Assembly (NCBI GenBank): GCA_937929885.1 | Contig: CALFUQ010000128.1 | Coordinates: 1 to 35,972 of the forward strand | Reading direction: 5' to 3' | Length of the DNA: 35,972 bases | Source of the DNA: an uncultured Saprospiraceae bacterium | GTDB lineage: Bacteria > Bacteroidota > Bacteroidia > Chitinophagales > Saprospiraceae | Shown here: piece by piece, positions 1 to 35,972 of the stretch | How the letters are laid out: every line of letters begins with the position of its first letter | Position numbering within the stretch: position 1 is the stretch's first letter | Translations under genes and position numbers: made by a program | Notes under the pieces: model-generated | Told to the model about the DNA's origin: nothing | Database searches by the model: none | The model's input: the letters and a program-made list of their open reading frames with translations, nothing else

Positions 1-465
1 TTTAAAGGAATCGGCGAAGCTAAAGCTATATCAATAGTAGCTGCATTAGAGCTAGGTCGCAGAAGGAATGGTACAGATAAAACTATAAAATCCAAAATCA
101 CTTCTAGTAACGATGCTTATCAAGCGTTACTCCCAAAGCTTCAAGATCTCAATACCGAGGAGTTTTGGGTGCTTATGCTCAATCGACAAAATGAGATCAT
201 AGAACTTAAGCAAATAAGTAGCGGAGGAGTAGCAGGTACTGTTGTAGATCCTAAAGTTATTTTTAAAAGCGCTCTACAGTTTTTGGCAAGCGGAATCATC
301 CTAAGTCATAATCACCCATCAGGGAATCTAAAGCCAAGCAAAGCTGACATTGCCATCACCAATAAGCTCAAGTCTGCAGGTGAATCTTTAGAGATCAATG
401 TGTTAGATCATTTGATAATTTCTGAGCAAGGTTATTATAGTTTTGCTGATGAAGGGATTATATGA
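1..465 (+). CDS. radC: RadC family JAMM-domain protein, 5' truncated by window edge
   Basis: The reading frame is open from base 1, so the gene enters from the left and only its last 154 codons are present. The visible part begins with a helix-hairpin-helix-like stretch (FKGIGEAKA) and continues into the RadC/MPN (JAMM) domain. The metal-binding signature HNHPSG, followed by a serine and an aspartate (SKAD), is intact, encoded at about bases 310-350. RadC proteins are widespread; a role in DNA repair was long assumed but the biochemical activity is not settled, and the JAMM site suggests a zinc hydrolase. Nothing indicates truncation at the 3' end. No convincing intrinsic terminator follows before the next gene, about 200 bases downstream. 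Confidence 0.93.
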   Translation, partial: FKGIGEAKAISIVAALELGRRRNGTDKTIKSKITSSNDAYQALLPKLQDLNTEEFWVLMLNRQNEIIELKQISSGGVAGTVVDPKVIFKSALQFLASGIILSHNHPSGNLKPSKADIAITNKLKSAGESLEINVLDHLIISEQGYYSFADEGII

Positions 466-583
466 AGCCATGTATGTTTAAGAATGTCTCTTTTAACATC
501 AATTTAATTTGCCAACTGCTTCGTTGAAAAAACTCGTCATAGCTATAGATATATCTGCTTTTTTCGCCACGATATTGAAAAAA

Positions 584-591
584 TAATTTTG
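584..591 (+). promoter_or_regulatory. possible -7 promoter element for the ABC exporter
   Basis: TAATTTTG fits the Bacteroidota -7 consensus TAnnTTTG and lies 70 bases before the exporter ATG in the otherwise non-coding gap 466-661. The expected upstream TTTG is not present at the right distance (there is only a T run), so this is a weak call. Confidence 0.3.
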
Positions 592-661
592 AAATCTCAA
601 AGGACACCTTCAAACATAAATGGTTTAAAACATCGTACCTTGCACATAGTTAGCGCACAGC

Positions 662-2617
662 ATGGAGAATCAGAAAAAGAAGTTTGATTATGATACGTTT
701 GTTAGGATAATTGCCTTAGCAAAACCCCATAAAGCGGTTTTCATTACTGCGATTACATTGTCGGTAATTGTTGCGGTTATATCTCCGATCCGTCCTTATC
801 TAGTTAATGTAATGGTTAATGATTACATCAGTAATACTGTTATTAAGCTAGATCCACAGCAAGAAGGATTTAATCAGGCTACTACTTTTGGTAAGCTAGT
901 GATGTCTAATTTAGAATTTACATCCAATGATGAAAATGGCTTATTAACAATAAAAGGTTTTAACGCAAGCGAGCTTGAAAAAATCGAGGGGAACCTTGCA
1001 GGATTTGAGTATGAGAAGGTGACAGGAGATCTTGATGGTTTACTCAAGATCGCAATGATATTTATTATTGTGATCTTGCTAACTGTGTTTATCAGATATC
1101 TATTTATCTACCGCACTGCTTTAATTGGTCAGCTAGTAATTAAAGATCTGAGAGTTAAAGTATTCAGACACATAACTAATCTGCGTCTAAGATATTTTGA
1201 TCAGACACCTATCGGCAAGCTTACTACTAGGACAACTAATGATATAGAAGCTATCAATACTAGTTTTACAAATGGTCTTGTAACTATGGTTGCAGATGTA
1301 CTCACGATTTTTTCTGTGATTGGCATTATGGCATTCACTAGTTGGAGGCTCACATTGCTTAGCTTGACTACTTTACCTTTGCTAATGGTAGCGACTTATA
1401 TCTTCAAAGAAAAAGTAAAAGCGGCTTTTCAGATTGTGCGGACTCAGGTATCTACCATGAATGCTTTTTTGCAAGAGCGAATCACTGGTATGCGGATCGT
1501 TCAAATATTTAATGCAGAAAAAAACGAGATGGAAAAATTTAAATCCATCAATAGGAAGTATACACAAGCTAACTTAGATTCAATATTTTACTACGCTACG
1601 TTTTTCCCAGTTGTAGAAATTATAAACTATTTCACTCTTGCTCTGATGGTCTGGATCGGATCTAAATGGTTTCTTAATGACCAAGTAACTTTAGGAGCAT
1701 TGATTGCTTTCCCGATCTATATCAGTATGATGTTTAGACCAGTGCGTATGCTTGCTGATAAATTTAATACACTCCAGATGGGATTGGTTGCAGCTGAGAG
1801 AGTTTTTAATGTATTGGATAACAAAGAGATTATACCTGATAACGGTTACCTCCAGCCAGCAAAACTTACTGGCAAAATAGAATTTAAAGATGTCACCTTT
1901 TCTTACGATGGTGAGAATAGAGTTATTAAAAATTTAAATTTTTCTGTAGAGCCTGGGGAGACTTTAGCTATAGTGGGCAGTACAGGATCTGGTAAATCTA
2001 CAATTATCAATATCTTGAATAGATTTTATGATATAGAGAGTGGACAGATTCTGCTTGATGACGAAAATCTATCGAAGTACAAGTTAGAAGGATTAAGGTC
2101 TAGAATGTCAATGGTGTTACAAGACGTTTTCTTATTCACGGGAAGTGTGATGGAAAATATCACGCTAAAAGATGATAGCTATACAAAAGCTCAAGTTATT
2201 GAAGCATCTAAGATTATTGGTGCTCATGCATTCTTTGAAAAATTACCAGAGGGTTATGACTTTGTAGTTATGGAGCGGGGAGCAAATTTATCGATGGGGC
2301 AGAGACAGCTTATATCTTTTGTAAGAGCTTTGTTGTACGATCCTGACATTTTAATTTTAGATGAGGCAACTTCCTCGATCGATACGGAGACTGAATCTAT
2401 TATTCAATACGCGATAGAGAAGCTTATCGAAAAACGTACATCTATAATTATAGCACATAGACTATCTACCATAAAACATGCACATAAAATTATGGTAATG
2501 GAACATGGAGAAAAACTAGAGATCGGATCTCACGTAGAATTGCTCAAAAACGAAAATGGTAAATATCGAGAACTCTATGAAATGCAATTCTCGTCCGAAG
2601 AGCAGGAAGTAGCATAA
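662..2617 (+). CDS. ABC exporter, fused permease-ATPase (MsbA-like)
   Basis: A 651-residue half-transporter with an N-terminal type I exporter membrane domain (about residues 20-375) and a C-terminal nucleotide-binding domain. The Walker A motif GSTGSGKS starts at residue 439, the signature LSMGQ at 543, Walker B ILILDEA has its Asp-Glu at 567-568, and the switch histidine is in the IIAHRLS segment. Between the first two membrane helices there is a non-membrane insert of roughly 70 residues (about 55-125), longer than the short loop of E. coli MsbA and probably periplasmic. Such proteins work as homodimers or paired heterodimers in the inner membrane and export lipids, peptides or drugs; the substrate cannot be read from sequence. 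No second half-transporter is adjacent, which favours a homodimer. The ATG at 662 is followed directly by a polar, basic N-terminus typical of the family. Confidence 0.9.
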   Translation: MENQKKKFDYDTFVRIIALAKPHKAVFITAITLSVIVAVISPIRPYLVNVMVNDYISNTVIKLDPQQEGFNQATTFGKLVMSNLEFTSNDENGLLTIKGFNASELEKIEGNLAGFEYEKVTGDLDGLLKIAMIFIIVILLTVFIRYLFIYRTALIGQLVIKDLRVKVFRHITNLRLRYFDQTPIGKLTTRTTNDIEAINTSFTNGLVTMVADVLTIFSVIGIMAFTSWRLTLLSLTTLPLLMVATYIFKEKVKAAFQIVRTQVSTMNAFLQERITGMRIVQIFNAEKNEMEKFKSINRKYTQANLDSIFYYATFFPVVEIINYFTLALMVWIGSKWFLNDQVTLGALIAFPIYISMMFRPVRMLADKFNTLQMGLVAAERVFNVLDNKEIIPDNGYLQPAKLTGKIEFKDVTFSYDGENRVIKNLNFSVEPGETLAIVGSTGSGKSTIINILNRFYDIESGQILLDDENLSKYKLEGLRSRMSMVLQDVFLFTGSVMENITLKDDSYTKAQVIEASKIIGAHAFFEKLPEGYDFVVMERGANLSMGQRQLISFVRALLYDPDILILDEATSSIDTETESIIQYAIEKLIEKRTSIIIAHRLSTIKHAHKIMVMEHGEKLEIGSHVELLKNENGKYRELYEMQFSSEEQEVA

Positions 2618-2720
2618 ATTTAAAGCTCAATCATTACTCTTCTATATTTTCACATTGCTTTACAAACTATACTTTGGTTATCTTAGTTATATAAATAGTC
2701 TACATCAGAAATAAGACAGC

Positions 2721-3197
2721 ATGACACAAAGAAGACAACAAGGAGGATCATTCAATTTAGTCATTGGAGTAGTAATGCTTGTTGTTGCTGTTATGGCGCT
2801 TTGGTTCGTGTTTAAAAGCGTTTTTGCCTTGCTTGCTTGGCTAGCTCCAGTTTTGTTAATTATCACATTGGTGCTTGACAGGAGTGTGGTGTTTGACTAT
2901 GTGAAAGGCATGGGTAATAGATTAAAAAATGACACCTTAATGGGCGTTGCTCAACTAGCAGGAACTTTTTTCTTCTTTCCATTGGTTTCAGCTTTTCTTT
3001 TTGGGAAAGCCATGTTGCTCAGAAAGGTAGGTAAGATCAAAGGCCAGATGGAGACAGAAAAGGAAGGTGAGTTTGCTGAATACGAAGAGCTGGAAGATGA
3101 TGAAGTCTTAGACTTAAAGGATGTCGAAGAAGTGGTCCAGACAAGAACACCTACTACAAAGCCTAACAACAATTACGACGATCTTTTCAACGAATAA
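2721..3197 (+). CDS. small membrane protein of unknown function with acidic tail
   Basis: A 158-residue protein I cannot assign to a named family. It has two closely spaced hydrophobic segments near the N-terminus (about residues 12-32 and 35-52), a third hydrophobic stretch around 75-95 (rich in F and L), a short basic segment (LLRKVGKIKG), then a strongly acidic region (about 110-140) and a polar end finishing NNNYDDLFNE. The basic-after-membrane pattern suggests that the acidic tail is cytoplasmic. It lies only 30 bases upstream of the glycosyltransferase gene on the same strand, so the two are probably co-transcribed and this protein may serve the same envelope process. The ORF has normal codon use for the region and is unlikely to be spurious; function is unknown. 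Confidence 0.75.
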   Translation: MTQRRQQGGSFNLVIGVVMLVVAVMALWFVFKSVFALLAWLAPVLLIITLVLDRSVVFDYVKGMGNRLKNDTLMGVAQLAGTFFFFPLVSAFLFGKAMLLRKVGKIKGQMETEKEGEFAEYEELEDDEVLDLKDVEEVVQTRTPTTKPNNNYDDLFNE

Positions 3198-3227
3198 TTT
3201 CTATCCTTTTCTCAAAGGAAATTAACT

Positions 3228-4355
3228 GTGATATTTTACTACATCTCTTGTATCGTCCTTGCAATCGTTTACGTATACCTGCTGTCGGGTTATATCACTA
3301 GTTGGAATAAGATTGAAGATTGGCAAACTCCCAACCATTTTTTACCTTCCCGATTCTTATCCATTGTTATCGCTGCTAGAAATGAGGCAAAAGATATAGC
3401 TGCCTGCCTTAATACTATCACAGATAACGACTATCCGAAAAATCAATACGAGATAATTTTAATTGATGATCACTCAGAAGATGAGACCTACAAAATTGCA
3501 TCCGCATTGAATATTCCCAATCTTAAAATATTAAAACAGGAAGAGGGAAGGCAAGGTAAAAAGCAAGCACTAAAATTAGGTATTCGAGAATCTAAGGGAG
3601 AGCTAATCTTAACCACTGATGCTGATTGTACTTATGATAAGGATTGGTTGAGTACGATGGTTTCTTATTTTGAAGGTGTGCAAGCTAAGTTAGTCACTGG
3701 CCCAATTGCATTTGAAAACCCAAAAGGAATATTCCAAAAATTTCAAGCACTGGATTTAAATGGCTTAATGGTAATAACCGCAGCTGGTATACAATCAGAA
3801 AAGCAGTTTATGGCTAATGGTGCAAACATGCTGTACTCTAAAGAAATATTCGATGAAGTAAACGGGTATAGAGGAAATGAGCATTTAGCTTCTGGTGATG
3901 ATATGTTTTTGGTGCACAAGATTTCTGAGCTTTACCCTGATGATGTCCACTTTGTTAAGGCAAAAGCTTCTGAAGTTTATACTGCGGCGGAACCAGACCT
4001 ATTAAGCTTTTTACAACAGAGAAAGCGCTGGGCAACAAAAACTACACACTATACCGATCGTGCACTGCTCTCAGTCTTAGTCTCCGTATTTTTACTTTGT
4101 ATTACTATCGTGTTGAATGTATTTATATTCTCATGGTTTAGCTCATTATTCCTTTTTATCGGAATTTTCCAGCTGTTTATAAAAATGATTTTAGACTATT
4201 TATTTCTTGCTAACATCACTGGGTACTTTGGTACTAAGTCTTTGATGAAGTCATTCTTTCCTGCAAATGTGATGCATCTTTTTTACATCTGCTATAGTGG
4301 GGTTGCAGGATTATTTGGAGGGACTTATAAGTGGAAGGGTAGAGAGGTTAGTTAG
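3228..4355 (+). CDS. family 2 glycosyltransferase, membrane-anchored
   Basis: A 375-residue GT-A enzyme that transfers a sugar from a nucleotide-sugar donor, probably on the cytoplasmic face of the inner membrane. There is one N-terminal membrane helix (residues 1-22), then the GT2 fold: the nucleotide-binding start SIVIAARNE, a DD pair at 80-81, the metal-binding DAD at 131-133, an acceptor-side GDD at 223-225, and a QQRKRW motif at 263-268 of the kind found in processive GT2 enzymes. Two or three membrane helices follow (about 280-360), ending just before the basic C-terminus. The start is GTG at 3228, preceded by a purine-rich AAAGGAA; no in-frame ATG gives a complete N-terminal helix. The product could be an exopolysaccharide or a glycolipid. 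It converges on feoB with only 10 bases between the two stop codons. Confidence 0.85.
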   Translation: MIFYYISCIVLAIVYVYLLSGYITSWNKIEDWQTPNHFLPSRFLSIVIAARNEAKDIAACLNTITDNDYPKNQYEIILIDDHSEDETYKIASALNIPNLKILKQEEGRQGKKQALKLGIRESKGELILTTDADCTYDKDWLSTMVSYFEGVQAKLVTGPIAFENPKGIFQKFQALDLNGLMVITAAGIQSEKQFMANGANMLYSKEIFDEVNGYRGNEHLASGDDMFLVHKISELYPDDVHFVKAKASEVYTAAEPDLLSFLQQRKRWATKTTHYTDRALLSVLVSVFLLCITIVLNVFIFSWFSSLFLFIGIFQLFIKMILDYLFLANITGYFGTKSLMKSFFPANVMHLFYICYSGVAGLFGGTYKWKGREVS

Positions 4356-4365
4356 TCTGTCCTTT

Positions 4366-6417
4366 TTAACTAAAAAACTGATAAGTACCAAATGCAGCCA
4401 CATAAGCAATCGCCGTCATAACCACAAACTGCAAGATCGGCCATTTCCAAGTGCCAGTTTCTCGCTTCACAATTGCCAATGTACTCATACACTGCATCGC
4501 AAAGACATAAAAGATCAGTAAAGACATAGAGGTAGCTACATTAAACTGTGGCTTGAGCGTATGTGGATTCTTCTCTGCTTTAAGCTTACCTATTAATGTC
4601 TGTTCACTGAAATCTGCATTGACACTGTAGATGGTTGCTAAAGTTCCTACAAACACTTCCCGAGCAGCAAATGAACTAAGCAAAGCAATACTGATTTTCC
4701 AATCATAACCCAATGGTCTGACAACAGGCTCCATTACTTTTCCAATCTTTCCAGCGTAAGATTCTTGTAGCTTAAAAGCGTTGATTTCATCTTCTAATAC
4801 TCCTTCATCTACTACACCAGCACTAACTTTCTCGGATCTGAATTGATCTATTTTATCTTGATAATTACCTGGCCCAAATGAAGCTAAGAACCACAAAATG
4901 ATAGAAATAAAAAATATTACTTTACCTGCCTCAACTACAAAGGTCTTCACCTTCTCATAAGTCATTACAAAGATCTCTCTGAACTTAGGTAAAGAGTAAT
5001 CAGGTATTTCCATGAGTAGTGATTTACTTCCTTCACTCTTAAATATTTTGCTCAATGCTAGCGATCCAAATAATGCCGCTAGTGTTCCTAGTGCATAAAG
5101 ACCGAATAGTGTAACACCTTTAAGATTCATAAAACCCAAAACCTCTTTATCTGGAATTGCAATTGCAATGAATATCACATAGACAGGCAACCTAGCACTA
5201 CAAGTCATGAATGGTGTAACCAAAATAGTAATCAATCTTTCTTTTGCATTATCAATAGTCCTAGCTGCCATAATCCCAGGGATCGAACAAGCTACCCCAG
5301 AAATTAGCGGAACTACACTCCGTCCATTAAGCCCAAACTTCTGCATAATCCGATCGGTCAAGAAAACAACCCGAGACATATATCCAGTCCCCTCTAAAAA
5401 AGCAATAAAAATAAACAGCAGAGCAATCTGCGGAATGAAAATCAAAACTCCACCAAGTCCAGGTATGATCCCCTCAGATACTAATCTGCCTAATATCCCT
5501 TCCCCAAAAATATTCACTGCCTGCTCGCTCATGAAAGCAAACGAAGCATCTAATAAATCCATTGGCCATGCCGACCAAGCATAGATAGCTTGGAAAATTA
5601 GGAAAAGAATAAAAACGAAAATCAATCCTCCTAAGATGGGGTGCAGGATTATATTGTCAAGCCACTTAGTACGCTCGTTTAAATTTAAGTTAACAGGCTT
5701 TTGCATTACCTGTTCTGTGATACTATTAAGAAATCGTCGTCTATTTTTTAAATCAATGATCATACTTGACGAGTGAAACTCGCTATGACCATTACTGTTA
5801 CCTAAGTTGAGTTTGTAGGCATCGTATACTTCCTTGATCCAGTTATTATATCCGTTGCCATGATCCTCTGGTGCTGCTAATTTGTCATAGTAGCTACGAA
5901 GATAGGAGTGAGGGTGCGTAAAATTACTTTCTCTTATTTGCTCCGTTAGGTCTGCAAGTGATTCTTTAGACTTTGCATTGGTGGTTATAAACTTAGCTCC
6001 TGTTAGACTCTTTAATTTCTCCAGGTCAATTTTCACTTCATTTGCTTCAGCTTTGTCAATCATATTGATAACAAACAAAACGGGGAAACCTAAATCTACA
6101 ACTTGAGAAAAGAGTAAAAGTGATTTGTCTAACTGAGTAGCATCAGCGATAAACACAACACCTGAAAGGTCATCTTTTTGATGCAACAATTCTTCTACAA
6201 CGACAGCTTCGTCATACGAGTTAGGATATAGATCATACAAACCAGGTATATCTATAACCTCTACGTCATTATTTCTAAGGAGCTTACCTGATTTTTTAGA
6301 GACGGTAATCCCTGGATAGTTTCCGACCTTTTGATTAAGTCCAGTGATCCCGTTAAATATGGATGTCTTTCCAGAATTAGGGTTACCGATTAATGCTATT
6401 TTGAATGAAGTGTTCAA
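4366..6417 (-). CDS. feoB: ferrous iron transporter FeoB
   Basis: A 683-residue Fe(II) transporter of the inner membrane. The N-terminal GTPase domain shows G1 GNPNSGKTS (about residues 10-18), a G2 segment around GNYPGIT, G3 DIPGLYD and G4 NMID. A helical linker follows, then a membrane domain from about residue 255. The two Gate motifs are recognisable: a conserved Cys in GVACSIPGIMAAR and the second, CSARLPVYVIF. The protein is somewhat shorter than E. coli FeoB (773 residues) but spans all family regions. It starts eight bases after feoA ends, an operon arrangement seen widely. The promoter before feoA carries a probable DtxR-type operator, so metal-dependent repression is likely. The 3' end is 10 bases from the convergent glycosyltransferase gene. 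Confidence 0.96.
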   Translation of the reverse strand: MNTSFKIALIGNPNSGKTSIFNGITGLNQKVGNYPGITVSKKSGKLLRNNDVEVIDIPGLYDLYPNSYDEAVVVEELLHQKDDLSGVVFIADATQLDKSLLLFSQVVDLGFPVLFVINMIDKAEANEVKIDLEKLKSLTGAKFITTNAKSKESLADLTEQIRESNFTHPHSYLRSYYDKLAAPEDHGNGYNNWIKEVYDAYKLNLGNSNGHSEFHSSSMIIDLKNRRRFLNSITEQVMQKPVNLNLNERTKWLDNIILHPILGGLIFVFILFLIFQAIYAWSAWPMDLLDASFAFMSEQAVNIFGEGILGRLVSEGIIPGLGGVLIFIPQIALLFIFIAFLEGTGYMSRVVFLTDRIMQKFGLNGRSVVPLISGVACSIPGIMAARTIDNAKERLITILVTPFMTCSARLPVYVIFIAIAIPDKEVLGFMNLKGVTLFGLYALGTLAALFGSLALSKIFKSEGSKSLLMEIPDYSLPKFREIFVMTYEKVKTFVVEAGKVIFFISIILWFLASFGPGNYQDKIDQFRSEKVSAGVVDEGVLEDEINAFKLQESYAGKIGKVMEPVVRPLGYDWKISIALLSSFAAREVFVGTLATIYSVNADFSEQTLIGKLKAEKNPHTLKPQFNVATSMSLLIFYVFAMQCMSTLAIVKRETGTWKWPILQFVVMTAIAYVAAFGTYQFFS

Positions 6418-6425
6418 TTCTGGAT

Positions 6426-6653
6426 TTAATTAATTGGGGCTACTTCTATAAGTGTAGTGTCAGACTTCCTCATTATTACTTGCCTATTATTGGTGCAGAT
6501 GTAGTAAGGGCCATTGAGTGGCGCTTTAAATTTTAGCTCGATCTGATGATTGATACCGATACCTAGCGATGTCAATCTCTTTATAAAATTGAATTCATTC
6601 TTTATATCTGTGATAAAGGCTTTCTGGTCTTTCTTGAGATCGGTCAATAACAT
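6426..6653 (-). CDS. feoA: FeoA, small SH3-like partner of FeoB
   Basis: A 75-residue protein covering a complete FeoA domain: a compact beta-barrel of SH3 type with the usual LTSLGIGINHQIEL core and the closing beta-strands (QVIMRKSDTTLIEV). FeoA is a cytosolic accessory protein for FeoB. It is the first gene of a feoA-feoB unit; the 75 bases between its start and the upstream metal ABC ATPase gene contain a -7-like element and an inverted repeat ending three bases from the start codon, so feoAB has its own regulated promoter rather than only read-through from the dtxR-like operon. Confidence 0.92.
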   Translation of the reverse strand: MLLTDLKKDQKAFITDIKNEFNFIKRLTSLGIGINHQIELKFKAPLNGPYYICTNNRQVIMRKSDTTLIEVAPIN

Positions 6654-6655
6654 TA

Positions 6656-6672
6656 TTTAGATTTGGTCTAAA
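6656..6672 (-). promoter_or_regulatory. probable DtxR/MntR-type operator before feoA
   Basis: An inverted repeat with half-sites TTTAGA (6656-6661) and TCTAAA (6667-6672) and a 5-base spacer. It ends three bases from the feoA start codon and follows the -7-like element, so it would cover the transcription start. The half-sites are identical to those of the inverted repeat in the promoter region of the DtxR-family gene (9185-9200) and resemble the TTAGG/CCTAA halves of DtxR and IdeR boxes. The 5-base spacer differs from the 4-base spacer of the other copy. Confidence 0.6.
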
Positions 6673-6677
6673 CAATG

Positions 6678-6685
6678 CAAACGTA
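6678..6685 (-). promoter_or_regulatory. -7 promoter element of feoAB
   Basis: On the minus strand this reads TACGTTTG, an exact match to the Bacteroidota TAnnTTTG pattern, 24 bases upstream of the feoA start codon. A clear upstream TTTG is not found at 19-21 bases, so the call rests on the -7 element and its position next to the operator. Confidence 0.5.
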
Positions 6686-6728
6686 CATATTTTTAAGCAA
6701 TTTCTCTTGAAAGGATAATGAAGAATAG

Positions 6729-7478
6729 CTACTCAAAAAGCCCAGTCTTATGCAGTATGGTCAACTGTGGTCCATAAGCTTTGGCGATGTTCTCTTTAGT
6801 GAAAGTTGTTTCTGTATCACCATAAGCAATAAGTCGTTGATTAAGCAAGATCACTTTGTTAAAATACTCATCAACAGAGGAGAGATCATGATGAACAACT
6901 AATAAAGTTTTATTCTGGCTCGCAAGATCTTTGAGGATCTGTATTATTTTTTCTTCAGTAGTAATATCGACTCCTACGAATGGCTCATCCAAGAAAAAAA
7001 TATCTGCCTGCTGGCATAAAGCTCTAGCGATAAAAACACGCTGCTGTTGCCCTCCAGATAATTCTCCGATTTGTCTGTTGGCCAAATCACTAATGCCAAT
7101 ATCTTCCATTGCCTGCATGGCAATATCATTATCTTCTTTGTTTAATCTCTGAAGTATTTTTTTGTGAGGGTACCTCCCCATTAACACGATGTCTCTGACT
7201 GTAGCTGGGAAGTTCCAATCTACTTCATCTTTTTGTGGGACATAGGCCAGTCGTTTTCTAACTTCATTGACATCCTTGCCGAATACTTCTATCTCTCCAG
7301 AGCTAGTATCGATTAACTCGAGGATAGATTTAAAAAGAGTGGATTTGCCAGCACCGTTCGGACCGACTACTCCATAGATATTACCAGCTTCTAACTCTAG
7401 ATAGATATTGTAAAGAACACGTTTACGTTCATAAGAAACAGAAAGTCCTGATACTGATATAGTTTTTTCTCCTGCCAA
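6729..7478 (-). CDS. metal ABC transporter ATPase (ZnuC/TroB-like)
   Basis: A 249-residue ABC ATPase of the Zn/Mn import family. Walker A is GPNGAGKST (about residues 38-46), the signature is LSGGQQQR, Walker B ends FFLDEP, and the switch histidine is in VVHHDL. Sequence style matches ZnuC, MntB and TroB rather than iron-siderophore ATPases. The start is TTG at 7478: it follows the TAA of the upstream binding-protein gene with no gap, and no ATG or GTG lies close enough inside to keep the first beta-strand. This zero-base junction implies coupled translation. The gene should energise a membrane permease, but none is encoded next to it: the next genes are feoA and feoB. Preferred metal (Zn or Mn) is not certain. 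Confidence 0.9.
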   Translation of the reverse strand: MAGEKTISVSGLSVSYERKRVLYNIYLELEAGNIYGVVGPNGAGKSTLFKSILELIDTSSGEIEVFGKDVNEVRKRLAYVPQKDEVDWNFPATVRDIVLMGRYPHKKILQRLNKEDNDIAMQAMEDIGISDLANRQIGELSGGQQQRVFIARALCQQADIFFLDEPFVGVDITTEEKIIQILKDLASQNKTLLVVHHDLSSVDEYFNKVILLNQRLIAYGDTETTFTKENIAKAYGPQLTILHKTGLFE

Positions 7479-8486
7479 TTAGCTTAGCTTTTTAATCAAG
7501 AATAACATTCCTCCTAGAAGTAATAGTCCCATAATTCCGTATAAGATAAGATTAGACTTCCCGCCCTTGTTTTCTATTCCTACTTCTTCAGACTTATCAG
7601 TAGCGCCAGCAGATAGTCCAGCTACAATTGTGTTAGTATTTGACTTAATCATATCCAGGTATGTAGCTGCAGGACTATCTTTATCACCTAGCGAATCTGC
7701 GTACAACTTGCCGCCGATAATCGCGCCATTATCACTTGCAATTAGCTTAAGCTGTTTGGGATTAATAGTGCTTTCTACGAATACTGATGGCACTTCATAC
7801 CTTTTAATAGTGTAACTCACGCGCTTGATATCTGAGGTTTGTATTTCAGAGTCTGTTGAGATTCCTTGTATCGCTTCTAAGCGGATTCCATATCGCTTAC
7901 CGTAATATTTAAAGGCATCATGAGAGGTTATAAGAATCCTTTTTTCTTTTGGAATTTCCTTTATTTTTTCAATTACATAAGCATCTAAATCGGCTAATTG
8001 CTGATCGTAAGATTTGTAATTCGCTTCATATGTAGAGGCGTTAGCAGGATCTAGTTCTTTGAGGGCTTTAGCAATGTTCTTGATGTAAATCCTTCCATTT
8101 GCGAGATCCATCCAAGCATGTGGGTCGGTAGAGTTTTTGTACGTATCGCTTGATATCGGATCTACTCCTTCTGTTATCATGATAGTCTTTCCTTTTGTTC
8201 CCGAGTTTTCGATGAGCTCATTAATCCAGCCTTCAAAAGTTAAACCATTAAGCATCAATAAATCTGCACTCTTCACAAGCTTAGCATCTCGTGGAGTAGG
8301 AGTGTGTAAGTGTGGATCACCTCCGATCGGTACTATGGTTTCTGTAGTTACAAGATCTCCAGCAATATTTTTTACCATGTCGGTAAACATAGTCGCGGAA
8401 GAAACCACAACTGGTTTTTGAGCAATTAACGAACTAGAAAATAATGTGGCTACGAAAATTATATACGTAATATATTTTTGACTCAT
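7479..8486 (-). CDS. periplasmic metal-binding protein of a Zn/Mn ABC importer (TroA/ZnuA-like), with C-terminal membrane anchor
   Basis: Using the ATG at 8486 gives 335 residues with a clean signal peptide (residues 1-22, ending SSSLIAQ). A longer reading from 8552 would add 22 residues, destroy the signal peptide and overlap the regulator gene by 65 bases, so I reject it; with the chosen start the gene lies one base after the regulator's stop. The cluster A-I binding-protein fold is clear, and the four expected ligands are present: His59 (DPHLH), His123 (DPHAW), His189 (TSHDAF) and Asp264 (YADSLG). His at the third position matches TroA/ZnuA rather than PsaA-type Mn proteins, which have Glu there. 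Unusually, a hydrophobic helix at about 309-331 followed by KKLS ends the protein, which would tether it to the inner membrane. It sits between the DtxR-type regulator and the ATPase gene. Confidence 0.9.
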   Translation of the reverse strand: MSQKYITYIIFVATLFSSSLIAQKPVVVSSATMFTDMVKNIAGDLVTTETIVPIGGDPHLHTPTPRDAKLVKSADLLMLNGLTFEGWINELIENSGTKGKTIMITEGVDPISSDTYKNSTDPHAWMDLANGRIYIKNIAKALKELDPANASTYEANYKSYDQQLADLDAYVIEKIKEIPKEKRILITSHDAFKYYGKRYGIRLEAIQGISTDSEIQTSDIKRVSYTIKRYEVPSVFVESTINPKQLKLIASDNGAIIGGKLYADSLGDKDSPAATYLDMIKSNTNTIVAGLSAGATDKSEEVGIENKGGKSNLILYGIMGLLLLGGMLFLIKKLS

Positions 8487-8487
8487 T

Positions 8488-9150
8488 TTAATGATTTCTT
8501 CTGAGTAGTAAATTGGAACAAACTTTATGTGACAGCATCTTTTGGTTTTCACTATCTAGCAGAATAGTTACTGCACCATCATAATTGTTTTTTTCAACTA
8601 AAGACATTTCTGATCCTAGCTTTATGTTGAGGCTGTTAAGATGTTCTAGGAATGGTCGGTCGTGCACCTTAACTCCGATTAGCGTACCAGCTTCACCAAC
8701 TGAAAATTCTGAAAGTGCTATTTGATTTCTTAGGGTGTATCTACCTTCCGCATTTGGGATGGGATCACCATGCGGATCAAACTTTGGATTGCCTAGATAG
8801 TTGTCCAGTCGATCTACCAGCTCCTGAGATTGTATGTGCTCCATCTCCTCAGCGATATCATGCACCTCTTCCCAATTAAATTTTAATTGATCAACCAGGA
8901 ATACTTCCCACAGTCTATGCTTGCGGATTAGATTGGTCGCATGTTTGTTTCCTTTATCTGTGAGTGTTACCCCCTTATACTTTTCATAGTTGACCATTTC
9001 TTTAGTAGCCAATCTTTTGATCATATCAGTTACAGATGCAGCTGAGGTATTTATCTTTTCGGATATAGCATTGGTGCTTACAGCTTTCTTATCTTTCTCA
9101 CTGATCTTATAGATGGCTTTGAGGTAATTTTCTTCTGTATGGGTTATCAT
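8488..9150 (-). CDS. DtxR/MntR-family metal-dependent transcriptional regulator
   Basis: A 220-residue three-domain DtxR-type repressor: winged helix (about 1-65), dimerisation and metal-binding domain (66-140) and a C-terminal FeoA/SH3-like domain (about 145-215). Aligning by eye to DtxR, the site residues are His78, Glu82, His97, Glu101, Glu104 and His105. The DtxR cysteine (Cys102) is replaced by Glu101, as in MntR-type members, which favours Mn(II) sensing over pure Fe(II) sensing; this selectivity is inference. The gene heads a tight operon with the metal-binding protein and ATPase (gaps of one and zero bases). A perfect TTTAGA-N4-TCTAAA inverted repeat lies 34 bases upstream, and a close relative precedes feoA, so the protein probably autoregulates and controls both uptake units. 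Confidence 0.93.
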   Translation of the reverse strand: MITHTEENYLKAIYKISEKDKKAVSTNAISEKINTSAASVTDMIKRLATKEMVNYEKYKGVTLTDKGNKHATNLIRKHRLWEVFLVDQLKFNWEEVHDIAEEMEHIQSQELVDRLDNYLGNPKFDPHGDPIPNAEGRYTLRNQIALSEFSVGEAGTLIGVKVHDRPFLEHLNSLNIKLGSEMSLVEKNNYDGAVTILLDSENQKMLSHKVCSNLLLRRNH

Positions 9151-9184
9151 AAGTTTTCCGTTACTTAATTAAAATTAGGTAAAA

Positions 9185-9200
9185 TTTAGATAAGTCTAAA
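9185..9200. promoter_or_regulatory. probable DtxR/MntR-type operator between regulator and nitroreductase genes
   Basis: A perfect 16-base inverted repeat, TTTAGA then TAAG then TCTAAA, in the 75-base gap between divergent start codons at 9150 and 9226. It has the 5-4-5 core spacing of DtxR boxes (TTAGG-N4-CCTAA) with A/T in place of the inner G/C. A further half-like TTAGGT lies just to its left at about 9175-9180, so a second dimer could bind next to it. Confidence 0.65.
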
Positions 9201-9225
9201 AATATGTTTCAATAAACTATAAAAT

Positions 9226-9801
9226 ATGGATATCAAAGAGCTAAATACTTTGATTAGGAATAGGCGATCAGTATTTCCAAAGCAATACATCAATAAAGAG
9301 ATATCAGATGAAACCATCAATCAGATATTAGAAAACGCTAACTGGGCCCCTACGCATAAACTCACAGAACCGTGGAGATTTAAGGTTTTCAAGGGCAATG
9401 GGCTACAAAAACTGAGTAATTACTTGGGTGATGAGTATTTAAAAAAATTCACAGGAGATAAGTATTCAGAATTTAAACACAAGAAAACCATTAAAAAGCC
9501 GCTACAATGTGCAGCAATCATAGGCATCTGTATGCAAAGAGACCCTAAATCCTCAATTCCAGAATGGGAAGAAGTGTCTGCAGTTGCTTGTGCTGTTCAA
9601 AACATGTGGCTTAGCTGCACAGCTTTAGGTATAGGTGCTTATTGGTCTTCACCTGGCCTAGTAACTGGCAAAAACGAAATTATGAACCTAGATGATGGTG
9701 AAACCTGCTTAGGCTTATTCTACATGGGATACTGGGAGGGGGAAACCGCTGATTCTCAAAGAGGAAAAATCGAGGATAAAGTGCAATGGATAAGGGAATA
9801 A
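9226..9801 (+). CDS. nitroreductase family FMN oxidoreductase
   Basis: A 191-residue flavoprotein of the nitroreductase superfamily. Family marks are the N-terminal IRNRRSV FMN-phosphate contact (about residues 10-16), the NWAPTHKLTEPWRF segment (about 39-52), the central ALGIGAYWSSPG stretch, and the C-terminal WIRE end. Such enzymes are homodimers that use NAD(P)H to reduce nitro groups, quinones or other electrophiles; the natural substrate is unknown. Length is within the usual 170-220. It is transcribed away from the DtxR-like regulator and shares the 75-base gap holding the putative metal operator, so metal-dependent control of this gene is possible. The ATG at 9226 is the only reasonable start. 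Confidence 0.88.
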   Translation: MDIKELNTLIRNRRSVFPKQYINKEISDETINQILENANWAPTHKLTEPWRFKVFKGNGLQKLSNYLGDEYLKKFTGDKYSEFKHKKTIKKPLQCAAIIGICMQRDPKSSIPEWEEVSAVACAVQNMWLSCTALGIGAYWSSPGLVTGKNEIMNLDDGETCLGLFYMGYWEGETADSQRGKIEDKVQWIRE

Positions 9802-9818
9802 GCTTGCTTTGATCTCAG

Positions 9819-9849
9819 TTTGTCAATCGCGAGAATAACCTTACTTTTG
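9819..9849 (+). promoter_or_regulatory. Bacteroidota-type promoter of the pyrophosphatase gene
   Basis: TTTG at 9819-9822 and TACTTTTG at 9842-9849 are separated by 19 bases, matching the known Bacteroidota housekeeping promoter (TTTG, 19-21 bases, TAnnTTTG). The hppA ATG lies 58 bases downstream. This is the best-formed promoter in the window. Confidence 0.7.
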
Positions 9850-9907
9850 CCCACTTTAATCTACATATCTATACTTTCTTAATAACTACGAAAAAACTAT
9901 ACACAAG

Positions 9908-12061
9908 ATGAGTAGCAACTTAATATACATAATACCCTTCTTCGGAGTAATAGCATTGATATTTACTTTCTGGAAATCAGCTTGGGTTTCTAAGCAAGAA
10001 GTGGGAACGCCTAAGATGGCAAGAATAGCAGATGATATCGCTGATGGTGCGATGGCATTCTTAAAAGCAGAATACAAAGTACTTTCCATATTTGTTCTCG
10101 TTGTAGCAGCACTGATGGTTTGGAGTGGGATGTCTGAGGGCACTTCTCCTTTGGTCGGTGTGTCATTTGTGCTAGGAGCAATCTGTTCTGCACTTGCAGG
10201 ATTTATTGGTATGAAGGTGGCAACTAAAGCAAACGTTAGAACTACCAATGCAGCAAGAACAAGTTTAGGTAAAGCATTAGAAGTTGCATTTGCAGGAGGA
10301 GCAGTGATGGGACTTGGAGTTGTTGGGCTTGGTGTTTTAGGACTAGGTTCTTTATTCTGGGCTTACTCAAGCATGGGATGGCCAGTAGAAAAAGTAATCA
10401 CAGTATTAACTGGATTTTCATTCGGTGCATCTTCTATTGCACTCTTTGCAAGAGTAGGTGGAGGTATCTATACTAAAGCAGCAGATGTAGGAGCCGATCT
10501 TGTAGGAAAAGTAGAAGCAGGAATCCCAGAAGATCATCCACTTAATCCAGCAACGATTGCAGATAACGTAGGAGATAACGTAGGAGATGTTGCAGGGATG
10601 GGAGCCGATTTATTTGAATCATATGTAGGATCTATAATTGGTACACTAGTACTAGGTGCTGCATTAATGAATACACAAGGCTGGTCAGATGAGTACGGTG
10701 GTATGAGTGCAATCTTATTGCCATTGGTGTTGGCATGTATAGGAATCATAACTTCTATCATAGGTACCTTCTTTGTGAAAGTAAAAGATGGAGGTGACCC
10801 TAAGAAAGCACTAAACCTTGGAGAGTATATTGCTTTTGCATTGATGCTTGTAGTTACTTGGTTTGTTGTTCAGCAAATGTTACCAGGAGAATGGACAGTT
10901 GGTGGAGCGACTTATGGCCCTACTGGAGTTTTTGTGGCGGTGTTGTTAGGATTAGCAGCGGGTCTTTTTATAGGCATGATTACAGAGTATTACACAGGTA
11001 CTGGTACTAAGCCAGTAATGAGTATTGTAGAACAGTCATTAACTGGATCTGCAACAAACATAATCGCAGGTCTAGGAGTTGGGATGATTTCTACTTGTAT
11101 TCCGATTATCATCTTATGTATTGCCATCATCGGAGCACATCACTTTGCAGGATTATATGGTATTGCGATCGCAGCAGTAGGTATGTTATCTAATACAGGG
11201 ATTCAGTTGGCAATCGATGCTTACGGACCAGTATCTGATAATGCAGGAGGGATTGCAGAGATGGCAGATCTACCTAAAGAAGTTAGACAAAGAACAGATA
11301 AGTTAGATGCAGTAGGTAACACAACTGCAGCGATAGGAAAAGGATTCGCAATCGGATCTGCTGCGTTGACGGCATTGGCATTGTTTGCGGCATTTATGAC
11401 TACAGCGGGTATCACCTCTATTGATATATCTAAGCCACTTGTACTTTCAGGATTGTTACTTGGAGGTATGCTTCCTTTCTTATTCTCAGCATTATCTATG
11501 AATGCGGTTGGTAGAGCAGCGATGGATATGATCCAAGAGGTAAGAAGACAGTTCAAGGAAATTCCAGAATTAAAAGCAGCATTAGGTGTGATGAAAAAGA
11601 ATGATGGTAAAGAAATGAGCGAATGGAGTACTGCAGACAAAGCAACATTTGATGCAGCAGACGGTAAAGCAGAATATAGTAAGTGTGTAGATATATCTAC
11701 TAAGGCATCTATTAGAGAAATGATATTACCAGGGATGATTGCAGTATTATCACCAGTATTAATAGGTTTCACTGGAGGTGCTGAGATGCTAGGAGGGTTA
11801 TTGGCAGGAGTTACTGTTTGTGGAGTTTTAATGGCGATATTCCAGTCTAATGCAGGTGGTGCATGGGATAACGCTAAGAAGATGTTTGAAGAAGGAGTAG
11901 AGATAAAAGGACAGATGTACTACAAAGGATCTGAGCCTCACAAAGCAACGGTTGTAGGTGATACAGTAGGTGATCCGTTTAAAGATACTTCAGGTCCATC
12001 ACTTAACATCTTGCTTAAGTTGATGACAGTAGTTGCTTTGACTATTGCGCCTTTTATTTAA
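9908..12061 (+). CDS. hppA: membrane-bound ion-translocating pyrophosphatase
   Basis: A 717-residue polytopic protein with the full set of membrane pyrophosphatase motifs: DVGADLVGK (193-201), the acidic run [12 protein letters not shown] (from 219), [14 protein letters not shown] (470 onward) and the late [15 protein letters not shown] block. It hydrolyses pyrophosphate and pumps ions out of the cytoplasm. Ala474, where K+-independent enzymes have Lys, marks it as K+-dependent. The intramembrane Glu sits in FESY (Glu237), the position found in Na+-type or mixed Na+/H+ enzymes; plant K+-dependent H+ pumps carry it one helical turn later. I therefore infer a K+-dependent Na+ or Na+/H+ pump, but sequence alone does not settle this. 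It is a single-gene unit, with its own promoter and an intrinsic terminator. Confidence 0.95.
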
Positions 12062-12082
12062 ATCGATACTTAAGAAAATAAT

Positions 12083-12118
12083 AATAGCTCACTGTGATTC
12101 ATAGTGGGCTATTTTATT
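12083..12118 (+). terminator. intrinsic terminator after hppA
   Basis: An 11-pair stem (12083-12093 with 12103-12113, one T-G wobble, 9-base loop) is followed by a T-rich run, starting 22 bases after the hppA stop codon. Confidence 0.8.
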
Positions 12119-12136
12119 TAAATAGATAATCAAATC

Positions 12137-12180
12137 AAAAGAGCTTAGACATTTTTGCTATAGCTCTTTTCGTAAAAGTT
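12137..12180. repeat. 9-bp inverted repeat upstream of the S8 protease gene
   Basis: AAAAGAGCT at 12137-12145 pairs perfectly with AGCTCTTTT at 12172-12180 around a 26-base centre. It sits 12 bases before the protease start codon. It could be a second, bidirectional terminator after hppA or a leader structure of the protease mRNA; sequence does not decide. Confidence 0.45.
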
Positions 12181-12192
12181 AGAACAAATCCA

Positions 12193-14259
12193 ATGATAAA
12201 ATCCTACTTTATATCTTATCATCGTCTACATAGTCTTTTAGGCAGAGCCTTATTTTCTTCTTTTTTAATTTTTTGTTTTGTAACCAATGGGCAATCTCAG
12301 ATAACAAAGATTCCTCTTAAACAACAAAGTAGATTAAGCTCTTCTAATAGCTGGGTAGTCAAACTTAAGCCAGGCGAATCAATCATAGATATAGTAGAAA
12401 GTATTGGAGCGCAAAGCTATAAGCAACTTCAAATTGGAACGCTTAAAAATTATTATGTTTTGCAATCATTTGAATCTCAATCCATAAGTGGCAAATTAGA
12501 GGTTGAAGAAATTCAAAGAATAGAAAGTAAACTTAACTCAAGTGAAAAAATTATTTGGTCGGAAAGGGACTATGAATATAACAGGGTACTTAAAAACTTA
12601 AATGATCCCTTATTGTCAAACCAATGGCATCTTAACAACACAGGTCAAGGTGGTGGAGCAGGTGGCATTGATGTTAAGGCATTTGCGGCATGGACCCTCG
12701 GATACACAGGAGAAGATGTTCAAATATGTATTGTAGATGATGGAGTGGATTATCTGCATGAAGATCTTAATGCCAATTTTGACCTCTCTCTCAGTTGGGA
12801 CTTTAATGATAATGAACAAGACCCTAGGGGTGTTAATGGTGATAATCATGGCACGGCTTGCGCGGGTGTTGCTGCTGCAATAGGGGGTAATACAATTGGT
12901 GTTTCGGGAGCTGCTCCTGATGCTAATCTTTCTGCAATTAGGCTAATAGCGGGTCCAGTATCAGCATCGACGGAAGCAGAAGCATTAACCTTTGGTTTAA
13001 ATGGTAATCACATATCTAGTAATAGCTGGGGCCCTGCGGATAGTGGTGTATATCATGATATGTCATTGATCGTAAAAGATGCATTGGCAGAAGGAGGAAC
13101 TAATGGAAGGGGTGGATTAGGGACGATATACTCTTGGGCTGCAGGCAATGGAAGAGCAAGTAATGATAATGTAAATTATGATCAGTTCGCAAGCTCTATT
13201 TATACTATTGCTGTGGGTGCTCACGGAAATGATGGATTAGTATCATGGTATTCTGAGCCTGGTGCATCAATGCTTGTTACTGCGCCGAGTGATGGAGGAA
13301 GTTTAGGGATTACTACAACCGATTTGACAGGGTCGGATGGTTACAATAATACTAACTATACTAATGACTTTGGAGGTACTTCATCTGCATGTCCTTTGGC
13401 CTCTGGTGTCATCGCCTTAATGTTAGATGCGAATCCTAATTTAACATGGCGTGATGTGCAGCATTTACTCGTAGAGAATGGTGTTAAAATTGACGCAGCA
13501 AATGCAGACTGGACTGTAAATGGTGCGGGTTATGAAGTAAATCATAATTACGGTTTTGGAAGTTTAGATGCTGCAGCTTTATGTCAAGCTGCAGCTACTT
13601 GGCAAAATGTTGACGCTGGCATATCAGATACTTTGGCATTAACCACGCTTAATCAAGCTATTCCAGATAATGTAGCAGGGCAAAATGTATCTACAGATAT
13701 TACTGTAGTAAAAGATATTAAAATAGAGCATGTAGAATTAGTTGTTGAGTTTACACACACTTATGCAGGTGACTTAGAGTTTGTATTAATCGCCCCTAAT
13801 GGTGCGACAAGTACGCTAGCTGAAACTAGAAATGTAGGGCAAGCACTTTCTAACTATCAACACACATTTATGACAGTAAGAAACTGGGGGGAATCTTCTC
13901 TTGGGGATTGGACAGTTCAAGTGACCGATAATGCAGATCAAGATGTTGGGATTCTGCATGATGTTCAGTTGATCATTCACGGAGTTGACGAAACACAACC
14001 TTCTAATTGCCTTCCCAATTATGCTGGAGCGAACAGTCTATTTGGTGCGCAAGTAGGGGATGCAGATTATGAGACAGATGGTAAAATTGAGTCCACTCAA
14101 TTAATAAATTCACCACTTATGGTGAACTATGATTCTGGAAACACGATAGAGTTATTGCCTGAGTTTGAAGTAAAGCTAGGAGCCCAATTTCATGCATTTA
14201 TTGATGGTTGTGGTAATTTATTATTGGATGATAAGATTCAAGAGCTGAAGGGTAAATAA
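12193..14259 (+). CDS. secreted kexin/furin-like S8 serine protease with P domain
   Basis: A 688-residue secreted endopeptidase. A signal peptide (about 1-36, ending NGQSQ) and a pro-region-like segment (40-140) precede the subtilisin-type domain. The triad is Asp182 (VDDGVD), His219 (NHGTAC) and Ser397 (GTSSACP), with the oxyanion Asn in the AAGNG segment. The paired Asp (DDG) is typical of the kexin/proprotein convertase subfamily, and the P/Homo-B domain that accompanies that subfamily follows at about 486-597 (PDN start, GDLEFVL, GDWTVQV). A last region (about 605-670) of beta-rich sequence with ELLPEFEVKLGAQF and a DGCG resembles a C-terminal stack domain of secreted Bacteroidota proteins. 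I see no standard type IX C-terminal signal. Preference for dibasic sites is known for eukaryotic relatives but is not assumed here. Confidence 0.9.
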   Translation: MIKSYFISYHRLHSLLGRALFSSFLIFCFVTNGQSQITKIPLKQQSRLSSSNSWVVKLKPGESIIDIVESIGAQSYKQLQIGTLKNYYVLQSFESQSISGKLEVEEIQRIESKLNSSEKIIWSERDYEYNRVLKNLNDPLLSNQWHLNNTGQGGGAGGIDVKAFAAWTLGYTGEDVQICIVDDGVDYLHEDLNANFDLSLSWDFNDNEQDPRGVNGDNHGTACAGVAAAIGGNTIGVSGAAPDANLSAIRLIAGPVSASTEAEALTFGLNGNHISSNSWGPADSGVYHDMSLIVKDALAEGGTNGRGGLGTIYSWAAGNGRASNDNVNYDQFASSIYTIAVGAHGNDGLVSWYSEPGASMLVTAPSDGGSLGITTTDLTGSDGYNNTNYTNDFGGTSSACPLASGVIALMLDANPNLTWRDVQHLLVENGVKIDAANADWTVNGAGYEVNHNYGFGSLDAAALCQAAATWQNVDAGISDTLALTTLNQAIPDNVAGQNVSTDITVVKDIKIEHVELVVEFTHTYAGDLEFVLIAPNGATSTLAETRNVGQALSNYQHTFMTVRNWGESSLGDWTVQVTDNADQDVGILHDVQLIIHGVDETQPSNCLPNYAGANSLFGAQVGDADYETDGKIESTQLINSPLMVNYDSGNTIELLPEFEVKLGAQFHAFIDGCGNLLLDDKIQELKGK

Positions 14260-14312
14260 CAAGATTGGATGGAATTTTATTTGCGCTGCTTATTTAAGTA
14301 AGATTCAACCAT

Positions 14313-14343
14313 AAAAAAAGAGGCCACCCTATTGGATGACCTC
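14313..14343 (-). terminator. intrinsic terminator after the M43 metalloprotease gene
   Basis: Read on the minus strand, a 7-bp stem with one mismatch (GAGGTCA with TGGCCTC) and a 10-base loop is followed by seven T residues. It lies 67 bases after the metalloprotease stop codon and is oriented for that gene; the S8 gene on the plus strand gets no T run from it. Confidence 0.65.
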
Positions 14344-14409
14344 AATCATATGGTCTATTAATTATTTACAACTAATTTTTATCGACCATCCTAATAAAAA
14401 CCTAACTCA

Positions 14410-16308
14410 CTATTTTCTAGTGTACTTGGCTGCTTGCCTTGCTGATGTTTTCTTAGCATCATTCTTTACTCCTTTACTTTGTACATCAGTATTAGAGATA
14501 CAGAAGTCAATGTCTTCATAAGATCCAAAATTTCCATCTGATGATAATTGTACACTACCAGAATTATCAGTTACAACTAGACCTCCATCTCCGTATGAGC
14601 AGCATAAACCATCTCCATATTCATCTGCGATTGTAAGCGTGTAACATCCATCAGGTAAGCACACATCTTGGTCAAAAACATCTCCTGCATATCCATCATC
14701 ATATGGTCCTCCTTCTGCTACAACATCACCATACTCATCTACTATGTACCATGAAGTCTCATTGCCATAATCATCTGTAGTAACTTCGATATTTAGATCT
14801 GTACAACCAGCAGTAGTTCCTCCTTCATCATTACTTGCATCTGTAGTGAAATATTCTGTTGCTGTCCAGTTAGTCCATCCTGTTGAACATCTTACTCTAA
14901 CTTGATATTGGTATTCTGTATCAGCGATTAATCCTTCTAAGCTAGCATTAGTTGCTTTTGTGTTCATTCTTGTATATCTACCCCCAGATACTTCTTTGTA
15001 TCTTAATTTGTATCGAATTGCAGAGTTATATCCTGTCCATGAAATACTTGCAGTTGTTTCTCCAGTAACATTTGCTACAAGCTCCGAAGCTTTATCGCAT
15101 GCGGTGTTATCAGAATCGTCGTCAGAGTCGTCAGAGTTGTCAGAGTTGTCAGAGTTGTCATTGTCATCAGAGTTATCATCATCATTACCAGAATTGTCAT
15201 TGTCATCATCATTTGAGCTGTCATCATCATCCGAATTGTCATCATTATCAGAGTCGTCATTATCATTTTCGTTATTAGCACCGCTAATCACATTGGATGC
15301 ATTGTTTGATATTAAGCTCAGTGATGCACTTACATAGTTTTCTACAACAGTAGCTTGCCCTGCGCTAAACATGTACATGCAAGCATCATTAGTGTAGTCC
15401 ATGTAGTTCATGTGCATATCTACAGATCCACAAGAGTTTTCACCGACATTAGGACAGTCGTAATACTCTTGATCAGAGTTTGGTGTATCTGCCACTCCAT
15501 CATCTTGACCACAGCCACCTCCCCAGATGTGATCCAAGTTTAGGTAATGACCTACTTCGTGTGTGGTTGTTCTACCTAAGTTGTATGGAGCTGCTGGTGA
15601 TACTGATCCACAACCTCCACCTACTCCAAATGCTGTTGCTTCTATCACCACGCCATCTCCATTACCAGCTCCACCTAGTGGCGCATATCCTAGGACTCCA
15701 GTTCCAAATTGAATATACATGTTTAAGTATCCAGACCATTTATTATCCAAATCACCATTTGTTTTGTTAATAGTTACTGCTAAATCTCCATCTTGTAGCC
15801 CATATCCTGCAGGGTGATTCTTGTCAGCGATTTGAAAGGATAAACATGCTTCTCCATTACTTATACCAGGAAAACTGCTTGCAGCATTATCAGACCAATT
15901 AGAGATATCAGAGTTAGTCCCGCGAAAGTCCTTATTCAGAGCCTGTATTTGGCTTTGTGCTAATGCAATTAAACAACTAGCATTAGGATTAGGTATTCCT
16001 TGATAGTGTATTGCTATAGGTAATACTGTTGGGTTGTTACATGAAGTTGATCTTTGGTTTACGTTTTGAGATTTATATCTCATGTACTTTTCCATTCTTT
16101 TCTCTCTTGCTGCTTTATATGCAGGATCAGAAAGTAATTCTTGCATGTGTTCATGTGAACTACATGTTCTTTTTCCAAATATGCTTGTATGTGTATGTTC
16201 CTCAATAGTTGGTTGATTCAAATCCTCTAGTCCTAAGTTATCTTCAGAGCATGAGAAGAAAGTGAATGTCATAATTGTGAATAACAAGAAAAATTTAATT
16301 TGTTTCAT
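14410..16308 (-). CDS. M43-type zinc metalloprotease lipoprotein with Asp/Asn/Ser linker and fibronectin III domain
   Basis: A 632-residue modular protease. The N-terminus is a lipoprotein signal ending FFSC (Cys20) followed by SEDN; an acidic stretch right after the cysteine resembles the surface-export signal of Bacteroidota lipoproteins. The catalytic domain (about 80-335) has HEVGHYLNLDH (ligands His250, His254, His260, catalytic Glu251) and a Met-turn (MNYMDY) as in the pappalysin/cytophagalysin family M43. Residues 346-401 are almost only Asp, Asn and Ser. A fibronectin III domain follows (about 403-490), then a Cys- and Asp/Gly-rich beta domain (about 500-605, with DGCYTLTIADEYGDGLCC) and a basic tail (KKTSARQAAKYTRK). 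It probably degrades extracellular protein at the cell surface. It is divergent from the ECF sigma gene and convergent with the S8 protease gene. Confidence 0.9.
   Translation of the reverse strand: MKQIKFFLLFTIMTFTFFSCSEDNLGLEDLNQPTIEEHTHTSIFGKRTCSSHEHMQELLSDPAYKAAREKRMEKYMRYKSQNVNQRSTSCNNPTVLPIAIHYQGIPNPNASCLIALAQSQIQALNKDFRGTNSDISNWSDNAASSFPGISNGEACLSFQIADKNHPAGYGLQDGDLAVTINKTNGDLDNKWSGYLNMYIQFGTGVLGYAPLGGAGNGDGVVIEATAFGVGGGCGSVSPAAPYNLGRTTTHEVGHYLNLDHIWGGGCGQDDGVADTPNSDQEYYDCPNVGENSCGSVDMHMNYMDYTNDACMYMFSAGQATVVENYVSASLSLISNNASNVISGANNENDNDDSDNDDNSDDDDSSNDDDNDNSGNDDDNSDDNDNSDNSDNSDDSDDDSDNTACDKASELVANVTGETTASISWTGYNSAIRYKLRYKEVSGGRYTRMNTKATNASLEGLIADTEYQYQVRVRCSTGWTNWTATEYFTTDASNDEGGTTAGCTDLNIEVTTDDYGNETSWYIVDEYGDVVAEGGPYDDGYAGDVFDQDVCLPDGCYTLTIADEYGDGLCCSYGDGGLVVTDNSGSVQLSSDGNFGSYEDIDFCISNTDVQSKGVKNDAKKTSARQAAKYTRK
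15106..15275 (-). repeat. low-complexity tract encoding the Asp/Asn/Ser linker, with 9-bp tandem repeats
   Basis: The plus strand here is built of GTC/ATC/GAG/TTG-like triplets. Four consecutive copies of the 9-mer GTCAGAGTT (the first ending in C) occupy 15121-15156; the rest is more degenerate. Because units are multiples of three, gain or loss of copies would keep the protease in frame. Confidence 0.8.
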
Positions 16309-16503
16309 GATTTTTTATTTAGGATGATTTAAAAATTATTTGCTTTCACATACCTGTATCCTTCGTGAAGCAATTCCCCTATCTCCATCCAAAAAATAAT
16401 TTCCATTAAGCTAGCATTTGAACCAAAGTCCCCGTATTCATTGTTATTTTTGAGTAATTAATTATTATTATTTTTTCATTTTGGCATTGCCACATTTATA
16501 GTA

Positions 16504-17073
16504 TTGAGCGATACGACTGTAATTGATAAACTTAAGAAGGGGGATAAGGCGGCTTTTGATGAGTTGTTTAGGACCCACTATAAGTATCTAGTGGTGATAG
16601 CTCATAAATATCTCAATGACAGAGATGGAGCCAGAGACATGGTCCAAGATGTATTTCTAGATATTTGGAAGAGAAGAGCTGATTTAAAAATCGATCAATC
16701 GGCTAAATTTTTCCTACGTAGAGCAGTTATTAATAATTGTCTAGCTAGAAAGCGTAAAAGTGATAGGATAACTATTAATTCTGAATTAGTAAGTGTAGAT
16801 AGAAGTGGAGATAATTCTACTGCTGATCAATTAGCTTTCAATGATATAAATGACTTTGTTAATAATGTTATCAATGAGCTCCCAGAGCGATGTAGAGAAG
16901 TTTTTATCCTGAGTAGGAAAAAAGAAATGAGTCATAAAGAGATTGCTGCTGAACTAGATATATCAACTAAAACGATAGAAAATCAAATGACTAAGGCATT
17001 GAAGATCATACGACTAGAACTAAAATCAAAAGGATTTCTGAGTATTATTGGAATAATAATAAATCAACTATAG
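16504..17073 (+). CDS. ECF sigma factor (FecI-like, Bacteroidota RpoE-type)
   Basis: A 189-residue group IV sigma factor. Region 2 (about 15-80) has the expected DELFRTHY and DGARDMVQDVFLDIWKRR segments for core binding and -10 recognition; region 4 (about 125-180) has LPERCREVF followed by the helix-turn-helix MSHKEIAAELDISTKTIENQMTKAL. The start is TTG at 16504; a stop codon at 16459 in this frame and the lack of another standard start between make it the best choice. It is followed after 47 bases by a FecR-like anti-sigma factor and then a TonB-dependent receptor, the standard order of a cell-surface signalling system in which receptor occupancy releases the sigma factor. Likely targets include the receptor operon and perhaps the divergent protease gene; that is inference. 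Confidence 0.92.
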   Translation: MSDTTVIDKLKKGDKAAFDELFRTHYKYLVVIAHKYLNDRDGARDMVQDVFLDIWKRRADLKIDQSAKFFLRRAVINNCLARKRKSDRITINSELVSVDRSGDNSTADQLAFNDINDFVNNVINELPERCREVFILSRKKEMSHKEIAAELDISTKTIENQMTKALKIIRLELKSKGFLSIIGIIINQL

Positions 17074-17120
17074 GGGAATGACAACTCTCGCGATACTTGT
17101 AAATAAGTAGGACACCAAAA

Positions 17121-18152
17121 ATGAATGAAGAAGAATACATAGCATTAATTTATAAAGCTATAAAAGGCGAAATATCCTTGGATGAGGGTACCCTGTTGGA
17201 TAATCATACAAGTTTATCCAATGATAATGCTATCCTTAGAGCGGAGATAGAGGATAGCTGGTTGTTTAGTCAAGACAATAGTATATTACTCGATGAGATA
17301 GACGTCGAGCAAGATCTCCAAAAGGTTACTCAGAAGATGGAGCAAGGTAGTGCTACAGTTTCTGATTTGTCTGCGAAGGCGGAACCTAAGGTAGTGCCGA
17401 TATCAAAAAGCCCTAGAAGCTCGATGACTAGGCGATTAGTAATAGCAGCTTCATTTTTAGCACTTCTTACAGCTAGATATTTTTACACTACTATTGAAGA
17501 TAACAGTGCTACTATCTATGCGAGCAATGATAAAGTACTTACCATAGATTTGGCTGATGGGTCTGAAGTTATCCTTAATAAGAACAGTCAGTTAACAGTC
17601 TCTAAAGATTTTTCTAAAAGTAATAGAAACGTAGAGCTAATTGGTGAAGCGTTTTTCGATGTGGAGCCGAGTAAAACTCACACATTTAAAATCAAAGGAG
17701 GGGAGAGCACAGTTACTGTTATTGGGACTTCTTTTAATGTCAAAGTAAATGACAATAATTGTGTCGTAGGAGTAACTACTGGCAAAGTCAAATTAAATGA
17801 TTCAGATGGACAAAATGAGATCATCTTAATCAAAGATGAAATAGGCAAGCATACCTTTGGAGATGATCGTGTAACTAAGCAAAGAGAACCTATTGATAAT
17901 ATATCCTACTGGCAAAAACAAAATGTCGTGTTTAAAAATACTTCTATCCAATCTATAGTATCACAACTTATGCTGATGTATGATGTAGATATTCAGCTTA
18001 GTAATCCTAATATCTCAGATTGTAAAGTCTCGGTAGTGTCTAATCAAATAGCGATTGACAAAGTTTTATCAAAAGTATTCTTATCATTGGATGCCCAAGT
18101 GGAACAAATCGATGACAAAACTTTTGCTATAAAAAATGGTACTTGCAAATAG
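17121..18152 (+). CDS. FecR family anti-sigma factor
   Basis: A 343-residue single-pass inner-membrane protein. The cytoplasmic N-terminus (1-105) would hold the sigma factor, a membrane helix follows (about 107-123), then a periplasmic FecR domain (about 135-225, with LADGSEVILNKNSQL and GEAFFDVEP) and a C-terminal DUF4974 domain (about 270-340, VFKNTSIQSIVSQL). This layout is normal for Bacteroidota members. The periplasmic part should contact the STN domain of the receptor encoded next; the receptor's start codon lies inside this gene with a 17-base overlap, so the two are co-translated. The upstream neighbour encodes the cognate sigma factor. Confidence 0.92.
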   Translation: MNEEEYIALIYKAIKGEISLDEGTLLDNHTSLSNDNAILRAEIEDSWLFSQDNSILLDEIDVEQDLQKVTQKMEQGSATVSDLSAKAEPKVVPISKSPRSSMTRRLVIAASFLALLTARYFYTTIEDNSATIYASNDKVLTIDLADGSEVILNKNSQLTVSKDFSKSNRNVELIGEAFFDVEPSKTHTFKIKGGESTVTVIGTSFNVKVNDNNCVVGVTTGKVKLNDSDGQNEIILIKDEIGKHTFGDDRVTKQREPIDNISYWQKQNVVFKNTSIQSIVSQLMLMYDVDIQLSNPNISDCKVSVVSNQIAIDKVLSKVFLSLDAQVEQIDDKTFAIKNGTCK

Positions 18153-20829
18153 AGTCTTTTACACACTCTTACTCTTTTTATCTACCTTAGTTGTTCAAGG
18201 TCAATCCAGTATCGATTTAGATGTTGAAGATCAACTAATCTCAGACCTGCTGATAGACGTTGCCCTCCATTTTAAACAAGACATAGTTTTTAATGAGACT
18301 TACTTTGATGGGCAATCCATCAGTCTCAAAAAAGATAACCTCTCACTTAAGGCTGCCCTAAGTTACATATTGCGAGATCAGGACGTAGAATACAAAGTCA
18401 CTAGCACTGGGATCCAGATTTTAAAATATCTAGAGATTCATGGCTATGTAATTGATAGTCTAACTAAAGAAAAACTAATAGGAGCCCATATATTAGAAAA
18501 TAAATATGGTAGAGGTGGATGGACAAACGAAGAAGGGTTTTTCTCCATGAAAGTACCTGCAGAAACATCACAGCTTAGAAGTAGTTACATCGGTTATGAA
18601 GATAAAGAATATTCTTTTTCAAACATGAGTAATAATATTAAGGAACCAATCATTCTTTTGCTTTCTCCCAACGAATCTGTAGAAACGGTTGTCATTAGTT
18701 CTAACACCCTAAGAGATGCACCTATAAATATGCTAAGGGGACAAGACATCTTGAAGGCTGAGATTAACGCTTTGGTAGCTAGTGGTGGAGAACCTGATAT
18801 TATGCAGTATTTATATACCCAAGCTGGAGTAGCAACTGGACCTGACGGGATTGGAGGGCTTCATGTGAGGGGAGGGTTGGTAGATCAGAATCTATTTTTA
18901 CTGGATGGAGCCACACTATTCAATCCATCTCACTCTCTAGGGTTACACTCCGTTTTTAATACTAACATGATACAAGTGGCTGAGTTTAAAAAGTCTGGAT
19001 TTGCAGGAAGTGAAGCTGGTAGGACATCATCTATTCTTGATATAAGAATGATAGATGGTAATATGAAGGAATGGAAAGGAAATGTTTCATTCAGCACATT
19101 GGCTTCAGGTATTATGCTAAATGGTCCTATCGTCAAAGACAAGCTGAGCTTAGTGCTTGGGGGAAGGAGAACTCATATTGACCCATTTATAGAATCGATT
19201 ACAAGGGATAAAAAAAATGAAGAGTTAATAGTCGGTAAAACTACGTTCAACTTTTATGATATATATGGTAAGATCCAATACAAACCCAATTTATCAAGTA
19301 AGCTTACTTTAAGTGTATATAAAGGGAGTGACTATTATCAAGATGACTCTGATGATACTGAGTTTTATATAGATGAACAAGGTTTTGAAACGGGATACGA
19401 CTCCTACTTTTATGATTCGGAATATAACTGGGGTAATGAGTTAGTGTCATTAAAGTTTAATAAAATATTCAATAGTAAATTATTCACTACTACAACTATA
19501 GCCTACTCTAAGTTTAATTTTAATAGCTATGCTTATTACGATAACACGGATGAGATCTATGACATAGAAGAGTTTAATCAGACCTATCAAGTTTCTAATT
19601 TCCTATCAAGCATATCAGACAAAAGCATAAAGCATCTTTTTGAAATATATCCAAATGACGACCATCATATCACGATTGGATTAAATGCTAATGAAAGATC
19701 TTATAGTCCAGGTATTTTCAATATTGAGTATGGGGAAATAGAAGGATATGACGAAGAATTTTTTGATGACTTTTTTGGAGGTGAATTAGATAATTACTAT
19801 AAGTCAACGGAATATGGAGTCTCATTTAATGATGCTGTAAGGATAGGTGGGAATTCGTCACTTAACCTGGGGGCAAACATCAGTTCATATCGGTCGGAAG
19901 ATTTGAATTTTGGAGACGAAGCCAACTTTGTCCTCTGGCAAGCTAACCTCAAATACATCAAAAAATTAAATGAGCAATTTTCTATTCAATTTGCTTTCGA
20001 TAAGATGTACCAGCCGCTGCATGTTGTGAGTACAAGCAGTATCGGCTTTCCTAATGATCTATGGGTGCCTGCTACAGAGAAAGCTATTCCTCAACAAAGT
20101 TATCAAGCTGATCTAGGTATCAGCTACACTAACAAAGGAACCCATATTCAAATCAATGCTTATCTAAAAGAACAAGAAAATTTACTCCAATATAACTTTG
20201 TGGATTCAGAAGGCAACCCTGAGGTGTTACTTCCATCCTTACTAGAAATTACAACTCAGCAATGGGAGGAACAGTCAGCCATTGGATCAGGTCGAGCTAT
20301 GGGTTTGGAGATCGGGTTGACACACTCGAGAGAGAACCTTAAATACATGATCAACTATGCTTTTGCAGACTCCCAAAGACAATTTGACAAAATCAACGGT
20401 GGTGAGAAATTCCCTTTTGAATTTAACCTTAAACACACTTTAAGTGCCAACTTTCTATTTAGGCTTAAAAACCAATGGTGGTTATACTCCAACTGGAATT
20501 ATAGATCAGGTCTGAGACAAACTTTATACGAAAGTGAGTTTCTATACTCTGCTATTCAAAATCAATTTGCTAATGATTTGTCTCAAGTCTCTGGTACAAA
20601 TGGTGACACAGAAAAAGCCTACCATCGATTAGATGTTGGCTTCAATTGGTCTTATCAAGGACGTAATCTCAATCACCAACTCTCTGTTGGGGTCCAGAAT
20701 GTTTATAATCAGAAGAACAACTACTTTTCTTATCTAATAAACGATAGCGTCTCTCCTGAACTCAATGGGCGAGAAAGTAAAGGAGCACTGCCAATATTAC
20801 CCAACTTTACTTACCGCATTGGTTTTTGA
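18136..20829 (+). CDS. TonB-dependent receptor with STN signalling domain
   Basis: An 897-residue outer-membrane receptor. After a signal peptide (about 1-22, ending VVQGQ) there is an STN domain (25-95) that would signal to the FecR protein, a carboxypeptidase-regulatory-like beta-sandwich (about 98-175, HGYVIDSLTKEKLIGAHI), a plug domain (about 195-310, with LHVRGGLVDQNLFLLDGA) and a C-terminal barrel finishing TYRIGF with the terminal Phe expected for BAM-dependent insertion. The start at 18136 overlaps the fecR stop by 17 bases. No SusD-like gene follows, so this is not a SusC/D glycan pair; the ligand is unknown. The barrel has an acidic Tyr-rich region at about 395-445 and 535-555. It is the last gene of the sigma/anti-sigma/receptor set. 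Confidence 0.92.
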   Translation: MVLANRVFYTLLLFLSTLVVQGQSSIDLDVEDQLISDLLIDVALHFKQDIVFNETYFDGQSISLKKDNLSLKAALSYILRDQDVEYKVTSTGIQILKYLEIHGYVIDSLTKEKLIGAHILENKYGRGGWTNEEGFFSMKVPAETSQLRSSYIGYEDKEYSFSNMSNNIKEPIILLLSPNESVETVVISSNTLRDAPINMLRGQDILKAEINALVASGGEPDIMQYLYTQAGVATGPDGIGGLHVRGGLVDQNLFLLDGATLFNPSHSLGLHSVFNTNMIQVAEFKKSGFAGSEAGRTSSILDIRMIDGNMKEWKGNVSFSTLASGIMLNGPIVKDKLSLVLGGRRTHIDPFIESITRDKKNEELIVGKTTFNFYDIYGKIQYKPNLSSKLTLSVYKGSDYYQDDSDDTEFYIDEQGFETGYDSYFYDSEYNWGNELVSLKFNKIFNSKLFTTTTIAYSKFNFNSYAYYDNTDEIYDIEEFNQTYQVSNFLSSISDKSIKHLFEIYPNDDHHITIGLNANERSYSPGIFNIEYGEIEGYDEEFFDDFFGGELDNYYKSTEYGVSFNDAVRIGGNSSLNLGANISSYRSEDLNFGDEANFVLWQANLKYIKKLNEQFSIQFAFDKMYQPLHVVSTSSIGFPNDLWVPATEKAIPQQSYQADLGISYTNKGTHIQINAYLKEQENLLQYNFVDSEGNPEVLLPSLLEITTQQWEEQSAIGSGRAMGLEIGLTHSRENLKYMINYAFADSQRQFDKINGGEKFPFEFNLKHTLSANFLFRLKNQWWLYSNWNYRSGLRQTLYESEFLYSAIQNQFANDLSQVSGTNGDTEKAYHRLDVGFNWSYQGRNLNHQLSVGVQNVYNQKNNYFSYLINDSVSPELNGRESKGALPILPNFTYRIGF

Positions 20830-21147
20830 TAAGATTACTTAGATATCTTTTCATTAAATGCCTTTGATGGTTTCTAAAAAGGTGTTTATTTGGTTGTAAT
20901 TATTTGGTTTGATATTTTACTAGATTGCTTACGTAGCAGAGTATAACCAGCAAAAAGTGAACTTCAGCAAGAACAATATATTACAGAAAGTCATTTATAC
21001 GTTATACTAAGGTTAAATATGTCAATCTGGCTATATTAATTTGAAACAACCTATTTCAAATTCGTTTATCTTTAAAGGAGATGAGTTAATCTCAATTTTT
21101 AGAATAATCAAAATACAATCAGGACCTTTTGGTCAAAATAGAAGTAG
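20830..21147. other. 318-base intergenic region with one inverted repeat
   Basis: There is no plausible gene here; the longest ATG frame I checked is 13 codons. The only structured element is a perfect 9-bp inverted repeat (AATTTGAAA at 21038-21046, TTTCAAATT at 21054-21062, 7-base loop). It is AT-only apart from one G-C pair and lacks a T run, so it is not a convincing terminator. A short GACC-TTTT-GGTC palindrome (21123-21134) lies 13 bases before the next start codon. I found no match to TAnnTTTG in the last 150 bases. Confidence 0.5.
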
Positions 21148-23343
21148 ATGAAATTTAAGAGTTCGATAGCGCTATTTGTTCTTGCAGCAACACTTTGTTT
21201 AGGCGCACTATATCCAAGGATAGATTTTAAAGAAAAAGAGAGCATGATTATGCATGCTTTATTAAGCGTGATGGATCAGGTTCATTTTAGTCCTACTGAA
21301 ATGGATGATAATTTTTCCACTAAAGCATTTGATCTTTACTTGGATGCAATTGATCCATACAAACGATTTTTAACTCAAGAAGAAGTTGATCAATTGACAA
21401 TATATCAAACTGAGTTAGATGATCAAGCGAAAAATAGAACCCTAGAATTTTTTGATCTCTCAGTTGGAATTATTGCAAATGCTGACACGAGAGCTAAAGC
21501 ACTCTATGAGTCTTTAATAGAAGAGGAATTTGATTTAAGCAAGGAAGAAACAATAGAGCTCGATGGGGATAAAAAAGGATATGCACAAGATGAAACGGAG
21601 TTAAGGAAGTTGTGGAAAAAATATCTTAAGTATGAGATTGTAGGGAAAGTAAACTCAAAAATTAAGAGTCAGAGAGAGAAGATGGATCCGAGTAAAGATG
21701 TTGCTGCAGTGGGAACTAGCGAAGATGTAAAAGCTGAAGACGATAAGAAAGCACCAATCATCAAAACAACAGATGAACTAATAGAAGAATCTAGAGAAGA
21801 GGTTAAAGAGATCTTCAGTGATTTCTTTGAGAACAGAGCAAGGTTTAGAAGGTCTGATAGGTTCGAGGTGTTCTTAAATACTTTCACACATATGAATGAT
21901 CCTCACTCGGATTATTATAACCCAAAAGAGAAGCAAGACTTTGACATTAGAATGGGTGGCAAGGTCGAAGGTATCGGAGCACGATTACAACAAGACAAAG
22001 ATTATATTAAAGTTGTATCAATCGTAACTGGTGGTCCTGCTTGGAAGGGTAAAGATTTAGAGGTAGGTGATATGATCACTAAGGTTACTCAGAAAGGAGA
22101 AGAAGGAGTAGACATACTTGGTATGAGGGTAGATGATGTAGTGCAAATGATCAGGGGTAAGAAAGGAACGACAGTGATACTTTCAGTATTGAAAAAAGAT
22201 GAATCGGAAGCAGAGGTCGAGATTACTAGAGACATAGTTAATCTAGATGATGCGAAAGCAAAGTCCTTGATCCTAGATCTTTATGATGGTCTAGAAGATA
22301 ATGCGACTCAGGGTGAAGGAGTGGAGAATGTTGGATATATAAGATTACCATCTTTCTATTCAGAATTTGAAGGCAAAAATGGAAATAGCTGTGCCGAAGA
22401 TGTAAGAAAAGAACTTGAGAAACTAAAAGCTCAAAATGTAGAAGGCGTAATTCTGGATTTACGATATAATGGTGGAGGTTCGTTGAGAGATGTTATCACG
22501 ATGAGTGGATTGTTTATTGAGGAAGGTCCTATTGTTCAAGTTAAGCCAAGAGGAAGAAAGCCATATGTGTATGATGATGAAGACTCAAGTGTTACTTGGG
22601 ATGGACCACTTATCGTAATGGTTAACTCTTACAGTGCATCGGCATCTGAGATATTAGCAGCTGCATTGCAAGATTATAATAGAGCAGTGATAGTAGGTAG
22701 CAACTCTACATTTGGAAAAGGTACAGTTCAGAGGTTCTTTGATCTTGATAGAGCGATTAGGGGTAATGATGAGTTTAAGCCTTTAGGTCAAGTGAAACTT
22801 ACAATGCAGAAATACTACAGAATTAATGGTGGATCTACACAGTTAAGAGGAGTAGAGCCTGATATCATATTCCCAGATAGATTTTCATTCGTTGATGTAG
22901 GGGAGAAAGAATACGATTTCCCAATGGAGTGGTCAGAAATCAGTCCTGTAGAGTATAATCAGAATGTGTTACAGTTACCAGATCTATCTAACATAGAAGC
23001 TAAGAGTAATGCCAGAGTTAACGAGCATGAAACGCTTAAGTTGATTAATGAGAATGCTAAGAGGCTAAAGTCAATAAGAGACGTTTCGGAGTTTCCTCTA
23101 AATCTCGATAAGTATGCTTCTATGATGGAAGCAAGAGAAGAAGAAGCAGATAAGTATACAGATCTTATGAAGAAGAAGTTAGATAGATTGGCTTCTAAGA
23201 ATCTTGGTCTTGATATTCCTGTCATTCAAGCTGACTCTGTGAAGATTGCAAAGAATGAAGAGTTTATGGAGCAAATCTCTAAGGATGTATATTTAGAAGA
23301 GACCATGAAAATCATGAAAGATTTGATTACAGAATTAAACTAA
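21148..23343 (+). CDS. prc: carboxy-terminal processing protease Prc/Tsp (family S41)
   Basis: A 731-residue periplasmic protease that trims or degrades proteins from their C-termini. A signal peptide or N-terminal anchor (about 1-22) is followed by the helical Tsp N-terminal domain, a PDZ domain (about 255-345, VEGIGARLQQ, RGKKGTTV), the S41 core, and a C-terminal Tsp-specific region (DUF3340-like). The Ser-Lys dyad is Ser498 within SASASE and Lys524 within FGKGTVQ, with Gln528 completing the triad-like set known from E. coli Prc (Ser430, Lys455, Gln459). An insert of charged residues (KDVAAVGTSEDVKAEDDKK, about 180-205) lies before the PDZ region. The gene is transcribed alone and ends in a strong intrinsic terminator. 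Confidence 0.95.
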   Translation: MKFKSSIALFVLAATLCLGALYPRIDFKEKESMIMHALLSVMDQVHFSPTEMDDNFSTKAFDLYLDAIDPYKRFLTQEEVDQLTIYQTELDDQAKNRTLEFFDLSVGIIANADTRAKALYESLIEEEFDLSKEETIELDGDKKGYAQDETELRKLWKKYLKYEIVGKVNSKIKSQREKMDPSKDVAAVGTSEDVKAEDDKKAPIIKTTDELIEESREEVKEIFSDFFENRARFRRSDRFEVFLNTFTHMNDPHSDYYNPKEKQDFDIRMGGKVEGIGARLQQDKDYIKVVSIVTGGPAWKGKDLEVGDMITKVTQKGEEGVDILGMRVDDVVQMIRGKKGTTVILSVLKKDESEAEVEITRDIVNLDDAKAKSLILDLYDGLEDNATQGEGVENVGYIRLPSFYSEFEGKNGNSCAEDVRKELEKLKAQNVEGVILDLRYNGGGSLRDVITMSGLFIEEGPIVQVKPRGRKPYVYDDEDSSVTWDGPLIVMVNSYSASASEILAAALQDYNRAVIVGSNSTFGKGTVQRFFDLDRAIRGNDEFKPLGQVKLTMQKYYRINGGSTQLRGVEPDIIFPDRFSFVDVGEKEYDFPMEWSEISPVEYNQNVLQLPDLSNIEAKSNARVNEHETLKLINENAKRLKSIRDVSEFPLNLDKYASMMEAREEEADKYTDLMKKKLDRLASKNLGLDIPVIQADSVKIAKNEEFMEQISKDVYLEETMKIMKDLITELN

Positions 23344-23390
23344 TAAGCCACGGTTTGACCCAAAGTCATGCCGAACCTAAAATATAAGAT

Positions 23391-23425
23391 GAGCCTTCTA
23401 GTCGCTAAGATTAGAAGGCTCTTTT
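23391..23425 (+). terminator. intrinsic terminator after prc
   Basis: GAGCCTTCTA (23391-23400) pairs perfectly with TAGAAGGCTC (23412-23421) across an 11-base loop and is followed by TTTT. It starts 48 bases after the prc stop codon and gives a clear 10-bp stem. Confidence 0.88.
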
Positions 23426-23443
23426 AGTTTCATACTTCCCGAT

Positions 23444-23451
23444 TATATTTG
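23444..23451 (+). promoter_or_regulatory. -7 promoter element of the ABC-F gene
   Basis: TATATTTG matches TAnnTTTG and lies 17 bases before the TTG start codon, directly after the prc terminator. The implied leader is only about ten bases. No exact TTTG is found 19-21 bases upstream. Confidence 0.4.
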
Positions 23452-23468
23452 CAGTCAAATTATAGTAG

Positions 23469-25337
23469 TTGAATTACCTCACGTTAGAAAATATATCTAA
23501 GTCCTACGGCGATAAAGTCCTCTTTGAGAATATCAATCTGACAATTGGTAAAGGCCAAAAGATTGCATTGATAGCCAGAAATGGTAGTGGAAAGACTAGC
23601 CTGCTAAGGTTGATTGCAGGGGAAGAATCTGTAGATGGCAGCTCCGCTAGGATATTAATAGCAAAAGGTATTAGGATAGGTTATCTTAAACAAGAGCCAG
23701 AATTTGACCCACAGATGTCAGTGTTAGAAGCAGCTCTAGACTCTGATAACGAAAGCATCCAAGCCATCAAGGCATACGAATCAGCGACTTTAAAAGAAGA
23801 TACTGAAGAAATCCAAAAATGGTCCTCTAAGCTCGAAGATCTTAAAGCATGGGATATAGAAGTCAGAGTCAAAGAAATACTCGGAAAGCTAAATATCAAA
23901 GACCTCACCCAAATAGTATCGACACTTTCAGGAGGACAACAGAAAAGATTAGCCTTAGCTAAGATGCTAATAGACGAGCCAGATTTTTATATACTCGATG
24001 AGCCGACTAACCATCTAGATATCGATATGATAGAGTGGTTAGAGAAATACTTGAGTAGTAAGAACTTGACACTCTTTATGATTACTCACGACAGGTATTT
24101 TCTAGAGCGAGTGTGCAATGAGATGGTAGAGCTGGATGGGACACAGCTACATACTTACAGAGGTAACTACTCCGACTACCTAGAAAAAAAGGCAGCAAGA
24201 ATCATCAATGAAAAAACAGTCCTTGATAAAACAAAGCGCCTTTACAAAAAGGAACTAGATTGGATAAGAAGACAACCTAAAGCGAGAGGCACTAAAGCAA
24301 AATCAAGAGTAGATAAGTTTGATACGATTAAAGAAGCTGCTCACAAAGAAGGAGATAGTCAGCTTGCACCAATAGAGATTGATTCTAGTAGGCTAGGGAG
24401 TAAGATTATAGAGGTTAAAGATATCTCTAAGGCATTTGATGATGTAAATATTATCCAGAATTTTACTTACAAGTTTAAGAAGCGAGAGCGAGTAGGTATT
24501 GCTGGAGCAAATGGAGTAGGGAAGTCTACTTTGATTCAGCTACTGACGCAGGAGATTAAACCTGACACAGGTAGAGTAGTGCTGGGTGAAACAGTTGTGT
24601 TTGGTCATTACACCCAGTCAAATCTAGATATCAGAGGAGACAAGCGAGTAATAGATGTAATTAGAGATATTGCCGATTATATTCCACTCAAGAAAGGAAT
24701 GAAGTTGAGCGCTGAAGCATTGCTTGAAAGATTTCTCTTCCCACGAGAGCAGCAGCAAGTCCATGTATCTAAGCTAAGTGGTGGAGAGAAGAGAAGACTA
24801 CATCTAATTACCGTCCTGATTAAGAATCCAAATTTCTTAATTCTGGATGAGCCTACTAACGATCTAGATATTCTCACGCTCAATGTGATGGAAGATTACT
24901 TGATGACTTTTCCAGGATGTTTGCTTATAGTATCGCACGATAGGTACTTTATGGACAAGTTGGTAGACCACATCTTCGTGATGAAAGGCAATGGCCAGAT
25001 CAAAGATTTTAATGGTACTTACTCAGAATACAAGGAATCCGTAAAGGCTGAACAAAAAGAAAAAGGTAATACTCCGTCAAAAATTGAAAAACCCAAAACT
25101 ACAGTCACTGAAGAAACAGAGGTGAGAAAACTGAGTTACTTTGAAAAAAAGGAATTCAATGAAATAGAGGGACTGATTAAAAAGCTAGAACAAGAAAAAG
25201 AAAAGATAGAAACTCAATTTAGCGATACCTCAATTACTCCAGAAAAAATTACCGAGATGTCTATTAGATTGGGAGAAATCAGGAATGAGATTGAAGAGAA
25301 AGAGAACCGTTGGTTGGAGTTAAGTGAGTTTGCTTAG
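23469..25337 (+). CDS. ABC-F family ATPase (Uup-like)
   Basis: A 622-residue soluble protein with two ABC ATPase domains in tandem and no membrane segment, the mark of the ABC-F family that acts on the ribosome. The first Walker A is ARNGSGKTS (residues 36-44) with signature LSGGQQKR; the second is GANGVGKST (from 346) with signature LSGGEKRR. Both Walker B motifs end in ILDEPTN. Between the domains lies the basic linker (KKELDWIRRQPKARGTKAK) that contacts the P-site tRNA region in relatives. A C-terminal Glu/Lys-rich coiled coil (about 530-615) points to the Uup branch. The start is TTG at 23469, right at the conserved first beta-strand; there is no ATG alternative. The 3' end overlaps the convergent acetyltransferase gene by 18 bases. 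Confidence 0.93.
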   Translation: MNYLTLENISKSYGDKVLFENINLTIGKGQKIALIARNGSGKTSLLRLIAGEESVDGSSARILIAKGIRIGYLKQEPEFDPQMSVLEAALDSDNESIQAIKAYESATLKEDTEEIQKWSSKLEDLKAWDIEVRVKEILGKLNIKDLTQIVSTLSGGQQKRLALAKMLIDEPDFYILDEPTNHLDIDMIEWLEKYLSSKNLTLFMITHDRYFLERVCNEMVELDGTQLHTYRGNYSDYLEKKAARIINEKTVLDKTKRLYKKELDWIRRQPKARGTKAKSRVDKFDTIKEAAHKEGDSQLAPIEIDSSRLGSKIIEVKDISKAFDDVNIIQNFTYKFKKRERVGIAGANGVGKSTLIQLLTQEIKPDTGRVVLGETVVFGHYTQSNLDIRGDKRVIDVIRDIADYIPLKKGMKLSAEALLERFLFPREQQQVHVSKLSGGEKRRLHLITVLIKNPNFLILDEPTNDLDILTLNVMEDYLMTFPGCLLIVSHDRYFMDKLVDHIFVMKGNGQIKDFNGTYSEYKESVKAEQKEKGNTPSKIEKPKTTVTEETEVRKLSYFEKKEFNEIEGLIKKLEQEKEKIETQFSDTSITPEKITEMSIRLGEIRNEIEEKENRWLELSEFA

Positions 25338-25844
25338 ATAGCTATCTCTAGCTATTGAATAGTAATTAGCCTTGTCAATAGTCTTGCAAACTCCCTCCAT
25401 ATAATACTCCATGCCTAATTTCTCAATAACTTTTAAAGAAGCAAGGTTCTCCTTGTCTGCACGTGCAATGATTTCCATCATCGCCAATTTTTCGAAACCA
25501 TATTTGAGACATGCATTTGCAGCTTCAGTAGCATAGCCTTGGCCCCATTCAGATTTTAAAAATCGATAACCAAGATCATTTTTGCCTAGCTCGTTAAGCT
25601 TAATGCCTGACCAGCCGATAAACCGACCATCTGTTTTCAATTCGACAGCCCACCGACCAAAACCATTAAGCTTATAATCTTTGTAGTTGTAAATAAACAA
25701 CCTAGCCGTTTCTAAAGATTCGAAAGGAGGATCACCAGTGTATTTTATTACTTCAGGATCTAGATTGAGTTGATACAAATTCTCAGCATCATCATAATTG
25801 AATTCTCGAAATCGTAACCTTTCTGATTCAAAAAGATAAGACAT
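25320..25844 (-). CDS. GNAT family N-acetyltransferase (RimJ/RimL-like)
   Basis: A 174-residue acetyl-CoA-dependent acetyltransferase. It begins with the RimJ/RimL-type opening SERLRFREFNYDDAENLYQL, has the central strand with GRFIGWSGI, the acetyl-CoA pyrophosphate loop WGQGYATEAA (about residues 100-110), and the late NLASLKVIEKLGM motif. Its substrate (protein N-terminus or a small molecule) cannot be told. Its start codon overlaps the stop codon of the upstream thioredoxin gene by one base (TAATG), so translation is probably coupled. Its end overlaps the 3' end of the convergent ABC-F gene by 18 bases. Confidence 0.9.
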   Translation of the reverse strand: MSYLFESERLRFREFNYDDAENLYQLNLDPEVIKYTGDPPFESLETARLFIYNYKDYKLNGFGRWAVELKTDGRFIGWSGIKLNELGKNDLGYRFLKSEWGQGYATEAANACLKYGFEKLAMMEIIARADKENLASLKVIEKLGMEYYMEGVCKTIDKANYYSIARDSYLSKLT

Positions 25845-26380
25845 TACTTTGCTAATTCTTTGAGCTTATCTTCTAGTTCTATTTCGTCACCAGGATTATA
25901 TCCACTATGTGAGTAGACTACGTTGCCCTCACTATCCACTATGAATGTCTGAGGTATAGTTTGAAAATTCAAGCCTCGTTGTAATTCCTGCTTACTATCA
26001 GATAGTACCGTGAACTCCCACCCTTTGGTATTTACCATGGGCTTAACCTTTGATAGCCCTCTTGCATTGTCGACGGTAATAGCGACCAACTCTACGCCTA
26101 AATCCTCTTGCCATTCTTCGTGGTAATCAGTAAGCACATCTAATTCCTTTTTACATGGTCCACACCATGTCGCCCAGAAACTAAGTACAGTAAATTTGTT
26201 TTGCTTGACGTGTTCTTTGATATTCACCGACTTGCCGTCTAGTGTCTTGAGATTGACATCTGGTAAGGTCTGACCTACCATCACATCATTGTGAGCAAAT
26301 ATTCCGTTTATAAAAAATAATAAGATCAGTCCTATATTCACTTTTACTTGTTTTATTCGTGACAAAGTTAAACTATACAA
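25844..26380 (-). CDS. TlpA/ResA-like periplasmic thioredoxin
   Basis: Read from the TTG at 26380 this is 178 residues: an N-terminal membrane or signal segment (about 15-29), then a TlpA-like thioredoxin domain with WCGPC (Cys73 and Cys76), and the cis-Pro loop IPQTFIVD. It should act as a thiol-disulfide reductase in the periplasm. The start is uncertain. Minus-strand TAACTTTG, a good -7 promoter element, falls at 26363-26370 inside the annotated N-terminus; if it is used, the start would be the GTG at 26341 (residue 14), giving a shorter signal segment. A further TTG at 26365 would keep the positive residues before the hydrophobic core. It is coupled to the acetyltransferase and divergent from the DUF6029/Omp28 pair. 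Confidence 0.88.
   Translation of the reverse strand: MYSLTLSRIKQVKVNIGLILLFFINGIFAHNDVMVGQTLPDVNLKTLDGKSVNIKEHVKQNKFTVLSFWATWCGPCKKELDVLTDYHEEWQEDLGVELVAITVDNARGLSKVKPMVNTKGWEFTVLSDSKQELQRGLNFQTIPQTFIVDSEGNVVYSHSGYNPGDEIELEDKLKELAK
26363..26370 (-). promoter_or_regulatory. possible -7 promoter element of the TlpA-like gene
   Basis: On the minus strand this reads TAACTTTG, an exact TAnnTTTG match, 22 bases before an in-frame GTG at 26341. It overlaps the longest reading of the gene, so promoter and longest start cannot both be right. No TTTG at the usual distance was found. Confidence 0.35.
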
Positions 26381-26449
26381 ATAGCCTGTACTCCTGATTA
26401 ACGTATCTTTAACCGCAATTAGTTACAATTAGATCCCATATTATTCTTT

Positions 26450-28078
26450 ATGTTCTTAAAGACCTGGCTTCCTTACATTCTGTTATGCTTGTCTATCGCA
26501 GCCAGCGCTCAAGATAGAGGCTCATTCTCAGGGACTCTACAGACTAATGTAAACTTCTTTGTAAAGGATGCTGCAATAGGAGCGGTTAATATTCCACAGT
26601 ATGACGAAGGCTTGACTGGAGTAGATACCTGGCTTAACCTCAACTATAGTTTTAAAGGTTATAATGCAGGAGTACGATTAGATTTTTTCAGGAATTCTAA
26701 TCTATTGATTCCGACTGCCGCATATTCAGCAGAAGGTTTAGGTAAAGCATTTATCAATAAAAGATTTGACAAGCTATTTGTAGAGTTAGGTTATATCTAT
26801 AGCCAGATTGGATCTGGTATAATCTTCAGGTCGTATGAAGAAAGGCCACTGCTTATCGATAATGCTCTTGTGGGGGCTCGAGCAAGTTATGACCTAAGTG
26901 AAAATTGGACTGTAAGTGGTTTCGCTGGTAAACAAAAGAATCAATTCTCACTTAATGAAGGATTGGTAAAAGGAGGATCTATAGAAGGATACTATGCCAC
27001 AGGTTCAGAAGATACTCCAATAAGTTTTAGCCCAGGGATAGGGTTAGTTAATCGGACGCATAGTCAACAGACCGTAGATCGATTAGTTAATATCGTAAGG
27101 CAGTATATAGGTGAGGAGAGAATCGGACTTAAGTATAATACCTATCTGGCGAGCGTATTCAATAGTCTCAATTATCAAGACCTAACTTTCTTTGTAGAAT
27201 ATGCCTATAAAAGTTCTGAAGCATTTAGAGATCCAACAGCTATAAGGACTGAGTTGACAGGGAAACAGACATTCGGCAAATTTGTGAATGAGCCAGGCAG
27301 TGTTTTGTATACTTCTTTAAATTTTGGTGATAAAAAATTAGGAGTAACCGTAGAAATGAAGCGGACGCAAAATTTTAATTTTAAATCAGACCCTACGCTT
27401 AATGGTGTTATGGGCTTAGTGGGGTACTTGCCACCCATGTCAAGAGAGAACACCTATCGCCTAACCTCTAGATACACACCTACTACACAAGACCTAAGTG
27501 AGCTAGCGCTCCAGACTGAGATTAGATATAGATATAATAAAAAACTAAGTGCTCTAGCAAATTTTGCTAGGATCACTTCTCTTGATGACGAGTTACTTTA
27601 TAGAGAGTACTTTTTACAGTTTCAGTATAAACAAAAGAGAAAATGGTTGTTGACAGCGGGGGTTCAATCTGTAAATTATAATCAAGAAGTTTTCGAGGTA
27701 AAACCTGAAGTTCCATTAGTGGAAACCATCACACCATTTATTGATTTTTTATATAGGATCACTAATAAGCGATCTGTAAGAACAGAGTTGCAGTATCTAA
27801 GGACAGAGCAAGATTTTGGTAGTTGGGCCTATGGATTGGTAGAAGTAGGGCTAGCACCGCACTGGCTATTTGAGTTGTCTGGTATGTATAACATTGATCC
27901 TGCTAAAGGAGGTGATAAGATTTTTTACCCAACAGTGGGAGCTGTTTATAATTATAAGACGCATAGATTAGGAGTGCGATATGTTAAGCAAGTAGAAGGC
28001 ATAGTCTGTGCTGGTGGTATATGCAGATTAGAGCCTGCTTTTAGTGGGGTTAAGATCACTTTAAATTCAACATTCTGA
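26450..28078 (+). CDS. DUF6029-type predicted outer-membrane protein
   Basis: A 542-residue exported protein with a signal peptide (about 1-20, ending AASAQ) and, throughout, alternating aromatic/hydrophobic strands typical of an outer-membrane barrel, ending TLNSTF with a terminal Phe. The early region (GTLQTNVNFFVKDAAIGA, VDTWLNLNYSFKGY, and SGIIFRSYEERPLLIDNAL) matches, as I remember the family, DUF6029 proteins of Bacteroidota; I rate that naming as likely, not certain. The function is unknown. Its stop codon overlaps the start of the Omp28-related lipoprotein gene by one base (TGATG), and the divergent neighbour is a TlpA-like thioredoxin, so this looks like an envelope set involving thiol chemistry. 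Confidence 0.78.
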   Translation: MFLKTWLPYILLCLSIAASAQDRGSFSGTLQTNVNFFVKDAAIGAVNIPQYDEGLTGVDTWLNLNYSFKGYNAGVRLDFFRNSNLLIPTAAYSAEGLGKAFINKRFDKLFVELGYIYSQIGSGIIFRSYEERPLLIDNALVGARASYDLSENWTVSGFAGKQKNQFSLNEGLVKGGSIEGYYATGSEDTPISFSPGIGLVNRTHSQQTVDRLVNIVRQYIGEERIGLKYNTYLASVFNSLNYQDLTFFVEYAYKSSEAFRDPTAIRTELTGKQTFGKFVNEPGSVLYTSLNFGDKKLGVTVEMKRTQNFNFKSDPTLNGVMGLVGYLPPMSRENTYRLTSRYTPTTQDLSELALQTEIRYRYNKKLSALANFARITSLDDELLYREYFLQFQYKQKRKWLLTAGVQSVNYNQEVFEVKPEVPLVETITPFIDFLYRITNKRSVRTELQYLRTEQDFGSWAYGLVEVGLAPHWLFELSGMYNIDPAKGGDKIFYPTVGAVYNYKTHRLGVRYVKQVEGIVCAGGICRLEPAFSGVKITLNSTF

Positions 28079-28908
28079 TGAGAGGAGTATTTGTGAAGTT
28101 TATTGTTGTGTTTATACTGTGCAGTGCTTGTACTGAGAAGGAGATAATCATTCCGCCTTTTGAACCTATTATTTCTGATCGTGTCGTACTAGTGGAGGAA
28201 GTGACAGGAGTGCGTTGCCCTAACTGTCCTACGGGAAGTGCAAAAATTGAAAGCCTATTAGATCAGTTTCCTAATCAAGTTGTTGCAGTAGGTATTCACG
28301 GATCTTTCCTTACTCAACCTTATAGTGAGAGTAAATTCGATTTTAGGTTTGACGCAGCAAGAGAGCTAGAAAACTTTCTCAAGCCATGGGAAGGCAAGCC
28401 TGCAGCATTTGTAAATCGCAAAAAATTTGAAAACGAACCAATACTATCGATTTCTGAATTTGATTTGCTTAGCACCTATGTGGCACAAGAGCTTAACGAG
28501 CCACATCAGATAGAGATAAGTATGAGCATAGACTTTGATCTGGACAGCAGAGCTTTAGAAATAAACTTAGGAATTATCCCATTAGCTGATCTTAATGGTG
28601 AGTTCAGATTGAGTGTGATGCTCACAGAAAGTCATATCATAGATCGACAAGCAAATGTAGGAGAGCTGATTGAGGCTTATGAACACAATCATGTTTTGAG
28701 AATGATGCTTACAGAGTTTGATGGCGACTCTTTTAACAATTCATTTGTACGAGGTGACTTAATTAATCAAAGTTTTTCGGTTACGTTGCCAGAGGAAGAT
28801 GGTTCATGGATAGCTGAAAACATGGAAGTTGTAGCCTTTATCTCTAATCATGAGAATGAGGACAAAGAAGTACTACAAGCTGTTAGTGTTCCAGTAATCT
28901 CTAATTAA
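28078..28908 (+). CDS. Omp28-related lipoprotein with thioredoxin-like CxxC
   Basis: A 276-residue predicted lipoprotein: a hydrophobic signal ends at Cys18 (CSAC, an unusual residue at -3), followed by TEKE. The segment VVLVEEVTGVRCPNCPTG puts a Cys47-Pro-Asn-Cys50 pair at the end of a first beta-strand, as in the thioredoxin-like fold of Omp28-related proteins, and the FDFRFDAARELENFL and GKPAAFVNR segments agree with that family. The C-terminal half (about 150-276) is beta-rich and may be a binding domain. The CxxC could be redox-active or structural. It is translationally coupled to the DUF6029 gene. The acidic residues after the lipid-bearing Cys allow surface display, but this is inference. 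Confidence 0.85.
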   Translation: MRGVFVKFIVVFILCSACTEKEIIIPPFEPIISDRVVLVEEVTGVRCPNCPTGSAKIESLLDQFPNQVVAVGIHGSFLTQPYSESKFDFRFDAARELENFLKPWEGKPAAFVNRKKFENEPILSISEFDLLSTYVAQELNEPHQIEISMSIDFDLDSRALEINLGIIPLADLNGEFRLSVMLTESHIIDRQANVGELIEAYEHNHVLRMMLTEFDGDSFNNSFVRGDLINQSFSVTLPEEDGSWIAENMEVVAFISNHENEDKEVLQAVSVPVISN

Positions 28909-28947
28909 CAAACCCAATCTCTATTCTACCTAAAATCAATAAAAAAC

Positions 28948-28955
28948 TATCTTTG
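28948..28955 (+). promoter_or_regulatory. -7 promoter element of pheT
   Basis: TATCTTTG matches TAnnTTTG and lies 30 bases before the pheT ATG. A perfect 7-bp hairpin (CTTATTC at 28956-28962, GAATAAG at 28967-28973, loop AATA) follows at once and would overlap the transcription start. Confidence 0.5.
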
Positions 28956-28985
28956 CTTATTCAATAGAATAAGTACGTATCTCCT

Positions 28986-31418
28986 ATGAAAATATCTCTT
29001 AACTGGCTCAAAGAATATATTGATATACCACTATCATCGGCAGAGCTTTCTACTATACTCACAGATTTAGGCCTTGAGGTAGAAGGAGAAGATGAGATAG
29101 AGAGTATCAAGGGAGGACTCAATGGAGTAGTGGTAGGGCATGTCAAGGAATGTGGCAAACATCCTAACGCCGATAAACTCTCATTAACCAAAGTAGATGT
29201 AGGGGGAGAGGAACTATTGCAAATTGTGTGCGGTGCTCTTAATGTTGCAGCAGGACAGAAGGTATTAGTTGCTACTGTAGGAACCACACTATATGATAAA
29301 GAAGGAGAGCCTTGGAAAATTAAAAAGGGAAAGATTAGAGGGGAGGTGTCACAAGGAATGATATGTGCAGAAGACGAATTAGGTCTTGGAAATGATCATG
29401 GTGGAATAATAGTGTTACCAGAAGATCTCGTTCCTGGAATGCTAGCAGCAGACCACTATGAGATAGAAAATGATATAGTCTATGACATAGGCCTAACACC
29501 CAATAGGTCAGATGCTACTTCACATATCGGTGTGGCTAAAGATCTAGCAGCATACTTCAAAGCGAATAACATCTCAGATGGTAAATTAAAGTTACCAGAT
29601 GCTACAGCTTTTAAAGTTGATAAGAATGATATGGCGATTCCAGTCACAGTTGAAACTAAAGGGTGCCCAAGATTTACAGGCGTATCAATAGCAGGGGTGC
29701 AAGTGAAGGAATCTCCAGATTGGCTAAAGATGAGATTAAATGCAATCGGAGTAAGACCAATAAGTAATGTTGTCGATATCACAAATTTTGTAATGCATGA
29801 GTTTGGTCAGCCATTGCATGCTTATGATCTTGATAAGATTGAAGGTGGAGCCATTCTTGTGAAGAACTTGCCAACTGGAACGATCTTTAAATCACTAGAT
29901 GAACAAGATAGAAAGCTGAACGAGGAAGACATGATGGTCTGCGATGCTACAGGTAAAGGAATGTGTATAGCTGGTGTATTCGGTGGAATAGATAGCGGAG
30001 TTTCCGATAATACAAAAAATATTTTTCTAGAAGCGGCACATTGGGATGCTAAGACGATTAGAAAAACTAGTACGCGCCATTTGCTTCGTACTGATGCAGC
30101 TATCTGTTTCGAAAAAGGATCTGATCCTAATATTGCAGCTACCGCACTTAAGCGAGCAGCGATGCTTATCACTGAGTTAGGGAATGGAGAGATCGCTTCA
30201 GAAGTAGTAGATGTTTATCCTAATAAAATAGAACCGAGAGAAATAAAAGTAAAATACGCTCGGGTTAGATCATTAATAGGTACGGAAATTCCAAATGATA
30301 AACTCGAAAATATTCTTTCTGCACTTAACATGGAGATAGTTGAGAATGATGATGAAGCGTTCACAGTAAAGGTGCCAACTGACAAAGCTGATGTTATAAG
30401 AGAGGCGGATGTGATAGAAGAGATCCTTAGAATATTTGGATTTAATAATGTACCAACACCGACTACACTTAAGTCGACAATTGTTCACAGCGGGCATCCA
30501 GACAAAAATTATATTAAAAACCTATTGGCAGATATGCTAGTCTCAAAAGGTTTTTATGAAATGATGAATCTGTCGATTACTCAATCGGCAAAATACAATA
30601 CCGCTCTACCAGGAATGGAAAGCAGTTTTGTAGAGATCAACAATACTTCTAATGTCAATTTAGATATTATGCGTCCAGAGATGTTGATTCCAATATTGGA
30701 TACGGCATCTTATAATCAAAATCGACAGCAGAATGATTTAAAACTTTTTGAAATAGGTAGATCATACCAAAAACAAGAAGAAGGGATAAAAGAGCAAGAG
30801 CATTTATCGGTAATTATAAAAGGCAAAGATGGAAGCCCAAACTGGCTTAACAGCGCAGACTCAGATTACTATGCGATTAAGCAAATTGTAAATGAGATTC
30901 TTGGGAGGTTTAATATTATGACCTATCAGTCAGGAGAACTAGCTGACGCAAGATTTGACTATGGCCTGCATTATCATCGAGGTCCTCAGAGTATCGTTAG
31001 CTTTGGAGCTGTGAATAGCGGATTATTAAAAAGTTTGGATGTCAAAGGTCAAGTCTTCTATGCAGAATTTAATCTAAAGCCAATTTACAAATCGCAGAAG
31101 AAGCATAAGATAGAGATTCAGATGCCTAGTAAGTTTCCGAGCATGCGTAGAGACCTCGCTTTAGTTTTAGATGAAGGGGTTAGCTTTTCTGAGATAGAAT
31201 CTATAACCAGATCGGTAGATAAGAAGTTGATTAGCGGAATAGATCTATTCGATGTATATAAGAACAAAGAACAGTTAGGAGAAGATAAAAAGTCCTATGC
31301 AGTAAGTTTTACCTTCGAAAACAAGGAAAAAACCTTGAAGGATAAGGAAGTTGATAAGATTATGAATAAATTGATTAACGATTTTGAAGGGAAATTAGGC
31401 GCTCTGATTAGGAAGTGA
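28986..31418 (+). CDS. pheT: phenylalanine-tRNA ligase beta subunit
   Basis: An 810-residue protein with all domains of bacterial PheT in order: an N-terminal segment, the EMAP/OB-type tRNA-binding domain (about 40-150, GVVVGHVKECGKHPNADKL), the B3/B4 editing domain (about 210-385, including the MRLNAIGVRPISNVVDITN motif), the B5 domain (about 400-475), the inactive catalytic-like core, and the C-terminal ferredoxin-fold anticodon-binding domain (about 715-810, FPSMRRDLALVLDE and SYAVSFTFENKEKTL). With PheS it charges tRNA-Phe as an alpha2-beta2 tetramer; pheS is not in this window. It leads a group with the coiled-coil gene and zapA, 58 bases downstream. Length and motifs are normal. Confidence 0.98.
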   Translation: MKISLNWLKEYIDIPLSSAELSTILTDLGLEVEGEDEIESIKGGLNGVVVGHVKECGKHPNADKLSLTKVDVGGEELLQIVCGALNVAAGQKVLVATVGTTLYDKEGEPWKIKKGKIRGEVSQGMICAEDELGLGNDHGGIIVLPEDLVPGMLAADHYEIENDIVYDIGLTPNRSDATSHIGVAKDLAAYFKANNISDGKLKLPDATAFKVDKNDMAIPVTVETKGCPRFTGVSIAGVQVKESPDWLKMRLNAIGVRPISNVVDITNFVMHEFGQPLHAYDLDKIEGGAILVKNLPTGTIFKSLDEQDRKLNEEDMMVCDATGKGMCIAGVFGGIDSGVSDNTKNIFLEAAHWDAKTIRKTSTRHLLRTDAAICFEKGSDPNIAATALKRAAMLITELGNGEIASEVVDVYPNKIEPREIKVKYARVRSLIGTEIPNDKLENILSALNMEIVENDDEAFTVKVPTDKADVIREADVIEEILRIFGFNNVPTPTTLKSTIVHSGHPDKNYIKNLLADMLVSKGFYEMMNLSITQSAKYNTALPGMESSFVEINNTSNVNLDIMRPEMLIPILDTASYNQNRQQNDLKLFEIGRSYQKQEEGIKEQEHLSVIIKGKDGSPNWLNSADSDYYAIKQIVNEILGRFNIMTYQSGELADARFDYGLHYHRGPQSIVSFGAVNSGLLKSLDVKGQVFYAEFNLKPIYKSQKKHKIEIQMPSKFPSMRRDLALVLDEGVSFSEIESITRSVDKKLISGIDLFDVYKNKEQLGEDKKSYAVSFTFENKEKTLKDKEVDKIMNKLINDFEGKLGALIRK

Positions 31419-31476
31419 TCTAAGGAAATAGGACGTATTAGAATAACATTTATTGATTTAGAGTTATATTAGTCAA

Positions 31477-31764
31477 ATGCAAGACCATTTAGAACGGATT
31501 AAGAATATAGAGAGTAAATTGAAGCAAGTTTTGCAAAAGATGAATTTTCTTAAAGAAGAAAACAGAACTTTAATAGCAGAAAACGTAAAACTAAAAGAAT
31601 ACCACAACCAAATTAATAGAGGGGAGATAGATAATGAGGTCAAGCGATCAAGTGATAATTTACATTTAGAAACAAAAAGTCAGGGTGCTCTAGATAATAT
31701 TAAGCTAGAGATAGAAAAGCATATCGTGGAGATAGATGACTGTATAGAATTATTGAAAGCTTAA
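31477..31764 (+). CDS. small coiled-coil protein upstream of zapA
   Basis: A 95-residue, highly charged protein. Residues 5-45 carry a heptad-like pattern of Leu and Ile (IKNIESKLKQVLQKMNFLKEEN), and a second helical stretch runs from about 70 to 95; no membrane segment or enzyme motif is seen. It lies two bases before zapA, so the two are almost certainly co-translated. A short coiled-coil protein encoded next to ZapA suggests a cell-division partner comparable in kind to ZapB or to coiled-coil ZapA interactors, but I see no sequence signature that proves this. Confidence 0.75.
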   Translation: MQDHLERIKNIESKLKQVLQKMNFLKEENRTLIAENVKLKEYHNQINRGEIDNEVKRSSDNLHLETKSQGALDNIKLEIEKHIVEIDDCIELLKA

Positions 31765-31766
31765 TT

Positions 31767-32054
31767 ATGGATAAGAATCTGGAAAATATCAATATAAAAG
31801 TTGGAAGCAGGACTTATCCAGTCAAAGCAAATCAAGATGAAAAGTCATCTCTTCTTGTTGTTGAAAAAGAAGTAAACAACAAGATTCAAACATTCAAGCA
31901 AAACTATTCGGATATAGATGATATAGATGCGCTTTCGATGACTTTAATAGCTTATGCATTTGACCTCAACAATCAAGATCTGGTAAATAAAAATGACTTA
32001 CTAGACAAACAACTCACTCAACTAGAAGCAGAGCTAGATAAAGCATTATCCTAA
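31767..32054 (+). CDS. zapA: cell division protein ZapA
   Basis: A 95-residue ZapA: an N-terminal globular part with the typical beta-strand opening NINIKVGSRTYPVKANQDEKSSLLVVEKEVNNKI, an ALSMTLIAYAFDLNNQ segment, and a C-terminal coiled coil (about 65-95). ZapA is a cytosolic protein that binds FtsZ filaments and stabilises the Z-ring. It is preceded by a two-base gap from the coiled-coil gene and is followed by a terminator-like hairpin and rny. Confidence 0.9.
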   Translation: MDKNLENINIKVGSRTYPVKANQDEKSSLLVVEKEVNNKIQTFKQNYSDIDDIDALSMTLIAYAFDLNNQDLVNKNDLLDKQLTQLEAELDKALS

Positions 32055-32087
32055 CTCACTTCATTTCTAATTTGGTTTTTTTATATA

Positions 32088-32116
32088 TAGCAACCTTTCG
32101 AGGTGTGCTAATTTTT
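32088..32116 (+). terminator. terminator-like hairpin between zapA and rny, with TTCG loop
   Basis: TAGCAACCT (32088-32096) pairs with AGGTGTGCTA (32101-32110) with one bulged G, closing a TTCG tetraloop, and is followed by ATTTTTTAATT. It has the form of an intrinsic terminator for the pheT-zapA unit, but ends only 21 bases before the rny start, so it could also be part of the rny leader. Confidence 0.65.
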
Positions 32117-32137
32117 TAATTAAACTATTATATACTA

Positions 32138-33799
32138 ATGGATACGATATTTGGATTGATTGGAGGAATTGTAGGAGGAGCTGTGTTGGCTTTTGCTGTA
32201 GTCTCAGCGTTCCTAAAGAAGAATAATTCTAGTAAGATAGAGGAGGCAAATAAAAAGGCAGACCTTCAACTAGAAGAAGCAAGAATTACCGCTAAGAGGA
32301 TTACTGATGATGCTAACCATAAAGCTGAGAAAATAGTAGGTGGAGCAGAAGCTAAGAATGAAAAAATCAAGCAGAAAAAGATTAACGAGGCGAAAGATAA
32401 ATTCGCTAAGCTAAAGTCAGATTTCGAAAGTAAGAAAGCTGATCACAAAGTAGAACTCAAAGAGCGTGAGATGAATGTTAAGTCTCTAGAGAAGGAGCTT
32501 AATCAAAAGAAATCTGCTTTTAAAGAACAACTAGAATCTATCGAGCACCGTGAATCTGAAGTGGAAGCGATTAGAGATAATCTAGACAAGCAAATCAAAA
32601 TAGTAGGTAAGAAGAAGGAGGAACTGGATAATGCTAATGATAAAATAATAAATCAGTTAGAGTCAATCGCACAGATGACACAAAGCGAAGCTAAAGAGCA
32701 GCTACTAGAAGCAGTAAAAGCTAAAGCCAATACTGACGCAATGGCAATCGAGAAGGAAGCTATCCAAACAGCAAAACTCAATGCCAATAAAGAAGCGAAG
32801 AAGATAGTGATCCAAAGCATCCAAAGAATGTGTGCAGAGTACACTATTGAGAATACAGTATCAGTATTCAATTTAGAGTCTGATGATATCAAAGGTCAGA
32901 TAATAGGTAGAGAAGGAAGAAACATTAGAGCGTTAGAAGCTGCAACAGGTGCTGAGATAGTAGTAGACGATACGCCAGGAGCAATTGTGATTTCGAGTTT
33001 TGATCCGATTAGAAGGGAAGTTTGTAGATTATCCCTTAAGCGATTAGTTGCAGACGGTAGGATCCATCCAGCCAAGATCGAAGAGACGGTAGAGAAAACG
33101 AGAAAGCAACTTAAAGAACAAATAGTAGAGATAGGCGAGCGTACTGTTATTGATTTAGATATCCATGGTTTTAAGCCAGATATTATCAGAATGATAGGAA
33201 GGATGAGATTTAGATCTTCTTATGGTCAGAACTTACTCAAGCACTCTATCGAAACCGCTAATCTATGCGCTGTGATGGCTGCTGAGTTAGGACTAAGTGC
33301 CAAACAAATAAAAGTTGCAAAGCGAGCAGGGCTACTTCATGATATAGGAAAAGTAGCGGATGAAGAATCTGAATTACCACACGCATTACTAGGTATGGAG
33401 ATATGCAAGAAAGCAGGCGAACACGCTGTTGTCCTCAATGCTGTAGGAGCTCACCATGACGAGATAGAGATGAACAATATAGTATCTCCGATTGTACAAG
33501 CTTGTGATGCTATATCAGGAGCAAGGCCAGGTGCAAGAAGAGAAATAATGGATAGTTACCTTAAGCGTATTGGAGACCTAGAAGAGTTAGCAATGGGATA
33601 TGAAGGTGTCCAAAAAGCCTATGCGCTCCAAGCGGGTAGAGAATTAAGAGTTATCGTAGAGAGTGAGAAGGTATCTGATCAATTTGTAGACGATTTATCA
33701 TTTATGATATCAAAGAAGATCGAAGAGGAAATGCAATACCCTGGGCAGGTCAAAGTGACTGTAATAAGGGAAAAGAGAGCAACATCATTTGCTAGATAA
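32138..33799 (+). CDS. rny: ribonuclease Y
   Basis: A 553-residue membrane-anchored endoribonuclease that starts mRNA decay. An N-terminal membrane helix (about 5-25) is followed by a long charged coiled coil (30-215), a KH RNA-binding domain (about 245-305, [24 protein letters not shown]) and an HD domain with His369 (LLKHS) and the HD pair His401-Asp402 ([10 protein letters not shown]), then the RNase Y C-terminal domain ending with a basic tail. Length is slightly above the usual 510-520, mostly in the coiled coil. An intrinsic terminator follows, so rny is transcribed separately from the ATP synthase genes. A hairpin immediately upstream may affect its expression. Confidence 0.96.
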
Positions 33800-33827
33800 A
33801 TAAAAAAATAGAACTAATAACCGTATT

Positions 33828-33867
33828 AATGGCTCAGGCAAAATTAAAGTCTGAGCCATTTTTGTTT
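33828..33867 (+). terminator. intrinsic terminator after rny
   Basis: AATGGCTCAG (33828-33837) pairs perfectly with CTGAGCCATT (33851-33860) across a 13-base loop and is followed by TTTGTTTT. It begins 28 bases after the rny stop codon. Confidence 0.88.
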
Positions 33868-33960
33868 TAAGTTTCCTAAAGAATATAGTTCGGTCGGGTT
33901 TTAGCAGTTTTTACATCTAAAAAACTATAAGTATAGCTATTAAATCAGGCTATTTAAAGT

Positions 33961-33968
33961 TACTTTTG
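33961..33968 (+). promoter_or_regulatory. -7 promoter element of the ATP synthase operon
   Basis: TACTTTTG matches TAnnTTTG, is the same octamer as in the hppA promoter, and lies 33 bases before the atpB ATG, after the rny terminator. The upstream TTTG is not clear. Confidence 0.5.
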
Positions 33969-34001
33969 TGGCAAAATTAAGACCTGCTAAAAGGGCTTTA
34001 G

Positions 34002-35396
34002 ATGAAGAATTTACTAACCTCGTTTTTACTCATTTTTTCCCTTTCGATCACAGCTTCTGCTCAGCAACACGATCATGAGCAGCATGATGGGCACCAGCAC
34101 TCAGATCATGACGGGCATGATCACATTCAAGAAGCAGATCCAGCGCTAAAAGTTCCCAATGCTGGAGGAGCTCATATTGATGGAGATAATCATCACCAAA
34201 CTGACGGACATACACATGCTGGAGATCATGGAGCACATCATGAGCCTAACGCATGTGGAATTGTAACTCATCATGAATTCGATCCTGGAGCTTTAGCGTT
34301 TCACCACATCAGTGATCAGAATGTTTACAATGTTGGTCCTTGGAAATTTCCTTTACCATGTATCCTTAAGACTCATGGTTCTAAAAAAATAGAATTCTTT
34401 TCATCTGGAAAGTTTAATGCGGATTATCACATGACTGGTACAAATGCCTATAATGGTTATGTACTGTACGAAGGGATAGTTCGAAGAGTAGTTGGAGATT
34501 TTCCTGATGGTTTAATTGATATAGGCCATAACGCTTTAGGTGTAGAACAAGAAGAAGTAGACGGTAAGGCTAGAGATGTAGTTTACTTATGTCATAACGG
34601 GAATAAGTTAAGATGTGATAATAAGAGCACACTTGACGGAGGACTGTTTGGAGGAGGAATAACTTCTTTTACAGATTTCTCGATTACTAAGAATGTACTT
34701 TCGATGATTTTCATGGTATTCTTGATGAGTTGGTTGTTCTTGACTATAGCAAAGAGATATAGAGAAAGGGAAGGGAAAGCGCCGTCGGGAGTTCAAGGGT
34801 TGTTTGAACCTATCATAGTCTTTATACAAGATGAAGTTGCAAAGCCATTTATAGGGCACAAGTGGGAGAAGTTCTTACCATTCTTACTGACAATTTTCTT
34901 TTTTATTCTAGGCTTGAATTTGTTTGGTCAGATTCCTTTTTTAGGAGGATCTAATGTTACAGGAAGTCTTTCAGTTACTATGGTTCTAGCGATTATCGCA
35001 TTCTTAGTGACTAACTTAAATGGAAACAAACATTACTGGGAACATATATTCTGGATGCCTGGAGTACCTGCATGGGTCAAGACTATTTTGACACCCGTGG
35101 AGTTTTTAGGTGTATTCATTAAACCATTAACCCTCATGCTGCGATTGTTTGCAAACATAACTGCAGGTCATATGGTAATGGTGATTTTTGTGAGTTTGAT
35201 TTTTGTCTTTAGTAAAAACGGAACATCAGTACTGGGCGGATATGGTACATCCATCGCGTCAGGCTTGCTGACAGTATTTATGATGGCTATCGAGTTGTTG
35301 GTGGCATTCATACAAGCATTCGTATTTACAATTTTGACAGCGAGTTATATTGGCGCTGCTGTAGAGGAGCACCATCATGCTGAAGAGCATCATTAA
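34002..35396 (+). CDS. atpB: F-type ATP synthase subunit a with signal peptide and His-rich periplasmic head
   Basis: A 464-residue Fo subunit a; the membrane core is normal but the N-terminus is greatly extended. Residues 1-20 form a signal peptide (ending TASAQ), residues 23-102 contain 20 histidines mixed with Asp and Gly, and a further non-membrane part runs to about residue 225 with four Cys (one at residue 85, then in LPCIL, YLCHNG and LRCDN). The membrane domain (about 230-455) has the proton-path arginine at 381 in LMLRLFANITAGH and ends with another His cluster (EEHHHAEEHH). An N-terminal extension with a signal sequence is known in Bacteroidota AtpB; the density of His here is striking. 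It is the first gene of the operon, followed by atpE and atpF. Confidence 0.95.
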   Translation: MKNLLTSFLLIFSLSITASAQQHDHEQHDGHQHSDHDGHDHIQEADPALKVPNAGGAHIDGDNHHQTDGHTHAGDHGAHHEPNACGIVTHHEFDPGALAFHHISDQNVYNVGPWKFPLPCILKTHGSKKIEFFSSGKFNADYHMTGTNAYNGYVLYEGIVRRVVGDFPDGLIDIGHNALGVEQEEVDGKARDVVYLCHNGNKLRCDNKSTLDGGLFGGGITSFTDFSITKNVLSMIFMVFLMSWLFLTIAKRYREREGKAPSGVQGLFEPIIVFIQDEVAKPFIGHKWEKFLPFLLTIFFFILGLNLFGQIPFLGGSNVTGSLSVTMVLAIIAFLVTNLNGNKHYWEHIFWMPGVPAWVKTILTPVEFLGVFIKPLTLMLRLFANITAGHMVMVIFVSLIFVFSKNGTSVLGGYGTSIASGLLTVFMMAIELLVAFIQAFVFTILTASYIGAAVEEHHHAEEHH

Positions 35397-35421
35397 TAGA
35401 GTTTATTTTTTTTAATCATAA

Positions 35422-35640
<219 letters not shown>

Positions 35641-35653
35641 ATAAACTAATTAA

Positions 35654-35696
35654 CTGATACGCCGACAACGGTTGGTTGTTGGTGTATCAGCCTTTT
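35654..35696 (+). promoter_or_regulatory. large intercistronic hairpin between atpE and atpF
   Basis: Bases 35654-35669 pair with 35675-35690 over 16 positions (two G-T wobbles, no mismatch) around a 5-base loop, followed by CCTTTT. It starts 14 bases after the atpE stop and ends 13 bases before the first atpF ATG. It could be a partial terminator or an RNA end-protecting structure that raises atpE mRNA over atpF mRNA. Confidence 0.8.
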
Positions 35697-35703
35697 AAAA
35701 ATT

Positions 35704-35972
35704 ATGATTATGAATTTAATTGTATTACTAGATTTCAATCCGATAAAACCAGACTTAGGGCTTATCCTCTGGACAACAATATTTTTCTGTCTCTTCTGGT
35801 GGCTAATTGGTAGAAGTGCTTTTAGACCAATAAAGGATGCACTAAAGTCAAGAGAGGAAGATATCCAAGGTGCATTAGATGAAGCTAAAAAAGCAAAAGA
35901 AGAAATGGCAATGATGAAGGCTGAAAACGAAGCACTCATCGCTCAAGCAAGAGAGGAGAGAGCTCAAATTCT
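35704..35972 (+). CDS. atpF: F-type ATP synthase subunit b, 3' truncated by window edge
   Basis: The first 89 codons are present and the frame is open to the last base. A hydrophobic N-terminal helix (about 18-37, LGLILWTTIFFCLFWWLIG) is followed by GRSAFRPIKDALKSREEDI and a charged helix (DEAKKAKEEMAMMKAENEAL), the usual opening of the subunit b stator stalk. Two in-frame ATGs (35704 and 35710) are possible starts. It follows atpB and atpE in the standard order. Confidence 0.93.
   Translation, partial: MIMNLIVLLDFNPIKPDLGLILWTTIFFCLFWWLIGRSAFRPIKDALKSREEDIQGALDEAKKAKEEMAMMKAENEALIAQAREERAQI

Follow-up and report, generated by a model that had tools for sequence, protein, structure and literature searches.

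A predicted, conserved 3' RNA hairpin of the ATP synthase gene atpE in the class Bacteroidia

The atp locus and its hairpin

The stretch of DNA analyzed here (the window; 35,972 nucleotides from an uncultured Saprospiraceae bacterium) closes with an F-type ATP synthase operon that runs off its end, in which atpB, atpE, and a truncated atpF can be read (Table 1). Transcription of the unit probably begins with atpB. TAnnTTTG is the -7 promoter consensus of the Bacteroidota, and we take the octamer upstream of atpB to fit it; judged by its pattern, this octamer is a possible promoter of atpB-atpE-atpF. Immediately 5' of atpB lies the RNase Y gene rny (RNase_Y_N, KH, and HD domains; 32138-33799). 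Because rny occupies this place in only 7 of the 69 named loci whose upstream sequence extends 1.5 kb or more, we regard its position as a local arrangement and reject a functional link between rny and the atp operon. Inspection by eye places a terminator-like hairpin after rny (33829-33869), with TTTTTGTTTT and a loop unlike that of the hairpin described below.

Table 1. Features of the atp locus in the window
Feature	Position	Strand	Basis
TACTTTTG, match to TAnnTTTG	33961..33968	+	pattern match only
atpB, ATP synthase a subunit	34002..35396	+	ORF; Pfam PF00119 (ATP-synt_A), E 3.5e-56
atpE, c subunit, 68 aa	35434..35640	+	translation; Pfam PF00137 (ATP-synt_C), E 3.4e-16
Hairpin, left arm CTGATACGCCGACAAC	35654..35669	+	sequence and fold
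Hairpin, GGTTG pentaloop	35670..35674	+	158 GGTTG and 43 GATTG among 221 hairpins
Hairpin, right arm GTTGTTGGTGTATCAG	35675..35690	+	sequence and fold
Spacer CCTTTTAAAAATT, 13 nt, with short T run, reaching the atpF start	35691..35703	+	sequence
atpF, b subunit, truncated at contig end	35704..35972	+	ORF; Pfam PF00430 (ATP-synt_B), E 1.3e-10

An earlier note, made from the window alone, had described a hairpin between atpE and atpF with a 16-pair stem and a 5-base loop. Sequence, fold, and shuffles all confirm this structure, which spans 35654-35690 and includes G-U pairs. The segment 35642-35703 has a minimum free energy of -26.3 kcal/mol (z = -7.06), as compared with -9.0 ± 2.45 in its shuffles, 0 of 200 of which were as low; when 201 bases are folded, the hairpin persists in the prediction, but the sequence as a whole stands out less (z = -1.78; energy equaled or undercut by 10 of 200 shuffles). 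The same note had pointed to a short T run. The stem is indeed followed by CCTTTT, ending at 35696, but the run consists of only four T beginning 3 nt past the stem, and a consensus terminator scan that required five T in eight did not list the window's atpE hairpin. TAnnTTTG does not occur between atpE and atpF in the window. A search of positions 34000-35972 against Rfam (release 15) returned no matches at E up to 1, and 17 related loci returned none at the gathering cut-off.

A constant loop on a drifting stem

The 160 bases that follow atpE were compared across 332 distinct regions, of which 300 belong to the window's class and 32 to other classes of its phylum. We use order, class, and family as kinship labels and take the name Bacteroidia from record titles. 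The 300 class regions comprise 206 that are mainly from the window's order, among them a few named records from elsewhere in the class (e.g., Formosa and Draconibacterium), and 94 from other orders; a 129-genome class sample contributed regions from some of its genomes, beginning with the 30 best atpE matches. Hairpins were scored by fold, at -12 kcal/mol or lower with a GNNTG loop. This test replaced a filter for at least five uninterrupted pairs, under which counts were lower (96/206 and 49/94) because the pairing of many stems is broken near the apex by a mismatch or small internal loop, and the loop pattern was broadened from GN[AT]TG to GNNTG.

A GNNTG hairpin follows atpE in 221 of the 300 class regions (156/206 and 65/94), with a median energy of -22.5 kcal/mol, and in none of the 32 regions from other classes. 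It appeared in 0 of 300 class regions read on the reverse strand, in 2 of 1500 dinucleotide shuffles, and in 0 of 297 control windows placed 250-410 nt past the atpE stop, mostly inside atpF. Counted by genome, the hairpin is found in 189 of the 240 read and in 49 of 72 families: 78/87 genomes in the window's own family, 42/55 in the rest of the order, and 69/98 in other orders, two of these 98 coming from outside the 129-genome class sample. No GNNTG loop was seen in the remaining 79 class regions, nor, among the genomes read, in 23 of the 72 families. The loop is strongly conserved, a feature absent from the earlier note: GGTTG accounts for 158 of the 221 hairpins and GATTG for 43, followed by GGATG (8), GAATG (4), GCTTG (3), GCATG (2), and GTATG, GCCTG, and GTTTG (1 each). 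Among the carriers of GGTTG is a cultured one, Flavilitoribacter nigricans DSM 23189 (L060).

The stem, by comparison, varies while its pairing is kept. Among the 221 hairpins, themselves selected on fold and loop, 194 close with C-G and 27 with G-C, and the second pair is A-T in 116, G-C in 101, C-G in 3, and G-T in 1. In an alignment of 40 rows, picked for diversity and for at least 10 of 11 pairs, 96.1% of cells are paired, and the covariation score is 1.147 as compared with 0.271 when shuffled (0/500 shuffles). This alignment holds 203 cells with two-sided changes versus 56 in shuffles, and pairing drops from 96% to ~40% once the partner is shifted by one column. Of five covariation measures, one did not discriminate, namely how many pairs show two-sided change at all (11 versus 10.1; 134/500 shuffles). 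Since the choice of the 40 rows favors pairing, the figures for the first two pairs over all 221 hairpins are the safer evidence. The earlier note had looked to relatives for conservation with compensatory changes, and this expectation is borne out by the 221 of 300 class regions and by the two-sided changes that keep the stem paired.

We therefore regard the hairpin as a real structured RNA element that lies, with a strongly conserved loop, on the 3' side of atpE in most class regions read. Its being functional is close to certain, and sequence comparison across the Bacteroidia marks it as a conserved RNA element belonging to the 3' side of atpE. Because GRUUG appears in the loop on the sense strand alone, the recognized form is presumably RNA rather than double-stranded DNA. 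The retention of G-R-U-U-G while the stem drifts suggests a factor that recognizes the loop.

A second type of loop was counted by eye in ~19 of the 79 class regions without GNNTG. Here, an outer stem leads through a small internal loop or bulge to an apical pentaloop, ACAGG, AAAGG, ACAAG, or GAAGG, that is closed by C-G; Sediminibacterium and Limnovirga are named carriers. Because this frame, a short apical stem with a pentaloop ending in G, resembles that of GRUUG hairpins with an internal loop below the second pair, the sequences suggest that both types are one element with a lineage-specific loop. Regions in which the second type (ACAGG/AAAGG) was seen after atpE include L085, L086, L087, L094-L096, L106, L110, L194, and L202.

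Genomic placement and the T-rich tail

A covariance model was built from the 40 rows, which are mostly from the window's own order, and its E-values are rough. In the window's own genome (89.5% complete), where all 149 first-look candidates were scored, the model gave one match at E up to 10, the atpE hairpin itself (E 1.4e-4). In the 129-genome class sample, it found 45 genomes (E up to 0.1). The position immediately downstream of atpE accounts for all 34 matches with E < 0.005 and for 39 of the 46 with E up to 0.1, the other seven being elsewhere where ~13 chance matches are expected; 59 candidates per genome were scored in this search under stricter filters, and further copies could be missed. 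A search of 60 relatives, with 127 candidates scored per genome, matched 40 of the 60 at E up to 5. Among the 60 genomes, the window's own included, 13 of 16 matches with E < 0.005 follow atpE; of the three that do not, a pair sits opposite long open frames, and the third (L428, genome G090) is intergenic. The latter, at ~1316-1342, is a hairpin with the same GCGGTTGGC apex in a place with no long open frame, and it is not G090's atpE copy. A weaker match (L251), in a genome with no atpE match in the genome search (G103), falls between an atpE-like frame and atpF. The atpE-like sequence 5' of this GGTTG hairpin appears to be split over two frames, which could be an assembly error.

The preference for this place also holds within the operon. 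In 68 loci whose next genes could be read, hairpins of -10 kcal/mol or lower were found in 66 atpE-atpF spacers, 18 atpF-atpH spacers, and 9 atpH-atpA spacers, as well as in 18 of the 68 90-nt stretches before atpE; the last is the fairer control, because the atpE-atpF spacer is longer (median 100 nt versus 27.5 and 34 nt for the two that follow). GNNTG loops were found in 40 of the atpE-atpF spacers and in none at the other three sites. Although atpF lies within 1.5 kb downstream of atpE in 325 of the 332 regions, in seven regions it was not found next, and three of these have a GNNTG hairpin, one has the second loop type, and three have neither (L309, L316, and L348). The GGTTG hairpin is kept where atpF stands ~1.1 kb further on (L174/L242), and loops GCTTG and GTTTG are present in two regions whose available sequence shows no atpF (L314, 730 bases, and L298, 328 bases, respectively), as is the second type in a third (L191, 908 bases). 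Few as these cases are, persistence of the hairpins without an adjacent atpF favors an element of atpE over an element of atpF. The ~1.1-kb gap between hairpin and atpF in L242 (G090) contains reverse-strand open frames that share repeated peptide stretches.

The stem is followed by a tract rich in T. Counted from the outermost G-C pair, which lies a median of 16 nt past the atpE stop, tail positions 1-6 are 57, 65, 64, 59, 60, and 51% T, and the proportion falls to 28% by position 8 and is about 29% further on. At least four T in eight were found in 155 of 221 tails as compared with 54 of 221 stretches 15-22 nt further on, and a run of at least four T occurs near the stem in 98 of 221 hairpins versus 16 of 221 in the background. 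The T run is nevertheless short and interrupted by A. The tail is terminator-like but weak.

The distance from hairpin to atpF has a median of 41.5 nt (n = 198) and ranges from 13 nt, its value in the window, to 237 nt. TAnnTTTG occurs in 4 of 197 such spacers where 7.3 occurrences are expected. We reject an independent atpF promoter on the grounds of spacing and pattern; 28 of the 197 spacers are shorter than 30 nt, and in the longer ones the pattern is the sole ground. Given these short spacers and a promoter match no more frequent than expected, the downstream genes are probably reached by read-through, and any termination at the hairpin would then be partial. Tail and position together fit either partial termination or protection of the atpE 3' end.

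A candidate role in c-subunit supply

We propose the following model. The atp genes would be transcribed from upstream of atpB, and some RNA polymerases would stop at the hairpin; alternatively, cleavage of read-through RNA in the A/U-rich sequence past the hairpin would leave the hairpin as a block to 3'-to-5' exonucleases. By either route, atpB-atpE RNA would become more abundant than atpF-atpH-atpA RNA, and the higher level of atpE RNA would help to meet the need for many c subunits. The loop G-R-U-U-G would be recognized by a factor, most likely a protein, that tunes the termination or protection step. As a whole, this combination of a leaky terminator or 3'-end stabilizer, a step in RNA level, and a loop-reading factor that adjusts the step is the reading toward which we lean, and we consider it reasonably likely. 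An increase of atpE RNA by the hairpin is likely in itself, and a dedicated loop-binding factor is plausible.

The simplest competing account is that the loop is not read at all and that a plain stem acts, through its stability, as a weak intrinsic terminator or exonuclease block. The T-rich tail and the stable stem agree with this, as do the strong hairpins with no shared loop that follow atpE in 12 of the 32 regions outside the class (no more than 1 of 30 shuffles reaching so low an energy) and the several class regions whose strong hairpins carry other loops. We nonetheless find it improbable, since it leaves unexplained both the conservation of the loop in 49 families despite a changing stem and the clustering of model matches at atpE, seen in the sole match of the window's genome and in the 34 of 34 matches with E < 0.005. 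A generic stable terminator loop is rejected as well: ACGGTTGGT occurs eight times in the window's genome, only the atpE-atpF copy sits in a stable matched stem, and the covariance model has a single place there. Similar doubt attaches to a translational insulator, a hairpin that prevents reinitiation at atpF by ribosomes coming off the heavily translated atpE and thereby lowers b-subunit synthesis. The position 13 nt before a start codon falls in the typical ribosome initiation footprint, and the window's stem ends there; the short distance from the atpE stop to the outermost G-C pair would suit this account also. However, a distance to atpF that varies from 13 to 237 nt, and the four regions that retain a hairpin of either loop type where atpF was not found next, speak against it.

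Retention of the loop rather than the stem, on the sense strand only, would equally be expected if the hairpin were the end of a 3'-derived small RNA with the loop as its seed, or if the loop kissed another RNA. Yet a class-wide five-base seed would need an equally conserved partner, and no nearby CAACC or CAATC tracks the loop variant in the search near the hairpin, so we think this unlikely too. We also reject a cis pairing partner of the loop, as the CAACC, CAATC, and CATCC motifs in its vicinity show no correspondence with the loop variants. Sites of CsrA/RsmA carry GGA in the loop; the window's loop is GGTTG, and GGA is present only in the 8 GGATG loops of the 221. Finally, the hairpin is palindromic and intergenic, as a DNA repeat, REP, or mobile hairpin would be. 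We consider such an element very improbable, because the stem is variable, the hairpin is on one strand (0/300 reversed) and has one preferred place, and the window's genome, searched at E up to 10, holds one model match rather than many dispersed copies.

Among known systems, an intrinsic (Rho-independent) terminator shares the strong, stable stem followed by a T-rich tract. The atpE hairpin departs from it in that the tract is short and A-interrupted, that the next gene of the operon begins 13 nt away in the window, and that the loop is conserved in a hairpin whose model matches nothing else in the window's genome. In chloroplasts, atpH/atpF intergenic RNA is protected by PPR proteins (cf. 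BFA2), which similarly concerns RNA end protection around the c-subunit gene; there, the protein binds single-stranded RNA, and the lineage is unrelated. The L17 downstream element (RF01708), as covered in part of its description, is likewise a structured RNA tied to a single conserved gene, in its 3' untranslated region, but it differs in gene, phylum, and structure (PMC2864571).

The published precedent comes from Clostridium cellulolyticum, in which a set of selective RNA processing and stabilization (SRPS) stem-loops, one of them in the atp operon, has been proposed to set subunit ratios (PMC4423207, here and below in the parts covered). The c-subunit gene of that operon, Ccel_0267, has processing sites at both ends and a 3' stem-loop, and its transcript is 3-5 fold above those of its neighbors (PMC4423207). 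The atpE hairpin is likewise a 3' stem-loop of an operon-internal gene, and of the corresponding gene of an atp operon. In C. cellulolyticum, however, 28 of 33 SRPS stem-loops lack a U run, whereas the Bacteroidia hairpin has a T-rich tract, and those parts of the source describe no conserved loop, whereas the Bacteroidia pentaloop is common to many families (PMC4423207). By analogy, we infer that the Bacteroidia hairpin may serve the same purpose with the addition of a loop-reading factor. The proposal in the earlier note, partial termination or protection of an atpE 3' end, is partly supported, in that tail and position agree with it; the excess of c over b that it envisaged would be an RNA-level effect on stoichiometry, which is plausible and has the Clostridium case as a precedent.

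The excess of c subunits in other bacteria is set mainly by translation, to which the production of about ten c subunits per one or two of their neighbors from one operon is usually credited. Present downstream of the c-subunit gene in 49 of the 72 families read, a hairpin with a strongly conserved loop suggests a separate, inherited control at the RNA level in a major bacterial group, and the loop points to a putative RNA-binding factor. It is tempting, if tentative, to extend the model to an ancient regulatory RNA of the Bacteroidia, in which a dedicated protein that reads GRUUG would feed back on read-through or decay and match c-ring supply to the remainder of the ATP synthase. Were this so, it would constitute an RNA-protein switch for ATP synthase stoichiometry of which literature searches found no description. 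Among the matches listed in those searches, titles and abstract openings do not describe the element, and an earlier description is possible. The main texts of two papers on candidate structured RNAs (PMC2864571, PMC8040213) do not mention atpE or ATP synthase, nor do those of three papers on Bacteroides or Flavobacterium RNA (PMC7366714, PMC11697453, PMC9723704) mention "ATP synthase." The element should be easy to test, because it comprises ~40 bases, gave a single match in its own genome, and offers a loop that can be exchanged while the stem stays intact.

Outside the class, four regions of one family (f82; L365, L368, L371, and L376) have hairpins of -33 to -37 kcal/mol in a 70-nt test directly after atpE, with unrelated loops. 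Hairpins this strong in another class suggest that the theme of a hairpin downstream of atpE may be more widespread.
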